Below, one piece after another: positions 1 through 64,000 of a DNA stretch of 64,000 nt. The DNA is from Streptomyces sparsogenes. GTDB taxonomy: Bacteria; Actinomycetota; Actinomycetes; Streptomycetales; Streptomycetaceae. The stretch covers positions 1-64,000 of the forward strand of contig NZ_MAXF01000028.1 in assembly GCF_001704635.1 (NCBI RefSeq). Reading direction: 5' to 3'. Under the pieces are notes generated by a model that had not been told where the DNA came from, searched no databases, and saw only the letters and a program-made list of their open reading frames with translations. Made by a program: the position numbers and the translations under genes. Each line of letters opens with the position of its first letter. Position 1 is the stretch's first letter.

Positions 1-2539
<2,539 letters not shown>

Positions 2540-2566
2540 CGGCCCCTCCCGGGTACTGATGGACGC

Positions 2567-2833
2567 ATGCGCATTTCCGTCACCCGCACCGGCGGGTTCG
2601 CCGGTATCGAGCGTCGGGCCGAGCTGGACACCACCGGCCGGCCCGACGCCAGGCACCTGGAAGCCCTGGCCCACCAGGCCGTCGAGACCGGGCAGATCAC
2701 GGCCTCGCGCGGCGTCCCGGACGGCTTCCACTACGAGATCGCGGTGGACGGGCGGACCGTCCACTGCGCCGATCCGCACCTGAGCGACGCCCAGCGGGAG
2801 CTGGTGCGCACGGTCCTCAAGGAGGGCGCGTAG
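2567..2833 (+). CDS. emfourin-like protealysin inhibitor
   Basis: A small soluble 88-residue protein beginning MRISVTRTGGFAGI. The N-terminal beta-strand with a GGFAG turn, the internal FHYEIAVDG strand and a C-terminal helix ending in LVRTVLKEG match the emfourin family, tight-binding inhibitors encoded beside protealysin genes. It follows the protease on the same strand with a 28-base gap, so the two are probably co-transcribed and the inhibitor holds the cytoplasmic protease in check. The family call rests on pattern and context, since no alignment was run. Confidence 0.8.
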   Translation: MRISVTRTGGFAGIERRAELDTTGRPDARHLEALAHQAVETGQITASRGVPDGFHYEIAVDGRTVHCADPHLSDAQRELVRTVLKEGA

Positions 2834-2912
2834 CTCACCCGCACTCGCCCGCACTCCCCCGCACTCCCCCGTACGGCTGAACGGCGCCGCCCCTCGCGAA
2901 GAGGAGAAGGGG

Positions 2913-2934
2913 AACTCACTCGTTCGAGTGAGTT
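2913..2934. promoter_or_regulatory. 22-bp perfect palindrome, TetR-type operator
   Basis: AACTCACTCG (2913-2922), TT, then CGAGTGAGTT (2925-2934) form 10-bp perfect inverted arms. The size and symmetry fit a TetR-family operator. It lies about 40 bases upstream of the cholesterol oxidase start and just before a TTGACT hexamer (2950-2955) that could be its -35 box. No TetR-family gene lies next to it, so any regulator would act from elsewhere. Confidence 0.65.
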
Positions 2935-2976
2935 TGGCGGCTGAACGGTTTGACTTCGCATCATCGGTGCAGCGAC

Positions 2977-4794
2977 ATGCGCATGCCTACTCTGCCGCAA
3001 CCGCCTTCCCGCCCTGCTCAGCCCGCTCAGCCCGCTGGGCCGGAATCCCCCGCCGCGGAATTACTGTCCCGCCGCAACGCCCTGAAAGCCGCGGCCGTCG
3101 CCGGAACGCTGGCCGTCCCGCCCCTGCTCGCCGGGGCGCCCGCCGCCGCGGCGGCGGCCGGGGCCGAGCCGCCGGAGCTGCCCGCCGGGCTCACCGCCCA
3201 CCGCTCCCCCTATCTGAACTGGTCCGGGGAGATCGCCCATCACGGGCTGTGGGCCTGCGCCCCCCGCACCCCCGAGGACGTCGTGGCGCTGGCGAACTGG
3301 GCGCACGAGGCCGGCTGGCGGCTGCGGCCCCGCGGCAAGGCGCACAACTGGTCCCCGCTGACCATCACCCCCACCACCGCGGACGACGCGAAGGTGCTGC
3401 TGCTGGACACCACCGAGCACCTGACCGCGCTACGCCTGGAGAGCCCGGCCCCCGACGGCGTCGTCCGGGCCCAGACCGGGGTGACCGTCGAACAGCTGCT
3501 GGAGTTCCTCGGCGGCCACGGCCTCGGGGTGACCAACACCCCGGCCCCCGGTGAGCTGACGCTCGGCGGGGTGCTCGCCATCGACGGGCACGGCACCAGC
3601 GTCCCGGCCGACGGCGAGACACCGCTCCCCGGCCACACCTACGGCACGCTCAGCAACCTCATCCTGCGGCTCACCGCCGTGGTCTGGGACGCGGACGAGG
3701 GCGTGTACGTCCTGCGGACCTTCGATCGCGCCACCGACCGGGACACCGACGCGCTCCTGACCCACCTCGGCCGCGCCTTCATCACCGAAGCCGTGCTCCA
3801 GGCCGGCCCCGACACCCCCCTGCGCTGCCAGAGCCGGATCGACCTCACCGTCGACGAGCTGTTCGCCGCGCCGGGCAGCCCCCTGGCCCGCCGCGGGCGC
3901 ACCTTCGCCGACTTCCTGAACGAATCGGGCCGGGTGGAGGCCATCTGGTTCGCGTACACGGACAAGCCGTGGCTGAAGGTGTGGAGCGTCAGCCCCCGGC
4001 GCCCGGCCGCCTCCCGCCCCACCACCGGCCCGTACAACTACCCGTTCTCCGACTCGCTCCCCACGCCCGTCTCCCGGCTCGCCGGGCGGCTGGTCGGCGA
4101 GGGCGCCTGGTATCTGGCGCCCGAGCTGGGCGCCGCGCAGTACACGGTCGCCGCGGCCGGGCTCACCGCCACCGCCTCGGCCGACCTGTGGGGCCCGTCC
4201 CGGGACCTGCTGATGTATCTGCGGCCCACGACCCTGCGCGAGACGGCCAACGGCTACGCCGTCGTCACCTCGCGGTCCCAGGTGCAGCGGGTGGTCTCGG
4301 AGTTCACCTCCTACTACCGGGAGCGGCTGGAGGCCTGGGCCCGCGAGGGCCGGTTCCCGGTGAACGGGCAGGTCGAGATCCGGGTCAGCGGCCTGGACCA
4401 GCCGGCCGACGTACGCGCCGAGGGCTCCCGCCCGCCCCTGCTGTCCGTCCTGCGGCCACGCGAGGACCGGCCGGAGTGGGACGTCGCGGTGTGGGTGGAC
4501 GTCCTCACCCAGCCGACGACCCCGGGGGCGATGGAGTTCTACCGCGAGCTGGAGCGGTTCTGCCTGCGGACCTTCGACGGCGGATACGCGGAGACGCGGG
4601 TCGAGTGGTCCAAGGGCTGGGGCTACACCGACACGGCCGCCTGGGACGCGGAGGAGGTCATCTCCGACACCGTCCCCGGCACGTACCGGGCGGGCCCCGA
4701 CCCCTCCTGGGACCGCGCGGTGCGCACCCTGGACCGGCTGGACCCGCACCGCGTCTTCGGCAACCCGTTCCTGGACCGGCTGCTGAGGTCGTAA
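2977..4794 (+). CDS. secreted FAD-linked cholesterol oxidase (class II, VAO type)
   Basis: Predicted to oxidise 3-beta-hydroxysterols to 3-keto-4-ene products with release of H2O2. The 605-residue protein starts with a Tat signal (SRRNALKAAA, Arg pair at 32-33) followed by an Ala-rich hydrophobic core. A VAO-type FAD-binding domain follows, with RPRGKAHNWSPLT, whose His123 matches the histidine that binds FAD covalently in the Brevibacterium type II enzyme. The GVLAIDGHG stretch and the large C-terminal substrate-binding domain also fit. ATG 2977 was preferred; TTG 2950 and ATG 2983 are alternatives. A palindromic operator just upstream implies repression. It converges on era. Confidence 0.85.
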   Translation: MRMPTLPQPPSRPAQPAQPAGPESPAAELLSRRNALKAAAVAGTLAVPPLLAGAPAAAAAAGAEPPELPAGLTAHRSPYLNWSGEIAHHGLWACAPRTPEDVVALANWAHEAGWRLRPRGKAHNWSPLTITPTTADDAKVLLLDTTEHLTALRLESPAPDGVVRAQTGVTVEQLLEFLGGHGLGVTNTPAPGELTLGGVLAIDGHGTSVPADGETPLPGHTYGTLSNLILRLTAVVWDADEGVYVLRTFDRATDRDTDALLTHLGRAFITEAVLQAGPDTPLRCQSRIDLTVDELFAAPGSPLARRGRTFADFLNESGRVEAIWFAYTDKPWLKVWSVSPRRPAASRPTTGPYNYPFSDSLPTPVSRLAGRLVGEGAWYLAPELGAAQYTVAAAGLTATASADLWGPSRDLLMYLRPTTLRETANGYAVVTSRSQVQRVVSEFTSYYRERLEAWAREGRFPVNGQVEIRVSGLDQPADVRAEGSRPPLLSVLRPREDRPEWDVAVWVDVLTQPTTPGAMEFYRELERFCLRTFDGGYAETRVEWSKGWGYTDTAAWDAEEVISDTVPGTYRAGPDPSWDRAVRTLDRLDPHRVFGNPFLDRLLRS

Positions 4795-4806
4795 CCGGTC
4801 AGGCCG

Positions 4807-4848
4807 TCAGAATCCCAGCTTCAGAACCCCGGCTTCAGAACCCCAGCT
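4807..4848. repeat. three 14-bp tandem repeats over the era stop codon
   Basis: Units 4807-4820, 4821-4834 and 4835-4848 are near-identical (TCAGAAyCCCrGCT). The third contains the era stop codon and last codons; the other two lie in the 40-base gap between era and the convergent oxidase gene. Confidence 0.85.
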
Positions 4849-5791
4849 TCCGCAACTGCTTCGGATCCCGCTGCCAATCCTTCGCGACCTTCACATGCAG
4901 ATCGAGGAAGACCGGCGTACCCAGCAGCGCTTCAATGTGCTTGCGGGACTTCGTCCCGACCTCCTTCAGGCGCTTGCCCTTGGGCCCGATGATGATGCCC
5001 TTCTGGCTGGGGCGCTCGATGTAGAGGTTGGCGTGGACGTCGAGGAGGGGCTTGTCCGCGGGGCGGTCCTCGCGGGGGAGCATCTCCTCGACCACCACGG
5101 CGATGGAGTGCGGCAGCTCGTCCCGTACGCCCTCCAGCGCCGCCTCGCGGATCAGCTCGGCGACCATGACCTGCTCGGGCTCGTCCGTGAGGTCGCCCTC
5201 GGGGTAGAGCGCCGGGCCCTCGGGGAGCAGCGGGACGAGCAGGTCGGCGAGGAGGCCCACCTGGGCGCCGCCGGTGGCGGAGACGGGGACGATCTCGGCC
5301 CACTCGATGCCCAGCTCCTTGCCGAGCCGGTCCACGGCGATCAGCTGCTCGGCGAGCTGCTGGGAGTCGACCAGGTCGGTCTTGGTGACGATGGCGACCT
5401 TGGGGGTCTTCTTGATCCCGGCCAGCTCGCCCGCGATGAAGCGGTCGCCGGGGCCGAGCTTCTGGTCGGCGGGAAGGCAGAAGCCGATCACGTCGACCTC
5501 CGCCCAGGTGGTCCGCACGACGTCGTTCAGCCGCTCGCCGAGCAGGGTGCGCGGCTTGTGCAGGCCCGGGGTGTCGACGAGCACCAGCTGGGCGTCGGGG
5601 CGGTGCACGATGCCGCGCACGGTGTGGCGGGTGGTCTGCGGGCGGTTGGAGGTGATCGCGACCTTCGTCCCCACCAGTGCGTTGGTCAGGGTCGACTTGC
5701 CCGCGTTGGGGCGGCCGACGAAGCAGGCGAAGCCCGCGCGGTGCGGGGTCGCCCGCGACTCGGGCCGGGAGGGGGAGGTAGCGGCACTCAT
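4835..5791 (-). CDS. era: GTPase Era
   Basis: Era is an essential GTPase that binds the 3' end of 16S rRNA and supports 30S subunit maturation. The 318 residues fit the family length plus a short streptomycete N-terminal tail. GRPNAGKS at 26-33 is the P-loop, followed by DTPG, KTDL and a C-terminal KH domain with IIGPKGKRLKEVG. ATG 5791 (MSAATSPSRP) was chosen; an in-frame ATG three codons upstream is possible. It is the last gene of the phoH-ybeY-CBS-era block conserved in actinobacteria. The stop lies inside a 14-bp tandem repeat, so the extreme C terminus could vary between strains. Confidence 0.97.
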   Translation of the reverse strand: MSAATSPSRPESRATPHRAGFACFVGRPNAGKSTLTNALVGTKVAITSNRPQTTRHTVRGIVHRPDAQLVLVDTPGLHKPRTLLGERLNDVVRTTWAEVDVIGFCLPADQKLGPGDRFIAGELAGIKKTPKVAIVTKTDLVDSQQLAEQLIAVDRLGKELGIEWAEIVPVSATGGAQVGLLADLLVPLLPEGPALYPEGDLTDEPEQVMVAELIREAALEGVRDELPHSIAVVVEEMLPREDRPADKPLLDVHANLYIERPSQKGIIIGPKGKRLKEVGTKSRKHIEALLGTPVFLDLHVKVAKDWQRDPKQLRKLGF

Positions 5792-5850
5792 GCCGCCCAT
5801 TGTCCCCGATCCCCCGCCCCCCGCCGACACGCCCGGTGCGGTACGGGCCC

Positions 5851-6201
5851 TCAGGCCTGGACCGTGATGCGCGGCTCGCCGTCGGGGCCCGCCAGCAGCA
5901 CCGGGGTGCCCGGCCCGCCCAGGTCCCGTACGGCCGCGACGTCCTCGTCCGCGACGGCCTCCGCCTCGGTCACGACGGCCGCCGCCTCCAGGGACTTCGC
6001 CCCGCTGGCGACCGCCATCGCGACGGCGGTCCGCAGCGCGCTCAGCGGGAGCGAGGGGAGGGCGACGGTGCCGGCGACATAGGTGCGGCCGGTCTCGTCG
6101 CGTACGGCGGCGCCCTCGGGGACGCCGTTGCGGGCCCGCGCGGAGCGGGCAAGGGTGATGATCTTGCGGTCTTCGGGGTCCAGGGGTGCGGCTTCGCTCA
6201 T
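5851..6201 (-). CDS. cytidine deaminase-like protein lacking zinc ligands
   Basis: A 116-residue protein with the alternating strand/helix pattern and small size of the cytidine deaminase fold. It sits between era and the CBS/CNNM gene, as a conserved unnamed gene does in mycobacteria. It has no [HC]AE and no PCxxC motif and contains no cysteine, so the zinc-dependent deaminase activity is very unlikely. A structural or regulatory role beside Era is an inference. ATG 6201 was chosen because TATGCT ends 7 bases before it, which fits leaderless transcription; an ATG at 6213 lies inside that hexamer. Confidence 0.75.
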   Translation of the reverse strand: MSEAAPLDPEDRKIITLARSARARNGVPEGAAVRDETGRTYVAGTVALPSLPLSALRTAVAMAVASGAKSLEAAAVVTEAEAVADEDVAAVRDLGGPGTPVLLAGPDGEPRITVQA

Positions 6202-6208
6202 GCGGACG

Positions 6209-6214
6209 AGCATA
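6209..6214 (-). promoter_or_regulatory. -10 hexamer TATGCT, leaderless start
   Basis: TATGCT on the minus strand ends 7 bases before ATG 6201. No ribosome-binding site precedes that ATG. The -35 region has no consensus. Confidence 0.5.
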
Positions 6215-6306
6215 GGCGGGGGGCCGGTGCGGGGCGGGCGGAGGGCCGGAGGTCGGAGATCCGGAGGTCGGGGACGGGGACAAGAACGACGGGGCGAGAA
6301 CGGGCC

Positions 6307-7620
6307 TCAGTCCTCCGGCTCCGTCTCCGCCGTCGCGCGGACCGGCTCGACCAGGACCGTGACGATGCGGTTGCGGCGCCCGGCCGGGGACTCGGCGGTC
6401 AGCCGCAGGGCCTTGAGGTCGGAGTCCGGGCCGCCGTCCGCCACCTCGACCTCCGCCGTGGCGCCCGCGATCGGCACCCGCCCCAGCGACTTGGCCAGCA
6501 GCCCGCCGACCGTCTCGACATCCTCGTCGTCCAGGTCGATCCCGTACAGCTCGCCCAGGTCGTCGAGGCCGAGCCGGGCGGTGACCCGGTGGGTGCCGTC
6601 GCCGAGGTCCTGCACGGGCGGCAGCTCGCGGTCGTACTCGTCGGTGATCTCGCCGACGATCTCCTCGAGGATGTCCTCGATGGTGACGATCCCGGCCGTG
6701 CCGCCGTATTCGTCGACGACGACCGCGACGTGGTTGCGCTCCTGCTGCATCTCGCGCAGCAGGTCGCCCGCGTTCTTGGTGTCGGGCACGAAGGCGGCGG
6801 GCCGCATCGCGGTGGAGACCAGCTCGGACTCGGCCTCCCGGTTGATGTGGGTCCTGCGGGCCAGGTCCTTGAGGTAGACGATGCCGACGATGTCGTCCTC
6901 GTTCTCCCCGGTGACCGGGATCCGGGAGAAGCCGGAGCGCAGCGCGAGGGTCAGGGCCTGCCGGATGGTCTTGAAGCGCTCGATGGCGACGAGGTCGGTG
7001 CGCGGCACCATCACCTCGCGCACCAGCGTGTCGCCCAGCTCGAAGACGGAGTGCACCATGCGCCGCTCCTCGTCCTCGATCAGCGACTCCTTCTCCGCGA
7101 GGTCCACCAGGGCGCGCAGCTCGGCCTCGGAGGCGAACGGGCCCTTGCGGAAGCCCTTGCCGGGCGTCAGCGCGTTACCGATGAGGATCAGCAGCGGCGG
7201 GATGGGGCCCATGACGCGGGCCAGGGGCAGCAGGACGTACGCGGCGGCGGTCGCCGTGTTCAGCGGGTGCTGGGCGCCGATGGTGCGCGGCGAGACGCCG
7301 ACGGCCACGTACGAGACGAGGACCATCACGCCGATCGCGAGGGTCAGCGCCTTCCAGGTCTCGTCGAACTGGCGCAGGCAGGCGTAGGTGACGACCGCGC
7401 CGGCCGCCACCTCGCAGGCGACCCGCACCAGCAGCGCCACGTTCAGATAGCGGGTGGGGTCCTCGGCGACCTGCATCAGCTTGGCGCTGCCGCGCCGCCC
7501 GGCCCGTACGGCCTCCTCGGCGCGGAAGCGGGTGGTGCGGGCCAGGCCCGCCTCGGCGCAGGCCGCGAGCCAGGCGACCACCACCAGCAGGACGGCGGCT
7601 GTGATCAGGCGGCCGGTCAT
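6307..7620 (-). CDS. CNNM/HlyC-type membrane protein with CBS pair
   Basis: A 437-residue inner-membrane protein. The N-terminal DUF21/CNNM-type region has hydrophobic spans near residues 1-20, 60-85, 95-115 and 125-150. A CBS pair follows (about 190-320, with [15 protein letters not shown] and [15 protein letters not shown]), then a C-terminal CorC_HlyC domain (about 340-425). Relatives are linked to Mg2+/Co2+ efflux; the hemolysin label is historical. The CBS pair probably binds a nucleotide. The start ATG 7620 overlaps the ybeY stop by 4 bases, so translation is probably coupled. Confidence 0.9.
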
Positions 7621-8114
7621 CGGGTCGTGGGGGCCGGGGAGGGGCCGGTGATGCCGCGCTCGGCGCGCCAGCCGTCGATGATGGCGGCCTGGAGGCCGAA
7701 CATCTCGGCCCGCTCGTCCGGCTCCTCGTGGTCATAGCCGAGGAGGTGGAGGACGCCGTGGACGGTGAGGAGCTGCAGCTCCTCGTCCATCGAGTGTCCG
7801 GTCGGCGCCTCCTCCCCCTGCTTCCTGGCCACCTCGGGGCAGAGCACGATGTCCCCGAGGAGGCCCTGCGGGGGCTCGTCGTCGTCCTTCGAGGGCGGAC
7901 GCAGCTCGTCCATCGGAAAGGACATGACATCGGTGGGCCCCGGCAGGTCCATCCACTGGATGTGGAGCTGCTCCATGGCGTCGGCGTCGACGACGATCAC
8001 CGAGAGCTCGGAGAGCGGGTGGATGCGCATCCGGGCCAGGGCATAGCGGGCGACGTCCAGCACCGCGCGCTCGTCGATCTCCGTGCCGGACTCGTTGTTG
8101 ACGTCGATCGCCAT
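7617..8114 (-). CDS. ybeY: endoribonuclease YbeY
   Basis: YbeY is a zinc-dependent single-strand endoribonuclease needed for 16S rRNA 3' maturation and ribosome quality control. The 165-residue protein has the diagnostic [13 protein letters not shown] motif, with three His ligands, near residue 120. It lies between phoH and the CBS gene: 12 bases after phoH and overlapping the next gene by 4. This arrangement is conserved in many bacteria. The functional link to era downstream is small-subunit maturation. Confidence 0.96.
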
Positions 8115-8126
8115 GGGAGTGTTGTT

Positions 8127-9128
8127 TTACTTTCCGTTCCGGCTGTCGTACTGGTCGTATGCGTCGACGATGCGGCCGACCAGCTTGTGGCGGACCACAT
8201 CGACGCTGGTGAGCCGGGAGAAGTGGACGTCCTCGACGCCCTCCAGGATCTCCTGCACCTGGCGCAGACCGCTCTTGGTCCCGCCCGGGAGGTCGATCTG
8301 GGTGATGTCACCCGTGATCACTATCTTGGAGTCGAAGCCGAGCCGGGTGAGGAACATCTTCATCTGCTCGGGGTTCGTGTTCTGCGCCTCGTCGAGGATG
8401 ATGAACGCGTCGTTGAGCGTGCGGCCGCGCATGTACGCCAGGGGCGCGACCTCGATCGTGCCCGCGGCCATCAGGCGCGGGATGGAGTCGGGGTCGAGCA
8501 TGTCGTGCAGCGCGTCGTACAGCGGGCGCAGATACGGGTCGATCTTCTCGTAGAGCGTGCCGGGCAGGAAGCCGAGCCGCTCGCCCGCCTCGACCGCCGG
8601 CCGGGTCAGGATGATCCGCGTGACCTGCTTGGACTGCAGGGCCTGGACCGCCTTGGCCATGGCCAGATACGTCTTGCCCGTACCGGCCGGGCCGATGCCG
8701 AAGACGACGGTGTGCTTGTCGATGGCGTCGACATAGCGCTTCTGGTTCAGGGTCTTGGGGCGGATGGTGCGGCCGCGGTTGGACAGGATGTTCTGCGTGA
8801 GCACCTCGGCCGGGGTCTCCTCCCCGCCCTCGCCGTTCTCCGCCGAGCGCAGCATGGCGATCGAGCGCTCCACCGCGTCCTCCGTCATCGGTTGACCGGT
8901 GCGGAGCACCAGCATCATCTCGTCGAACAAGCGCTGGATGAGCGCGACTTCCCCGGGGTCCCCGGTGGCGCTGACCTCATTGCCCCGCACATGGATATCG
9001 GTCGCCGGGAAGGCCTTTTCGATGACGCGCAGCAGCGAGTCGCCCGATCCCAGCACCATGACCATCGGGTGCTTGGTCGGAACCGTGAACTGCGCATGCG
9101 CCTGGCGTGCTGTGGTTGGTTGCGTCAT
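8127..9128 (-). CDS. PhoH-like ATPase
   Basis: A 333-residue P-loop protein. It has GPAGTGKTYLA (Walker A, about residue 140) and the Walker B region IILDEAQN, in a helicase-like core after an N-terminal KH-like region. PhoH proteins bind ATP and RNA and are linked to RNA handling. Genes for PhoH and YbeY are commonly adjacent, as here. ATG 9128 (MTQPTTARQ) is the only sensible start in frame, yet a perfect AGGAGG lies 25 bases upstream, too far for normal spacing; leader RNA folding may bring it closer. A good promoter lies at 9191-9219. Confidence 0.93.
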   Translation of the reverse strand: MTQPTTARQAHAQFTVPTKHPMVMVLGSGDSLLRVIEKAFPATDIHVRGNEVSATGDPGEVALIQRLFDEMMLVLRTGQPMTEDAVERSIAMLRSAENGEGGEETPAEVLTQNILSNRGRTIRPKTLNQKRYVDAIDKHTVVFGIGPAGTGKTYLAMAKAVQALQSKQVTRIILTRPAVEAGERLGFLPGTLYEKIDPYLRPLYDALHDMLDPDSIPRLMAAGTIEVAPLAYMRGRTLNDAFIILDEAQNTNPEQMKMFLTRLGFDSKIVITGDITQIDLPGGTKSGLRQVQEILEGVEDVHFSRLTSVDVVRHKLVGRIVDAYDQYDSRNGK

Positions 9129-9190
9129 GGGCCGGCTCTCAGGCCTGCTCCTACCTCCTCTTACGGGGTTCTCGCTGCTCGACAACCTCG

Positions 9191-9219
9191 AGTACAAGGG
9201 TACGACGGAGCACTGACAA
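9191..9219 (-). promoter_or_regulatory. sigma70-like promoter for the phoH-era block
   Basis: On the minus strand TTGTCA (9214-9219) and TGTACT (9191-9196) are exactly 17 bases apart. Transcription would start near 9184 and give a 5' leader of about 55 bases before phoH. Confidence 0.6.
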
Positions 9220-9232
9220 GACCCGAGTGCTT

Positions 9233-9312
9233 TTACTCCACTCCTGCTCCGCCCCTGCCCCGCTCCGGCTCCGGCCCTGTTCCATCCCGGCTCCTGCCCC
9301 GCTCCGCCGCCC
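9233..9312. repeat. imperfect CT-rich direct repeats after the PfkB gene
   Basis: The gap just beyond the PfkB stop codon is built from imperfect copies of CCTGCCCCGCTCCG (exact at 9254-9267 and 9293-9306) and shorter CTCCGGCTCC pieces. No gene was seen here. Confidence 0.6.
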
Positions 9313-9313
9313 C

Positions 9314-10438
9314 TCAGGCCTGCCGGAAGCCGATCGTGGGCACCGCCCGGCGCAGCGGCCAGGGGCGGGCGGCCGCCGGGAGGATCCGGTCCAGGAAGGC
9401 GTAGCGGCGCAGCGCGGAGGCGTCCTGGTCGTCGTACGACTTCGCGTGCTGCCACCAGGCGGCGATCTCCACCCAGCCGGGCGCCGACAGCGAGCCGCCG
9501 AACTCCTGCACGGACAGCGCGGCGGTCAGGCCCGCGAAGGCCAGCCGGTCGGCGAGCGGCCACCGGGCGAGGGTGCCCGTGACGAATCCGGCGACGAACA
9601 CATCCCCGGCGCCGGTCGGGTCCAGGGCCTCCACCGCGATCGCGGGCACCTCGGCGGTCTCGCCGGTGCGCCCGTCCACCGCGTACGCCCCCTCGGCGCC
9701 GAGGGTGACGACCGCGAGCGGCACCTTGTCGGCGAGCGCGCGGGCGGCTGCGCGCGGGCAGTCGGCGCGGGTGTAGCGCATCGCCTCGGCCGCGTTGGGC
9801 AGGAACGCCTCGCAGTGCTCCAGATCGGCGAGGTCGGCCGGGTCCCAGCGGCCGGTGTCGTCCCAGCCGACGTCCGCGAAGATCAGGCTGCCGTGGCCGG
9901 CGGCCTCGGCGACCCACTCCTCGCGGTTGCCCGGGACCAGGGAGGCGATGGCGGCCCGGGCGGGGGGCGGGCACTCGGGGGCGGGCTCCTCCGGCGGCGG
10001 CGCCTCGTGGCCGTGGGAGACCATGGTGCGCTCGCCCTCGTAGGCCATGGAGACGGTCACCGGGGAGTGCCAGCCGCGCACCGTGCGCGACAGCGACAGG
10101 TCGATGCCCTCGCCGCGGTCCAGGGCGTCGCGGCAGTAGTCCCCGTACATGTCGTCGCCGAACGCGGCGGCGAGTGAGGTGCGCAGGCCCAGGCGGGCCA
10201 GCGCGGTGGCCATGTTGGCCACGCCGCCGGGGCTGGAGCCCATGCCGCGCGCCCAGGACTCGGTGCCGCGCACGGGGGCGGAGTCCAGGCCGGTGAAGAT
10301 GATGTCCAGGAAGACCGTGCCGGTGAGGTAGACGTCCCAGGTGGGGTCGCCGGGTTCGCGGACGGCCGCGAGCGGGTCGAGCAGGGGGTACGTCGCCGGG
10401 CAGGCCGCCGCGAGCGGTTCGCCGTGATCTGTGGTCAC
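9314..10438 (-). CDS. PfkB-family carbohydrate kinase
   Basis: A cytoplasmic sugar or nucleoside kinase of the ribokinase superfamily, 374 residues. The N-terminal GGVANMATALARLG stretch matches PfkB signature 1, and DPTGAGDVFVAGF near residue 295 is signature 2 with the catalytic Asp. Substrate cannot be read from sequence. The GTG start at 10438 is preceded by GGGAG at a good distance. The C-terminal 60 residues, rich in Trp and Arg, extend beyond the core. A 5-bp microsatellite lies upstream and imperfect repeats follow the stop. Confidence 0.88.
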   Translation of the reverse strand: MTTDHGEPLAAACPATYPLLDPLAAVREPGDPTWDVYLTGTVFLDIIFTGLDSAPVRGTESWARGMGSSPGGVANMATALARLGLRTSLAAAFGDDMYGDYCRDALDRGEGIDLSLSRTVRGWHSPVTVSMAYEGERTMVSHGHEAPPPEEPAPECPPPARAAIASLVPGNREEWVAEAAGHGSLIFADVGWDDTGRWDPADLADLEHCEAFLPNAAEAMRYTRADCPRAAARALADKVPLAVVTLGAEGAYAVDGRTGETAEVPAIAVEALDPTGAGDVFVAGFVTGTLARWPLADRLAFAGLTAALSVQEFGGSLSAPGWVEIAAWWQHAKSYDDQDASALRRYAFLDRILPAAARPWPLRRAVPTIGFRQA

Positions 10439-10513
10439 CGTGCGCTCCCAGATCGGACCGGCCTCATTGCCGGTCCCGTTCAGTGCTTGCAGTTCAGAGC
10501 TTGCTGTTCCGTG

Positions 10514-10537
10514 CAGTTCAGTTCAGTTCAGTTCAGT
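10514..10537. repeat. CAGTT pentanucleotide microsatellite
   Basis: Four perfect CAGTT units (10514-10533) plus CAGT, between rnz and the PfkB gene. Related TGCTTGCAGTT pieces flank it (10487-10565). It is AT-richer than its surroundings and lies upstream of the PfkB gene start. Confidence 0.85.
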
Positions 10538-10619
10538 GCGTGCTTGCAGTTCGGTGCTTGTTGTTTCGGAGGGCGATGCGGCCAGTGTGCACGATGGCAC
10601 CGACAGGGCCCCGCGGGCG

Positions 10620-11567
10620 TCAGCGCCGCTTGGGCAGCGGCACGCTCATCAGGTCCCGGGCCACCGTCAGCTCCCCCTCGAAGCCCGCCGCCCGGGCCTG
10701 GCGCTCGAAGTCGGACGGGTCGCCGTAGCGCTGCGAGAAGTGGGTCAGCACGAGGTGCCGCACCCCCGCCTCCGCGGCCAGCCGGGCCGCCTGCCCGGCC
10801 GTGAGGTGCCCGTACTCGATCGCCAGCGGCTCGTCCTCGTCCAGGAAGGTCGACTCGATCACCAGCAGGTCACAGCCCTGCGCTAGCTCTTGCGCTCCCT
10901 CGCACAGCCGGGTGTCCATGACGAAGGCGAAGCGCTGCCCGCGCCGGGCCTCGCTGACCTCCTCCAGCGTCACCGTGCGCCCCTCCCGCACCAGCGCCCC
11001 CTCCCGCTGCAGCCGGCCGATCTCCGGCCCGCGGATGCCATGCGCCGCGAGCCGCTCGGGCAGCATGCGGCGGCCGTCGGGCTCGATCAGCCGATAGCCG
11101 TAGGACTCGACCGGGTGGGAGAGCTTGCGCGCCTCCAGCGTGTACCCGGCGGTCCCGGTGCTCCCGGCTGCCCCGGCGGCACTGGCGAGGACCCCGCCCT
11201 CGCCGGCCACCGGCGCCTCCGTCAGCGACACCGTCTCGCGGTAGGCGGTCGCGTACCGCAGCCGCTCGAAGAAACGCTGTCCGCTCGCCGGGTAGTGCGC
11301 GGTCACCGGGTGCGGCACCCGGTCCAGGTTGATCCGCTGGACGACCCCGGCCAGGCCCAGCGAGTGGTCCCCGTGGAAGTGCGTGATGCAGATCCGGTTG
11401 ATGTCATGGGCCGCCACCCCCGCGCGCAGCATCTGGCGCTGGGTGCCCTCGCCGGGGTCGAAGAGGATGCCCTCGCCGTCCCAGCGCAGCAGGTAGCCGT
11501 TGTGATTGCGGTGCCGGGTCGGTACCTGGCTCGCGGTGCCCAGGACGACCAGTTCACGTGATGACAA
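10620..11567 (-). CDS. rnz: ribonuclease Z
   Basis: Metallo-beta-lactamase-fold endonuclease that removes 3' trailers from tRNA precursors. The 315 residues show HFHGDH at 63-68 for zinc binding, the N-terminal [13 protein letters not shown] typical of RNase Z, and later VIEST and [13 protein letters not shown] elements. The start is an unusual TTG at 11567 (SSRELVVLG), 5 bases after the HIT gene stop; no ATG or GTG lies closer in frame, and later starts would cut the first strand. It is probably translated together with the HIT gene. Confidence 0.95.
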
Positions 11568-11572
11568 GGGCT

Positions 11573-11932
11573 CTACCCGGGGGGCCAGTTGAGGCCGCGG
11601 CCGCCCAGGACGTGGGCGTGGGTGTGGAAGACGGTCTGGCCCGCGCCCGAGCCGGTGTTGAACACGACCCGGAAGCCGGTGCCGTCGATCTTCTCGTCGG
11701 CGGCCACCGAGCCCGCCTCGCGCAGTATGTCGGCGGCGATCCGCGGTTCGGCGGCGGCGAGGGAGGCGGCGTCCGGGTAGTGGACCTTGGGGATCACCAG
11801 GACGTGGGTCGGGGCCTGGGGGTTGATGTCCCGGAAGGCGAGGGTCGTCTCCGTCTCGCGGACGACGGTCGCCGGCACCTCCCCCGAGACGATTTTGCAG
11901 AACAGGCAGTCGGCCTGCGGTTCTCCCGCCAC
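11573..11932 (-). CDS. HIT family nucleotide-binding protein
   Basis: A 119-residue histidine-triad protein of the HINT type, acting on nucleoside phosphoramidates or similar small nucleotides. The triad HTHAHVLGG places His at 103, 105 and 107. N-terminal [13 protein letters not shown] is typical, and Cys9 and Cys12 may bind zinc. GTG 11932 has AAGGAG 8 bases upstream. The gene precedes rnz with 5 bases between, implying an operon. Confidence 0.95.
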
Positions 11933-12059
11933 CGGTGGCTCCTTACGCGTCGTCGGCTGCTACGGAACCGGATGCTACCGGGACGTCCGAGGCCGCGTGC
12001 CGGAACCACCGGGTGGTCACCCGCCCGTCAGGAACCCGACGCGCTCCACGCGGACGCCG

Positions 12060-12584
12060 CTACTTGCCGACCGGGGTGGTGTGCTGGCCGGGGTGCCGGT
12101 CCGCGGGCCGGTCGGTCCGCCGGTCCCAGGGGTGGGTGGTGGCCCGGGACGGCTTGGGGTAGCCGGCCTTCCGCGCGTTGCAGTCGCCGATCACATTCGC
12201 CTGGAAGACGCGGTGGTCGTCCACCTTGGCCGTCAGATCGCCCCGTACGCACAGGTTCTTGCGTTCGTACGTCACCACGCCGGTGATCTTGATGTCGCGG
12301 TCGTCCCTGGTCTCGCCCCGGCAGTGGACGGAGGCCTTCGCGTCCCGGGAGGCGGACGGGCCGGACGTGTGCTTGCCCTTCACATCCGCGTTGCACGTCA
12401 TCCACCGGACGTCGATGCCGCCCTTTTCCAGCGCGCGGGTGCTGACCCGGTCCGTGGTGACCGCCACACCGATGGCGCTGAGCTCGCTGTCGTCCCTGGG
12501 CTCGCAGGCCGTCACCGCGACGGCCGCCAGGACCGCCGCCGCCACCGCCAAGAGCCCGTTCTTCCGCTGCCTCAATGCCCCCAT
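12060..12584 (-). CDS. putative lipoprotein of unknown function
   Basis: 174 residues starting at ATG 12584. A basic N terminus (RQRK), a hydrophobic stretch and the lipobox VTAC (Cys27) indicate export and lipid anchoring. The mature part has four more Cys in regularly spaced positions (MTCN, VHCR, NLCV, GDCN), suggesting two disulfides in a small beta-rich domain. The Pro/His/Arg-rich C-terminal 30 residues look disordered. I do not recognise the family; a resemblance to DUF4333-type Cys-paired domains is weak. No clear ribosome-binding site was seen. Confidence 0.7.
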   Translation of the reverse strand: MGALRQRKNGLLAVAAAVLAAVAVTACEPRDDSELSAIGVAVTTDRVSTRALEKGGIDVRWMTCNADVKGKHTSGPSASRDAKASVHCRGETRDDRDIKITGVVTYERKNLCVRGDLTAKVDDHRVFQANVIGDCNARKAGYPKPSRATTHPWDRRTDRPADRHPGQHTTPVGK

Positions 12585-12670
12585 ACAGAGAGGTTCCCAC
12601 CGGAGCGGGGGAAACCGGAAGAGCACACTCGGCCACATGATCCGCGGCCGACCGCTGTGACGGCCCGTCA

Positions 12671-12689
12671 GGCCGGAGACCCTCCGGCC
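12671..12689 (-). terminator. hairpin after rsmE
   Basis: GGCCGGAG and CTCCGGCC form a perfect 8-bp stem with a 3-base loop, 58 bases beyond the rsmE stop. There is no T-run, as is common for GC-rich terminators. Confidence 0.45.
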
Positions 12690-12746
12690 CTCCTCAGCCC
12701 TTGGCGATGTCGTCAGGCCCGGTGAGTCGTCACGCGCGGCACCCCG

Positions 12747-13490
12747 TCACGCCCAGCGGCCCGTCCGGCCCAGCAGCAGCGCGGCTGCCGCCGTGCCGGC
12801 CGTGGAGGTGCGCAGCACCGTCGGGCCCAGCCGGTACGGGCCCGCGCCCACCTCGGCGAAGGCCGCCAACTCCTCGGGTGACACGCCCCCTTCCGGGCCG
12901 ACCACCAGCACCACGCTTCCCTCGGCGGGCAGCGGAGCGGTCGCCAGCGGCTCGCTGCCCTCCTCGTGCAGTACGGCCGCGAAATCCGATTCGGCCAGAA
13001 GCCGGGCAACCTGGCGGGTCGTCATCGCGTCCGCCACCTCCGGGAAGATGAGCCGCCGCGACTGCTTGCCCGCCTCCCGGGCCGTCGCCCGCCACTTCCC
13101 CAGCGCCTTGAGGCCGCGCTCGCCCTTCCACTGGGTGACGCAACGCGCCGCCGCCCAGGGCACGATGGCGTCCACGCCGGTCTCGGTCATGGTCTCCACG
13201 GCCAGCTCGCCGCGGTCCCCCTTCGGCAGCGCCTGCACCACGGTGATCCGCGGGCGCGGCGGCGCCTCGTGACGCACCTCGGCCACCTCGACCAGCAGCC
13301 GGTCCTTGCCCTCGACGGCCGCCACGGCGCCGAACGCGCCCGTGCCGGCCCCGTCCGTCAGCACCACCGGCTCGCCCACCCGCAGCCGCCGCACCGACAC
13401 GGCGTGCCGTCCCTCCGGCCCCTCGAGCGTCAGCCGCGCCCCGACGGCCGCCTCCGCCAGGGAGTCGGCCAGGAAGACGGGGGCCGTCAC
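12747..13490 (-). CDS. rsmE: 16S rRNA (uracil-1498-N3) methyltransferase
   Basis: RsmE is a SPOUT-class methyltransferase acting on U1498 of 16S rRNA. The 247 residues have an N-terminal PUA-like RNA-binding part (RHAVSVRRLRVGEPVVLTDG) and the C-terminal knotted domain with VVGPEGGVSPEE and RLGPTVLRTSTAG, the family signature. GTG 13490 overlaps the upstream gene stop by 4 bases (GTGA). It follows hrcA-dnaJ and the nitronate monooxygenase gene, the usual position in actinobacteria. Confidence 0.96.
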   Translation of the reverse strand: MTAPVFLADSLAEAAVGARLTLEGPEGRHAVSVRRLRVGEPVVLTDGAGTGAFGAVAAVEGKDRLLVEVAEVRHEAPPRPRITVVQALPKGDRGELAVETMTETGVDAIVPWAAARCVTQWKGERGLKALGKWRATAREAGKQSRRLIFPEVADAMTTRQVARLLAESDFAAVLHEEGSEPLATAPLPAEGSVVLVVGPEGGVSPEELAAFAEVGAGPYRLGPTVLRTSTAGTAAAALLLGRTGRWA

Positions 13491-14578
13491 GACTCCGCCC
13501 CCTGAGCCCGCGCGACGCCCGAACCGGCGCGTGCCGCGTCCAGTTCGGCCATCAGCACCTCCACCAGCCGCGCGGCGGGCAGCTCCCGGGCCAGCCGGTG
13601 CCCCTGCCCCGCCCACAGCGCCATGCCCTGCGGGTCGCCGGCCTTCGTCGCCGCCTTCCGCAGCCCGGAGGTGAGGTGGTGCACCTGGGGGTAGGCGGCC
13701 GGGGCGTACGGGCCGTGCTCGCGCATGAAGCGGTTGACCAGCCCGCGCGCGGGGCGCCCGGAGAAGGCGCGGGTCAGCTCCGTACGGGCGAACAGCGGGT
13801 CGGTCATGGCCTGCTTGTGCAGGGTGTTGGCCCCCGACTCGGGGCAGACCAGGAAGGCCGTCCCCAGCTGGGCCGCGCAGGCGCCCGCGGCCAGCACCGC
13901 CGCGATCTGCGAGCCGCGCATCAGCCCGCCCGCCGCGATCACCGGGATCTCCACGGCCTCACGGACCAGCGTCAGCAGCGCCAGCAGGCCGAGCCCGGCG
14001 CCCGTGCCGTCGGCGCGCGGGTCGTCGCGGTGCGTGCCCTGGTGGCCGCCCGCCTCCACGCCCTGCACGCACACAGCGTCGGCGCCCGACCACTGCGCCG
14101 CCTGCGCCTCGGCGGGCGAGGTGACGGTCACCACCGTCCGCGTCCCGACCCTGCCGAGGGCCTCGATGGCGGAGCGGGCGGGGCAGCCGAAGGTGAACGA
14201 GACGACCGGCACCGGGTCGTTGAGGAGGATGGCCAGCTTGGCGTCGTACGCGTCGTCGCCCCCGGCGTCCGGGTCGCCCAGCGGGGTGTCGTACCAGGCC
14301 GCCTCGCCCGCGAGCTGCTCGCGGTAGACCTCCACGGCGGCGGGGTCGGCGGCGAGCGGCTGCGGCATGAAGAGGTTCACGCCGAAGGGCCGGGCGGTCT
14401 CGCCGCGCACCTGCTTGATCTCCTCGTACATCGCCGCCGGCGTCTTGTACCCGGCAGCGAGGAACCCGAGGCCCCCGGCCTCGGACACGGCGGCGGCCAA
14501 CCGCGGGCAGGACGGCCCGCCCGCCATCGGGGCCTGCACGATCGGATACCGAAAGAGATCGGTCAGCGCGGAGGACAT
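13487..14578 (-). CDS. nitronate monooxygenase family flavoprotein
   Basis: A 363-residue TIM-barrel FMN enzyme. PIVQAPMAGGPS at the N terminus, QGVEAGGHQG in the middle and AAGGLMRGSQIAAVLAAGA (phosphate binding) are signatures of 2-nitropropane dioxygenase/nitronate monooxygenase. It would oxidise alkyl nitronates, but the physiological substrate is unknown. It lies 60 bases downstream of dnaJ and overlaps rsmE by 4 bases. ATG 14578 gives a start exactly at the first barrel strand. Confidence 0.9.
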   Translation of the reverse strand: MSSALTDLFRYPIVQAPMAGGPSCPRLAAAVSEAGGLGFLAAGYKTPAAMYEEIKQVRGETARPFGVNLFMPQPLAADPAAVEVYREQLAGEAAWYDTPLGDPDAGGDDAYDAKLAILLNDPVPVVSFTFGCPARSAIEALGRVGTRTVVTVTSPAEAQAAQWSGADAVCVQGVEAGGHQGTHRDDPRADGTGAGLGLLALLTLVREAVEIPVIAAGGLMRGSQIAAVLAAGACAAQLGTAFLVCPESGANTLHKQAMTDPLFARTELTRAFSGRPARGLVNRFMREHGPYAPAAYPQVHHLTSGLRKAATKAGDPQGMALWAGQGHRLARELPAARLVEVLMAELDAARAGSGVARAQGAES

Positions 14579-14638
14579 GGCGTCATCGTGCCATGTCCCC
14601 CACGCCGATCAGCACCTACCGTCCACGCCGAGCAGCGC

Positions 14639-15778
14639 CTACCGTCCGTTGAACGCATCCTTCAAGCGCGAGAACAGCCCCTGCTGCCCTGGCTTGAATT
14701 CGCCCATCGGCCGCTCCTCGCCCCGCAGCTTGGCCAGCCGCCGCAGCAGCTCCTCCTGCTCCGGGTCGAGCTTGTTCGGGGTCTGCACCTCGACGTGGAC
14801 GATCAGGTCGCCCCGGCCGCCGCCGCGCAGGTGGGTGACGCCGCGCTGGTGGAGGGGGATCGACTGGCCGGACTGGGTGCCGGGCCGGATGTCGACCTCC
14901 TCCAGGCCGTCGAGCGTGTCCAGGGGCACCTTCGTACCCAGGGACGCCGCCGTCATCGGGATGGTGACCGTGCAGTGCAGATCGTCGCCGCGGCGCTGGA
15001 AGACCGGGTGCGGCAGTTCGTGGATCTCCACGTAGAGGTCGCCCGCCGGGCCGCCGCCGGGGCCGACCTCGCCCTCGCCGGCGAGCTGGATGCGGGTGCC
15101 GTTGTCCACACCGGCCGGGATCTTCACGGTCAGCGTCCGCCGCGAGCGGATCCGCCCGTCGCCCGCGCACTCCGGGCAGGGGGTCGGCACCACGGTGCCG
15201 AAGCCCTGGCACTGCGGGCACGGCCGGGAGGTCATCACCTGGCCGAGGAAGGACCGCGTGACCTGGGACACCTCGCCCCGGCCCCGGCACATGTCACAGG
15301 TCTGCGCCGAGGTGCCGGGCGCCGCGCCCTCGCCGCTGCAGGTCGTACAGACGACCGCGGTGTCGACCTGGATGTCCTTCGTGGTCCCGAAGGCCGCCTC
15401 GTTGAGCTCCACGTCGAGGCGGATCATGGCGTCCTGGCCGCGTCGGGTCCTGGACCGCGGGCCGCGCTGCGAGGCGGTGCCGAAGAAGGCGTCCATGATG
15501 TCGGAGAAGTTCCCGAAGCCCGCGCCGAAGCCACCGGCGCCGCCCCCGGCTCCGCCCGAGGCGGACAGCGGGTCTCCGCCCAGGTCGTAGACCTGCTTCT
15601 TCTGGGGATCGGACAAGACCTCGTAGGCGGCGTTGATCTCCTTGAACCGCTCCTGGGTCTTGGGATCCGGATTCACGTCCGGGTGCAGCTCGCGCGCGAG
15701 CCGGCGGAATGCCTTCTTGATCTCGTCCTGCGAGGCATCACGCCGCACGCCCAGGACTGCGTAGTAGTCCGTCGCCAC
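14639..15778 (-). CDS. dnaJ: molecular chaperone DnaJ
   Basis: Hsp40 co-chaperone that stimulates DnaK ATPase and delivers unfolded clients. The 379 residues have a J domain with HPD at 32-34, a Gly/Phe-rich linker, and four CxxCxGxG zinc-finger repeats ([32 protein letters not shown]), then the substrate-binding domains. GTG 15778 follows the hrcA stop codon with no gap (TAAGTG), so it is co-expressed with hrcA under CIRCE. Streptomycetes have a second dnaJ in the dnaK operon; this is the hrcA-linked copy. Confidence 0.97.
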
Positions 15779-16795
15779 TTACGACTCCGCCAGGATCTGT
15801 CCGACGTAACGTGCCACTGCGCGTACCGCTCCCATCGTTCCGGGGTAGTCCATGCGGGTCGGTCCGACCACGCCGAGTTTGGCGACCGCCTCGTCGCCCG
15901 AACCGTAGCCGACCGCCACGACCGATGTGGAATTCAGGCCCTCGTGAGCATTTTCATGCCCGATCCGTACGGTCATACCCGAGTCCTTCGCCTCGCCGAG
16001 CAGCTTGAGCAGAACGACCTGCTCCTCCAGCGCTTCCAGCACGGGCCGGATCGTCAGGGGGAAATCGTGTGCGAAGCGGGTCAGATTGGCGGTGCCGCCG
16101 ATCATCAGCCGCTCCTCGGTCTCTTCGACCAGGGTCTCCAGCAGCGTGGCCAGGACCGTCGAGACGGTCGCCCGGTCCTCCTGCTCGAAGGACTCGGGCA
16201 GGTCCTGCACCAGCTGTGGCACATCCGAGAACCGCCGGCCCACGACCCGGCTGTTCAGCCGGGCCCGCAGGTCGGCGAGCGACTCCTCGCTCACCGGCGC
16301 CGGGCAGTCCACCATGCGCTGCTCGACCCGCCCGGTGTCCGTGATCAGCACGAGCATCACCCGGGCCGGGCTCATCGACAGCAGTTCCACATGGCGGACC
16401 GTCGAGCGGGTCAGCGACGGGTACTGCACGACGGCGACCTGCCGGGTCAGCTGCGCGAGCAGCCGGACCGTGCGCCCCACCACGTCGTCGAGGTCCACGG
16501 CGCCGTCCAGGAAGTTCTGGATGGCCCGCCGCTCCGGCGTGGACAGGGGCTTCACCCCCGCCAGCTTGTCGACGAAGAGCCGGTAGCCCTTGTCGGTGGG
16601 GATCCGGCCGGCGCTCGTGTGCGGCTGGGCGATATAGCCCTCGTCCTCCAGGGCCGCCATGTCGTTGCGCACCGTGGCCGGGGAGACGCCCAGCCGGTGC
16701 CGCTCGGTGAGCGCCTTGGAGCCGACCGGCTCCTCCGTCCCCACGTAGTCCTGGACAATCGCACGCAGTACCTCGAGTCTGCGTTCGCTGAGCAC
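15779..16795 (-). CDS. hrcA: heat-inducible transcription repressor HrcA
   Basis: HrcA binds CIRCE elements and represses chaperone genes until heat stress. The 338 residues begin with a winged-helix DNA-binding domain ([19 protein letters not shown]) and continue with the GAF-like and dimerisation domains. GTG 16795 was chosen: GGAGG lies 8 bases upstream and the HTH then begins at the expected distance. A CIRCE element in its own 5' leader shows autoregulation. dnaJ follows immediately. Confidence 0.97.
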
Positions 16796-16836
16796 CGCGC
16801 GCACCTCCAGTCCAGCCGTCTCATCAGGTCTTCCCC

Positions 16837-16863
16837 CTGGCACTCGATGGACACGAGTGCCAG
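16837..16863. promoter_or_regulatory. CIRCE operator
   Basis: CTGGCACTC, nine bases, then GAGTGCCAG: a perfect inverted repeat matching the CIRCE consensus (GCACTC-N9-GAGTGC). It lies 41 bases upstream of the hrcA start codon and is the target of HrcA. Confidence 0.95.
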
Positions 16864-16875
16864 AACCCCTCAGCC

Positions 16876-16881
16876 AGTGTA
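16876..16881 (-). promoter_or_regulatory. -10 hexamer of hrcA-dnaJ
   Basis: TACACT on the minus strand fits TAnnnT and would place the start of transcription just before CIRCE, leaving the operator in the transcribed leader. No clear -35 hexamer. Confidence 0.4.
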
Positions 16882-17115
16882 CGGCGGGGGCGCGGCGGGG
16901 TGCCATGGCCCGGGCGAGAGCCGCCGCTTTGCCGTGATCGGTCGGTGTGCGACTAAGCGGCCTTGGGTAGGTCCGGGTGGGAGAAGGAGCGGGTCGAGGG
17001 GCAAGCATGGGCGTGCCCCGTGAGGAGAGCGCAGCGGCGCTGCGTGCGACGAGCGGGGTGCGGCCAGGCGCCGCCCATCGGCACGCGACGCCGCCCGGAC
17101 CTACCCGAGGTCGCT

Positions 17116-17121
17116 TAGCGT
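17116..17121 (+). promoter_or_regulatory. -10 hexamer TAGCGT, leaderless start
   Basis: TAGCGT ends 6 bases before ATG 17128. No ribosome-binding site is present, consistent with a leaderless mRNA. Confidence 0.5.
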
Positions 17122-17127
17122 CTCCGT

Positions 17128-17874
17128 ATGGACACCCGTTGGGAAGATCCGGGCGAGGAGTCGCGCTGGGAACGTCTGACCCCCTCGGTCGCCCGGTGCC
17201 GGCTGCCCGGCTGGGACGCGACCGTCGGCGCGATCGCCGGCCGGAGCGGCGTCCTGGTCGTGGACACCGGCGCCGACCTGGGCCAGGGCGCCCGGGTGCG
17301 GCGCGAGGTCACCCGGCTCTTCGGCCGCCGTCCCACCCACATCGCCCTCACCCACCCCCACTTCGACCATGTCCTGGGCACCGCCGCCTTCGCGGGCTGC
17401 GAGGTGTACGGGGCCGCCGGCCTGGACGGGCTGCTGCGCCGGGAGCGGGACGTGCTGCGCGAGGACGCGGTGCGCCACGGCGCGGATCCCGGCGCCGCCG
17501 CGGAGGCCGCCGACCACCTCGTGTGCCCGCACCACCCGGTGTCCGGCGAACTCACCCTGGACCTGGGCGGCCGCACCGTCCTGCTGGCCAACGTGGGCCC
17601 CGGCCACACCACCCACGACCTGGCCGTCCTGGTCGCCGGGCAGGCCCCCGGCGAGCCGGAGGTGGTCTTCTGCGGGGACCTGGTCGAGGAGTCGGGGCCG
17701 CCCCAGGCGGGCGCCGACGCGATCCCCGCCCAGTGGCCCGCCGCGCTGGACCGGCTCCTGGCCCTCGGCGGCCGGGACGCGCTGTACGTCCCGGGGCACG
17801 GGGCCGCCGTGGACGCCCGTTTCGTCCGGGCGCAGCGTGACGAACTCGCGGCTCGTTTCGGCGTGTCCTCCTGA
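17128..17874 (+). CDS. metallo-beta-lactamase fold hydrolase
   Basis: 248 residues. [10 protein letters not shown] gives the HxHxDH metal motif (His76, His78, Asp80, His81). [18 protein letters not shown] and VPGHG supply the later metal ligands, so the site is complete. The fold suggests hydrolysis of a thioester, lactone or phosphoester, but the substrate cannot be stated. It starts divergently from hrcA and is followed after 22 bases by the DUF3097 gene, which has its own -10 element. Confidence 0.88.
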
Positions 17875-17883
17875 CGCCGGCGC

Positions 17884-17889
17884 TAGGGT
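17884..17889 (+). promoter_or_regulatory. -10 hexamer TAGGGT, leaderless start
   Basis: TAGGGT ends 7 bases before GTG 17897, in the short gap after the MBL gene. The next gene can therefore be transcribed on its own and leaderless. Confidence 0.5.
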
Positions 17890-17896
17890 CATTCGG

Positions 17897-18727
17897 GTGC
17901 GACAGTACGACCCGGACCTGACCCCGCCCTGGAAGCGCCAGGCGCCCGCGCCCGAGGTGCCCGCCGAACCCGATCTGGTGGTCGAGGAGGTCACCACGGG
18001 GTTCTGCGGTGCGGTGATCCGCTGCGAGAAGACCGCGCAGGGCCCCACGGTGACCCTGGAGGACCGTTTCGGCAAGCACCGGGTCTTCCCCATGGAGCCG
18101 CGCGGCTTCCTCCTGGAGGGGCGCGTCGTCACCCTGGTGCGCCCGCGCGCGGCCGCCCCCGCCGCCCCGCGCCGCACGGCCTCCGGCTCGCTGGCCGTCC
18201 CGCAGGCCCGCGCGCGCGTCGCCCGCGCGGGGCGCATTTACGTCGAGGGGCGCCACGACGCGGAGCTGGTGGAGCGGGTGTGGGGCGACGACCTGCGCGT
18301 CGAGGGCGTGGTCGTGGAGTACCTGGAGGGGATCGACGACCTTCCGGCGATCGTCCGCGACTTCTCCCCCGGCCCGGACGCCCGGCTGGGCGTGCTGGTC
18401 GACCACCTGGTCCCGGGCACGAAGGAGTCCCGGATCGCGGCCGAGGTCACCGACGAGCACGTCCTGGTCGTCGGCCACCCGTACATCGACGTGTGGGAGG
18501 CCGTGAAGCCCTCCTCGGTCGGCATCCCCGCCTGGCCCACGGTGCCGCGCGGCCAGGACTGGAAGACGGGCGTCTGCCGGGCGCTGGGCTGGCCCGCGAA
18601 CACGGGGGCGGCCTGGCAGCGGATCCTGTCCTCGGTCCGCTCCTACAAGGACCTCGAGCCGGCCCTGCTGGGGCGGGTGGAGGAGCTGATCGACCACGTG
18701 ACCGTGGGCGGCCCGGACCGGCCGTAG
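17897..18727 (+). CDS. DUF3097 family protein
   Basis: A conserved actinobacterial protein of unknown function, 276 residues. An N-terminal QYDPDLTPPWKRQ segment and a small beta domain precede a TOPRIM-like part: RIYVEGRHDAELVERVWG, then LGVLVDHLVPGTKESRIA and VGHPYIDVWEAVKP. The Glu and Asp in these segments resemble the TOPRIM E/DxD arrangement, so a metal-dependent nucleic-acid role is possible but unproven. The GTG start is supported by a -10 hexamer 7 bases upstream. The stop codon lies in a 29-bp tandem duplication. Confidence 0.85.
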   Translation: MRQYDPDLTPPWKRQAPAPEVPAEPDLVVEEVTTGFCGAVIRCEKTAQGPTVTLEDRFGKHRVFPMEPRGFLLEGRVVTLVRPRAAAPAAPRRTASGSLAVPQARARVARAGRIYVEGRHDAELVERVWGDDLRVEGVVVEYLEGIDDLPAIVRDFSPGPDARLGVLVDHLVPGTKESRIAAEVTDEHVLVVGHPYIDVWEAVKPSSVGIPAWPTVPRGQDWKTGVCRALGWPANTGAAWQRILSSVRSYKDLEPALLGRVEELIDHVTVGGPDRP

Positions 18728-18778
18728 CGACCGCGCGAGGCTGTGTGCGGCCGTAGCGACCGCGCGCGGCCGTGTGCG
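18721..18778. repeat. 29-bp tandem duplication at a stop codon
   Basis: 18721-18749 and 18750-18778 are near-identical 29-bp units (GCCGTAGCGACCGCGCG plus 12 bases). The first contains the TAG stop of the DUF3097 gene. Degenerate CGACCGCGTGCGGCC copies run on to the hemW stop at 18815. Confidence 0.8.
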
Positions 18779-18814
18779 ACCGGGCGCGACCGCGTGCGGC
18801 CGCGTGCGACCGCG

Positions 18815-20047
18815 TCAGTCGACGAGGTCGCGCACCACCGCGTCGGCCAGCAGCCGCCCCCGCAGGGTGAGCCGCGCCCGGCCCTCGGCGTACGGCTCGG
18901 GCTCCAGCAGGCCGTCCGTCACGGCCCGGGCCGCCGCCGCGGCGCCCGCCGGGGCCAGCAGGTCGAGCGGGCAGCCCTCGGCGAGCCGCAGCTCCAGCAG
19001 GATCCGCTCCACCCGGCGCTCCTCATCGGTCAGCACCTCGCGGCCCGCCCCCGGGGACCGGCCCTCGCTCAGCGCCTGCGCGTAGGCGCCCGGGTGCTTC
19101 ACGTTCCACCACCGCACGCCGCCCACATGGCTGTGCGCGCCGGGGCCCGCGCCCCACCAGTCGGCGCCGCGCCAGTACAGCTCGTTGTGGCGGCAGCGGC
19201 CCGCGTCCGAGGTGGCCCAGTTCGACACCTCGTACCAGCGGAATCCGGCCGCCGACAGCGCCTCCTCCGCGATCAGGTACCGGTCGGCGTGCACATCGTC
19301 GTCGGTCATCGGCACCTCGCCGCGCCGGATCCGCCGCGCGAGCTGGGTGCCCTCCTCGACGATCAGCGCGTACGCCGACACATGGTCGGGCCCGGCGCCC
19401 AGGGCGGCGTCCAGCGAGGCGCGCCAGTCGTCGTCGCTCTCCCCCGGGGTGCCGTAGATCAGGTCCAGGTTCACATGGTCGAACCCGGCCGCCCGCGCCT
19501 CGGCCACACAGCGCTCCGGGCGGCCCGGGGTGTGGGTGCGGTCCAGGACCCGCAGCACATGCTGCCGGGCGCTCTGCATGCCGAACGAGACCCGGGTGAA
19601 CCCGGCCTCCCGCAGCCGCTCCAGATACCGCGGGTCGACCGACTCCGGGTTGGCCTCCGTGGTGACCTCGGCCCCCTCGGCCAGCCCGAACTCGTCCCGG
19701 ACGGCGCCGAGCATCCGCCCGAGGTCGGCGGCGTCCAGCAGGGTCGGCGTGCCGCCGCCGACGAACACGGTCTCGACCCGCCGGGGGTCGTCGCCCAGCA
19801 CCTTGCGGGCGAGGCGGGTCTCCTCGACGACCATCTCGGCGTAGTTCTCGCGCGAGGCGAGCACACCGCCGGATCCGCGCAGCTCGGTGGCGGTGTAGGT
19901 GTTGAAGTCGCAGTACCCGCAGCGGGTCGCGCAGTAGGGCACGTGCAGATAGAACCCGAGCGGCCGGCCGGCCGCCCCGGCCACGGCGCTCGCGGGCAGC
20001 GCGCCGTCCTGGGGCATGGGCTCGCCATCGGGCAGTACGGAAGGCAT
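18815..20047 (-). CDS. hemW: HemW-like radical SAM haem chaperone
   Basis: 410 residues of the HemN/HemW group. YLHVPYCATRCGYCDF has Cys39, Cys43 and Cys46 for the 4Fe-4S cluster, and FVGGGTPTLL and ANPESV are further radical SAM elements. HemW proteins insert haem into targets rather than oxidising coproporphyrinogen, and they lack the extra N-terminal Cys of true HemN, as here. ATG 20047 (MPSVLPDGEP) was chosen because GACAAT ends 6 bases before it; ATG 20065 is an alternative. It converges on the DUF3097 gene. Confidence 0.93.
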   Translation of the reverse strand: MPSVLPDGEPMPQDGALPASAVAGAAGRPLGFYLHVPYCATRCGYCDFNTYTATELRGSGGVLASRENYAEMVVEETRLARKVLGDDPRRVETVFVGGGTPTLLDAADLGRMLGAVRDEFGLAEGAEVTTEANPESVDPRYLERLREAGFTRVSFGMQSARQHVLRVLDRTHTPGRPERCVAEARAAGFDHVNLDLIYGTPGESDDDWRASLDAALGAGPDHVSAYALIVEEGTQLARRIRRGEVPMTDDDVHADRYLIAEEALSAAGFRWYEVSNWATSDAGRCRHNELYWRGADWWGAGPGAHSHVGGVRWWNVKHPGAYAQALSEGRSPGAGREVLTDEERRVERILLELRLAEGCPLDLLAPAGAAAAARAVTDGLLEPEPYAEGRARLTLRGRLLADAVVRDLVD

Positions 20048-20053
20048 GGCCCC

Positions 20054-20059
20054 ATTGTC
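20054..20059 (-). promoter_or_regulatory. -10 hexamer GACAAT, leaderless start of hemW
   Basis: GACAAT on the minus strand ends 6 bases before ATG 20047. The same hexamer and spacing occur before the gene at 29364. Confidence 0.45.
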
Positions 20060-20134
20060 CGCCATCGGCGCCGGAGCCCGGCCCGCCGCCGGCCACGCCT
20101 ACGCCCCGGCCCCTCCTACCGCGTTCCACCCCGC

Positions 20135-20167
20135 CCTAGCGCGCTCGTCCTAGCGCGTCCTAGCGCG
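20135..20167. repeat. three CCTAGCGCG copies over a stop codon
   Basis: CCTAGCGCG occurs at 20135-20143, 20149-20157 and 20159-20167. On the minus strand each gives a TAG; the last copy contains the stop codon of the PP2C gene. Confidence 0.75.
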
Positions 20168-22238
20168 CCCGCAGGACCAGCATCGCCAGGTCGTCGTCCG
20201 GGGGCTCGACCGCGAAGGCGTGCACCGCCTCCCGGATCCGCTCCGCCACGTCCTTCGCGCCCAGTCCCGCGCAGTCCCCGAGCAGCGACGCCAGCCCGTT
20301 CCCGTCGTCGAACTGCCGGGCGCCGGATCTGTGCTCCGTGACCCCGTCCGTCACGCACACCAGCGTCTCCCCGGGCGCCAGCTCGAAGGTCTCGCAGTCG
20401 TACGCGACGTCCTCCACGACGCCCAGCAGGATCTGCGGCTCGGCCACGGTGCGCACCGACCCGTCGGGCCGGACGACCAGGGGCAGCGGGTGCCCGGCGC
20501 TGGCGAGGGTGCAGCGGACGCCGCCGTCGCCGTCCTCGCCGAGCGGCACCAACTCCCCGTACAGCAGCGACAGGAACCGGGAGACGCCACCGCCCACCGG
20601 CAGCCCCACGCCCGCGGCCACCGCCTCCGCCGCGCCCTCGACCGCGGCCTCGACGGCCTCCTCGCCGAGCATCCGGTTGAGCCGCTCCAGGACCGCGCCC
20701 ACGCCGTACCCCTCACGGGCCAGCAGCCGCAGCCACGGCCGTACGAGCCCGGTCACCACGGCCGCCTCCGGCCCGTTCCCGCACACGTCGCCCAGGACGA
20801 AGACCCAGCGGCCGTCGCCCGCCGGGAAGATGTCGTAGAAGTCGCCCCCGGCCGAGGTGCCGCCGGTCGGCTCGTACACCACCGCCGACTCCACGCCCGG
20901 GATCTTGGCGAGCCGGGAGGGCAGCAGCCCGCGCTGCAGCACCCGGCTGATCGTCGCCTGCCGCGTGTACTGCCGGGCGGAGGCCAGCGCCAGCGCGACC
21001 CGGCGGGCGAAGTCCTCGACCAGGTCGGCCACCTCGTCCGGCACCCGCATCAGCCCGGCGCGGCCGAGCAGCAGGGTGCCGACGGCGCGCCCGCCCGCGA
21101 TCAGCCGGCAGGCGAGGGCGGCGCCGCCGGGCCCGTACGCGGCGGGGTCGCTGGGCCACGGCCAGGGGACCGCCCGGCCGCGCGCGGTGGCGGGCAGCTC
21201 CGGCGGTTCCTTCTCCAGCAGCCGGCTGAGGGTCTCGATCCGGCTCTCGCTCGCGTGCCACACCATGGCGAGCCGCGGCGGGCCGCCTTCCGTGTCGAGC
21301 CACACCGCGCTCCAGTCGGCGAACCGCGGTACGAGCAGCTGGGCGGCCAGCGAGGTCACCAGGTCCTCGTCGAACTGCCCGGCCAGCAGCTCGGACGCGT
21401 CGGCGAGGAAGGACAACGCGCCCGCCCGGGTCCAGTCCTCGTCGGCGTCGCGGGCGCCGACGCGCGCGGGGGCGGGAGCCAGGAGCTCGACGACGTACGC
21501 GTCGTCGCCCGGCGAGTCGCCGTTCAGGCAGTCGCCGCCGCCCTTGAGGGCGCCGTTCCGCCGCGTGTCGTCCCTGAGGGAGCCCTCGGCGGACTCGACA
21601 AACCCCCCGGACTCAGCCGCCTCGCCGGACTCACCCGCCTCGGCGGAGCTGACGGGCAGCTGGAACCACACCGTCTTGCTGGCCCGGCGATAGGCCGTGC
21701 CCCAGCATTCGGCGAGCTCGGCGACCAGCCGCAGCCCGTGTCCCGCGCACCCCGGATCGTCCTCGTCGTGCGGCTCGCCGCGCAGGAACCGGGTGGGGTG
21801 GTGGTCCGTCACCTCGACGACCACGGAGGGCACTTCCCCGTCCCCGCTCGGCCCCTCCCCGCTCACCACGTCCAGCGCACAGCTCACCTCCACCGCCGTC
21901 CCGGCGTGCACCACGGCGTTGGTGACCAGTTCGCTCACCAGCAGCACCACCTCGTCCGCGACCCGGTCGGGGATCCGGCCGACGGCGGGGAAGTCGAGCG
22001 CGCTCCAGTCGGCGAGGGCCGCGCGGGCGAAGCGGCGCGCGGCGGAGGCCGCCAGGGGGTTGCCGGGCAGGCTGGTGCGCGCGGCGGCGACCCGCGCGGC
22101 CGGCGCGGCGCCGGGCACGGCCGCGAGCGCCGGCCCGGCTCCGGACCCGGGCCGGGGGCGGGGCACCACGCCCGGCACCGCCCCCGGCGCCGGATCGGAG
22201 GTGACAGAAGCGGGTGTGGCAGAAGAAGACGTCCCCAC
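20160..22238 (-). CDS. ATPase-GAF-PP2C (SpoIIE-type) regulatory phosphatase
   Basis: A 692-residue cytoplasmic signalling protein. The N-terminal RsbW-like HATPase has its N box in ELVTNAVVHAG (about 102-113) and GHGLRLVAEL. A GAF-like sensor spans about 290-420. A C-terminal SpoIIE/PP2C phosphatase follows (about 450-690), with TSAGGDFYDIF, LGDVCGNGPEAA, VTDGVTEHR and PPDDDLAMLVL carrying the metal-binding Asp residues. One chain thus has both anti-sigma kinase and phosphatase modules, a common Streptomyces partner-switch design. GTG 22238 has AGGAG 7 bases upstream; an upstream ATG in frame is less likely. The partners are not encoded nearby. Confidence 0.88.
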   Translation of the reverse strand: MGTSSSATPASVTSDPAPGAVPGVVPRPRPGSGAGPALAAVPGAAPAARVAAARTSLPGNPLAASAARRFARAALADWSALDFPAVGRIPDRVADEVVLLVSELVTNAVVHAGTAVEVSCALDVVSGEGPSGDGEVPSVVVEVTDHHPTRFLRGEPHDEDDPGCAGHGLRLVAELAECWGTAYRRASKTVWFQLPVSSAEAGESGEAAESGGFVESAEGSLRDDTRRNGALKGGGDCLNGDSPGDDAYVVELLAPAPARVGARDADEDWTRAGALSFLADASELLAGQFDEDLVTSLAAQLLVPRFADWSAVWLDTEGGPPRLAMVWHASESRIETLSRLLEKEPPELPATARGRAVPWPWPSDPAAYGPGGAALACRLIAGGRAVGTLLLGRAGLMRVPDEVADLVEDFARRVALALASARQYTRQATISRVLQRGLLPSRLAKIPGVESAVVYEPTGGTSAGGDFYDIFPAGDGRWVFVLGDVCGNGPEAAVVTGLVRPWLRLLAREGYGVGAVLERLNRMLGEEAVEAAVEGAAEAVAAGVGLPVGGGVSRFLSLLYGELVPLGEDGDGGVRCTLASAGHPLPLVVRPDGSVRTVAEPQILLGVVEDVAYDCETFELAPGETLVCVTDGVTEHRSGARQFDDGNGLASLLGDCAGLGAKDVAERIREAVHAFAVEPPDDDLAMLVLRAR

Positions 22239-22464
22239 TGTGCGGCTCCTGAGCAGTCCCGGCGTAAACGCCGTAGTCCGACACCGACAGAGTGGCAGAC
22301 ATGCCGCCCTCATATGCGCCGAGTTACGCAAGTGAGCCGCGATGAGGGGAAAAATCAGGTGAACAGCGCGCCGGAGCCCGGGTGGTGGTGCGGAGGGACG
22401 CCTCGTACGGCGCATGGGCCCCACCCGGCACAGCCGCCCGCGGCGACCGGCGCGCCAGGAGTCC

Positions 22465-24354
22465 TCAGTCTTCCCGCGAGCCGGCGTACATATCCTCCAG
22501 CAGGTCCTTGTATTCCCGCTCGACTACCGGTCGCTTCAGCTTCAGGCTCGGCGTCAGCTCACCGTGCTCGACGTCCATGTCCCGCGGCAGCAGCCGGAAC
22601 TTCTTGATCGTCTGCCAGCGCTGCAGCCCCTCGTTGAGCCGCCGCACATAGCCGTCGATCAGCTCCCGCACCTCCTCGGTGGCCACCACCTCGGCGTACG
22701 ACTTGCCCTCCAGGCCGTGCTCCCGCGCCCAGTCCATGATCGTGGGCTCGTCGAGGGAGATCAGCGCGGTGCAGTAGTTGCGGTCCGCGCCGTGCACCAG
22801 GATGTTGGAGACGAACGGGCACACCGCCTTGAACTGGCCCTCGACCTCGGCCGGGGCGACGTACTTGCCGCCCGAGGTTTTGATCAGGTCCTTCTTGCGG
22901 TCGGTGATGGTGAGGTAGCCGTCCGGCGAGAGCTCGCCGATGTCACCGGTGTGGAACCAGCCGTCGGACTCCAGCACCTGCTCGGTCAGCTCCGGCAGCC
23001 CGTGGTAGCCCTGCATGATGGACGGGCCGCGCATCAGGATCTCGCCGTCCTCGGCCACCCGCACCTCCAGGCCCGGGAACGCCTTGCCCACCGTGCCGGT
23101 GCGGTACTCCACCGGGTTCAGGAAGCCGGGGCCGCTGGTCTCGGTGAGCCCGTAGCCCTCCAGGATGTTGATGCCGGCGCCGGCGAAGAAGTAGCCGATC
23201 TCGGGCGCGAGCGCGGCCGCGCCGGACACCGCGGCCCGCAGCCGCCCGCCGAACGCCTCGCGCAGCTTGGCATAGACCAGCTTGTCGGCGACGGCGTGCT
23301 TGGCCCGCAGGCCCATGGGCACGGAGGCGGTGCCGGTGCGGCGGAAGTTGTCCTGGGAGGTCTTGGCGTAGTCGCGGGCGACCTCGACCGCCCAGCGGAA
23401 GATCTTGTACTTGGCGGCCCCGCCCGCGCGCGCCCGCTGCGCCACGCCGTTGTAGACCTTCTCGAAGATCCGCGGCACGGCGCACATGTACGTGGGCCTG
23501 ACCACCGGCAGATTCTCGATGATCTTGTCCTGCCGGCCGTCCACGGCCGTCGTGTGCCCGACGTACACCTGCCCCGCCGTCAGCACCTTGCCGAAGACGT
23601 GCGACAGCGGCAGCCACAGGTACTGCACATCGTCGGGGAAGAGGATCCCGTCGAGATTGCCGATCACGATGGCCATGTACGACCAGGTGTCGTGCGGCAG
23701 GCGCACGCCCTTGGGGCGGCCGGTGGTCCCGGAGGTGTAGATGAGGGTGGCGAGCTGGTCGGAGCGGAGCGCGTCCATGCACTCCCGCACCACGTTCGGG
23801 CGCTCGTCGAGGAGGGCCCGGCCGCGCTTCTCCAGCTCGGCGAGCGAGAGCACCCAGCCCTCGGGGTCGCCCTCGGCCGGGGTCGCGTCCCCGTCCTTGA
23901 TCACCACGACGTGGGCCAGCTCGGGAAGCTCCTCGCGCTGCTCCCGCGCCTTGGCGAGCTGCGCGGCGTCCTCGGCGATCAGCACCCGGCTGCCGGAGTC
24001 GGAGAGGATGAAGGCCGTCTCCTCGGCGTTGGTGTTCGGGTAGACCGTGGTGGTCGCCGCGCCCGCGCACAGCACCCCGAGGTCGGTCAGGATCCACTCG
24101 ATGCGCGTGGAGCAGGCCAGCGCCACCCGCTCCTCGGGACGGACGCCGAGATCGATCAGTCCGGCGGCGATGGCGAAGACCCGGTCCGCGGTCTCGCGCC
24201 AGGTCAGGGGCTGCCAGTCGTCGGGGCCTTCGCCCGAGGCGGGTGGGATCGGATAGCGGTAGGCCTCGGCGTCCGGCGTCGCCTCGACGCGCTGGAGGAA
24301 GAGCGTCGCCAGGGACGGCGGGCGGTTCTCGAGCAAAGTCTGTGTGTCGGTCAC
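22465..24354 (-). CDS. long-chain acyl-CoA synthetase (FadD15-like)
   Basis: AMP-forming ligase of 629 residues that activates fatty acids to acyl-CoA. YTSGTTGRPKGV (about 206-217) is the AMP-binding P-loop; GYGLTETSGPG and GWFHTGDIGELSPDGYL are the A5 and A7 motifs, and DLIKTSGGKYVAP follows with the A10 lysine region. GTG 24354 has GGAGGA 5 bases upstream, preferred over ATG 24378. A perfect ACTCGCGAGT palindrome lies in its promoter region, suggesting a repressor. Confidence 0.92.
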   Translation of the reverse strand: MTDTQTLLENRPPSLATLFLQRVEATPDAEAYRYPIPPASGEGPDDWQPLTWRETADRVFAIAAGLIDLGVRPEERVALACSTRIEWILTDLGVLCAGAATTTVYPNTNAEETAFILSDSGSRVLIAEDAAQLAKAREQREELPELAHVVVIKDGDATPAEGDPEGWVLSLAELEKRGRALLDERPNVVRECMDALRSDQLATLIYTSGTTGRPKGVRLPHDTWSYMAIVIGNLDGILFPDDVQYLWLPLSHVFGKVLTAGQVYVGHTTAVDGRQDKIIENLPVVRPTYMCAVPRIFEKVYNGVAQRARAGGAAKYKIFRWAVEVARDYAKTSQDNFRRTGTASVPMGLRAKHAVADKLVYAKLREAFGGRLRAAVSGAAALAPEIGYFFAGAGINILEGYGLTETSGPGFLNPVEYRTGTVGKAFPGLEVRVAEDGEILMRGPSIMQGYHGLPELTEQVLESDGWFHTGDIGELSPDGYLTITDRKKDLIKTSGGKYVAPAEVEGQFKAVCPFVSNILVHGADRNYCTALISLDEPTIMDWAREHGLEGKSYAEVVATEEVRELIDGYVRRLNEGLQRWQTIKKFRLLPRDMDVEHGELTPSLKLKRPVVEREYKDLLEDMYAGSRED

Positions 24355-24399
24355 GGCATCCTCCGGAGCCCGCCTCATTGCTTGCCTCTGTGCTTATTG

Positions 24400-24409
24400 A
24401 CTCGCGAGT
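24400..24409. promoter_or_regulatory. ACTCGCGAGT palindrome upstream of the acyl-CoA synthetase
   Basis: A perfect 10-bp palindrome 45 bases before GTG 24354, with TTG and TAA flanks. It shares the ACTCG/CGAGT half-sites with the operator at 2913-2934, but with no spacer. Confidence 0.45.
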
Positions 24410-24429
24410 AACCTTCGAGCAGTGATCAG

Positions 24430-24458
24430 GGTAAGGGGCGGAACCTTACCGCGTAAGG
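24430..24458. promoter_or_regulatory. competing inverted repeats GGTAAGG/CCTTACC/GTAAGG
   Basis: GGTAAGG (24430-24436) can pair with CCTTACC (24444-24450), or the CCTTAC part of the latter with GTAAGG (24453-24458). Located between the acyl-CoA synthetase promoter region and the lepA end; role unknown. Confidence 0.4.
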
Positions 24459-24536
24459 GGGGTTCGGCCACCTTGTCGAAACTTCGGGAACGGTGCGGCG
24501 GAACGTCGGGAGCGGTGCGGCGGAAGTGACGAATGA

Positions 24537-24565
24537 GTCAGCGGGCCCGCACCGGACCCGCTGAC
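24537..24565 (-). terminator. hairpin after lepA
   Basis: GTCAGCGGG (24537-24545) and CCCGCTGAC (24557-24565) form a 9-bp perfect stem with an 11-base loop, about 40 bases beyond the lepA stop. No T-run. Confidence 0.6.
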
Positions 24566-24603
24566 CCACGACCCGCCCCGGGGCGCGTCGGCTGCTTCTT
24601 CGG

Positions 24604-26487
24604 CTACTTCTTCGCCTTCGCGTCGCCCTCGGAGTCGGAGGACAGCACCGCGATGAAGGCCTCCTGCGGGACCTCCACGCTGCCGACCATCTTCATCCGC
24701 TTCTTGCCTTCCTTCTGCTTCTCCAGCAGCTTCCGCTTCCGGGAGATGTCACCGCCGTAGCACTTGGCCAGGACGTCCTTGCGGATGGCGCGGACCGTCT
24801 CACGGGCGATGACCCGGCTGCCGATGGCGGCCTGGATCGGCACCTCGAAGTTCTGCCGCGGGATCAGCTCGCGCAGCTTGGCGACCAGCCGGACGCCGTA
24901 CGCGTACGCCTTGTCCTTGTGGGTGATCGCGGAGAACGCGTCGACCTTGTCGCCGTGCAGCAGGATGTCGACCTTGACCAGGTCGGAGGCCTGCTCGCCG
25001 GTGGGCTCGTAGTCGAGTGAGGCGTAGCCCCGGGTCTTGGACTTCAGCTGGTCGAAGAAGTCGAAGACGACCTCGGCGAGCGGGAGGGTGTAGCGGATCT
25101 CGACCCGGTCCTCGGAGAGGTAGTCCATGCCGAGCATCACACCGCGGCGGTTCTGGCAGAGCTCCATGATCGCGCCGATGAACTCGCTCGGGGCCAGGAT
25201 GGTGGCCCGCACCACCGGCTCGTGGACCTGCGAGATCTTGCCCACCGGGAACTCGCTCGGGTTGGTGACCGTGTGCTCGGAGCCGTCCTCCATGTCCACG
25301 CGGTAGATCACATTGGGCGCGGTGGCGATCAGGTCGAGTCCGAATTCGCGCTCCAGGCGCTCGCGGATGACCTCCAGGTGGAGCAGGCCGAGGAAGCCGA
25401 CGCGGAAGCCGAAGCCCAGGGCGGCCGAGGTCTCCGGCTCGTAGACCAGCGCGGCGTCGTTGAGCTGCAGCTTGTCCAGGGCCTCGCGCAGCTCGGGGTA
25501 GTCCGAGCCGTCCAGCGGGTACAGCCCGGAGAAGACCATGGGCTTGGGGTCCTTGTAGCCGCCCAGCGCCTCGGTGGCCCCGTTGCTGTGCTGGGTGATC
25601 GTGTCGCCGACCTTGGACTGGCGGACGTCCTTCACACCGGTGATCAGATAGCCCACCTCACCGACCGACAGGCCGTCGGCCGGGGTCATCTCGGGCGAGT
25701 TGGTGCCGATCTCCAGCAGCTCGTGGGCGGCGCCGGTGGACATCATCTTGATGCGCTCACGCTTGCCCAGTGTGCCGTCGACGACCTTCACGTACGTCAC
25801 GACGCCCCGGTACGCGTCATAGACCGAGTCGAAGATCATCGCCCGGGCGGGGGCGTCCTTGACGCCCACCGGGGCCGGCACCAGCCTGACCACCTCGTTC
25901 AGCAGCTCGGCCACGCCCTCGCCGGTCTTGGCCGAGACCTTGAGCACGTCGGAGGGGTCGCAGCCGATGATGTGGGCCAGCTCGGCCGCGTACTTCTCGG
26001 GCTGGGCGGCCGGGAGGTCGATCTTGTTGAGGACCGGGATGATCGTGAGGTCGTTCTCCAGCGCCAGGTAGAGGTTGGCGAGGGTCTGCGCCTCGATGCC
26101 CTGGGCCGCGTCGACCAGCAGGATGCAGCCCTCACAGGCGGCGAGGGAGCGCGAGACCTCGTAGGTGAAGTCCACGTGGCCCGGGGTGTCGATCATGTTG
26201 AGGATGTGGGTGGCGCCCGCACCCCCGCCCTGATCCCCACCCTGGGTGGGCGCCCAGGGCAGCCGGACCGCCTGGGACTTGATCGTGATACCGCGCTCGC
26301 GCTCGATGTCCATGCGGTCGAGGTACTGCGCGCGCATCTGCCGCTGCTCGACCACACCGGTCAGCTGGAGCATCCGGTCGGCGAGCGTCGACTTGCCGTG
26401 GTCGATGTGCGCGATGATGCAGAAGTTACGGATGAGAGCCGGGTCGGTACGGCTCGGCTCCGGCACATTGGTAGGGGTCGCGGGCAC
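24604..26487 (-). CDS. lepA: elongation factor 4
   Basis: LepA/EF4 is a translational GTPase that affects late 30S assembly and back-translocation. The 627-residue protein has the G1 motif AHIDHGKS near residue 25, the DTPGHVDF and NKIDLP motifs, and the LepA-specific C-terminal domain with [26 protein letters not shown] 26487 is supported by AGGA 6 bases upstream and a short streptomycete N-terminal tail. It is divergent from rpsT, its usual actinobacterial neighbour. Confidence 0.97.
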
Positions 26488-26653
26488 GCAGGGTCCTGTG
26501 TCTAGGCGGGACTCGGTGTTGTCAGTCAGTCCATGGTCCCACGACTGGCGACCGCCTCCGGGTTCGGTACGCTTCCGGGCCCCCATCGGCGGACGCGCCG
26601 GACGGGGCTCGGGGCGCCCGGGGGTGGTGGTGCGGGGCGGCCCGGCTCGTGGT

Positions 26654-26683
26654 TTGGGTGGCCGGGAAGCCTGCTGGTAACCT
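26654..26683 (+). promoter_or_regulatory. promoter of rpsT
   Basis: TTGGGT (26654-26659) and TAACCT (26678-26683) are 18 bases apart. Transcription would start near 26690, giving a leader of about 80 bases before rpsT. Confidence 0.55.
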
Positions 26684-26771
26684 GGCCGACTGTGTCTCGT
26701 GCCCCTCTCGCGCGCGACACCGGATGCGAAACGAAACAGCGAAATCCAACGAACCTGCGAAGGCTCTTTAC

Positions 26772-27038
26772 GTGGCGAACATCAAGTCCCAGATCAAGCG
26801 GAACAAGACGAACGAGAAGGCGCGCCTGCGCAACAAGTCCGTCAAGTCCGAGCTGAAGACCGCGATCCGCCGGACCCGCGAGGCCGTGGCCGCCGGTGAC
26901 GCCGAGAAGGCCACCGCCGCCGCCCGCGTCGCCGCCCGGAAGCTGGACAAGGCCGTCAGCAAGGGTGTCATCCACAAGAACAACGCCGCCAACAAGAAGT
27001 CGGCCCTGGCCCACCAGATCGCCGGCCTCCAGGGCTGA
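26772..27038 (+). CDS. rpsT: 30S ribosomal protein S20
   Basis: An 88-residue basic helical protein binding 16S rRNA ([20 protein letters not shown] at the N terminus). The GTG start at 26772 has GAAGG 8 bases upstream. Longer in-frame extensions are less likely because the family starts at ANIKSQ. A strong intrinsic terminator ends the transcript at about 27233. Divergent from lepA. Confidence 0.97.
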
Positions 27039-27190
27039 TTTCCGGGGCGCCTCGCCCCACCCCGCCGGGATACGGGCACAAGCGGTCCCTCTCACCCGCT
27101 CCGACCGGCAGCCGGCAGCTTCGACTGCGGCACCGCGCCGCACGCGGCCTGCGTTCGCCACGCGGGTGCGGCGCACTCGGCTTCGAACGA

Positions 27191-27233
27191 AAGCCCCAGG
27201 CTCGTCCTTTCCCCGGGACAGCCTGGGGCTTTT
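27191..27233 (+). terminator. intrinsic terminator of rpsT
   Basis: AAGCCCCAGGCT (27191-27202) and AGCCTGGGGCTT (27220-27231) form a perfect 12-bp stem with a 17-base loop, ending in TTTT. It lies about 150 bases after rpsT. Nothing else was seen in the stretch between. Confidence 0.9.
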
Positions 27234-27247
27234 GGCCTTTAATCGGG

Positions 27248-27253
27248 TATGTT
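27248..27253 (+). promoter_or_regulatory. -10 hexamer TATGTT, leaderless start
   Basis: TATGTT ends 6 bases before ATG 27260, directly after the rpsT terminator. Confidence 0.55.
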
Positions 27254-27259
27254 CACGTC

Positions 27260-28213
27260 ATGTCGATACCGGGGGAGTCTCCCAACCCGTACGGGCAGCC
27301 CCAGCAGCCCCAGCCACCTCAGCCCGGCGTGCCGGCCCCGCAGCCGAACCCGTACAGCCAGGGCCCGCAGCAGCAGTCTCCGTATCCGTACGCGCAGCCG
27401 ACGATGCCGGCCATGCCCGCTGTCACCGCGCCGCCCCCGGGACCCGCCGGCTCCGGCGGCTGGTCCCCGCCCGAGACGGCGGCCGGCGGCGGATACGGCC
27501 CGATGGGCGCCCAGCCCCCCATGCCGCCCGCCGGCCCGGGCGGCCCGAGCGGCGGCGGCGGAAAGGGCTGGCTGTGGGCCCTGGGCGGGGCGGTCGTCGC
27601 CTCGGCCGTGTGGGCCGGGGTCGTCTTCTCGACCGGCGGCTTCGGGAGCGGCGAGAAGGAAGCCGATCTGGGGACCTACCAGTACGCGAGCGACCTGTGC
27701 GCCTCCAGCGACTTCACCCCCATCGAGAACGCCTCCTTCAAGGAGAAGGACAGCACCAGCGGGAGCAACCCGCAGCACAGCAGCTCGAAGGACCCGGCCA
27801 TGGACTCGATGACGTGCAACGTCGACTATGAGCCGAGCACGTCCTCCAGCAGCGACTACTCCTCCGCCTGGCTCTACACGACGGCGTACCTGCACCGGAA
27901 GACGGACCCGACGCCGGAGTTCAAGGCGACGTACATGTCGTACAAGAACCAGAAGACCTCCTCCACCCACTACAAGGTGACCAAGGTCAGCGGCGTCGGC
28001 GACGAGGCGTATGTGGTGGCCCAGGAGTACGAGAGCAGCAGCAACAGCAGCGCCTATGTGATCCTCGGCGTGCGCGACGGCTGGATGACGTACCAGACGA
28101 CGTGGTCGCAGTACGCGTCGAGCTCCTCGGACCACCCGGTCAAGAGCAACTCCGAGATCACGGAGATGCTGAAGGAGAGCGCCAAGGGGACGCTGGAGAA
28201 GCTGCAGAAGTAA
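27260..28213 (+). CDS. membrane-anchored protein with Pro/Gln-rich cytoplasmic tail
   Basis: 317 residues with no recognised family. The first about 100 residues are Pro/Gln/Gly-rich (NPYGQPQQPQPP) and probably disordered in the cytoplasm. One hydrophobic span (WLWALGGAVVASAVWAGVVF, about 105-125) follows. The C-terminal about 190 residues are Ser/Thr/Tyr-rich with two Cys that may form a disulfide, and are probably extracellular. Tails of this type are frequent in streptomycete membrane proteins. ATG 27260 is supported by TATGTT 6 bases upstream. It converges on holA across a strong hairpin. Confidence 0.75.
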   Translation: MSIPGESPNPYGQPQQPQPPQPGVPAPQPNPYSQGPQQQSPYPYAQPTMPAMPAVTAPPPGPAGSGGWSPPETAAGGGYGPMGAQPPMPPAGPGGPSGGGGKGWLWALGGAVVASAVWAGVVFSTGGFGSGEKEADLGTYQYASDLCASSDFTPIENASFKEKDSTSGSNPQHSSSKDPAMDSMTCNVDYEPSTSSSSDYSSAWLYTTAYLHRKTDPTPEFKATYMSYKNQKTSSTHYKVTKVSGVGDEAYVVAQEYESSSNSSAYVILGVRDGWMTYQTTWSQYASSSSDHPVKSNSEITEMLKESAKGTLEKLQK

Positions 28214-28226
28214 CGCGGACACCGAA

Positions 28227-28312
28227 CCGCCCCGCCCCGGGGTCCGCCCCGGGCGGGCCGGGGCGGGGCGGGGGCTGTGTGCGATCCCGCGCCGCCCGCG
28301 CCAGGGCGCGGG
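28227..28312. terminator. two GC hairpins between convergent genes
   Basis: CCGCCCCGCCCCGG (28227-28240) and CCGGGGCGGGGCGG (28258-28271) form a perfect 14-bp stem. A second palindrome, CCCGCGCC and GGCGCGGG, lies at 28295-28312. The pair fills the gap between the membrane-protein gene and holA and probably terminates both directions. Confidence 0.7.
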
Positions 28313-28314
28313 GG

Positions 28315-29301
28315 CTAGCGGCCCGCGCGGGCGGCGCGGGCGATGGTGACCACTGCCTTCTCCAGCGCGTACTCCGGGTCGTCACCGCCGCCTTTGACCC
28401 CCGCGTCCGCCTCGGCCACCGCGCACAGCGCCACCGCCACGCCGTCCGCCGACCAGCCGCGCATCTGCTGCCGCACCCGGTCGATCTTCCACGGCGGCAT
28501 GCCCAGCTCACGCGCCAGGTCGCCGGGGCGCGCGCCGCGCGGCGCGGAGGCGAGCTTGCCGATGGCGCGCACGCCCTGGGCGAGGGCGCTGGTGATCAGC
28601 ACCGGCGCCACGCCCGTGGCCATGGCCCAGCGCAGTGCCTCCAGGGCCTCGGCGGTGCGCCCCTCGACGGCGCGGTCGGCGACGGTGAAGCTGGACGCCT
28701 CGGCGCGGCCCGTGTAGTAGCGGGCGACGACGGCCTCGTCGATGGTGCCCTCGACATCGGCGGTGAGCTGGGTGCAGGCGCTCGCCAGCTCACGCAGATC
28801 GCTGCCGATGGCGTCGACGAGCGCCTGGCAGGCCTCCGGCGTCGCGGACCGCCCGATGGCCCGGAACTCCGTGCGCACAAAGGCCAGCCGGTCGGCGGGC
28901 TTGGTCATCTTGGGACAGGCGACCTCCCGCGCGCCCGCCTTGCGGGCCGCGTCGAGCAGCCCCTTGCCCTTGGCGCCGCCGGCGTGCAGCAGCACGAGGG
29001 TGATCTCCTCGGCAGGGGCACCCAGATACCCCTTCACGTCCTTGATCGTGTCCGCCGAGAGGTCCTGCGCGTTGCGCACCACCACGACCTTGCGCTCGGC
29101 GAAGAGGGAGGGGCTGGTCAGCTCGGCCAGCGTGCCGGGCTGCAGCGCGTCCGGCGTGAGGTCGCGCACATCGGTGTCCGGATCGGCGGCCCGGGCCGCC
29201 GCCACGACCTGCTGCACGGCGCGGTCGAGCAGCAGGTCCTCCTGGCCCACGGCGAGAGTCACGGGGGCGAGCGGATCGTCGGTCGTCGTCTTCCTGGCCA
29301 T
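28315..29301 (-). CDS. holA: DNA polymerase III subunit delta
   Basis: HolA is the delta subunit of the clamp loader, which opens the sliding clamp. The 328 residues show the N-terminal LAVGQEDLLLDRAVQQVV, then SLFAERKVVVVRNAQDL and a helical C-terminal domain, all typical of actinobacterial HolA. ATG 29301 (MARKTTTDDPLAP) starts the conserved region. In streptomycetes holA lies downstream of comEA-comEC; here a small unknown gene and a toxin-antitoxin pair lie between them. Confidence 0.93.
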   Translation of the reverse strand: MARKTTTDDPLAPVTLAVGQEDLLLDRAVQQVVAAARAADPDTDVRDLTPDALQPGTLAELTSPSLFAERKVVVVRNAQDLSADTIKDVKGYLGAPAEEITLVLLHAGGAKGKGLLDAARKAGAREVACPKMTKPADRLAFVRTEFRAIGRSATPEACQALVDAIGSDLRELASACTQLTADVEGTIDEAVVARYYTGRAEASSFTVADRAVEGRTAEALEALRWAMATGVAPVLITSALAQGVRAIGKLASAPRGARPGDLARELGMPPWKIDRVRQQMRGWSADGVAVALCAVAEADAGVKGGGDDPEYALEKAVVTIARAARAGR

Positions 29302-29351
29302 CGCCGTCCAGCATCCCACGGACCGCCGACAGCCCGGCTTTCCGGATGCCC

Positions 29352-29357
29352 GACAAT
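29352..29357 (+). promoter_or_regulatory. -10 hexamer GACAAT, leaderless start
   Basis: GACAAT ends 6 bases before GTG 29364, in the short gap divergent from holA. Confidence 0.45.
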
Positions 29358-29363
29358 GATCCG

Positions 29364-29624
29364 GTGACCGACGCGCGACCCGACCCCGTACGACACGTCC
29401 TGGTGCTGCCCGACCGCGACGCGGCGGAGGAGGTGGCCGAGGCGCTGTCCGAGCGCTTCGGCGTCCCCGAGGAACCCCACCTGGTCCGCGACGCGCTGGC
29501 CGGGGAGGACGACGCGGAGGACGCGCAGTGGCTGGTGGTCGTGGAGGACCCGGCCGGGGCGCTGGACCCGGCGGCACTGGACGCGTTCGCCTCCGAATAC
29601 GAGGGGTGGCTGGAGGCCGAGTAG
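29364..29624 (+). CDS. small acidic protein of unknown function
   Basis: 86 residues starting at GTG 29364, rich in Asp and Glu. VRHVLVLPDRDAAEEVAEAL and WLVVVEDP suggest two beta strands and intervening helices in a compact soluble domain. No signal peptide, membrane span or known catalytic motif. The chosen start is the leaderless one; ATG 29346 is possible. It is divergent from holA. Codon use is typical, so it is probably a genuine gene, but I do not recognise the family. Confidence 0.7.
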   Translation: MTDARPDPVRHVLVLPDRDAAEEVAEALSERFGVPEEPHLVRDALAGEDDAEDAQWLVVVEDPAGALDPAALDAFASEYEGWLEAE

Positions 29625-29641
29625 CCCCGCCGGCCGTGCGG

Positions 29642-29956
29642 TTACGCGCTATCGGCGTGCGGAGTGAGCTCGACGCGCAGGTCCAGGTCAAGGGCCCGGG
29701 CGAGTCGGTCGAGGACCGGAATCGTGGGGACGGTACCGCCGCCCTCGAACCGCGCCACCGCTGACTGGGTCATCCCCGCTCGCCGCCCCAGCTCACTCTG
29801 CGACAGTCCGAGATCCGTCCGCCGTTCGCGGACCGTCTCACCAAGCTCGAAGCGCAGCCGCGCCGCCGCGTACTCCTCTTCGATCTCGGGCGTGAAGGCC
29901 CGTGCCAGACGCGCCTGCGCGAGGCCGGTCCGTTTGGTCTCGGTCTCAGCGGTCAC
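29642..29956 (-). CDS. HigA-like XRE-family antitoxin
   Basis: 104 residues with a lambda-repressor-type helix-turn-helix: RTDLGLSQSELGRRAGMTQS then VARFEGGGTVPT (about residues 46-78). It is the second gene of a toxin-first pair and begins at GTG 29956, overlapping the toxin stop by 4 bases, with GAGGAGGAG just upstream, so translation is coupled. As in HigBA systems the antitoxin should neutralise the toxin and repress the pair by binding the palindrome at the toxin start. Confidence 0.88.
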   Translation of the reverse strand: MTAETETKRTGLAQARLARAFTPEIEEEYAAARLRFELGETVRERRTDLGLSQSELGRRAGMTQSAVARFEGGGTVPTIPVLDRLARALDLDLRVELTPHADSA

Positions 29957-30303
29957 GACTCCTCCTCATCCACGGTGTGGCCTTCCGACTGGCAGCGCTT
30001 GAGGGCCTGTCTCGCACGCTCCACCTCAGCAAACTCCCGCATGCGCGTCTTGGGAAAGACCGTGAGCATGATGATGCGTCGCTCAGGCGCGATCCAATAC
30101 GTGATCCGGACCCGCTGGCCGCCACAGTAGAACCGAAGCTCGCGCAACTTCCCGTCCAGCTGACGCGTGTACGGCTCACCCAGGTGGACACCACGTTCCT
30201 CAAGCAGATCCAAGTGCATGAGGGCCTGCGCCCAGCGCTTGTCGTCCAGGCAGGCCAACCACGACTCCACCTCAGGCTCCAGTTCGACACTACCCCACCT
30301 CAT
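29953..30303 (-). CDS. HigB/Gp49-like RelE-superfamily toxin
   Basis: 116 residues. VESWLACLDDKRWAQAL, LRELRFYCGGQRVRITYW and IIMLTVFPKTRMRE match the Gp49/HigB family of ribosome-dependent mRNA interferases. Basic residues in the FPKTRM segment are the likely catalytic site. Toxin-first order and a 4-base overlap with the XRE gene are typical of HigBA. ATG 30303 lacks a ribosome-binding site but has TAGCGT 7 bases upstream, so the mRNA is probably leaderless. Base composition is less GC-rich than its neighbours and it splits holA from comEC, both pointing to an acquired module. Confidence 0.86.
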   Translation of the reverse strand: MRWGSVELEPEVESWLACLDDKRWAQALMHLDLLEERGVHLGEPYTRQLDGKLRELRFYCGGQRVRITYWIAPERRIIMLTVFPKTRMREFAEVERARQALKRCQSEGHTVDEEES

Positions 30304-30318
30304 AGCATTAACGCTATG
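30301..30318. promoter_or_regulatory. 18-bp palindrome over promoter and start of the toxin gene
   Basis: CATAGCATTAACGCTATG is a near-perfect palindrome with one mismatched pair. It contains the toxin ATG and the -10 hexamer TAGCGT of the minus strand. Binding by the antitoxin would block both transcription and start-codon access. Confidence 0.7.
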
Positions 30319-30406
30319 GAAGGCGTCGGTGCCCGAGAGGTCGATCGAGGGTTGGTCCACCCGATCGAGACCGGGTCGGACATGTGCACGAGTGAGATGA
30401 CCCAGG

Positions 30407-33040
30407 TCATGTGACCGCTGCCCTCAGGTCCGGGCCGGTGATGGCGATCGGGCCGGCGGAGTCGGTGCGCAGGACGGCGGCGCCCTGGGCGCGGAGCGTG
30501 GCGACGGTTCTGGGCGACGGGTGGCCATAGGGGTTGTCGGCACCACAACTGATCACGGCCAGTCGCGGGCTCAGCCGGCGCAGCAGGCGCGGGTCCTGGT
30601 AGGCGGAGCCGTGGTGGGCGACCTTGAGGACGTCCACCTCGGGCAGCGCGGGGTGGGCCGCCAGCAGGGCGCTCTGGGCGGGTGGTTCGAGATCGCCCAG
30701 GAGGAGGAGGGTCAGTCCCGCCGTGCGGACCAGAAGGGTGACGCTCGCGTCGTTCGGCCCCTCCACGCCCGGCGCGACGGGCGTGGAGGGTGTGGTCGGC
30801 CCGGCCGGCCCGGCCGGCACGGTGGGCCCGGCCGGGGGCGGGGGCCAGAGGACCTCCCAGGACAGGGAGCCGACCCGGCGGCGCTCCCCCGGCGTGGCGG
30901 TGATCACCGGGATGTGTGCCGCCTCGGCCCGGCGGCGCACGGACTCGGCCTGTTCCGGCGGATCCCGCAGGGCCGTCGTCTCGATCGCCCCCACCGCCCG
31001 CCCCCGCACCGCGCCACTCAGCCCGGCCACATGGTCGGCGTGGAAGTGGGTGAGGACCAGCAGCGGTACGCGGACCACGCCGAGCGCCCGCAGGCAGCGG
31101 TCCACGGCGCGCGGCTCCGGCCCGGTGTCCACGACGACGGCCGTGCCGGGTCCGGCGGAGAGGACCAGCGCGTCGCCCTGGCCGACGTCGCAGACCACCA
31201 TGCGCCAACCGGGCGGCGGCCAGCCGGTGATGACACGGACCAGCGGGGCCGGGCGGAGGAGCGCGAGCAGCAGGAGCAGCGCACAGAGCGCGCACAACAC
31301 CCGGTGTCTCAGCAGGCGACCGCCGGTGAGCACGGCCACCGCCGAGACGGCGGCCAGCAGCAGTCCCCCCGCCCAGCCGCCCGGCCAGGCCGTCTCCGCC
31401 CCGGGCAGCCCGGCGCCGGTGCGCGCCACGGTGGCGATCCACCGGGCCGGCCAACCGGCCAGCCAGGCCAGGCACTCGGCGACCGGAAACGCGAGCGGGG
31501 CCGCCGCGAGGGCCGCGAAGCCGAGGACCGTGGCGGGGGCGACCGCGAGCTCGGCGACCAGGTTGCAGGGGATCGCCACCAGGCTCACCCGCCCGGACAG
31601 CAGCACGACGACCGGGGCGCACACCGCCTGGGCCGCCACCGCCGCCGCCAGCATCTCGGCCGGCCGGGGTGGCAGCCCGCGCCGCCGCAGGGCGGCGCTC
31701 AGGCCGGGCGCGAGGGTGAGCAGCGCCCCCGTGGCCAGCACGGACAGCACGAACCCATAACTCCGCGCCAGCCACGGGTCGTAGAGGACCAGCACGAGCA
31801 CGGCGGCGGCCAGGGCGGGCAGGAGGGACCGGCGCCGGCCGGTGGCGATGGCCAGCAGCGTGATCAGCCCGCACGCGGCGGCGCGCAGCACGCTGGGATC
31901 GGGTCTGCAGACGATGACGAAGCCCAGCGTGAGCGCGCCACCGAGCAGCGCGGTCAGCCGCAGCGGGATGCCCAGCCGGGCGGCGAGACCGCGCCGCTCG
32001 ACCCGGGCGGCCAGATGGGGCGGGCCGATCAGCAGGGCCAGGATCAGGGACAGGTTGCTTCCGCTGACCGCCAGCAGGTGCGTCATGTCCGCGGCGCGGA
32101 ACGCCTCGTCGAGGTCCGGCGGCACCCGTGAGGTGTCCCCCACGACGAGTCCCGGGAGCAGGGCCCGCGCGTCGGGGGCCAGCCCGTCGGTCGCCGCGCG
32201 CAGTCCGGCGCGCAGCCGTCCCGCCGCGCGCTGGGCCGCGCTGGGCCCCGCGAGGATCCGCGGCGCACTCCCGCCGTCGACGACGCGCACCACGGCGGCG
32301 AGGCGGTCGCCGTCGTGGGAGGGCGGGGCGAGGCGGCCGTGCACGCGCAGGCGCGTGGAGGGCAGCAGCCCGAGCCAGGCGGCCCGCTGCCGGGGCGATG
32401 CGTAGGTGATCACGAGGACCGGAGCGCGGGTGGTGGCCGCCGGGCCACCACGGTCGGGGGCGACACGGGTGACCTCCGCCTCCATCACCACGGACGCGTC
32501 CGCGAGCGCGGCCCCGCGCACCCGGGGGCGGGTGGGGCGCGGGTCGCCCGTGACGGTCAGCTCGACGATGGCCTCGGCGTACGCCCCGGCCAGCGCCGGC
32601 ACCGGCCCCCGCCGCACGTCCGCCGCGTGCGCCCATGCGACGGCAGCCGCCACGACCCCAGCCACCAGCGCCGCGAGCACACTCCCCGCCACCCCGCACC
32701 ACCCCGCGCGGCGCGCCCCACCGCGCCCCGCCGCGCCGGGCCGCCGGGGTGGGGTGCCGTTCGCAGGTGGAGGCTCGGTGTGGGGCGGCGGTGGGGCGCC
32801 GCGGGAGCGGTGGGTGGTCCACAGGAGGGCGGCGGCCGCCAGGCACGCTGTCACGCAGACCAGGACCACCGTGCGGCCGGGCGCATCGAGGGTGAGCGCG
32901 GCCGCGAGCCAGGCCGCGAGGGCGGGGGGTACGAGGCGCAGGTCGGTCGGGCCCTCCTGACGTGGGGCGGAGGCGCCACGCGGGGAGGCGGCCTCGGCGT
33001 GCACCGGGGCGCGGGGGCGCGCGGCCTGCTGGGGCGTCAT
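30407..33040 (-). CDS. comEC: ComEC/Rec2-type DNA-uptake channel protein
   Basis: 877-residue membrane protein. The N terminus has several hydrophobic spans and an OB-like domain; the competence domain (multiple spans, about 290-600) includes THLLAVSGSNLSLILALL; and a C-terminal metallo-beta-lactamase domain carries LTHFHADHVAGLSG (about 662-675). In naturally competent bacteria ComEC moves single-stranded DNA across the membrane. Natural competence is not established in streptomycetes, so the role here is open. The ATG overlaps the comEA stop by 4 bases. Confidence 0.93.
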   Translation of the reverse strand: MTPQQAARPRAPVHAEAASPRGASAPRQEGPTDLRLVPPALAAWLAAALTLDAPGRTVVLVCVTACLAAAALLWTTHRSRGAPPPPHTEPPPANGTPPRRPGAAGRGGARRAGWCGVAGSVLAALVAGVVAAAVAWAHAADVRRGPVPALAGAYAEAIVELTVTGDPRPTRPRVRGAALADASVVMEAEVTRVAPDRGGPAATTRAPVLVITYASPRQRAAWLGLLPSTRLRVHGRLAPPSHDGDRLAAVVRVVDGGSAPRILAGPSAAQRAAGRLRAGLRAATDGLAPDARALLPGLVVGDTSRVPPDLDEAFRAADMTHLLAVSGSNLSLILALLIGPPHLAARVERRGLAARLGIPLRLTALLGGALTLGFVIVCRPDPSVLRAAACGLITLLAIATGRRRSLLPALAAAVLVLVLYDPWLARSYGFVLSVLATGALLTLAPGLSAALRRRGLPPRPAEMLAAAVAAQAVCAPVVVLLSGRVSLVAIPCNLVAELAVAPATVLGFAALAAAPLAFPVAECLAWLAGWPARWIATVARTGAGLPGAETAWPGGWAGGLLLAAVSAVAVLTGGRLLRHRVLCALCALLLLLALLRPAPLVRVITGWPPPGWRMVVCDVGQGDALVLSAGPGTAVVVDTGPEPRAVDRCLRALGVVRVPLLVLTHFHADHVAGLSGAVRGRAVGAIETTALRDPPEQAESVRRRAEAAHIPVITATPGERRRVGSLSWEVLWPPPPAGPTVPAGPAGPTTPSTPVAPGVEGPNDASVTLLVRTAGLTLLLLGDLEPPAQSALLAAHPALPEVDVLKVAHHGSAYQDPRLLRRLSPRLAVISCGADNPYGHPSPRTVATLRAQGAAVLRTDSAGPIAITGPDLRAAVT

Positions 33041-34506
33041 GGGCGTACCAGGGGGCGGAGGTCGGCGAACCGGCGCTCGCCGATCCCGTTCACCTCGCGG
33101 AGTTCGTCGATGGAGCGGAAGCCGCCGCGCTGAGTGCGGTAGTCGAGGATGTGGCGGGCCAGGACGGGGCCCACCCCGGGGAGGGTGTCCAACTGCTCGG
33201 CGGTGGCGGAGTTCAGGCTGATCGGCCCGACCGGCGCGGGGCCCGCGCCACCCGCTCCCCCGCCCGCACCGCCGCCCGTACCTCCGCCCGCTCCGGCTGG
33301 GGCGGCGGGGCCGCCGCCGGCGGCGCTGGGGGCGGGCGGCGCGCCCACCACGATCTGCTCGCCGTCGGTCAGGACCCGGGCCCGGTTCAGCCCGCGGAGG
33401 TCCGCGCCCGCCCGGACCCCTCCGGCCGCCTCCAGCGCGTCGGCGACCCTCGATCCGGAGCGCAGCCGGTGCACCCCCGGGTCGCGGACCTTGCCCGACA
33501 CATCAACCACGACCGAGCCCTCGGCACCGGCCGTCGGCGCCGCCCCGGCGGCGGGCCGCGCCCCGGGCGGCGGAGCCGGGGGCCGCTCGGAGGCCGCCGC
33601 GCGGGGAGGCTCCGGGGGCGGCGCGGCGACCGTCTGCGGTCGGCCGGTCCAGAAGTGGTACGCGGCGAAGGCCACCGCGATGAGCAACGCGACCGCCAGG
33701 GCGGCCAGGGTCCGCGGCTCGATGCCACAGCGGAGCTGAAGCCACAGCGGCAGCCGCTCCCTGAGCGCGAGCCGCACCCGGTCGCGGCGCGGGAGGGCCG
33801 AGTCGCGGGGTGGGAGGGTCGAGTCGCGGCGCGGAAGGACCGGGTCCGGGCGCGGCACCGTCGCCTCGCGGCGCGGCGTGTCCAGAGCACGGCTCGGCAC
33901 GGTCGCCTCCCGGCCCGACACAGCCGCCCCGCCGCGCGGCGTGTCCAGAGCGCCGCGTGGCCTGTTCAGGGCGCGACGTGGCACGGTCGTGCGGGTGGTG
34001 CCCTCCGGAGTGCCTGGGCCGTTCGGGGCTCCGGGGTCGCCCGGGGCAGCCGAGGAGTTCGGTGCGCCCGGGCCGTCCGGGGCGTCCGGGTCATCCGGGG
34101 CGCCGAGGCCGTCCGCGGCATCTGCGCCGGCGGCCTCGGCGCTCGTCTTGGCCGACACCGGGTCCCGCTCCGGGGCCGGTCCCGTGGTCGGCCCCGCGCC
34201 CCGTGCCGTATCCCGCGCCGCGCACGGGGTGTCCGGGCGCCCAGGGGCACCGTCCGGCGGGTGAGCGCCATTCGGGGCGGCCTCCGGGGGTGGTGGGGGT
34301 GGCGCCGCGGGGAAGAGCGCGGCCGCACGCGCCTGGCGGTGGTATGCGGCGGCGGCCGGGCGCGCGCCGAGGCGGCGGCGCAGCTGATGCGCCGTACCGG
34401 AGGGCGGTCGGCGGCGCAGTTGGTGCCCCGTACCGGAGGGCGGGCGGCGGTCGTGGCGGCGGCGTGAAGCCGGCCTCGTGGTTACTGTGCGTGATCGTGC
34501 TCCCAT
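33037..34506 (-). CDS. comEA: ComEA-like DNA-binding protein with long repetitive N terminus
   Basis: 489 residues, about twice the usual length. A cytoplasmic region of about 260 residues, rich in Arg, Pro, Ala, Asp and Gly, contains loosely repeated RREATVP, LPRRDS and DPDAPDGPGAP pieces. A single membrane span (ALAVALLIAVAFAAYHFW, about 263-283) follows, then an extracytoplasmic SLBB domain (VVVDVSGKVRDPGVHRL) and a C-terminal helix-hairpin-helix pair (LPGVGPVLARHILDYR, VNGIGERRFADLRPLV) that binds DNA. ATG 34506 was chosen; the repetitive region makes the exact start uncertain. Overlaps comEC by 4 bases. Confidence 0.88.
   Translation of the reverse strand: MGARSRTVTTRPASRRRHDRRPPSGTGHQLRRRPPSGTAHQLRRRLGARPAAAAYHRQARAAALFPAAPPPPPPEAAPNGAHPPDGAPGRPDTPCAARDTARGAGPTTGPAPERDPVSAKTSAEAAGADAADGLGAPDDPDAPDGPGAPNSSAAPGDPGAPNGPGTPEGTTRTTVPRRALNRPRGALDTPRGGAAVSGREATVPSRALDTPRREATVPRPDPVLPRRDSTLPPRDSALPRRDRVRLALRERLPLWLQLRCGIEPRTLAALAVALLIAVAFAAYHFWTGRPQTVAAPPPEPPRAAASERPPAPPPGARPAAGAAPTAGAEGSVVVDVSGKVRDPGVHRLRSGSRVADALEAAGGVRAGADLRGLNRARVLTDGEQIVVGAPPAPSAAGGGPAAPAGAGGGTGGGAGGGAGGAGPAPVGPISLNSATAEQLDTLPGVGPVLARHILDYRTQRGGFRSIDELREVNGIGERRFADLRPLVRP
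34376..34447. repeat. two 36-bp tandem repeats in comEA
   Basis: 34376-34411 and 34412-34447 are near-identical 36-bp units within the 5' part of comEA, encoding HQLRRRPPSGTG/A copies. They keep the frame. Confidence 0.85.
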
Positions 34507-34661
34507 GCGTCCTGACGGTAGGCCGCCTCGCCCGATCTCGCCGACGGGCCCCGATTTCCGGGGATAACCCACCGGTTGTGGATAACCCGGTCACCCGGAC
34601 GTGTCCCCGAACCGGCCCCGTCGAGCCACCGCCCCACCGAGCCCGGCCCGCCGCCGCTCCC

Positions 34662-35507
34662 CTACCGCGGTGAGACCACCGCGCCCAGCAGTCCGGGCCC
34701 CGTGTGGGCGCCGATGACCGCGCCGACCTCGCTCACGTACAGCTCCGCCAGCCCGGGGACCCGCTCGCGCAGCCGTTCCGCGAGGGCCGTCGCACGGTCG
34801 CTCGCGGCGAGGTGCTGGACCGCGATGTCCACGGGGCTCCGGCCCGCCCGTTCCACCACGATCTCCTCCAGCCGGGCGATGGCCCTGGACGCGGTGCGGA
34901 CCTTCTCCCGCAGTTCGATCCGGCCCTCGTCCAGTTGCAGCAGCGGCTTGACCGCCAGGGCCGAGCCGAGCAGGGCCTGGGCCGCCCCGATGCGGCCGCC
35001 GCGGCGCAGGTAGTCGAGGGTGTCGACGTAGAAGTAGGCGGCCGTGGACTCGGCCCGCTTCTCGGCTGCCGCGACGGCCTCGTCCAGCGTGCCGCCGCTC
35101 TCGGCGGTCTCGGCCGCCGAGAGCGCGCAGAAGCCGAGGGCCATGGCCACCATGCCGCTGTCCACGACCCGCACCGGCACGGGGGCGTCCTGGGCCGCGA
35201 GCACGGCGGCGTCGTAGGTGCCGGAGATCTCGGCCGACAGGTGGAGGGAGACGATGCCGGTCGCGCCCGCCTCGGCGGCGGCCCGGTAGGCGGCCGCGAA
35301 CATCCCCGGGCTGGGCCGGGACGTGGTCACCGGTCTGCGCTTCTGCAACGCCTGCGCGAGGGACCGGGCCGAGATCTCGGTCCCCTCCTCGAGGGCCCGG
35401 TCTCCGAGCACCACCGTCAACGGCACAGCGACGATGCGGTGCCGCTCCATGGCCTCCTGCGGAAGGTACGCCGTGGAATCGGTCACGATCGCGACATGGC
35501 GGGACAT
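34662..35507 (-). CDS. DegV family fatty-acid-binding protein
   Basis: 281 residues. VAIVTDSTAYLPQE at the N terminus, TSRPSPGMF and VDTLDYLRRGGRIG are DegV signatures. DegV (FakB-type) proteins bind a fatty acid and can present it to a kinase; no FakA partner is encoded nearby. The start ATG 35507 is supported by TAACCT 7 bases upstream and the absence of a ribosome-binding site. Located between comEA and a membrane protein as in other streptomycetes. Confidence 0.92.
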   Translation of the reverse strand: MSRHVAIVTDSTAYLPQEAMERHRIVAVPLTVVLGDRALEEGTEISARSLAQALQKRRPVTTSRPSPGMFAAAYRAAAEAGATGIVSLHLSAEISGTYDAAVLAAQDAPVPVRVVDSGMVAMALGFCALSAAETAESGGTLDEAVAAAEKRAESTAAYFYVDTLDYLRRGGRIGAAQALLGSALAVKPLLQLDEGRIELREKVRTASRAIARLEEIVVERAGRSPVDIAVQHLAASDRATALAERLRERVPGLAELYVSEVGAVIGAHTGPGLLGAVVSPR

Positions 35508-35514
35508 GACTGGG

Positions 35515-35520
35515 AGGTTA
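35515..35520 (-). promoter_or_regulatory. -10 hexamer TAACCT, leaderless start of the DegV gene
   Basis: TAACCT on the minus strand ends 7 bases before ATG 35507. Confidence 0.55.
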
Positions 35521-35562
35521 TCGGGGGACGGCCCGGGCCGACAGCGCGACCCCGCCGGATGA

Positions 35563-36369
35563 TCAGGTCGTGTTCTCGCGGCGCGCGCCCGGGGTGTCGG
35601 CCGCCGCTGTCTCCGGAGCGTCGGCCGCTGACGTCCCCTTCTGCCACCAGCGGTCCGTCCCGACCGTGGGGGCGGGGCCGGTGATCGACCTCGGTGGTCC
35701 GTCGGCCGCCGCGGGCCCGGCCTCAGGGCCGGGATGAGCCGCACCCCCGGAACCGGCCGCACCCTCCGAAGCCGATGAAGCCCCGGGGACCCCCGAGGCC
35801 CCGGACGCCGCCGCCGGCTCCGGGCCCGGCGCCCAGTGCCGCAGCGCGCTCGCCTCGAACGCGATCTCCCGGTCCAGCTCGTCCAGGTCGTCCCGGGCGA
35901 ACCGCTGCGCCCGGTCATGTGCCGCCCAGCGCAGCGAGTCGGCGGAGCGCGTGATGCGCTCGGCGCGCTCCCGCAGCTCGGGCAGCCGGGACTCCAGGCG
36001 GGGCTTGGTGGGCTCCTGCTCCAGCCGCTTCAGCTCCTCGTCCAGCTCGCGGCCATGGGCGCTGAGCCGGTCGAACAGGGCCAACGCCTCGGACAGCGAG
36101 GCGTCTTGCGGCGCCCCCGCGCGCAGCGCCTCGTCGGTCGCCCGCAGCGAGGCGCGCAGCGACAGGCGCAGCTCGGCGAGCTCGCCGGCCGGGCCGGGCC
36201 GCGCGAGCCGCATGGCCCGCAGGCGGGTGTCCTCCACGGTGCGGCGGGCCTGGCCGACCGTGCGGTCGATGCCGCGCTTGGCCGCCTTGACCGCCCGCAC
36301 GCTCACATAGACCCCGGCCGAGACGAGGACCAGGAAGAGAAGCAGCAGGGTCCAGACAAGGGCTTCCAT
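35563..36369 (-). CDS. membrane-anchored coiled-coil protein
   Basis: 268 residues. An N-terminal span (VWTLLLLFLVLVSAGVYVSV, residues 4-23) is followed by a long charged helical region (RAVKAAKRGIDRTVGQARRT through about 180) with heptad-like spacing, then a Pro/Ala/Ser-rich tail. It probably faces the cytoplasm from the membrane. ATG 36369 has AAGGAG 5 bases upstream. No enzyme motif was seen and the family is not known to me; it is a conserved neighbour of leuS and degV in streptomycetes. Confidence 0.8.
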   Translation of the reverse strand: MEALVWTLLLLFLVLVSAGVYVSVRAVKAAKRGIDRTVGQARRTVEDTRLRAMRLARPGPAGELAELRLSLRASLRATDEALRAGAPQDASLSEALALFDRLSAHGRELDEELKRLEQEPTKPRLESRLPELRERAERITRSADSLRWAAHDRAQRFARDDLDELDREIAFEASALRHWAPGPEPAAASGASGVPGASSASEGAAGSGGAAHPGPEAGPAAADGPPRSITGPAPTVGTDRWWQKGTSAADAPETAAADTPGARRENTT

Positions 36370-36533
36370 GCGCGCTCCTTCGCGGCGGTGGGCCGGGCGG
36401 CACCGGGCGACACCGGGCGGCTGCGCCGACCGATGGCACCGGACTCGTCCTCCCACCGTAAACGGAAGGGGCGGGCCGGGGGTTCCCGACGAACCCCCGA
36501 CCCGCCCTTCCGCACCAAACGGTCAGCGGACGA

Positions 36534-39407
<2,874 letters not shown>

Positions 39408-39471
39408 GGTCCTCAAAGCTCCATCGGTCGTCTCTGCCTGCGGTACCGGGCGACTCTTGTCGCAGCCGCGT

Positions 39472-39505
39472 CTGAAACAAAAAGACCCCTCGCACAGGAG
39501 GGGAC
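39472..39505 (-). terminator. intrinsic attenuator terminator upstream of leuS
   Basis: On the minus strand CCCCTC, a 6-base loop and GAGGGG (39486-39503) are followed by TCTTTTTGTTT. It lies between the leader peptide and leuS and would stop transcription prematurely unless prevented. Confidence 0.85.
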
Positions 39506-39547
39506 GCCGCGCCGATTCCGACCGGGTGGATCATCGGCCGGGACTGA

Positions 39548-39586
39548 TCAGCGCGGCCCGCTAAGCAGAAGGCGTACGGCACGCAT
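39548..39586 (-). CDS. leuS leader peptide (12 aa, three consecutive Leu)
   Basis: ATG 39586 opens MRAVRLLLSGPR, ending TGA at 39548-39550. Leucine codons 6-8 are CTT CTG CTT, again with the rare CTT. The frame ends about 45 bases before the attenuator hairpin. With that terminator it forms a classical attenuation unit. TAACCT ends 6 bases before the ATG, so the leader peptide itself is probably translated from a leaderless mRNA. Such leuS leaders have been predicted for some streptomycetes. Confidence 0.85.
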   Translation of the reverse strand: MRAVRLLLSGPR

Positions 39587-39592
39587 GGAGTC

Positions 39593-39598
39593 AGGTTA
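39593..39598 (-). promoter_or_regulatory. -10 hexamer TAACCT of the leuS leader
   Basis: TAACCT on the minus strand, 6 bases before the leader peptide ATG 39586. Confidence 0.6.
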
Positions 39599-39686
39599 CC
39601 GCAGGGCACAGGCGGCCCGCACGAAGGTGGCGGCCGCGGGGCCGGGACCCCGGAGCCATGGGAGCGGTCTCCGGACAGACGACGAG

Positions 39687-39717
39687 GGGCGGGCCGTCCT
39701 CATCGGACGACCCGCCC
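39687..39717 (-). terminator. hairpin after tRNA-Ala
   Basis: GGGCGGGCCGTCC and GGACGACCCGCCC, with one two-base internal mismatch and a 5-base loop, about 10 bases beyond the tRNA 3' end. Confidence 0.6.
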
Positions 39718-39727
39718 ACTCACACTG

Positions 39728-39800
<73 letters not shown>

Positions 39801-39921
39801 AGGTCTTGCTCCGCCCGGTTCCCCCGGCGGCATCGCCTACATTACACGGACCGCCCGGCCTTCTGCCAAATCGGTTTCCCCGCCCCCGCGCGCGGCCCCG
39901 TTGGGCCGTCGCGGAGAACCC

Positions 39922-40161
39922 TTACGCCGTCGCGAACGAGTAGAAACGCTTCAGGGTGCAGTGCTCGTCGAGGAGCCGTCCGTAGATCGGCTCCCCCTCG
40001 AGCTCCCGGTAGGTCTCGATCGGGTCGCCCTTGATGATCAGCGCCCGCGCGCACTCCACACACCAGTACTGGTAGTCGGGGTTGAGCGGCTCCATGTCGC
40101 GCACGATCGGCGTACCGCTGCCACACCAGTCGCACTTCCGGCTGTGCGCTCCCAATCTCAC
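39922..40161 (-). CDS. small zinc-ribbon protein (CxxC...CxxC)
   Basis: 79 residues starting at GTG 40161, directly after the stop of the upstream 40-residue zinc-ribbon gene (TGA then GTG). CDWC (10-13) and CVEC (34-37) form a four-Cys zinc site. The C-terminal half is helical and charged (GDPIETYRELEGEPIYGRLL). GGAG lies just before the stop of the upstream gene, so translation is coupled. The family is not one I recognise; zinc ribbons of this kind often bind nucleic acid or other proteins. Confidence 0.8.
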   Translation of the reverse strand: MRLGAHSRKCDWCGSGTPIVRDMEPLNPDYQYWCVECARALIIKGDPIETYRELEGEPIYGRLLDEHCTLKRFYSFATA

Positions 40162-40284
40162 TCAGCTCCAGCTGTGGCCGCAGGCCGTACACACATAGGA
40201 AACACCGCCGTTGTCACCGAGGACTTGGGCCACCTCGCCGGAGCCGCAGGACGGACATCGCAGGATGCTGGTCCGCGTTCCCAC
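40162..40284 (-). CDS. 40-residue zinc-ribbon microprotein
   Basis: GTG 40284 opens a 40-residue frame containing RCPSCGSG (Cys10, Cys13) and YVCTACGHSW (Cys32, Cys35), a rubredoxin-like zinc ribbon ending Ser-Trp-Ser. GGGGAGGGG lies 5-8 bases upstream as ribosome-binding site. The stop abuts the next gene, also a zinc ribbon. The Cys pattern and the signal make a genuine gene likely despite its size; function unknown. Confidence 0.8.
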   Translation of the reverse strand: MGTRTSILRCPSCGSGEVAQVLGDNGGVSYVCTACGHSWS

Positions 40285-40355
40285 CGGCCCCTCCCCTTCG
40301 GACTCGTCGCCCCATCCCCTCCGGCCGCCGATTCTGCCACGGGAGGGCGCCCAGG

Positions 40356-41885
40356 TCAGCGGAGATACCTCACACGCCTCACCAGACCCGCGATCGCTCC
40401 GCACAGCGCCGTGCCCGTCAGCGCCAGGCAGGTCACCCACAGGGCGTCCGCCGAGGCCCCCGCGCCCGTCGTGCGGCCCAGGAAGACGGCGCCGAAGACC
40501 GCCACGCCGGTCAGCAGGCCGAGTTGAAGCGATGTCACCAGCACCCCGCTGGCGTCCGCCGCGTCCTGCGGCTTGACGGTCGCCAACGTCCGGGTCAGCA
40601 CGGGGCTGTAGGCCAGCGAGAGCCCCGCCCCGACTCCCAGCAGGCATACGAACAGCCAGGCGCCGCCGTCGGATCCGTCCCGCAGCACGAGCCCGACCCC
40701 GGCGAACGAGACCGCCGCCAGCAGAAATCCGGCCGCGCTGGTGACGGGGTGCCAGCGGGTCGGCAGACGCCGCCAGTTGAGGCCGACCAGGCCGAACGCC
40801 GCGCAGGTGGGTGCGAAGGTCAAGCCGGCCCGCAGGGCGTTGTAGCCGAGCGCGCCCTGCATGTGCAGCGTCAGCACGAACAGGAAGCCCCCGTTGGCCG
40901 CCATCGACAGGAGGATCCGCACGACCGCCAGCGGCATGCCAGGCGCCCCCACCACCCGCGGCGAGATCAGCGGCGCCCCGCCGCGCCGGGCCAGCCGGGA
41001 CTCGTACGCCGCGAAGGCCGCCGCCAGCACCGCGGCCAGGCCCAGCATGAGCCAGCCCCACAGCGGCCAGCCCCGCTCCTGCCCCAGCACCATCGGCACG
41101 GTGAACAGCAGCACCGCCCCCGCGAGCAGCAGCAGTCCGGCCAGGTCCAGGGACCCGTACCGCCCCGCCGCCCCGCCGCCCGCGGCGCCCGGGCGCCCCT
41201 CCTCGGCGCCGCGCAGCCCGCGCGGCCCCAGGACCAGCAGCACCAGCCCGATCGGCACATTCACCAGGAAGACCGGCCGCCAGCCGGTCCCGAACAGATC
41301 CGCCTGCACCAGCACCCCGCCCAGGATCTGCCCGAGGGCGGCGCCGGAGGCCAGCACCGCGGAGTAGGCGCCGAGGGCCCGGGCCCGCGGCGCACCCGTG
41401 AAGGCGCGCTGGATGAGGCTGAGCACCTGCGGCATCATCACCGCCGCACCCGCGCCCTGGACGAACCGGAAGGCGATCAGCGCGCCGGTCCCGGGGGCCA
41501 GCCCGCAGGCGAGCGAGGCGGCGGTGAAGGCCGCGAGGCCGGCGAGGAACGCCTGCCGGTGACCGATCAGGGCGCCGAGACGGGCGCCGATGATCAGCAG
41601 CACGGCGTAGGAGATCGTGTAGCCCGCGACGACCAGCTGCATCCCGGCGCCCGAGGCGTGCAGATCGGTGCGGAGGGTCGGCACGGCGACATTGACGATG
41701 AAGACGTCGAGGACCGCCATGAGCTGCCCGGTCAGGACGATCGCGAGCAGCCGGCCGGGGCCGGCCGCGCGGCGGGCCCGGTTGTCAGTGGCATCGCTTC
41801 TACTGGATCCACCGGCGTCGTCGACGGCGCCGGACGGCGCGGAGCCGGTCGGGATGGTCGAGCCGGTCGGGGTGGTAGGTGTCAT
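40356..41885 (-). CDS. MFS drug/metabolite exporter (DHA2, 14-span type)
   Basis: 509 residues with about 14 membrane spans. AVLDVFIVNVAVPTL is motif D1 of the DHA2 family, GARLGALIGHRQAFL is motif A and GAYSAVLASGAALGQILGG is motif C of drug/H+ antiporters. It would export a small molecule with proton uptake. It starts at ATG 41885 after a Ser/Thr/Gly-rich N terminus with MTPTTPTGST. It is divergent from the XRE regulator, 148 bases away, the usual pairing of an exporter and its regulator. Substrate unknown. Confidence 0.9.
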   Translation of the reverse strand: MTPTTPTGSTIPTGSAPSGAVDDAGGSSRSDATDNRARRAAGPGRLLAIVLTGQLMAVLDVFIVNVAVPTLRTDLHASGAGMQLVVAGYTISYAVLLIIGARLGALIGHRQAFLAGLAAFTAASLACGLAPGTGALIAFRFVQGAGAAVMMPQVLSLIQRAFTGAPRARALGAYSAVLASGAALGQILGGVLVQADLFGTGWRPVFLVNVPIGLVLLVLGPRGLRGAEEGRPGAAGGGAAGRYGSLDLAGLLLLAGAVLLFTVPMVLGQERGWPLWGWLMLGLAAVLAAAFAAYESRLARRGGAPLISPRVVGAPGMPLAVVRILLSMAANGGFLFVLTLHMQGALGYNALRAGLTFAPTCAAFGLVGLNWRRLPTRWHPVTSAAGFLLAAVSFAGVGLVLRDGSDGGAWLFVCLLGVGAGLSLAYSPVLTRTLATVKPQDAADASGVLVTSLQLGLLTGVAVFGAVFLGRTTGAGASADALWVTCLALTGTALCGAIAGLVRRVRYLR

Positions 41886-41941
41886 GGAAGCGAGCCTGGG
41901 GCCGGGCCGGTACGGGTAACGAGAGCCCGCCGATGCTGGTA

Positions 41942-41959
41942 CTGGCAGCACCTGGCAGC
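41942..41959. promoter_or_regulatory. two CTGGCAGC direct repeats in a divergent promoter region
   Basis: CTGGCAGC at 41942-41949 and 41952-41959 recur exactly 10 bases apart, i.e. on the same helix face, between the MFS and regulator genes. Candidate binding site for the XRE regulator. Confidence 0.4.
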
Positions 41960-42033
41960 CTTCCCCGGCGGCGGGGAGCATGGTCGGGAGCGTGGCCGAG
42001 GGCATGGCCGGAGGGACTGTGGGGGAGACGACG

Positions 42034-42972
42034 ATGACAGCGAAGACCCAGCGCCGGCGGCCCGAGCTGGCCGCCTTCCTGCGCACCCGCCGCGCCCGGG
42101 TCACGCCCGCCGACGTGGGCATGGCCCCGGGCCTGCGCCGCCGCACCCCGGGGCTGCGCCGGGAGGAGGTCGCCCAGCTCTCCGGGGTCGGCGTGACCTG
42201 GTACACCTGGCTGGAGCAGGGCCGCCCGATCAACGCCAGCGCGCAGGTGCTCGACGCGGTGGCCCGCACCCTGCGCCTGGACCAGGCCGAGCGCGAGCAC
42301 CTGTACCACCTCGCCGAGGTGCCGTACGTCCCCGGCCCGGCGGCCGAGGCGCAGACGGTCAGCCCCGAGGTGCAGGGCATCATCGACGGCCTGGACCCGC
42401 TCCCGGCGGTGGTCTACAACGCGCGGTACGACATGCTGGCGCTGAACGCCGCGTACCGGGCCCTCTTCCCGTCCCTCGCGGTAGCCCCCCGCTCCGAGCG
42501 GAACGCGCTGTGGCAGCTGTTCAGCCACCCCGATTGCTGTTCCATGTTCATCAACCGGGCCCATGAGCTGCCGCTCATGGTGGCGACGCTGCGCGGCGGA
42601 TACGGCCGCCATGTGGGCGAGCCCGCCTGGGAGGGGTTCATCCACCGGCTGCTGGGCGCCAGCGAGGAATTCGGCCGGATGTGGCACAGCGGAGACGTCG
42701 CCCCGCCCGGCTCGCGGATCAAGGTCGTCCGCCATGCCTCGGTCGGCGAGCTGCGGCTGATCTCGACCTCCCTGGTGATCCAGGGGGCCCCGGAGAGCCG
42801 TGTCGTGGTCTACACCCCGAGCGACGAGCAGAGCCACGCCCTCCTGGCCCGGCTGCGCACGATCGACGACCCGCTGATCGGCTGCCCCCGCCACGCCCGT
42901 CGGGTCTCCGAGATCCTGGCGGAGCGGGCGGCGGTCATGGACGCGGACACGAAAGATCCCGCCTCCCTGTGA
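42034..42972 (+). CDS. XRE/MmyB-family transcriptional regulator
   Basis: 312 residues. The N-terminal HTH (LRREEVAQLSGVGVTWYTWL, about 39-58) is followed by LEQGRPINASAQVLDAVARTL, typical of MmyB-like regulators. A ligand-binding domain follows (about 105-280) with PLPAVVYNARYDMLALNAAY and GYGRHVGEPAWEGFI. ATG 42034 has GGGAG 7 bases upstream. It is divergent from the MFS exporter and probably controls it and itself. In this family the ligand is often a fatty acid or small metabolite. Confidence 0.9.
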   Translation: MTAKTQRRRPELAAFLRTRRARVTPADVGMAPGLRRRTPGLRREEVAQLSGVGVTWYTWLEQGRPINASAQVLDAVARTLRLDQAEREHLYHLAEVPYVPGPAAEAQTVSPEVQGIIDGLDPLPAVVYNARYDMLALNAAYRALFPSLAVAPRSERNALWQLFSHPDCCSMFINRAHELPLMVATLRGGYGRHVGEPAWEGFIHRLLGASEEFGRMWHSGDVAPPGSRIKVVRHASVGELRLISTSLVIQGAPESRVVVYTPSDEQSHALLARLRTIDDPLIGCPRHARRVSEILAERAAVMDADTKDPASL

Positions 42973-43003
42973 GAGAAGCGGGATCGGTGTGACTCGACTT
43001 CTG

Positions 43004-43076
43004 TGGAGCTAAGGAGAATTGAACTCCTGACCTCCTGCATGCCATGCAGGCGCTCTACCAACTGAGCTATAGCCCC
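43004..43076 (-). tRNA. tRNA-Ala (anticodon GGC), second copy
   Basis: 73 nt, identical to the copy at 39728 except that the anticodon stem is CCTGC/GCAGG, a compensating change of one base pair. The anticodon loop is ATGGCAT and CCA is not encoded. Confidence 0.95.
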
Positions 43077-43171
43077 GTGCTCCGTCGCGCCGGAGCGCTT
43101 GGAACGAGATGAAGCTTAGCCTGTGACCTGCCGGAAAAGGAAATCCGGTCGCTCGCCGCCCCGACCGCCTC

Positions 43172-43825
43172 CTAGACGTCGTCGCCGAGCACCGGCTCGG
43201 GCAGCGATCCGGCGTTGTGCTCCAGCAGCCGCCAGCCGCGCCCGCCCTCGCCCAGCACCGACCAGCAGCAGTTCGACAGCCCGCCGAGCGCCTCCCAGGA
43301 CATCGGCTCCAGGCCCAGCAGCCGGCCGATGGTGGTCCGGATCGTGCCGCCATGGCTCACCACGACGAGCGTGCCGCCGTCCGGCAGCTTGTCGGCGGCC
43401 TCCACCACGACCGGCGCGGCGCGGTCGGCCACCTCGGTCTCCAGCTCGCCGCCGCCGCGCCGCACCGGCTCGCCGCGCTTCCACGCCGCGTACTGCTCGC
43501 CGAAGCGCGCCGTGATCTCCTCGTGGGTGAGCCCCTGCCACTGCCCGGCGTAGCTCTCCCGCAGCCCGGCGTCGTAGTTGACCTCGAGGCCCGTGACGGC
43601 CGACAGCTCGGCGGCCGTCGCCTTGGCGCGGCTGAGGTCGGAGGCCAGGATCGCGTGCGGCTTCAGCGCGGCCAGCAGCCGGGCCGAGCGGCGCGCCTGG
43701 GCGACCCCCGTCTCCGTCAGCTCGATGTCCGTGGTCCCCTGGAAGCGGCGCTCCAGATTCCAGGCCGTCTGGCCGTGCCGCCACAGGACTATGCGGCGGC
43801 CCCGGCCGCCCTGGGAGCCGTTCAG
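43172..43825 (-). CDS. histidine phosphatase family protein (CTG start)
   Basis: 217 residues of the phosphoglycerate-mutase-like branch. RRIVLWRHGQTAWN gives the RHG motif (His16 on this start), followed by ESYAGQWQGLTHEE and VVSHGGTIR with the second catalytic His. The frame has a TGA two codons before CTG 43825 and no ATG, GTG or TTG until after the RHG motif, so CTG 43825 is the only start that keeps the active site. It overlaps the rsfS stop as CTGA, the place where ATGA normally occurs. GGTGAG lies about 5 bases upstream. Substrate unknown. Confidence 0.88.
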   Translation of the reverse strand: MNGSQGGRGRRIVLWRHGQTAWNLERRFQGTTDIELTETGVAQARRSARLLAALKPHAILASDLSRAKATAAELSAVTGLEVNYDAGLRESYAGQWQGLTHEEITARFGEQYAAWKRGEPVRRGGGELETEVADRAAPVVVEAADKLPDGGTLVVVSHGGTIRTTIGRLLGLEPMSWEALGGLSNCCWSVLGEGGRGWRLLEHNAGSLPEPVLGDDV

Positions 43826-44262
43826 CGCAGCTCACCGTCCAGCCCGCCGCCGGCGCCCTGCGCCTGGGCGTGCTCCTCCGCCTTGCCACGGGTGGCCTCG
43901 GCGTCGGCGGGCAGCTCGAGCTGCGGGCAGTCCTTCCACAGCCGCTCCAGGGCGTAGAAGACGCGCTCCTCGCTGTGCTGGACGTGCACCACGATGTCCA
44001 CGTAGTCCAGCAGCACCCAGCGGGCCTCCCGGTCGCCCTCGCGGCGCACCGGCTTGGCGCCCAGGTCCTTGTTCAGCCGCTCCTCGATCTCGTCGACGAT
44101 CGACTTGACCTGGCGGTCGCTGGGGGCGGAGGCCAGCAGGAAGGCGTCGGTGATCGACAGCACGTCGCTGACGTCGTACGCGATGATGTCGTGCGCGAGC
44201 TTGTCGGCTGCGGCCTGGGCGGCGGCGTTGATGAGCTCGATGGAGCGGTCCGTGGCGGTCAC
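43822..44262 (-). CDS. rsfS: ribosomal silencing factor RsfS
   Basis: RsfS binds L14 of the large subunit and blocks joining of subunits under starvation. The 146 residues contain HDIIAYDVSDVLSITDAFLL and VLLDYVDIVVHVQHSEER, the family signatures. GTG 44262 has no clear ribosome-binding site. It is followed by the histidine phosphatase (4-base overlap) and preceded by the LCP and nadD genes, the conserved actinobacterial order. Confidence 0.96.
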   Translation of the reverse strand: MTATDRSIELINAAAQAAADKLAHDIIAYDVSDVLSITDAFLLASAPSDRQVKSIVDEIEERLNKDLGAKPVRREGDREARWVLLDYVDIVVHVQHSEERVFYALERLWKDCPQLELPADAEATRGKAEEHAQAQGAGGGLDGELR

Positions 44263-44345
44263 AGGCGAGGCTTTCGGTCGGTGGGACGTGATACCCCAAG
44301 GGTCTCACGCCCCACCGTCACCCCGTCCGGCCGTTCGCCCGCCGG

Positions 44346-46184
44346 TCAGCTCTTCGGGTCGTAGTCCTGGCCGAGGACCACCGTGATGTCCGCGTTCGAG
44401 GCGACCTTGCCCTTCCGCGCGGCGCCGGCGGCCAGCCCGAGCGTCTTGGCCACCTCCTTGGCCTGGGCGGCCTGCTTCGCGTCCGCGTACAGCACCTGGG
44501 AGGCCGCCTGCGGGGTGCCGCCCTGCTCGCTGGCGCCGACGACCGTGAAGCCGCCGTTGACCAGCGCGACCTGCGCCTCGCCCGCCGCGCCCCGCACCGA
44601 GCCCGCGTTCCGCACGCTGACGCGCGGCGCCGCGTCCTGGTCGGTGTTCTTGACCGCGCCGCCCAGGATGGTCCTGACCACCCGGTCGGTGGACCGCTCG
44701 CTGAGCGTCCCGTCCGGCTGGACGGGCAGCATGGTGGTGTCGTACGAGCCGTTCTTGGCCCGCTCGGCCAGCCGGGCCAGCGAGGCGCCGAGCTGCTGCT
44801 CGCTCAGCGACGGGTCCGGGATCTGGGCGAGCGACTCCACGGTGCTGGTGGCGCCGTCCGGATCGCTGGAGACCTCCTTCAGCGCCGCGTGCATGACCTG
44901 CCCGAAGCGGGCGAGCTGCTTGGTCTGCGCCTCGCCCTGCCCCCGGTAGGTGGCGTACGCGACGGCGGCCTCGCCGCTCAGCTCGCGCCCCTTGCCGCGC
45001 TCGACGAGCGGGCCGTCGCCCTTCGCGGCGCCCGGGACGGTGGCGTCGGCGTCCACGGTGATGCCGCCGACGAGCTGGACCAGGTTCTCCAGATACGGGG
45101 TGTCCAGCCGCCAGGTGCCCTGGATGTCGGCGCCCAGCAGGGTGCTCAGGGAGTCCCGGGTGGCGTCGGAGCCCTCGTCCACCACCGACTTGCCGAGCGT
45201 GGTGGAGCCGCCGTCCTCGGTGGACAGGGCGAGCGCGTTCGGCAGCAGGACGGTGGTGCCCTTCTTGGTGGTCTCGTTGTCGACCAGCAGGGCGGTGGAG
45301 GTGCGCCCGCCCTTGGTCTCGCGCAGGTTGACCACGATCACGTCGCGCTTCTGCGAGCCCCCGGCGGCGGCCGGGTCCTGCCCGTCGTCGGACAGGCCCG
45401 GCAGCTTGCCCGCGTACCAGAGGTAGCCGACCCCGCCGACGACGGCGAGGACCAGCACCACCACGAGCGCCACCAGGCGGTTGCGCCCCTTCCGCTTGCG
45501 CTCGTCGCGCCGCTCGGTGCGGGTCTCGGCGAACTTGAGCCAGTCGATGACGTCCTCGGAGTCCTCGTCGGGCTCCTCGACGAACGAGAACTGCTCGGTG
45601 CGGTAGTCCTCGCCGTCGGGCTGCTTGGCTGTCCGCGCGGACGGCACCGGGGATGGCTCCGTGGCCGGCTCTGCGGCCGGCTGCGCGGACGGCTCCGCGG
45701 GGCGTTCGGCGGGTCGTTCGGCGGGGCGGGGCCGCTCGTACGTCTCGTAGGGGCCCGCTTGCGCCGCGCCGGTGCGGTCGTACGGCGAGGTGCCCTGCGA
45801 AGAGGTGTCGTACGTGCCGGTGTCGTATGTGCCGGTGTCGTATGTGCCGGGGTCGTACGTCGCGGTGTCGTACCCGGAGCCGCCGTACGCAGAGGTGTCG
45901 TACGTCGTGCCCTCGTACATCGTGGTGTCGTACGCGGCCTGGTCGTAGCCCTGCTGCTGCGGGTCGTGCTGCTGCGGGTACTGCTGCCCGCCCGCGTACG
46001 GGTCGTAGCCGTAGCCGTCCTGCTGCTGCGGCTGCTGTGGCTGCTGCGACTGCCCCTGCGCGTACGGGTCGTAGGGCTGTGGCTGATACACCGGCCGGCC
46101 ATAGGCGTCGTAGCCGTAGATCTGCGGGTCCTGGGGATGCGGATCCCGCGCGTACGGGTCGTACGGGTCCTGTCCGTCGTTCAC
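44346..46184 (-). CDS. LytR-CpsA-Psr (LCP) family protein with LytR_C domain
   Basis: 612 residues. LCP enzymes attach anionic glycopolymers to peptidoglycan. A cytoplasmic Tyr/Asp/Gln-rich tail (about 1-215) with five-residue YDTGT repeats precedes one membrane span (VALVVVLVLAVVGGVGYLWY, about 234-253). The extracellular LCP domain follows, with conserved DVIVVNLRE and VQLVGGITVDAD, and a C-terminal LytR_C domain starts near 510. ATG 46184 is 10 bases from the nadD stop. The long repetitive N-terminal tail is unusual but streptomycete-like. Confidence 0.92.
   Translation of the reverse strand: MNDGQDPYDPYARDPHPQDPQIYGYDAYGRPVYQPQPYDPYAQGQSQQPQQPQQQDGYGYDPYAGGQQYPQQHDPQQQGYDQAAYDTTMYEGTTYDTSAYGGSGYDTATYDPGTYDTGTYDTGTYDTSSQGTSPYDRTGAAQAGPYETYERPRPAERPAERPAEPSAQPAAEPATEPSPVPSARTAKQPDGEDYRTEQFSFVEEPDEDSEDVIDWLKFAETRTERRDERKRKGRNRLVALVVVLVLAVVGGVGYLWYAGKLPGLSDDGQDPAAAGGSQKRDVIVVNLRETKGGRTSTALLVDNETTKKGTTVLLPNALALSTEDGGSTTLGKSVVDEGSDATRDSLSTLLGADIQGTWRLDTPYLENLVQLVGGITVDADATVPGAAKGDGPLVERGKGRELSGEAAVAYATYRGQGEAQTKQLARFGQVMHAALKEVSSDPDGATSTVESLAQIPDPSLSEQQLGASLARLAERAKNGSYDTTMLPVQPDGTLSERSTDRVVRTILGGAVKNTDQDAAPRVSVRNAGSVRGAAGEAQVALVNGGFTVVGASEQGGTPQAASQVLYADAKQAAQAKEVAKTLGLAAGAARKGKVASNADITVVLGQDYDPKS
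45805..45879. repeat. 15-bp tandem repeats in the LCP gene
   Basis: Five units of GTGTCGTAyGTGCCG-type sequence encode repeats of YDTGT in the cytoplasmic tail. Units two and three are identical. Confidence 0.85.
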
Positions 46185-46194
46185 CGGTGCCCCT

Positions 46195-46806
46195 TCAGCA
46201 GTCGTGCCGGTACAGCTCGCGCTTGTCGATGTAGCGCACCACGCCGTCCGGCACCAGATACCAGACCGGCTCGCCGTGGGCGACCCGCGCCCGGCAGTCC
46301 GAGGAGGAGATCGCCAGCGCGGGCACCTCGACCAGCGACACCCCGCCCTCCGGCAGCCCCGGATCGGCCAGTATGTGACCCGGTCTGGTCACCCCGATGA
46401 AGTGCGCGAGCGAGAAGAGCTCCTCGGCGTCCCGCCAGGTGAGGATCTGGGCGAGCGCGTCCGCGCCCGTGATGAAGAACAGGTCCGCGTCCCTGTTCAA
46501 CGCGCGCAGATCGCGCAGCGTGTCGGTGGTATAGGTGGGGCCGCCCCGGTCGATGTCGATGCGGCTGACCGAGAACTGCGGGTTCGAGGCCGTCGCGATC
46601 ACCGTCATCAGATAGCGGTCCTCGGCCGGGGACACCTTCTTGTGGCTCTTCTGCCACGGCTCCCCGGTCGGTACGAACACCACTTCGTCGAGGTGGAACT
46701 GCGAGGCCACTTCGCTGGCGGCGACCAGGTGACCGTGGTGGATGGGGTCGAACGTCCCGCCCATCACCCCTAGGCGCCGCTTGACGTGCCCCTTCTGCTC
46801 TCCCAT
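46195..46806 (-). CDS. nadD: nicotinate-mononucleotide adenylyltransferase
   Basis: NadD makes deamido-NAD from nicotinate mononucleotide and ATP. The 203 residues have [13 protein letters not shown] (15-27) with the HxGH nucleotide site and [10 protein letters not shown] near the C terminus, a variant of the ISSTxIR motif. ATG 46806 was chosen; TAGGGT lies 8 bases upstream. It is followed by the LCP gene and rsfS. Confidence 0.96.
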
Positions 46807-46814
46807 GCGAGCAG

Positions 46815-46820
46815 ACCCTA
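46815..46820 (-). promoter_or_regulatory. -10 hexamer TAGGGT of nadD
   Basis: TAGGGT on the minus strand ends 8 bases before the nadD ATG, so the transcript would be leaderless or nearly so. Confidence 0.45.
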
Positions 46821-46865
46821 CTGGGCCCGGCCCCGCGCCGGGACCCGTGGGGGCTGTGACCTCGG

Positions 46866-47030
46866 TCAGCGGTCCCGGTTGAAGCGCGTGGTGACCCACA
46901 GCAGCAGGAGGAGGATGAGCAGGGCCGCGCCGCCGGTCATGAAGGGGCTGATGCTCGGGTGGTTGCCGCCCTTCTCGCCCTCGGCGGCGAGGGTGGTCAG
47001 GGTGTGCGCGGTGCTGTGAAAAGCGGTCAT
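46866..47030 (-). CDS. 54-residue single-span membrane microprotein
   Basis: ATG 47030 opens a frame starting [21 protein letters not shown] hydrophilic [10 protein letters not shown] stretch precedes one span ([17 protein letters not shown]) and a basic end (NRDR). The topology suggests N terminus out, C terminus in. No clear ribosome-binding site; a TAGGTT hexamer lies 9 bases upstream. Composition, frame length and the neighbouring similar microprotein support a real gene. Family unknown to me. Confidence 0.7.
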
Positions 47031-47117
47031 CGCAGGCAGAACCTATCCGGATCGAGGCGGGCAAGTGCGTCCGCCACATCGTATGCGAGCCGGATCTCCG
47101 TCCTGCTCGTACCCGTC

Positions 47118-47261
47118 TCAGTCCTGCTTGTACCCCCGCAGCAGGAACCAGGCGAGCAGCACGGCGCCCACGATCCCCACCACGAGGACGATGCGCAGCA
47201 GCGCTCCGGGCCCTCCGCCGTGCTTGGTGGTGGCGGCGAGCACTTCGGTGAGACCAGTCAT
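47118..47261 (-). CDS. 47-residue single-span membrane microprotein
   Basis: ATG 47261 opens [20 protein letters not shown], followed by one long span ([20 protein letters not shown]) and a basic tail (RGYKQD). GGAGG lies 10 bases upstream; an ATG three codons earlier is too near it. It shares size, topology and a Gly-rich segment before the span with the 54-residue protein 88 bases downstream. Function unknown. Confidence 0.7.
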
Positions 47262-47393
47262 GTCGGGCATGCCTCCACGCTAACCCTCCCCCGGCCGGGG
47301 CCCCCGCCCACCCCGCCACGAGCGGCGGGGGCCCTAGGCTGGGGCATGGGCCGGGGACGGCACCGGCCATGAGTTGCGGCGAGGGGGCCCTGG

Positions 47394-48581
47394 ATGAGCG
47401 ACAGCGACACCTCGAGCGGCGGGGGCGGCGGTCCTGAGCGGGTGCCGGGGCGTGAGCGGCGCCGGTTCCCGGGGATCTCCTCGCGCGCGTACGAACACCC
47501 GGCGGACCGCTCGGCGCTGGTCGCGCTGCGCAAGCTGACCGGCTTCGACACCGTCTTCAAGGCGCTGAGCGGGCTGCTGCCCGAGCGGAGCCTGCGGCTG
47601 CTCTACCTGTCCGACTCGGTGCGGGTGAGCGACCGGCAGTTCGCGCACCTCAACGACATGCTGCGGGACGCCTGCTACATCCTGGACCTGGACAAGGTCC
47701 CCGCGATGTACGTCACCCAGGACCCCCGGCCGAACGCGATGTGCATCGGCATGGACGAGCCGATCATCGTCATGACGACCGGCCTGGTCGAGCTGCTCGA
47801 CGAGGAGGAGATGCGGGCGGTCGTCGGCCACGAGGTGGGCCACGCGCTGTCCGGGCACTCGGTCTACCGCACGATCCTGCTGTTCCTGACGAACCTCGCG
47901 CTGAAGGTCGCCTGGATCCCGCTCGGCAATGTCGCGGTGATGGCCGTGGTGACGGCGCTGCGCGAGTGGTTCCGTAAGTCGGAGCTGTCGGCGGACCGCG
48001 CCGGGCTGCTGGTCGGCCAGGACCTGAGGGCGTCGATGCGGGGGCTGATGAAGCTCGCGGGCGGCCACCACCTGCACGAGATGAACGTGGACGCCTTCCT
48101 GGAGCAGGCCGAGGAGTACGAGGCCGGGGGCGATCTGCGGGACTCCGTCCTCAAGATCCTTAACATGCTGCCGCGCAGCCACCCGTTCACCACCGTGCGC
48201 GCCGCCGAGCTGAAGAGGTGGGCCGCCGGCCGCGACTACCAGCGGATCATGGACGGTCACTACCCACGGCGCGACGAGGACAGGAACACCTCGGTCAGCG
48301 ACTCCTTCCGGGAGTCGGCGAACCACTACGCGGAGTCGGTGCGCGCCGGCAAGGACCCGCTGATGGCGTTCGTGCGGGATGTGGCGGGCGGCGCGGGGGA
48401 CCTGGGCAGCAAGCTGCGCGAGAAGTTCACCGGCGGGGGCGGCGCCGCGCCGTCCGACAGGGCCCGGGAGAAGTCCCAGTCCCAGGAGAAGTCACAGGAG
48501 AAGTCACAGGAGAAGCCCCGGGGAACGTCCCAGGACCCGTCCCAGCCGCCCCAGGGCGGCCCCGAGCCGGACCTTCCGTAA
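47394..48581 (+). CDS. M48 family zinc metalloprotease (HtpX-like)
   Basis: 395 residues. [13 protein letters not shown] gives the HExxH site (His146, Glu147, His150) and [10 protein letters not shown] the third ligand. Hydrophobic stretches after the motif suggest membrane association. M48 proteases act in membrane protein quality control. The C-terminal about 60 residues are Gly/Ser/Lys-rich with SQEK repeats (DNA repeats near 48470-48520) and look disordered. ATG 47394 follows a GAGGGGG stretch. No partner was seen downstream. Confidence 0.9.
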
Positions 48582-48605
48582 GTCCCGTAACGGATCGGGA
48601 AGCGG

Positions 48606-49685
48606 CTACGAGGGGGGCAGGTGGGGCAGGGCGGAGGGGGACAGCACGCCGCACAGGGATGCCTTGGGGCGGCCGATGCCGTACGGGTTGGTGCCGGGCG
48701 GCGCGTCGTCCTTGGTGCTCTGCCCGGCCAGCAGCGGCCGCAGATATCCGGCCGCGTTCGCGGCGCAGGCCTGCGGGCCGGCCAGCACGGAGGACTGCAC
48801 CAGCTCCAGGTGGTGGTCGCGCAGGTCGACACGGTCGAAGCGGAACCGCGTCTCGCGCCGCACGGTGAACAGCGAGGCGTGGTCCGTGCCGCCCTCATGG
48901 GGCCGCCGCACGGCGTAGACGAAGGTGTGGTCGGCGGTGACCTCGAGGGTCGAGGCGTTCCGCTCGGTGGCCGTCAGGGTGCCGTGGACCCGTACGGCAG
49001 GCATGGCCAGCGCCACCTCGGCGGGGTTGAAGCGGGTCAGCCAGCCGGTGGCCGCGTACCGCCCGTCGTCGACCGGGTGTTCGAAGCTGCGGTCGAACTG
49101 GTCGAGTTGGTCGGGGTCGAGCAGCAGCCGCAGCGGCCGCACTTCGCCGCCGGTGAGCACGTCCGGGTCGAGGGCCGACTTGACGAGGTATTCCTTGGCG
49201 GTGGTGAGCGCGGCCATCACCTGGCTCTCGGAGAAGCTGTGGGTGCGCCGCACACCGGGCAGGGTGACGCCCTCGGCGCCGGTGGCGAAGGAACTGGCCG
49301 GGCTGTTCTCGAACAGGGCCGCGGGCTCCCCGCCGGGCACCTCGCCGCGCGGCGCCAGCGGCACCACGCTGCTGCGCAGCGGCTCGGCGGTCTGCGGCTG
49401 GGGGGTCTCGTAGGGGTGCCGTACGCCCATGTAGACGGCGACGGCGAAGGCGAGGGCGATCAGCAGCACCAGGACGACGGCCTGGCGCGAGGCCCCCGCC
49501 CGGGCCCAGGCGTGCCGGCTGCGCACCGCCCTGGCGTGTTCGCCCATGCGCTCCTGGGCGGAGAATTCCTGGAGCCGGGCAGCACGGACGAACGACTCGT
49601 CGAAAACGACGGAGCGATACTCGTCGTCGCCATCTCCCGGGACGCCCTCGGGGGTCCCCTCAGGAGGGTTTCCACGCCCGGTCAT
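48606..49685 (-). CDS. membrane protein with N-terminal VVFDESFVRAA motif
   Basis: 359 residues. An N-terminal cytoplasmic part (DDEYRSVVFDESFVRAARLQ, then QERM) precedes one span (QAVVLVLLIALAFAVAVYMG, about 68-87) and a large extracytoplasmic domain of about 260 residues with two Cys near the C terminus (CAAN, LCGV). ATG 49685 is supported by TACTCT 6 bases upstream. The N-terminal motif recurs in the next gene (49745). I do not recognise the extracytoplasmic domain. Confidence 0.85.
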   Translation of the reverse strand: MTGRGNPPEGTPEGVPGDGDDEYRSVVFDESFVRAARLQEFSAQERMGEHARAVRSRHAWARAGASRQAVVLVLLIALAFAVAVYMGVRHPYETPQPQTAEPLRSSVVPLAPRGEVPGGEPAALFENSPASSFATGAEGVTLPGVRRTHSFSESQVMAALTTAKEYLVKSALDPDVLTGGEVRPLRLLLDPDQLDQFDRSFEHPVDDGRYAATGWLTRFNPAEVALAMPAVRVHGTLTATERNASTLEVTADHTFVYAVRRPHEGGTDHASLFTVRRETRFRFDRVDLRDHHLELVQSSVLAGPQACAANAAGYLRPLLAGQSTKDDAPPGTNPYGIGRPKASLCGVLSPSALPHLPPS

Positions 49686-49691
49686 ACCTCA

Positions 49692-49697
49692 AGAGTA
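49692..49697 (-). promoter_or_regulatory. -10 hexamer TACTCT, leaderless start
   Basis: TACTCT on the minus strand, 6 bases before ATG 49685. The same hexamer and spacing occur before the related gene at 50398. Confidence 0.55.
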
Positions 49698-49744
49698 GGT
49701 CGCGGGAGGCGCCGGTAAACGCGGTGATACTCCACAACTTCCGT

Positions 49745-50398
49745 TCACGGGGAGCTGTGCGCAGCCGAGGCCGCGGGCGCGTCAGAGCCGGCGGACACCG
49801 GGGGCACGGACGGAACGGCGCCCGGGCGCTCGGTGGGTGTGGCGTCGACACCGCTGGTGGCCGGTGGTGGGGCCGGGTCCTGGCGGTTGCCCGAGGCGCC
49901 GCGGTAGACGGCAGTGAAGGCCAGCGCGACCACCCCTATGCCCATCAGGACGGCCAGCAGCCAGGCCACGGGGCGGTGCCAGCGGGCATGACCCCGGTAG
50001 GGGCGCCCGGCGCTGCCGTACCGCCCGTATGGTCCGTACGGGCCATAGGGCCCGTCGGCGTCCCGGTCGGGGCCGTATCCGCCGGCCGGGTAGGTGTCGG
50101 CGTCGGCGTCATAGTGGTCGTATCCGAACTCGGCGTCGCCGTCGGGGCCGTAGCCGTCCTCGTAGAGCTCGTCCTCGGGCGGGACGCCCGCCCTGCGGCG
50201 GCGGGACGCCTCGGCCTCGGCGCGGGCCTGGGCGGCGGCCAGCATCCGCTCGATGGCGGTGGGTTCGTGGATCGCGGCGGACCGTACGAAGTCCTCGTCG
50301 AAGACCACGGCGGCGAACTCGTCGTTCGCTTCCCCGTGGCTGCGGTCGTCGGGCTCGTCACCGTCCGGGAACGGCTTGCCTCCCACGTCGTCCGGCAC
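49745..50398 (-). CDS. membrane protein with N-terminal VVFDEDFVRSA motif
   Basis: 217 residues, starting at GTG 50398. NDEFAAVVFDEDFVRSAAIH and IERM parallel the neighbour at 48606. A Tyr/Gly/Asp/Pro-rich linker (GPYGPYGPYGRYG) precedes one span (VAWLLAVLMGIGVVALAFTA, about 150-170) and a short Pro/Ser/Ala-rich end. The neighbour's large external domain is absent. TACTCT ends 6 bases before the GTG; a TTG at 50425 is a weaker start. Probably a diverged partner or paralogue of the neighbour. Confidence 0.8.
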   Translation of the reverse strand: MPDDVGGKPFPDGDEPDDRSHGEANDEFAAVVFDEDFVRSAAIHEPTAIERMLAAAQARAEAEASRRRRAGVPPEDELYEDGYGPDGDAEFGYDHYDADADTYPAGGYGPDRDADGPYGPYGPYGRYGSAGRPYRGHARWHRPVAWLLAVLMGIGVVALAFTAVYRGASGNRQDPAPPPATSGVDATPTERPGAVPSVPPVSAGSDAPAASAAHSSP

Positions 50399-50404
50399 CC
50401 ATTC

Positions 50405-50410
50405 AGAGTA
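50405..50410 (-). promoter_or_regulatory. -10 hexamer TACTCT, leaderless start
   Basis: TACTCT on the minus strand, 6 bases before GTG 50398. Confidence 0.55.
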
Positions 50411-50529
50411 GACCTGCCGGGTCAATTTGGGCAGGGTGAAATGCTATTCGGGGGAATGGCGGACGGGAGCGGACGGCGGAAACACCACCCGACCGGCGTA
50501 CCCCCCGACCGACCGTCACATCCCCCGAA

Positions 50530-50627
50530 CGGGTGACACCGGACGGGGGACTCCAAACGGGTGACGTCGGACGGGTGACGTCGGGCGGGTGACGTCGGGC
50601 GGGTCATGCCGGACGGGGGACCCCGCT
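50530..50627. repeat. seven 14-bp tandem repeats ending at the proA stop
   Basis: Units of CGGGTGACGTCGGr type run from 50530 to 50627 without interruption; those at 50572-50585 and 50586-50599 are identical and the outer ones degenerate. The last unit reaches the first base of the proA stop codon (50627-50629). Confidence 0.85.
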
Positions 50628-51925
50628 CAGCGGATGTGGCCGTCCCCGGTGAGGATGTACTTGGTGGAGGTCAGCTCGGGCAGGCCCATCGGGCCGCGCG
50701 CGTGCAGCTTCTGCGTGGAGATGCCGATCTCGGCGCCAAAGCCGAACTGGCCGCCGTCCGTGAACCGGGTGGAGGCGTTGACCGCGACCGTCGTCGAGTC
50801 CACCAGCTGGGTGAAGCGGCGGGCGGCCGCCTGGGAGGTGGTGACGATCGCCTCGGTGTGGCCGGAGGACCACAGCCGGATGTGGGCCACCGCGGCGTCC
50901 AGGGAGTCCACGACCGCGGCCGCGATGTCGTACGAGAGGTACTCGGTCTCCCAGTCGTCCACGACCGCCGGGACCACCGTGGCCTTGGAGCCCTCCGACA
51001 GGGCCAGCACCCGCTCGTCGGCGTGCACCGTGACCCCGGCCTCGGCCAGCGCGTCCAGCGCGCGCGGCAGGAACACCGGCGCGATGTCCTGGTGCACCAG
51101 CAGCGTCTCCGCGGCGTTGCACACGCTGGGCCGCTGCGCCTTGGAGTTCACCAGGATCTCGACGGCCATGTCGAGGTCCGCCTGCGCGTCAACGTACACA
51201 TGGCAGTTGCCGGTGCCGGTCTCGATCACCGGGACCGTCGACTCCTGGACGACGGTACGGATCAGTGAGGCGCCTCCGCGCGGGATCAGCACGTCGACCA
51301 GGCCGCGGGCGCGCATCAGCTCGGCCACCGACTCCCGGCTCTCGCCCGGCACCAACTGCACCGCGTCGGCGGGCAGTCCGGCCCCGCCGACGGCGTCGCG
51401 CAGGACCTTCACCAGCGCGGTGTTGGACTGGTACGCGGAGGACGAGCCGCGCAGCAGGACCGCGTTGCCCGACTTCAGGCACAGCGCGGCGGCGTCCACC
51501 GTCACGTTCGGCCGGGCCTCGTAGATGATGCCGACGACGCCGAGCGGCACCCGCACCTGGCGCAGGTCGATCCCATTGGGCAGGGTCGAGCCGCGCACCA
51601 CCTCGCCGACCGGGTCGGGCAGCGCGACCACGTCCCGCACGTCCGAGGCGATGGCCCGCACCCGCTCGGGGGTGAGGGTGAGGCGGTCGACGATCGCCTC
51701 GCTGGTGCCGGCCTCGCGGGCCCGCGCCACGTCGAGCGCGTTGGCCTCGACGATCTCCTTGGTCCGCACCTCGAGCGCGTCGGCCATCGCGAGCAGCGCG
51801 TCGTCCTTGACGGCGCGCGGCAGCGGGGCGAGGTCGGCGGCCGCGGCCCGGGCCCGGTAGGCGGCCTGGAGGACCGGCGACTTCGGCCAGGGGTCGGTGA
51901 GGGGCGAGGTGGGTGCGCTGCTCAT
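50627..51925 (-). CDS. proA: glutamate-5-semialdehyde dehydrogenase
   Basis: ProA (gamma-glutamyl phosphate reductase) makes glutamate semialdehyde from the ProB product with NADPH, for proline synthesis. The 432 residues contain [30 protein letters not shown] and [13 protein letters not shown] with the catalytic Cys. ATG 51925 is supported by TAGGCT 7 bases upstream. proB lies upstream with a small unknown gene between, whereas in many bacteria the two are adjacent. Confidence 0.97.
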
Positions 51926-51932
51926 GGACTGA

Positions 51933-51938
51933 AGCCTA
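51933..51938 (-). promoter_or_regulatory. -10 hexamer TAGGCT, leaderless start of proA
   Basis: TAGGCT on the minus strand ends 7 bases before the proA ATG. Confidence 0.55.
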
Positions 51939-52042
51939 CTGAGCGCCCGGCCGTATGCCCCGCGTCGTTTCGCCTTTCGAGACGGAATTCTCACCTATCA
52001 GTACAGGCGCGGTCAGTACGGGTGCGGCCAGTGCGGCTGCGG

Positions 52043-52501
52043 TCAGTACGGGTGCACCCCCACCGGGGAGGCGGGCGGCGGGCCGTACCCCTCCGCGACC
52101 CGCTGGTGGTACGTGTCGCGGTCGATGACCTCGAGCCCGACGATCTCCCAGGGCGGCAGCTTGGCCGTGGCCCGGTGCTCGCCCCACAGCCGCAGCGCGA
52201 CCGCCGCCGCGTCGTGCAGGTCCCGGGCCTCTTCCCAGTAGCGGATCTCGGCGTGGTCGTTGGCATAGCGGCTGGTCAGCAGGAACGGATGGTCCTGGGC
52301 CAGCCGCTCGAGCGCCTGCCGGACGTCCCTGAGCGGCGCCTCGGCCCCCGACAGACTGAGGGTGACATGCCACAGCCGGCCGGCCTCGGCGGGCGCGCCC
52401 ACCGCGTCCGGCGCCCCCACGGGCCCGGCGCCGGCGGTCCCGACACTGGTCAGGGTGCGTGCCGCCGCGTGGGGCGGCGCCCCCGAGCGCCCTCGTCTCA
52501 C
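52043..52501 (-). CDS. small conserved protein between proA and proB
   Basis: 152 residues. After a basic, Ala-rich N terminus, RLWHVTLSLSGAEAPLRDVRQALERLAQ and RYANDHAEIRYWEEARDLHDA suggest a ferredoxin-like alpha/beta fold, followed by EIVGLEVIDRDTYHQRVAEG. No signal peptide or span and no catalytic motif. GTG 52501 has AGGAGG 6 bases upstream, preferred over a GTG at 52534. It lies between proB and proA, so it may be co-expressed with them; function unknown. Confidence 0.8.
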   Translation of the reverse strand: MRRGRSGAPPHAAARTLTSVGTAGAGPVGAPDAVGAPAEAGRLWHVTLSLSGAEAPLRDVRQALERLAQDHPFLLTSRYANDHAEIRYWEEARDLHDAAAVALRLWGEHRATAKLPPWEIVGLEVIDRDTYHQRVAEGYGPPPASPVGVHPY

Positions 52502-52615
52502 CGGCGGCCTCCTGTTGCTCGCTGCTCCGCTCACGCACCGGGCGGAGCCGTGGTTCTCCTGCGGTTACCCGCGGTTCGGTGTACGGGCCCGCTGCCGGTG
52601 CGACCCCGTGCAACA

Positions 52616-52634
52616 AAGTTGACCAGCCCACGGG
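52616..52634. repeat. 19-bp direct repeat shared with proB
   Basis: AAGTTGACCAGCCCACGGG occurs here, beyond the proB stop, and again inside proB at 52835-52853, where it encodes part of the PUA domain. A partial duplication is possible. Nothing else was seen in the 212 bases between the neighbouring genes. Confidence 0.7.
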
Positions 52635-52713
52635 AGGCCGCGGGGCGGTTTTCCGGAAGCTCTCCGTTGAATGAACGGACTTGTCGGATTTTCTCTCCCC
52701 TGAGTGACGCCCG

Positions 52714-53871
52714 TCACGGGTGCAATACGACCAGGTCGTCGCGGTGCACGACCTCGCGCTCGTAGGCGGGGCCCAGCTCCCGGGCCAGCTCACGGGTCGA
52801 CCGCCCGATGAGCCGCGGGATCTCCTTGGCGTCGAAGTTGACCAGCCCACGGGCGACGGCCCGCCCCTCGGTGTCGCGCAGCTCGACCGGGTCCCCGGCG
52901 GTGAACTCGCCCTCCACGGCGGAGATGCCGGCCGGCAGCAGCGAGGTGCGGCGCTCCACCACGGCCCGCACCGCCCCGTCGTCCAGGGTGAGCGCCCCGC
53001 GCGGGGCGGAGGCGTGGGCCAGCCACAGCAGCCGGTCGGCGGAGCGGCGGCCGGTGCGGTGGAAGTAGGTGCCGGTGGGGCGGCCCAGCAGGGCGTCACC
53101 GGCCCGGCTGGCGGAGGTGAGCACCACCGGGACGCCGGCCGCGGCCGCGATGCGGGCGGCCTCGACCTTGGTGACCATGCCGCCGGTGCCCACCCCGGAG
53201 CGGCCCGCGCTGCCGATCGAGACCCCGTCCAGGTCCTTGGGGCCGGTGACCTCGGCGATCCGGGAGGCGCCGGGGGTCCTGGGGTCCCCGTCGTAGAGGC
53301 CGTCCACGTCGGAGAGCAGCACCAGCAGGTCGGCCCGCACCAGGTGGGCGACCAGGGCGGCGAGCCGGTCGTTGTCGCCGAAGCGGATCTCGTCCGTGGC
53401 CACCGTGTCGTTCTCGTTGACGATCGGCACCGCGCCCATGGCCAGCAGCTGGTCCAGCGTGCGGGTGGCGTTGCGGTAGTGGGCGCGGCGGCTGGTGTCG
53501 TCGGTGGTGAGCAGCACCTGGCCGACCCGGCGCCCGTAGCGGGCGAAGGAGGCGGTGTAGCGGGCCACCAGGAGGCCCTGGCCGACGCTGGCGGCGGCCT
53601 GCTGGCGGGCCAGGTCGCGGGGGCGCTTCTCCAGGCCCAGCGGCGCCAGGCCCGCGGCGATGGCGCCGGAGGAGACCAGGACTATCTCCTTGCCCTCCGC
53701 GTCGCCGGCGCCCTCCAGGAACTTGGCCAGGACGTCGACCAGCGCGTCGACCCGGTCGGCGTCCAGGCCCCCCGCCGCGGTGGTGAGGGAGGACGAGCCG
53801 ACCTTGACCACGATCCTGCGGGCCGCGACCACCTCGTCCCGTACCGCCGCCGCCCCATCCCGCTCGCTCAC
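52714..53871 (-). CDS. proB: glutamate 5-kinase
   Basis: ProB phosphorylates glutamate as the first step of proline synthesis and is feedback-inhibited by proline. The 385 residues have RIVVKVGSSSLTT, VSSGAIAAG, VNENDTVATDEIRFGDND and SDVDGLY in the amino-acid-kinase domain, then a C-terminal PUA domain (about 290-380). GTG 53871 has GAGGAG 4 bases upstream. It is divergent from the glycerophosphotransferase gene and downstream of obg. Confidence 0.97.
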   Translation of the reverse strand: MSERDGAAAVRDEVVAARRIVVKVGSSSLTTAAGGLDADRVDALVDVLAKFLEGAGDAEGKEIVLVSSGAIAAGLAPLGLEKRPRDLARQQAAASVGQGLLVARYTASFARYGRRVGQVLLTTDDTSRRAHYRNATRTLDQLLAMGAVPIVNENDTVATDEIRFGDNDRLAALVAHLVRADLLVLLSDVDGLYDGDPRTPGASRIAEVTGPKDLDGVSIGSAGRSGVGTGGMVTKVEAARIAAAAGVPVVLTSASRAGDALLGRPTGTYFHRTGRRSADRLLWLAHASAPRGALTLDDGAVRAVVERRTSLLPAGISAVEGEFTAGDPVELRDTEGRAVARGLVNFDAKEIPRLIGRSTRELARELGPAYEREVVHRDDLVVLHP

Positions 53872-54094
53872 GCCGCTCCTCTGCTCGTCATCAGCTCGTC
53901 CACGCCCCGATGAGCGCTTGCCCTACACACTCATCATGACAAGCGGGCAATCTACGTCAGTCACGGCATCTCACGCCCGAGCGTTTCAGCCCCCGGACGC
54001 GTCCCGCGCCGGCGCCGCGGGGCCCGGCACAGGCCGCGTGGGGCCCCGGGCGGCTCCTTTGGACCCGATTCGGGGCGGTTGGCGCGGGCGCGGA

Positions 54095-54124
54095 TTGTCA
54101 CCGGACCTGACGGCGGCATACGGT
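54095..54124 (+). promoter_or_regulatory. promoter of the glycerophosphotransferase-like gene
   Basis: TTGTCA (54095-54100) and TACGGT (54119-54124) are 18 bases apart, placing transcription start near 54131. The rest of the 311-base gap to proB holds an AT-richer TAGTTAGTTGTTAGTT stretch and nothing else recognised. Confidence 0.6.
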
Positions 54125-54182
54125 CAGGGATCCTCCATAGTTAGTTGTTAGTTCCTCCGTTCTCCTGCCAGGAGCCCAACCC

Positions 54183-56294
54183 GTGCCCTCTGCCGGAATC
54201 GCCCCCCGCCGGGCCGTACAGCTGGCGGCGCTGCTCGCGATGCTGGTGTTCTTCACCACACAGCTCATCGGCGCCGTCCTCCCGAACGTGCCCCTCCTCA
54301 TCGCCGCGTCGGCGGGTGGCCTCGCGCTCGATCTGTATCTCCAGCACCAGCAACCGGGACTGCTGTCGCTGCTGAGCAAGGTCCGCTTCGACGTCACGGT
54401 GCGCCAGCTGTTCCGGGACATGCTCATCGTGGTGGGCCTGCTGCGCATAGAGGGCATCGACCCGCTGCACGAGCAGGCGCCGCTCACCGTCGGGCTGCTG
54501 CTCTTCTACGTGACGCACTTCGCCTGCCAGGCGGTGGCCGTCCTGGTCCGCCGCCGCCGCCAGCTGCCGTTCGTCACCCGCAACATCGACACCTCGGCGC
54601 TGCGGCTGAGCGACGCCCCGCCGCGGCTGTTCGCCCGCCAGCACGGCCGCCGGCTGCTGCGCCTGTCCGCCCCGATCACCGCGGGTCTGCTGGTCACCGC
54701 GGGCACCACGAACGGCTGGTGGGGCGGGATCGGCGTGGCCGTCGGCCTGCTGGTCGCCGTCGTCGGCACCGTCCACCTGGGCACCTGGCTGCTGCCGGGC
54801 AAGCGTGTGGTGAGCGAGGCCAAGGCGCTGGAGTGGCTGGACAAGTGGCTGGCCGAGTACCGGCCGACCGTGGGCATGTACTTCTCCGGCGGCACCACCT
54901 CGGCGTACCAGGCGAACATGTGGCTCTCCACGCTCGCCGCGCTCGAGGGCAACCCGATCATCGTGCTCCGCGAGCGCTTCATGGTGCAGAAGATCGACGC
55001 GACGGACGTGCCGATCGTGTGCCTGCCGAAGGTCGCGCACCTGATGCGGCTGGAGCACTCCACGCTCAAGGTGCTGCTGCACCCGGCGAACTCCGGCAAG
55101 ACCTCGCAGGTGCTGCGCATCCCGTCGATCAAGCACGCCTTCATCAACCACGGCGAGAGCGACAAGCTCTCCAGCTGCAACCCGTACGCCAAGGCGTACG
55201 ACGAGGTGTGGGTCGCGGGACCGGCGGCGCGGGAGCGCTACCAGCTCGCCGACATCGGCGTCGAGGACAAGGACGTCGTCGAGGTCGGCCGCCCGCAGCT
55301 GGCCCCGATCCGCCCCTACGCGGCCGCGTCCACCGGCGCGCTCGGCGGCGCGGGCGGGGAAGACTTCACCACCGTGCTGTACGCGCCGACCTGGGAGGGC
55401 TGGGACGGCAACCCGGGCAACACCTCGGTCATCCTGGCGGGCGAGAACATCGTCCGCGAGCTGCTCGCCGACCCCAAGGTGCGGCTCCTGTACAAGCCGC
55501 ACCCGATGACCGGCTCGGTCGACCCGCGCGCCGGCCGCGCCGACGAGCGCATCAGGGCGATGATCACCGAGGCGAACACCAAGCGCGGGGGCGCCCGGCC
55601 CGGCGCGGAGGCCGCCGCCGAGCTGGCCCGACGCACCGAGGAGCTCAACCGCCTCACCAGCACCTCCTTCCGCGCCAGCGCGGATGAAATCGAGCGCATG
55701 AAGCTCCAGGGCGCCCCGGACGGGGACCGCGCCGCGGCGGTCACGGCGGCCATCACGGCCTGGGAGAACGCCTACTGGGCGTCGATCCCGGTGTGGGAGC
55801 ACCAGATCATCACCGGCCCGCGGCCGGCCCTGTTCGCCTGCTTCAACCAGTCGGACCTGCTGATCAGCGATGTCTCCAGCGTGGTCTCGGACTATCTGAC
55901 CAGCGAGAAGCCGTACGCGGTGGCGAACACCAGCGGTCTGTCCGAGGCCGAGTTCAAGGCGGGCTTCCCGACGGTGCGCGCCGCGACCATCCTCACCCCG
56001 GACGCCCACGGCGTCCCCGCCCTCCTCGAAGCGGTCCGCGACCCGGAGAAGGACACGAACGTGGCCGCCCGCGCCGAGCTGAAGGTGCACCTGCTCGGCC
56101 CGTCCGACCCGCCGTCGCTGGTGCGCTTCGACCGGGCCGCCCAGGCCCTGTGCGCCAAGGCCGACGCCCGCCGGGCCCGGATGGCCACCCGCCTGTCGGA
56201 CGAGATCCCCGCGCAGCGCGAGGCCAGGGACGCCGCCGAGGAGGCGGAGCTGGAGGCCGGCTCGCCCGAGACGGAGGAGACGGCGGCGGTCTGA
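54183..56294 (+). CDS. CDP-glycerol:glycerophosphotransferase-like membrane protein
   Basis: 703 residues. An N-terminal membrane region has several spans (about 10-55, 70-130 and 165-210), followed by a cytoplasmic GT-B-type transferase domain. YAPTWEGW, LLYKPHPM and LISDVSSVVSDYL are signatures of the TagB/TagF CDP-glycerol glycerophosphotransferase family that builds wall teichoic-acid-like polymers. The C-terminal about 60 residues are acidic. GTG 54183 has AGGAG 8 bases upstream. It is divergent from proB and convergent with obg, separating proB from obg. Exact acceptor and polymer unknown. Confidence 0.88.
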   Translation: MPSAGIAPRRAVQLAALLAMLVFFTTQLIGAVLPNVPLLIAASAGGLALDLYLQHQQPGLLSLLSKVRFDVTVRQLFRDMLIVVGLLRIEGIDPLHEQAPLTVGLLLFYVTHFACQAVAVLVRRRRQLPFVTRNIDTSALRLSDAPPRLFARQHGRRLLRLSAPITAGLLVTAGTTNGWWGGIGVAVGLLVAVVGTVHLGTWLLPGKRVVSEAKALEWLDKWLAEYRPTVGMYFSGGTTSAYQANMWLSTLAALEGNPIIVLRERFMVQKIDATDVPIVCLPKVAHLMRLEHSTLKVLLHPANSGKTSQVLRIPSIKHAFINHGESDKLSSCNPYAKAYDEVWVAGPAARERYQLADIGVEDKDVVEVGRPQLAPIRPYAAASTGALGGAGGEDFTTVLYAPTWEGWDGNPGNTSVILAGENIVRELLADPKVRLLYKPHPMTGSVDPRAGRADERIRAMITEANTKRGGARPGAEAAAELARRTEELNRLTSTSFRASADEIERMKLQGAPDGDRAAAVTAAITAWENAYWASIPVWEHQIITGPRPALFACFNQSDLLISDVSSVVSDYLTSEKPYAVANTSGLSEAEFKAGFPTVRAATILTPDAHGVPALLEAVRDPEKDTNVAARAELKVHLLGPSDPPSLVRFDRAAQALCAKADARRARMATRLSDEIPAQREARDAAEEAELEAGSPETEETAAV

Positions 56295-56322
56295 GGACCG
56301 CGGCTCTACGCACCACCCCCAC

Positions 56323-56350
56323 GGGCCCTGGGAGTTCGCTCCCGGGGCCC
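56323..56350. terminator. TTCG-loop hairpin between convergent genes
   Basis: GGGCCCTGGGAG and CTCCCGGGGCCC pair with one wobble around a TTCG tetraloop, about 30 bases after the transferase stop and 115 bases past obg. Probably a bidirectional terminator; no T-run. Confidence 0.7.
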
Positions 56351-56465
56351 TTGGCGTACGTTGCGCCCAGTGTCCGCCCTTGCCTTTCTTCGAACGAGCC
56401 CGTCTTCGAACGAACCCGGCGGGACGCGGTACGCGCGCGGGTCACGCGCCGCGCGGCTTACGCGG

Positions 56466-57899
56466 TCAGAACGGCTTGAACGTGTCGTACTCGGCTTCCG
56501 CGTCGTCCCGCGCCGCGTCCCGCTCGCGGCGGCGCTGCGCGGCCGGGCGCGGGGCCTCGAAGCGGTGGTCCTCGCCGCGGCGGCCGAGCATCTCCGCGCC
56601 GGCCGTGACGGTCGGCTCCCAGTCGAAGACGACGGCGTCGTCGGTGGCGCCGATGACGACCTCGTCGCCCGCCCGCGCCCCGGCCTTCACCAGCTCCTCC
56701 TCGACCCCCAGGCGGGCCAGCCGGTCCGCGAGGTAGCCGACGGCCTCGTCGTTGTTGAAGTCGGTCTGGCGGACCCAGCGCTCGGGCTTCTCGCCCACCA
56801 CGCGGTAGAAGCCCTCCTCGACGACGACCCTGAAGCCCGCGTCGTCCACGGCCTTCGGGCGGATGACGATGCGGGTCGCCTCCTCCTTGGGCTTGGCCGC
56901 ACGCGCGTCGGCGACGATCTTCGCCAGGGCGAAGGAAAGCTCCTTGAGGCCGTGCCGGGAGACCGCCGACACCTCGAAGACCTGGTAGCCGCGGGCCTCC
57001 AGGTCCGGCCGGATCATGTCGGCGAGGTCCTGGCCGTCGGGGACGTCGACCTTGTTGAGCGCGACCAGCCGCGGCCGGTCCTCCAGGCCGCCGTACTGCG
57101 CCAGCTCCGCCTCGATGACGTCGAGGTCGGTCAGCGGGTCCCGCTCGGACTCCAGCGCCGCCGTGTCCAGGACGTGGACGAGCACCGAGCAGCGCTCGAC
57201 GTGGCGCAGGAACTCCAGGCCCAGGCCCTTGCCCTGGCTGGCGCCCGGGATCAGGCCCGGCACATCGGCGATGGTGTAGACGGTCGAGCCGGCCGTCACC
57301 ACGCCGAGGTTGGGCACCAGGGTGGTGAAGGGGTAGTCGGCGATCTTCGGCTTGGCGGCCGAGAGCACCGAGATCAGCGAGGACTTGCCGGCGCTCGGGT
57401 AGCCGACGAGGGCCACGTCCGCGACCGTCTTCAGCTCCAGGACCACGTCCCCGGCCTGGCCCGGCTCGCCCAGCAGCGCGAACCCGGGGGCCTTGCGGCG
57501 GGCCGAGGCCAGGGCGGCGTTGCCCAGGCCGCCGCGGCCGCCCTGGGCGGCGACGTAGGTGGTGCCCTGCCCGACCAGGTCGGCCAGGACGTTGCCCTGC
57601 TTGTCGAGCACGACGGTGCCGTCCGGGACGGGCAGCACCAGGTCCGTGCCGTCCTTGCCGGAGCGGTTGCCGCCCTCGCCCGGCTTGCCGTTGGTGGCCT
57701 TGCGGTGCGGGCTGTGGTGGTAGTCGAGCAGCGTGGTGACCGACTGGTCGACGACCAGGATCACATCGCCGCCACGGCCGCCGTTGCCCCCGTCCGGGCC
57801 GCCGAGCGGCTTGAACTTCTCCCGGTGCACGGAGGCGCAGCCGTGGCCCCCGTTACCCGCGGCGACATGCAGCTCGACGCGGTCCACGAAGGTGGTCAT
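56466..57899 (-). CDS. obg: GTPase Obg
   Basis: Obg assists 50S assembly and links growth with differentiation in Streptomyces. The 477 residues comprise the Gly-rich OBG fold ([18 protein letters not shown] and onward), the GTPase domain with [10 protein letters not shown] (about residue 167) and [10 protein letters not shown], and the OCT domain (about 350-430), then a charged tail. ATG 57899 starts exactly at the family start [12 protein letters not shown]. Downstream of rpmA and rplU, the conserved order. Confidence 0.97.
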
Positions 57900-57949
57900 G
57901 ACGGTGTGCCTCCAGATGCGTATGTACGGAATGTCTTAGGCGTAACGCG

Positions 57950-58017
57950 CCGAGGGCGGACCCGCTTCCCCGCGACGGTGTAGAACCCGTCACGGGAGAA
58001 GAGCGGTCCGCCCTCGG
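57950..58017 (-). terminator. 13-bp inverted repeat between rpmA and obg
   Basis: CCGAGGGCGGACC (57950-57962) and GGTCCGCCCTCGG (58005-58017) are perfect arms around a 42-base loop that itself contains a smaller stem (GACGG/CCGTC). It lies about 25 bases past rpmA and 50 bases upstream of obg, and could terminate part of the transcription or protect the rpmA mRNA. Confidence 0.65.
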
Positions 58018-58043
58018 AAAGGTGTGGTGTCGCGCCGGGCCGA

Positions 58044-58301
58044 TTACTCGGCGACCGGGACGATGTTCACGACCTTGCGGCCACGGGAGGTGCCGAACTG
58101 CACCGCACCGGCGGCCAGCGCGAACAGCGTGTCGTCGCCGCCGCGGCCGACGCCCGAGCCGGGGTGGAAGTGCGTGCCGCGCTGGCGGACCAGGATCTCA
58201 CCCGCGTTGACGACCTGGCCGCCGAAGCGCTTGACGCCGAGCCGCTGGGCGTTGGAGTCGCGACCGTTCCGGGTGGACGATGCGCCCTTCTTGTGTGCCA
58301 T
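58044..58301 (-). CDS. rpmA: 50S ribosomal protein L27
   Basis: An 85-residue basic protein near the peptidyl-transferase centre. [20 protein letters not shown] is the typical N terminus without the Firmicutes pre-sequence. It follows rplU by 14 bases, as in almost all bacteria. Confidence 0.98.
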
Positions 58302-58315
58302 CTCTCCTCAGTCCC

Positions 58316-58636
58316 TTACTTCGCAGCCGCGTCGATGCTGGTGATCTTCAGCGCGGTGTGCAGCTGGCGGTGGCCGATCCGCTTGCGGTAGCCGGTCTTG
58401 TTCTTGTACTTCAGGATGTCGATCTTGGCGCCCTTGTGGTGGTCCACGACCTCGGCGTGCACCTTCACGCCGGCCAGCACCCACGGGTCGCTGGTCACGG
58501 CGTCGCCGTCGACAACGAGCAGAGTCGAGAGCTCGACGGTGTCGCCGACCTTGCTGCTGGACAAACGGTCGACCTCGATGACGTCGCCCACGGACACCTT
58601 CTGCTGGCGGCCGCCGGTGCGCACGATTGCGTACAC
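58316..58636 (-). CDS. rplU: 50S ribosomal protein L21
   Basis: A 106-residue beta-barrel ribosomal protein starting [11 protein letters not shown] (GTG 58636). [20 protein letters not shown] is the family signature. It is the first gene of the rplU-rpmA pair, with a 293-base gap to rne. Confidence 0.98.
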
Positions 58637-58866
58637 GCGGTTCTCACTCTCTCGTCAGTAATCGGGACCTCTGATGCCAGCCGCTCCCCACCGACCCGCA
58701 CGGTCCGTGGTTCACCGATCGTCTCGTATCGCCTTACGGCGTGATCCGGCATCGGCGAGCGGCCTCTCCCGACGGAACGGGAGGGATTTGCTCAGGGGTT
58801 TGGCGTACAAACGCCGACGGTCAAGGTTACGGGGCCGGGACCAGGCGGTCAAACCGGGGCCGGGTC

Positions 58867-58900
58867 GGGGCGCCCACCCTTGTGCGTGGGTGGGCGCCCC
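58867..58900 (-). terminator. terminator hairpin of rne
   Basis: GGGGCGCCCACCC (58867-58879) and GGGTGGGCGCCCC (58888-58900) form a perfect 13-bp stem with an 8-base loop, about 30 bases beyond the rne stop. A smaller CTCCCG/CGGGAG hairpin lies near 58766-58786 in the rplU leader. Confidence 0.8.
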
Positions 58901-58929
58901 CGCGCCCCGGCCCCGGTCCGGCCGCGCGG

Positions 58930-61900
58930 TCAGTCGTCGGTGGAGGCCGAGACCGAGGACGGCGTCTGCTGCTCCGCCGCCGCGGTCTTCTTGGCCGCCG
59001 ACTTCTTGGCCGTCGTCTTCTTCGCGGCGGTCTTCTTGGCGGTGGTCTTCTTCGCCGCCGTCTTCTTGGCCGCGGCCTTCTTCGCCGGCGCCTTCTTGGC
59101 GGCCTTGCGGGCCGTCTTCTTCGCCGCCGTCTTCTTGGCCGCCGCCTCCGGCTCGGCCGGCTCGGCCGCGCCCTCGGGGGTGGCTTCCGGCGCGGCCTCG
59201 GGGGCCTCCTCGGGCTCGCTCACGGCCGCCGCCGGCTCCGGGGCCGCCTCCGGCTCCAGGGCGGGCTGCGGGGCGGCTTCGGGCGCGGCCTCGGGCTCCG
59301 GAGCGGAGTCCTGGGCAGGCGCGCTGACGACCACCACGGCCGCCTCCGCGGAGCCCGACGGCGAGCCCGCGGGAGCGGTCACCTTCCGGGTCGCCCGGCG
59401 GCGGGTACGGGGCGCCGGCACCGGCTCGGGGGCCGGCTCGGCCGCCGCCTCCGGCTTCGGCTCCTCCGCCGGGGCCTCCTTCGGCTCCTCGGCCGGCACG
59501 ACGACCACGGCCGCCTCCGCCTGCCGGGCGGCCTTCGGGGCGCCCGCCGGGGCGGACACCTTACGGGTCGCCCGGCGCCGCGTACGGCCACGGGTGGCGG
59601 CCGCCTCGGCCTCGGCGGCGCTGCTGTACAGCTCCTCGTCGGCGGCGAAGGTCACCGGCTCCGGCGCGGCGCGGTGCTCCGCCGCCTCGGCCGCGGCCTC
59701 GGCCACCGTCTCCGGCTCGGCCTCCACGGCCTCGGCCGCCTCCACAGCCTCGGCCGTCTCGGCGGCCTCCGCCACCTCCGGCGCCTGCTCGATCTCGGGC
59801 TGCTGACCGGCGACCGCGCCCTTCTTCTTCTTGCGCTTGCCGCCACCGCCGCCGACCGCGGCCGGCTGGTCCATGTGGACGATCAGACCACGGCCGTTGC
59901 AGTGCACACAGGACTCGGAGAAGGACTCCAGCAGGCCCTGGCCGACCCGCTTGCGGGTCATCTGGACCAGGCCCAGCGAGGTGACCTCGGCCACCTGGTG
60001 CTTCGTACGGTCGCGTCCCAGGCACTCCAGGAGGCGCCGCAGCACCAGGTCCCGGTTGGACTCCAGCACCATGTCGATGAAGTCGATCACGATGATGCCG
60101 CCGAGGTCGCGCAGCCGCAGCTGGCGCACGATCTCCTCGGCCGCCTCCAGGTTGTTCCTGGTGACCGTCTCCTCCAGGTTGCCGCCCTGGCCGGTGAACT
60201 TGCCGGTGTTGACGTCGACCACGACCATCGCCTCGGTCCGGTCGATCACCAGGGAGCCGCCGCTGGGCAGCCACACCTTGCGGTCCAGCGCCTTCATCAG
60301 CTGCTCGTCGATCCGGTACGTGGCGAACACGTCGACGTCCGACGTCCACTTCTGGAGCCGGTCCACGAGGTCCGGCGCGACGTGCGAGACGTATCCGTGG
60401 ATCGTCTCCCAGGCGCCGTCACCGCTCACGATGACCTTCGAGAAGTCCTCGTTGAAGATGTCGCGGACGACCCGGACGGTCATGTCCGGCTCGCCGTACA
60501 GCAGCGTGGGGGCGCTGCCGCTCTTCGCCTTCTTCCGGATCTCCTCCCACTGCGCCTGGAGCCGCTTGACGTCGCGGGCCAGCTCCTCCTCGCTCGCGCC
60601 CTCGGCCGCGGTGCGGACGATGACGCCCGCGTCCTCGGGGACGATCTTCTTGAGGATCTGCTTCAGTCGGGCGCGCTCGGTGTCCGGCAGCTTGCGGCTG
60701 ATGCCGGTCATCGAGCCCTCGGGCACGTACACCAGGTAGCGGCCGGGAAGGGAGACCTGGCTGGTCAGCCGGGCACCCTTGTGGCCGATCGGGTCCTTGG
60801 TGACCTGGACCAGGACGGACTGGCCGGACTTGAGGGCGGTCTCGATGCGGCGCGGGCCGTTGGCGAGACCCAGCGCCTCGAAGTTGACCTCGCCCGCGTA
60901 CAGCACGGCGTTGCGGCCCTTGCCGATGTCGACGAAGGCGGCCTCCATCGACGGCAGGACGTTCTGCACCTTGCCCAGGTAGACGTTGCCGACGTAGCTG
61001 TTCGACTGCTCCTTGTTGACGAAGTGCTCGACGAGGACGTTGTCCTCCAGCACGCCGATCTGGGTGCGCTCGCCGTTCTGCCGGACGACCATCACCCGCT
61101 CGACCGCCTCGCGGCGGGCCAGGAACTCGGCCTCCGTGATGATCGGCACCCGGCGGCGGCCCTGCTCGCGGCCCTCGCGGCGGCGCTGCTTCTTCGCCTC
61201 CAGACGCGTCGAGCCCTTGATCGACTGCACCTCGTCGGCGCCGGACTCCGCCTCCTTGGCGCGCCGCTCGCGCGGCTCGCGGATCTTGACGACCGTGCGC
61301 TCCGGGTCGTCGCCCGCCTCGACCTCGGCGGCGTCCCCGCTGCGCCGGCGGCGGCGTCGGCGACGACGGCTGCTGCTGGTGCCGGCCGCGCCCGACTCGT
61401 CGGCCTCGTCGGCCTCCTCGCCCCCGGCCTCACCGGTGGCCTGCTCGCCCTCGGCCTCGCCCGGCTGCTCGTCCTCGTACCGCTCGCCGGACTCGCCCTC
61501 GGCGCTCTCGGCCTCCGCGGCCTCGCCACGGCGGCGGCGCCGCCCGCCCCGGCGACGGCGGCGGGACGGGCGGTCGCCCGACTCCTCGTCGCCGTGCTCG
61601 CCCTCGTCGAACTCGGCCTCCTCGGCGGTCTCGGCCGCCTCCTCCGCCTCGGCCTGCGCGGCCTGGTCCTCGGACGGCTCGCCCCGGCGACGGCGCCGGC
61701 GGCGCGCGCCGGCGGGTGCCGCCGGCTCGGCGGTCTCGAACGCTTCCGTGTCCTCCGTGTCTTCCGTCTCCTCCGCCTCGGCCGCCTCCGCGGCGGCCGC
61801 GGCGGCGGCCAGAGCCGCGCTCTCCGGCGTCTGGAACACCGGCTCGGTGAACACCGGCGCCTGGAACACGGCGGTCGGCGGGCGCACCGCCCTGCGCCGC

Positions 61901-63339
61901 GACCTGGCCGGAGCCTCCGGCTCGGCCTCGGCCGGCTGCGGGGCCTCGGCCCGCGGGCTCGCTGCCTGCGCGGCCTCGGCCGACTCGTCGGCGGCGGCCG
62001 CGGTACGGGTCGCCCTGCGGCGCGTACGGGCGCGCGGCGCGGCCTCGGCCGGCTGCGCCGCGGCGTCGGACGCGGCGGCGCTCTCGGCGGCCGGCTCCTC
62101 GGCGGTCTGCTCGGTGGGCTGCGTGGTGGGAGCTTCGGCGGTCACCTCAGCCTCGGCCTCGGGCGCGCCCGTCGGGGCGGTCGCCTTACGGGTCGCCCGG
62201 CGGCGGGTACGGCGCGCGGGCTGCGCGGGCTCCTCCGCCGCCTCGGCTCCGGACTCGGTCGCGGCGGCCTGCGCGGCGGCGTCGGTCTCGGCGGTCGCGC
62301 TCACGGTCTCGCCCGCCGGGGCGGGCTGCGAGGTCTCCTCGCCGGCGGCGGGCGGCGGGCCGGCCGGGGCGGTCGCCTTGCGCGTCACCCGACGACGCCG
62401 GCGCACCGGCTCGGCGGGCTCAGCGGTCCCGGCGGCCTCCACGGCGGCGGGCTCCGACGCGGCCTCGGCGGCCTCGTCCTCCGCGTCCGCCTCGGCTTCC
62501 GCTTCGTCGGCCTCTTCGGCGACGACCGTCTCGGCGGCCTCCGGCGCACCCGCCGGAGCGGATGCCCGGCGCGTCGCGCGACGGCGCCTGCGGGCCGGCG
62601 CGGCGGCCTCCTCCGCCTCGGCGGGCTGCTCATCAGCCGCCACATCCGCCTCTTCGGCCTCAGCAGCGGGCTCGACGGCGGGTTCGGCGGCGACCACGGT
62701 CTCAGCGTCCTTCGACGCAGCCGCCGGAGCGGACGCCTGACGCGTCGCACGGCGGCGCTTGCGCGCCGGCGCGGCGACCTCGGCCGTCTCCTCGCCCTCG
62801 GGGGTCTCGTCCGCCCCGGTGGCGGGCTCCGCAGCGGGCTCCGCGGCGACCACGGTCTCAGCGCCCTCCGGCGCGCCCGCCGGAGCGGTCGCCTTGCGGG
62901 TCGCGCGACGGCGCGTACGCGGCGCGGGCACCGGCTCTTCCGCCGGTGCGGCGTCCTCGGCGGCGGAGCCGGGCTCCGCCGCGGCGACCACCGTCTCGGG
63001 TGTGGTCTCGGCCGTCTCCGGCGCGCCCGCCGGGGCCGTCGCCTTGCGGGTCGTGCGACGGCGCGTACGCGGCGCGGGCACCGGCTCGTCGGCGGCCGCC
63101 GCGGCAGGGGCCTCCGGGTCGGTGGACTGGGTGGCCGGTATGGCCGGGGCCGCGGCCTGGGCCTCGTCGCCCAGCGCCCCCGTGGGCGGGCCGGCCGGGC
63201 GGGAGGCCGCGCGCCGGCGGCGCGGCGGCAGCGTGTCGCTGGGTGAGTTGTTCTCGGTGGTGCCCCTGGGGGCGACGGCGCGCGGAGCGGCCTGTCCCAG
63301 CGGCTGGATAGGTTCGATCGGCTCAATGGGCTCGAGCAT
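58930..63339 (-). CDS. rne: ribonuclease E/G family endoribonuclease with Arg-rich repeats
   Basis: 1469 residues. Endonuclease for mRNA decay and rRNA processing. The catalytic core (about 740-1150) has an S1-like region ([20 protein letters not shown]), the metal-binding [13 protein letters not shown] (about 1038) and IIVIDFIDM (about 1083), and the zinc-link CVHCNGRG (about 1144). A flank of about 740 residues before it and about 320 after it are Ala/Glu/Pro-rich, with ten [16 protein letters not shown]-type modules (eight N-terminal, two C-terminal) and a histone-like KKTAAKK tail. Flanks this long, with the core in the middle, are typical of actinobacterial RNase E. ATG 63339 has GGGAG 10 bases upstream. 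Confidence 0.95.
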
Positions 63340-63559
63340 GCGGGCGTTTCTCCCGTCACGCTCCCGGGCGCCGCGTCTGCGTCCGGCGGCAATCCGCGCT
63401 GTGCGCGTTCGCCGCCGCCCGCGGCGCGGGCGCCGCACGGGAGCTGTCGTCTCGCTCGCCGGGACCGGAAATGCCCGGACCGGCGAAAGTCTCCTGGTCA
63501 GTGCGCCTGCCGGACCCGGGTGGCTCCCTGGTGCGATCGGCGGCGCATCGACGGCGGTC

Positions 63560-64000
63560 CTACGCGGAACCTCCCGGCGCCATCGCGGCGGTCAGCCCGG
63601 CGGCCGTGGGTGGGGCGGCCGGTGCTGCCTCGCGATCGGGCGCGAGCGGGTCGGTCACCGTGCCGGACTCCTCATCGAGCAGCCCCTGCGCCAGCCTGGT
63701 CACCGCTGCGGGGACCGGCGGCGCCAGGTCGGCCGTAGCGCGGAGACCGGACAGGACGTCGTCGGGTCGTACGGCAGGTGTCAGATGCCGTACCACCAGC
63801 CGCAGTATCGCACAGCCGGGGTGCCCTGGCCTATCGACCGGCGCGGAGAAGGCCTCGAGCCGGGCCACCGCGGCACGCGCGTCGAAGGTCCGCAACCCGT
63901 TTTTCGTCATGCGCTCGACCTCGACCGTTTCGGCCGAGAGGAAGGCGGCGGCGGCTCGCTCGGCCTCGTCGGGGGCGACTCCGTCGAGCCGGATCTCCCA
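63560..64000 (-). CDS. radical-SAM-linked DUF2344 family protein (5' end outside window)
   Basis: The C-terminal 146 residues of a protein that continues beyond the right edge. RLDGVAPDEAERAAAAFLSA and VRHLTPAVRPDDVLSGLRA match DUF2344, a domain usually encoded beside or fused to a radical SAM gene. In streptomycetes the two genes lie upstream of rne. The last about 40 residues are Ala/Pro-rich. The 220-base gap to rne contains a TCGCCGG/CCGGCGA hairpin near 63454-63486. Confidence 0.85.
   Translation of the reverse strand, partial: WEIRLDGVAPDEAERAAAAFLSAETVEVERMTKNGLRTFDARAAVARLEAFSAPVDRPGHPGCAILRLVVRHLTPAVRPDDVLSGLRATADLAPPVPAAVTRLAQGLLDEESGTVTDPLAPDREAAPAAPPTAAGLTAAMAPGGSA

Follow-up and report, generated by a model that had tools for sequence, protein, structure and literature searches.

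A core segment shared by the adjacent SCO2584 and SCO2583 membrane proteins of Streptomyces as a possible cytoplasmic docking segment

Two neighbouring genes of Streptomyces sparsogenes, located in the analysed stretch of 64,000 nucleotides (hereafter the window), encode membrane proteins of the SCO2584 and SCO2583 families that carry the same conserved N-terminal core segment. The pair and its shared motif are already catalogued in NCBIfam, where the families NF052259 (SCO2584), NF052260 (SCO2583) and NF052257 (Sc_trio_core) are named and no mechanism is given. Judged from the sequences, the core may be a docking segment through which these tandem paralogues bind a common cytoplasmic partner at sites of wall or spore-wall synthesis, a reading to which we assign slightly less than an even chance. 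The original prediction had described a duplicated cytoplasmic docking motif; the conserved, shared cytoplasmic segment in adjacent and jointly kept genes upholds that idea in part, whereas the start signals, which had been offered as a further link between the two genes, do not serve as one.

The gene pair and its neighbourhood

The SCO2583 protein scores 586.1 bits with NF052260 against a curated cut-off of 205, and the SCO2584 protein 268.9 bits with NF052259 against 80, which places each in its family, while both exceed the cut-off of 30 of the core model NF052257 (51.4 and 59.9 bits). The genome containing the window, of about 8.9 Mb, holds no third NF052257 protein, the only two matches over the cut-off being those of the pair. 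The nearest relatives of its SCO2583 protein belong to Streptomyces. Neither window protein matches Pfam or reaches the gathering score of Septum_form (PF13845), and their scores with the SGM_3592 family (NF052258) are 22.2 and 36.4 bits against a cut-off of 70.

From high to low coordinates, the gene order is proB, proA, SCO2584, SCO2583, a convergent M48 peptidase gene, nadD, an LCP-LytR_C gene and rsfS, in which proB, nadD and rsfS were named by eye (Table 1). The gene at 50627-51925 is presumably proA from its place in this order, and the LCP-LytR_C gene at 44346-46184 is, also from gene order, a candidate PdtA/SCO2578. Elsewhere in the window, a gene at 54183-56294 gives a short match of 27.1 bits to CDP-glycerol glycerophosphotransferase and may be a second wall-type gene nearby.

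Table 1. Coordinates of the gene pair, its neighbours and its sequence features in the window
Feature	Coordinates	Strand	Remarks
LCP-LytR_C protein	44346..46184	-	third called gene from SCO2583; PF03816 and PF13399
M48 metallopeptidase, convergent neighbour	47394..48581	+	PF01435, 89.8 bits; order kept
SCO2583-family membrane protein	48606..49685	-	359 aa, ATG start; NF052260 over residues 1-354
NTF2-like ectodomain of SCO2583 (predicted)	48780..49277	-	residues about 137-302; AlphaFold2 and VIA-align; a fold reading, not family membership
Membrane span of SCO2583	49422..49478	-	residues 70-88; hydropathy 2.9; model helix 62-89
Core segment of SCO2583, N-terminal	49524..49625	-	NF052257, 56.3 bits in genome search
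-10 box TACTCT of SCO2583 (predicted)	49692..49697	-	6 bases before ATG
-35-like TTTACC of SCO2583	49714..49719	-	within conserved gcGTTTACC; 16 bases upstream of -10; by eye
SCO2584-family protein	49745..50398	-	217 aa, GTG start; NF052259
Membrane span of SCO2584	49907..49963	-	residues 146-164; hydropathy 2.42; model helix 141-169
Core segment of SCO2584, N-terminal	50219..50323	-	NF052257, 59.8 bits in genome search
-10 box TACTCT of SCO2584 (predicted)	50405..50410	-	6 bases before GTG
Conserved CTGCCC(AAA) block of SCO2584, possible -35	50429..50434	-	18 bases upstream of -10; by eye
proA (presumed), upstream neighbour	50627..51925	-	Aldedh family; order kept

The shared core and the architecture of the two proteins

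The motif that had been said to unite the two adjacent membrane proteins is present in both, as DEYRSVVFDESFVRAARLQEFSAQERM at residues 21-47 of SCO2583 and as DEFAAVVFDEDFVRSAAIHEPTAIERM at residues 26-52 of SCO2584. In a BLASTP comparison of the two proteins, 17 of 31 residues are identical over the core stretch (E 7e-08), and a second, weaker match runs across the span (E 0.004). The core consensus, of about 30 residues, is roughly D-x-F-x-x-[LV]-x-[LF]-D-E-x-F-V-R-x-A-x-x-x-E-x-[STP]-A-x-x-R, in which the residues E, A and R are invariant across 23 divergent aligned segments. Compared by sequence with solved structures, the core gave a match at chance level only (E 1.1).

Each protein has a single hydrophobic span by its best windows, with the N-terminal side richer in lysine and arginine (4 before the span against 1 after it in SCO2583, and 4 against 2 in SCO2584). 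The single span was expected to go with unequal outer parts, and about 270 residues do follow it in SCO2583 against about 50 in SCO2584; the last 48 residues of SCO2584 are 65% P/A/S/T.

The AlphaFold2 model of SCO2583, built on 45 sequences, has a mean pLDDT of 79.8. Residues 101-300 are mostly at about 90 or more (with dips at 82 and 77), and values fall below 50 in residues 1-29 and 46-61. Its ectodomain is modelled as helices followed by long strands. The best Foldseek match of this domain is LinA, the sole match below 0.001 (E 8.3e-04) with a TM-score of 0.31 by target length, while VIA-align returned NTF2-like folds, CaMKII hubs and VirB8 at Z 6.3-7.4, with many tied and none at 8 or above, a range marked by the tool as possibly a mere common arrangement. 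The predicted fold may resemble the NTF2-like domains of VirB8, the CaMKII hub and ARC6-PARC6. A sequence search of the PDB with SCO2583 returned nothing up to E 10. VirB8 is likewise a one-span protein with its NTF2-like domain outside. The model of SCO2584 has a mean pLDDT of 56.8 and is confident in the span alone, with two helices near the core (35-40 and 48-69) and otherwise low confidence. A flexible core with short helices could be what a docking segment looks like in such models, low confidence being no proof of it.

Between loci, the core is 2.3-3.2 times less divergent than the remainder of each protein; since the cores were extracted by a motif pattern, the comparison is biased towards conservation at the pattern's own positions. 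Over 69 paired Streptomyces loci, mean pairwise differences are 0.109 (core) and 0.348 (ectodomain) for SCO2583, and 0.184 (core) and 0.419 (remainder) for SCO2584, with 0.119 for proA and 0.157 for M48 at the same loci. Core-core co-variation beyond species distance is weak in these 69 pairs (partial r 0.12, reached by 10 of 499 permutations); the SCO2583 core and the rest of SCO2584 give a partial r of 0.09 (50 of 499), and pairs involving the SCO2583 ectodomain give 0.47 and 0.49 (0 of 499 for each). An earlier core-core run, reduced to 19 pairs by gene starts that the caller had trimmed, had given a partial r of 0.38 (5 of 999 permutations); the repeat on 69 pairs showed no core specificity, and core-specific co-evolution of the pair was not upheld.

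Start signals

As the original prediction stated, TACTCT lies exactly 6 bases before both start codons. Predicted from sequence, this hexamer is a TANNNT -10 box, the ordinary Streptomyces signal for leaderless mRNA. In bacteria including S. coelicolor, leaderless genes have been described as marked by TANNNT about 12 bases ahead of the start (PMC3160421), and leaderless mRNAs arise from 21.0% of the primary start sites of S. coelicolor (PMC4895711). Among orthologues at named loci, TANNNT stands 6 bases before the start in 69 of 70 for SCO2584 and TAC[TC]CT in 72 of 80 for SCO2583, as expected of leaderless-type genes with a conserved -10 box at about 6 bases. The exact TACTCT occurs in 41/70 and 41/80, respectively; the variants include TACGCT, TAGTCT, TAATCT and TACCCT, with TA...T and the distance constant. 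Because the box precedes the homologous start in those 69 orthologues, the GTG at 50398 is taken as the conserved start of the window's SCO2584 gene, whose listed open reading frame begins at a TTG at 50425.

The lone SCO2584 exception (L225) has no usable start, and the eight SCO2583 exceptions comprise six with GGGAGAAGTC, likely a ribosome site, one with CACTCT, and L211, in which the true start was not reached. In the window and 20 further loci, the SCO2584 start pattern was found in 14 of 21, all 14 with TANNNT (13 at 6 bases, one at 7), and the SCO2583 start pattern in 20 of 21, with TANNNT at 6 bases in 16 of the 20. Among the 53 gene starts of the window, taken from a simple gene caller, TANNNT lies 6, 7 and 8 bases ahead of 4, 3 and 1 genes, which are eight different genes, and at any other offset up to 49 it precedes at most one. 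TACTCT itself occurs three times in the window, counting both strands, and two of these occurrences belong to the pair, whose promoters differ in their upstream halves. A generic leaderless-type box therefore shows how each gene starts rather than a linkage of the two, and the identity of the start signals lost its value as a link within the pair.

Occurrence in Streptomycetaceae and sister families

SCO2584 scores over the cut-off in all 150 family genomes, from 17 genera, and SCO2583 in 18 of 19 genomes tested from the 16 genera other than Streptomyces. The original prediction was to be refuted by a lack of joint occurrence outside close relatives, and it was not refuted: comparison of coordinates shows the two genes adjacent or clustered in 16 of these 19 genomes and in 15 of the 16 genera, the SCO2584 position not being listed for two of the 19 (G729 and G745). 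In G741, SCO2584 is present, and the search for SCO2583 matched nothing beyond the SCO2584 core itself.

Within Streptomyces, 20 fetched loci all have the four genes in the order proA-2584-2583 with M48 convergent, and the order proA-2584-2583-M48 is kept in 75 of 80 named loci, all 100 loci having been chosen for having SCO2583. Of the exceptions, two are truncated by a contig end and start after SCO2584, one lacks a SCO2584 call and two lack an M48 call. SCO2584 was found at the 80 named loci by pattern in 70 and by protein comparison in 77, the remaining three being cut by a contig end (L190, L204) or without a called SCO2584 (L200). In the genus sample, every one of the 101 genomes exceeds the NF052257 cut-off, and none has fewer than two matches (two in 52, three in 26 and four in 23), and in the order sample the core matches at E 0.001 in 145 of 147 genomes, over the cut-off in 136. 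An apparent natural SCO2584-SCO2583 fusion in G041 (L168, one frame, 643 aa) was set aside as a suspected inverted assembly artefact, because the same motif recurs with an identical score on the opposite strand about 450 bases away.

In two other families of the order, f49 and f50, a SCO2583 relative was found in 8 of 15 genomes tested, none of them over the cut-off. The slot proA-X-M48-nadD is kept in the sister family f50, where seven genomes (L148, L285-L290) carry a short core-plus-span protein in it, six of them with an LCP gene called beside nadD. A full SCO2583-like gene occupies the proA-M48 slot in G502 (L278) and follows proA at a contig end in G501 (L281), and four further f50 genomes (L144-L147) have a short core-plus-span protein directly after proA. 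Inner segments were compared for five short and four full proteins and are 66-81% identical. In the f50 genus g141, SCO2583-like and SCO2584-like cores are 22-40% identical, and a common partner is therefore not obvious in that genus. The SCO2583 relative of G488 (f49), between proB and nadD-LCP, has the ectodomain and no discernible core.

The core beyond the pair

In the class sample, the core matches at E 0.001 in 81 of 394 genomes, 77 of them over the cut-off, and was not detected at that threshold in 313. Of these 81 genomes, 40 belong to the window's genus, 34 to family f18 and 7 to f22, f29, f31, f34 and f38; in the phylum sample, 4 of 149 genomes match, all of the window's genus. Fourteen control genomes gave no NF052257 match at the thresholds used for the genus, class, order and phylum samples, and at a loose E of 10 in the genome search, 7 of the 14 had core profile matches, none over the cut-off. 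With a broader profile (A1, 23 segments), matches at E 0.01 were obtained in 11 of the 62 class genomes searched, and in two of the 11 they were weak. Matches in f26 and f20 (E 0.003 and 0.006) have no span and look like chance.

From 45 non-Streptomyces stretches found, 39 proteins were examined, with starts chosen by rule; the near-duplicate f50 loci L119, L120, L122, L123 and L128 were left out of the comparison of spans, and L124, with two stops, was dropped. The core lies at about residues 5-56 and is followed by one hydrophobic span in 34 of the 39, and the other five, two of them weak matches, have no span. In f22, f29, f31, f32, f34, f38 and f50 the core is found on bare tail anchors, in which the best span window is followed by 0-4 residues. 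Septum_form stands behind the core in all three f18 proteins scanned (190.2, 50.3 and 43.3 bits), two of which follow ilvC- and serA-like genes; a matrixin-like metalloprotease is joined to the core in f29 (PF00413, 25.5 bits, cut-off 24), and SCO2583-type ectodomains follow it in f50 and in other genera of the window's family. The serA-, glnA-, serS- and ilvC-like neighbours were all named by eye. A SepX/GlpR match in L318 (20.9 bits, cut-off 150) was too weak to be taken as homology, and a weak match to an NCBIfam anti-sigma model was not taken as homology either.

Streptomyces has two further homes of the core, neither of which was found in the window's genome: the SGM_3592 family (NF052258, the third of the "trio") and a tail-anchored protein beside a glnA-like gene. 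SGM_3592 proteins, encoded near a serS-like gene, have the same core (NF052257, 71.2 bits in L133) but, unlike the window pair, no membrane span in the three examined, and by eye they end just before the point where the span of their relatives starts. The glnA-side protein (L130, L131) has the second half of the core and a tail that closely matches SCO2199, one of 20 predicted tail-anchored proteins of S. coelicolor (PMC3087755), a paper whose accessible part draws no connection with SCO2583 or SCO2584 and was the only one returned by a literature search on SCO2199, SGM_3592 and others. It predicts the N-terminus of SCO2199 outside, whereas the shared core and the charge of the SCO2199-type member (3 K/R before the span, 1 after) suggest an N-terminus inside; for this member the published prediction counts against a cytoplasmic core.

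Origin of the pair

SCO2584 and SCO2583 are best read as tandem paralogues, one of which lost the NTF2-like outer domain. Three relatives from the window's family and f50, L317, L321 and L270, unite an SGM_3592-like core with the SCO2583 ectodomain in one chain, which in L317 and L321 also has a basic stretch and a span. The SGM_3592 model scores 62.2, 55.2 and 35 bits on L317, L321 and L270 against a cut-off of 70, and the ectodomains of L317 and L321 score 104.1 and 99.8 bits against 205. In G728, the genes stand in the row SCO2583-like, SCO2584, SCO2583-like, SCO2583. These one-chain relatives and this row fit one old architecture that was duplicated in tandem and lost its outer domain more than once. 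The ancestor would most likely have had a cytoplasmic core, a basic stretch, one span and an NTF2-like domain outside, and SCO2584 would have kept the inner part and shed the outer domain, loss being the direction that we infer.

Probable link to wall synthesis

The pair is probably linked to envelope or spore-wall synthesis, on circumstantial grounds: NCBIfam labels the SCO2584 family "spore wall biosynthesis protein", and a PdtA-type LCP gene is third from SCO2583 in a kept neighbourhood. PdtA is reported to be a member of the spore wall synthesizing complex, and deletion of its S. venezuelae orthologue vnz_11555 had no detectable developmental effect (PMC11481543). Neither SCO2583 nor SCO2584 is named as a member of that complex in the available parts of PMC4416010 and PMC11481543. 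A literature search that covered few subscription journals found no paper naming SCO2583 or SCO2584, and a published source of the NCBIfam name is likely. Other core proteins stand, by eye, beside serA-, glnA- or serS-like genes, not wall genes.

Possible roles of the core

In the docking reading, the core, flexible and with short helices, would bind one cytoplasmic partner. Proteins with different outer modules would thereby be brought together at a single site on the inner membrane face, which in Streptomyces would most likely be where the cell wall or spore wall is made, and each gene would be expressed from its own leaderless-type promoter. The presence of the core in many unlinked single genes fits a common third partner better than a pairing of these two proteins only. 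The docking idea is plausible, with a third partner that both proteins share being favoured over a private pair. That SCO2583 and SCO2584 bind each other through the core, as a putative two-component assembly, would suit their adjacency and joint retention in 15 of the 16 genera besides Streptomyces in the family and their order in 75 of 80 named loci, which were chosen for having SCO2583; but numerous f18 genomes encode just one core protein, the cores of G013 lie at three distinct sites, G741 has one of the two only, and the co-variation is not specific to the core, and mutual pairing is unlikely.

The shared segment might also be a relic of tandem duplication that acts in membrane insertion or topology rather than in docking, given that it is N-terminal and ahead of the span in most proteins examined and that the similarity of the pair extends across the span. 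Such a role is quite unlikely, as the core ends 16 (SCO2583) and 86 (SCO2584) residues ahead of the best span window, is kept in the spanless SGM_3592 proteins, and the C-terminal part alone targets three S. coelicolor tail anchors (PMC3087755). A regulatory site read by an enzyme, such as a protease tag or a Ser/Thr kinase substrate at the S/T of E-x-S/T-A, is very doubtful: this position is S or T in both proteins at all 69 paired Streptomyces loci, and two proteins of the spore wall, MreC and PBP2, are substrates of the kinase PkaI (PMC4416010), but P takes the place of S or T in 5 of the 23 aligned segments, of which f18 contributes four and f31 one, with the rest of the core kept. By far the least credible is that TACTCT, identical in both genes together with its distance, unites the pair in one regulon, either as a site bound by a regulator or as part of a promoter that was duplicated. 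The hexamer varies in orthologues, the upstream halves of the promoters differ, and TANNNT is common to leaderless genes (PMC3160421; PMC4895711); the box being a general leaderless-type -10, a shared regulon was rejected.

An extension of the docking reading, bolder and somewhat unlikely, treats the core as a docking code that actinomycetes use in general for a single inner-membrane hub, with SGM_3592 as a soluble competitor and SCO2584 as a placeholder that tunes the density of SCO2583. If this were true, NTF2-like, Septum_form, metalloprotease and bare tail-anchor modules would share one code, and SGM_3592, in the Streptomyces genomes that hold it, would limit the number of docked membrane modules. 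If the core docks a shared partner, several uncharacterised envelope proteins of actinomycetes, including those with Septum_form, would be placed on the same hub.

Arrangements of SCO2583 and SCO2584

In G741, a 98% complete genome from another genus of the family, SCO2584 is retained (G741:C1:4381234-4381740) and SCO2583 was not found. At locus L168 (G041:C197:1448900-1453900), a single 643-aa frame holds both SCO2584 and SCO2583, and the motif recurs close by in inverted orientation; this one-frame arrangement is probably an assembly artefact. The C-terminal part of the SCO2584 orthologue at L200:2295-2933 fails to align with other orthologues, possibly reflecting a frameshift.

Features in the window and in other loci (L) and genomes (G)
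Feature	Location	Strand	Remark
SCO2583-like / SCO2584 / SCO2583-like / SCO2583	G728:C113:63830-67674		gene row
Core + span + Septum_form	L138, L139, about 4965-5870		family f18
Core + span + matrixin-like metalloprotease	L143:4959-5987		family f29
Tail-anchored protein, 85-86 aa	L130, L131, about 4974-5234		adjoins glnA-like gene
703-aa protein	window 54183-56294	+	short PF04464 (CDP-glycerol glycerophosphotransferase) match
tRNA-Ala (GGC)	window 39727-39800	-	
tRNA-Ala (GGC)	window 43003-43076	-	

Within the window, the gene for the 703-aa protein is flanked by proB and obg, both of which are on the other strand, and the two tRNA-Ala genes, with identical anticodons, lie about 3.2 kb apart.

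The core in other proteins

The core, the N-terminal segment common to SCO2583 and SCO2584, is also joined to other outer domains; ilvC- and serA-like genes precede the Septum_form protein. Its second half is present in the tail-anchored protein of two Streptomyces loci, the tail of which closely matches that of SCO2199, a predicted tail-anchored protein of S. coelicolor (PMC3087755).
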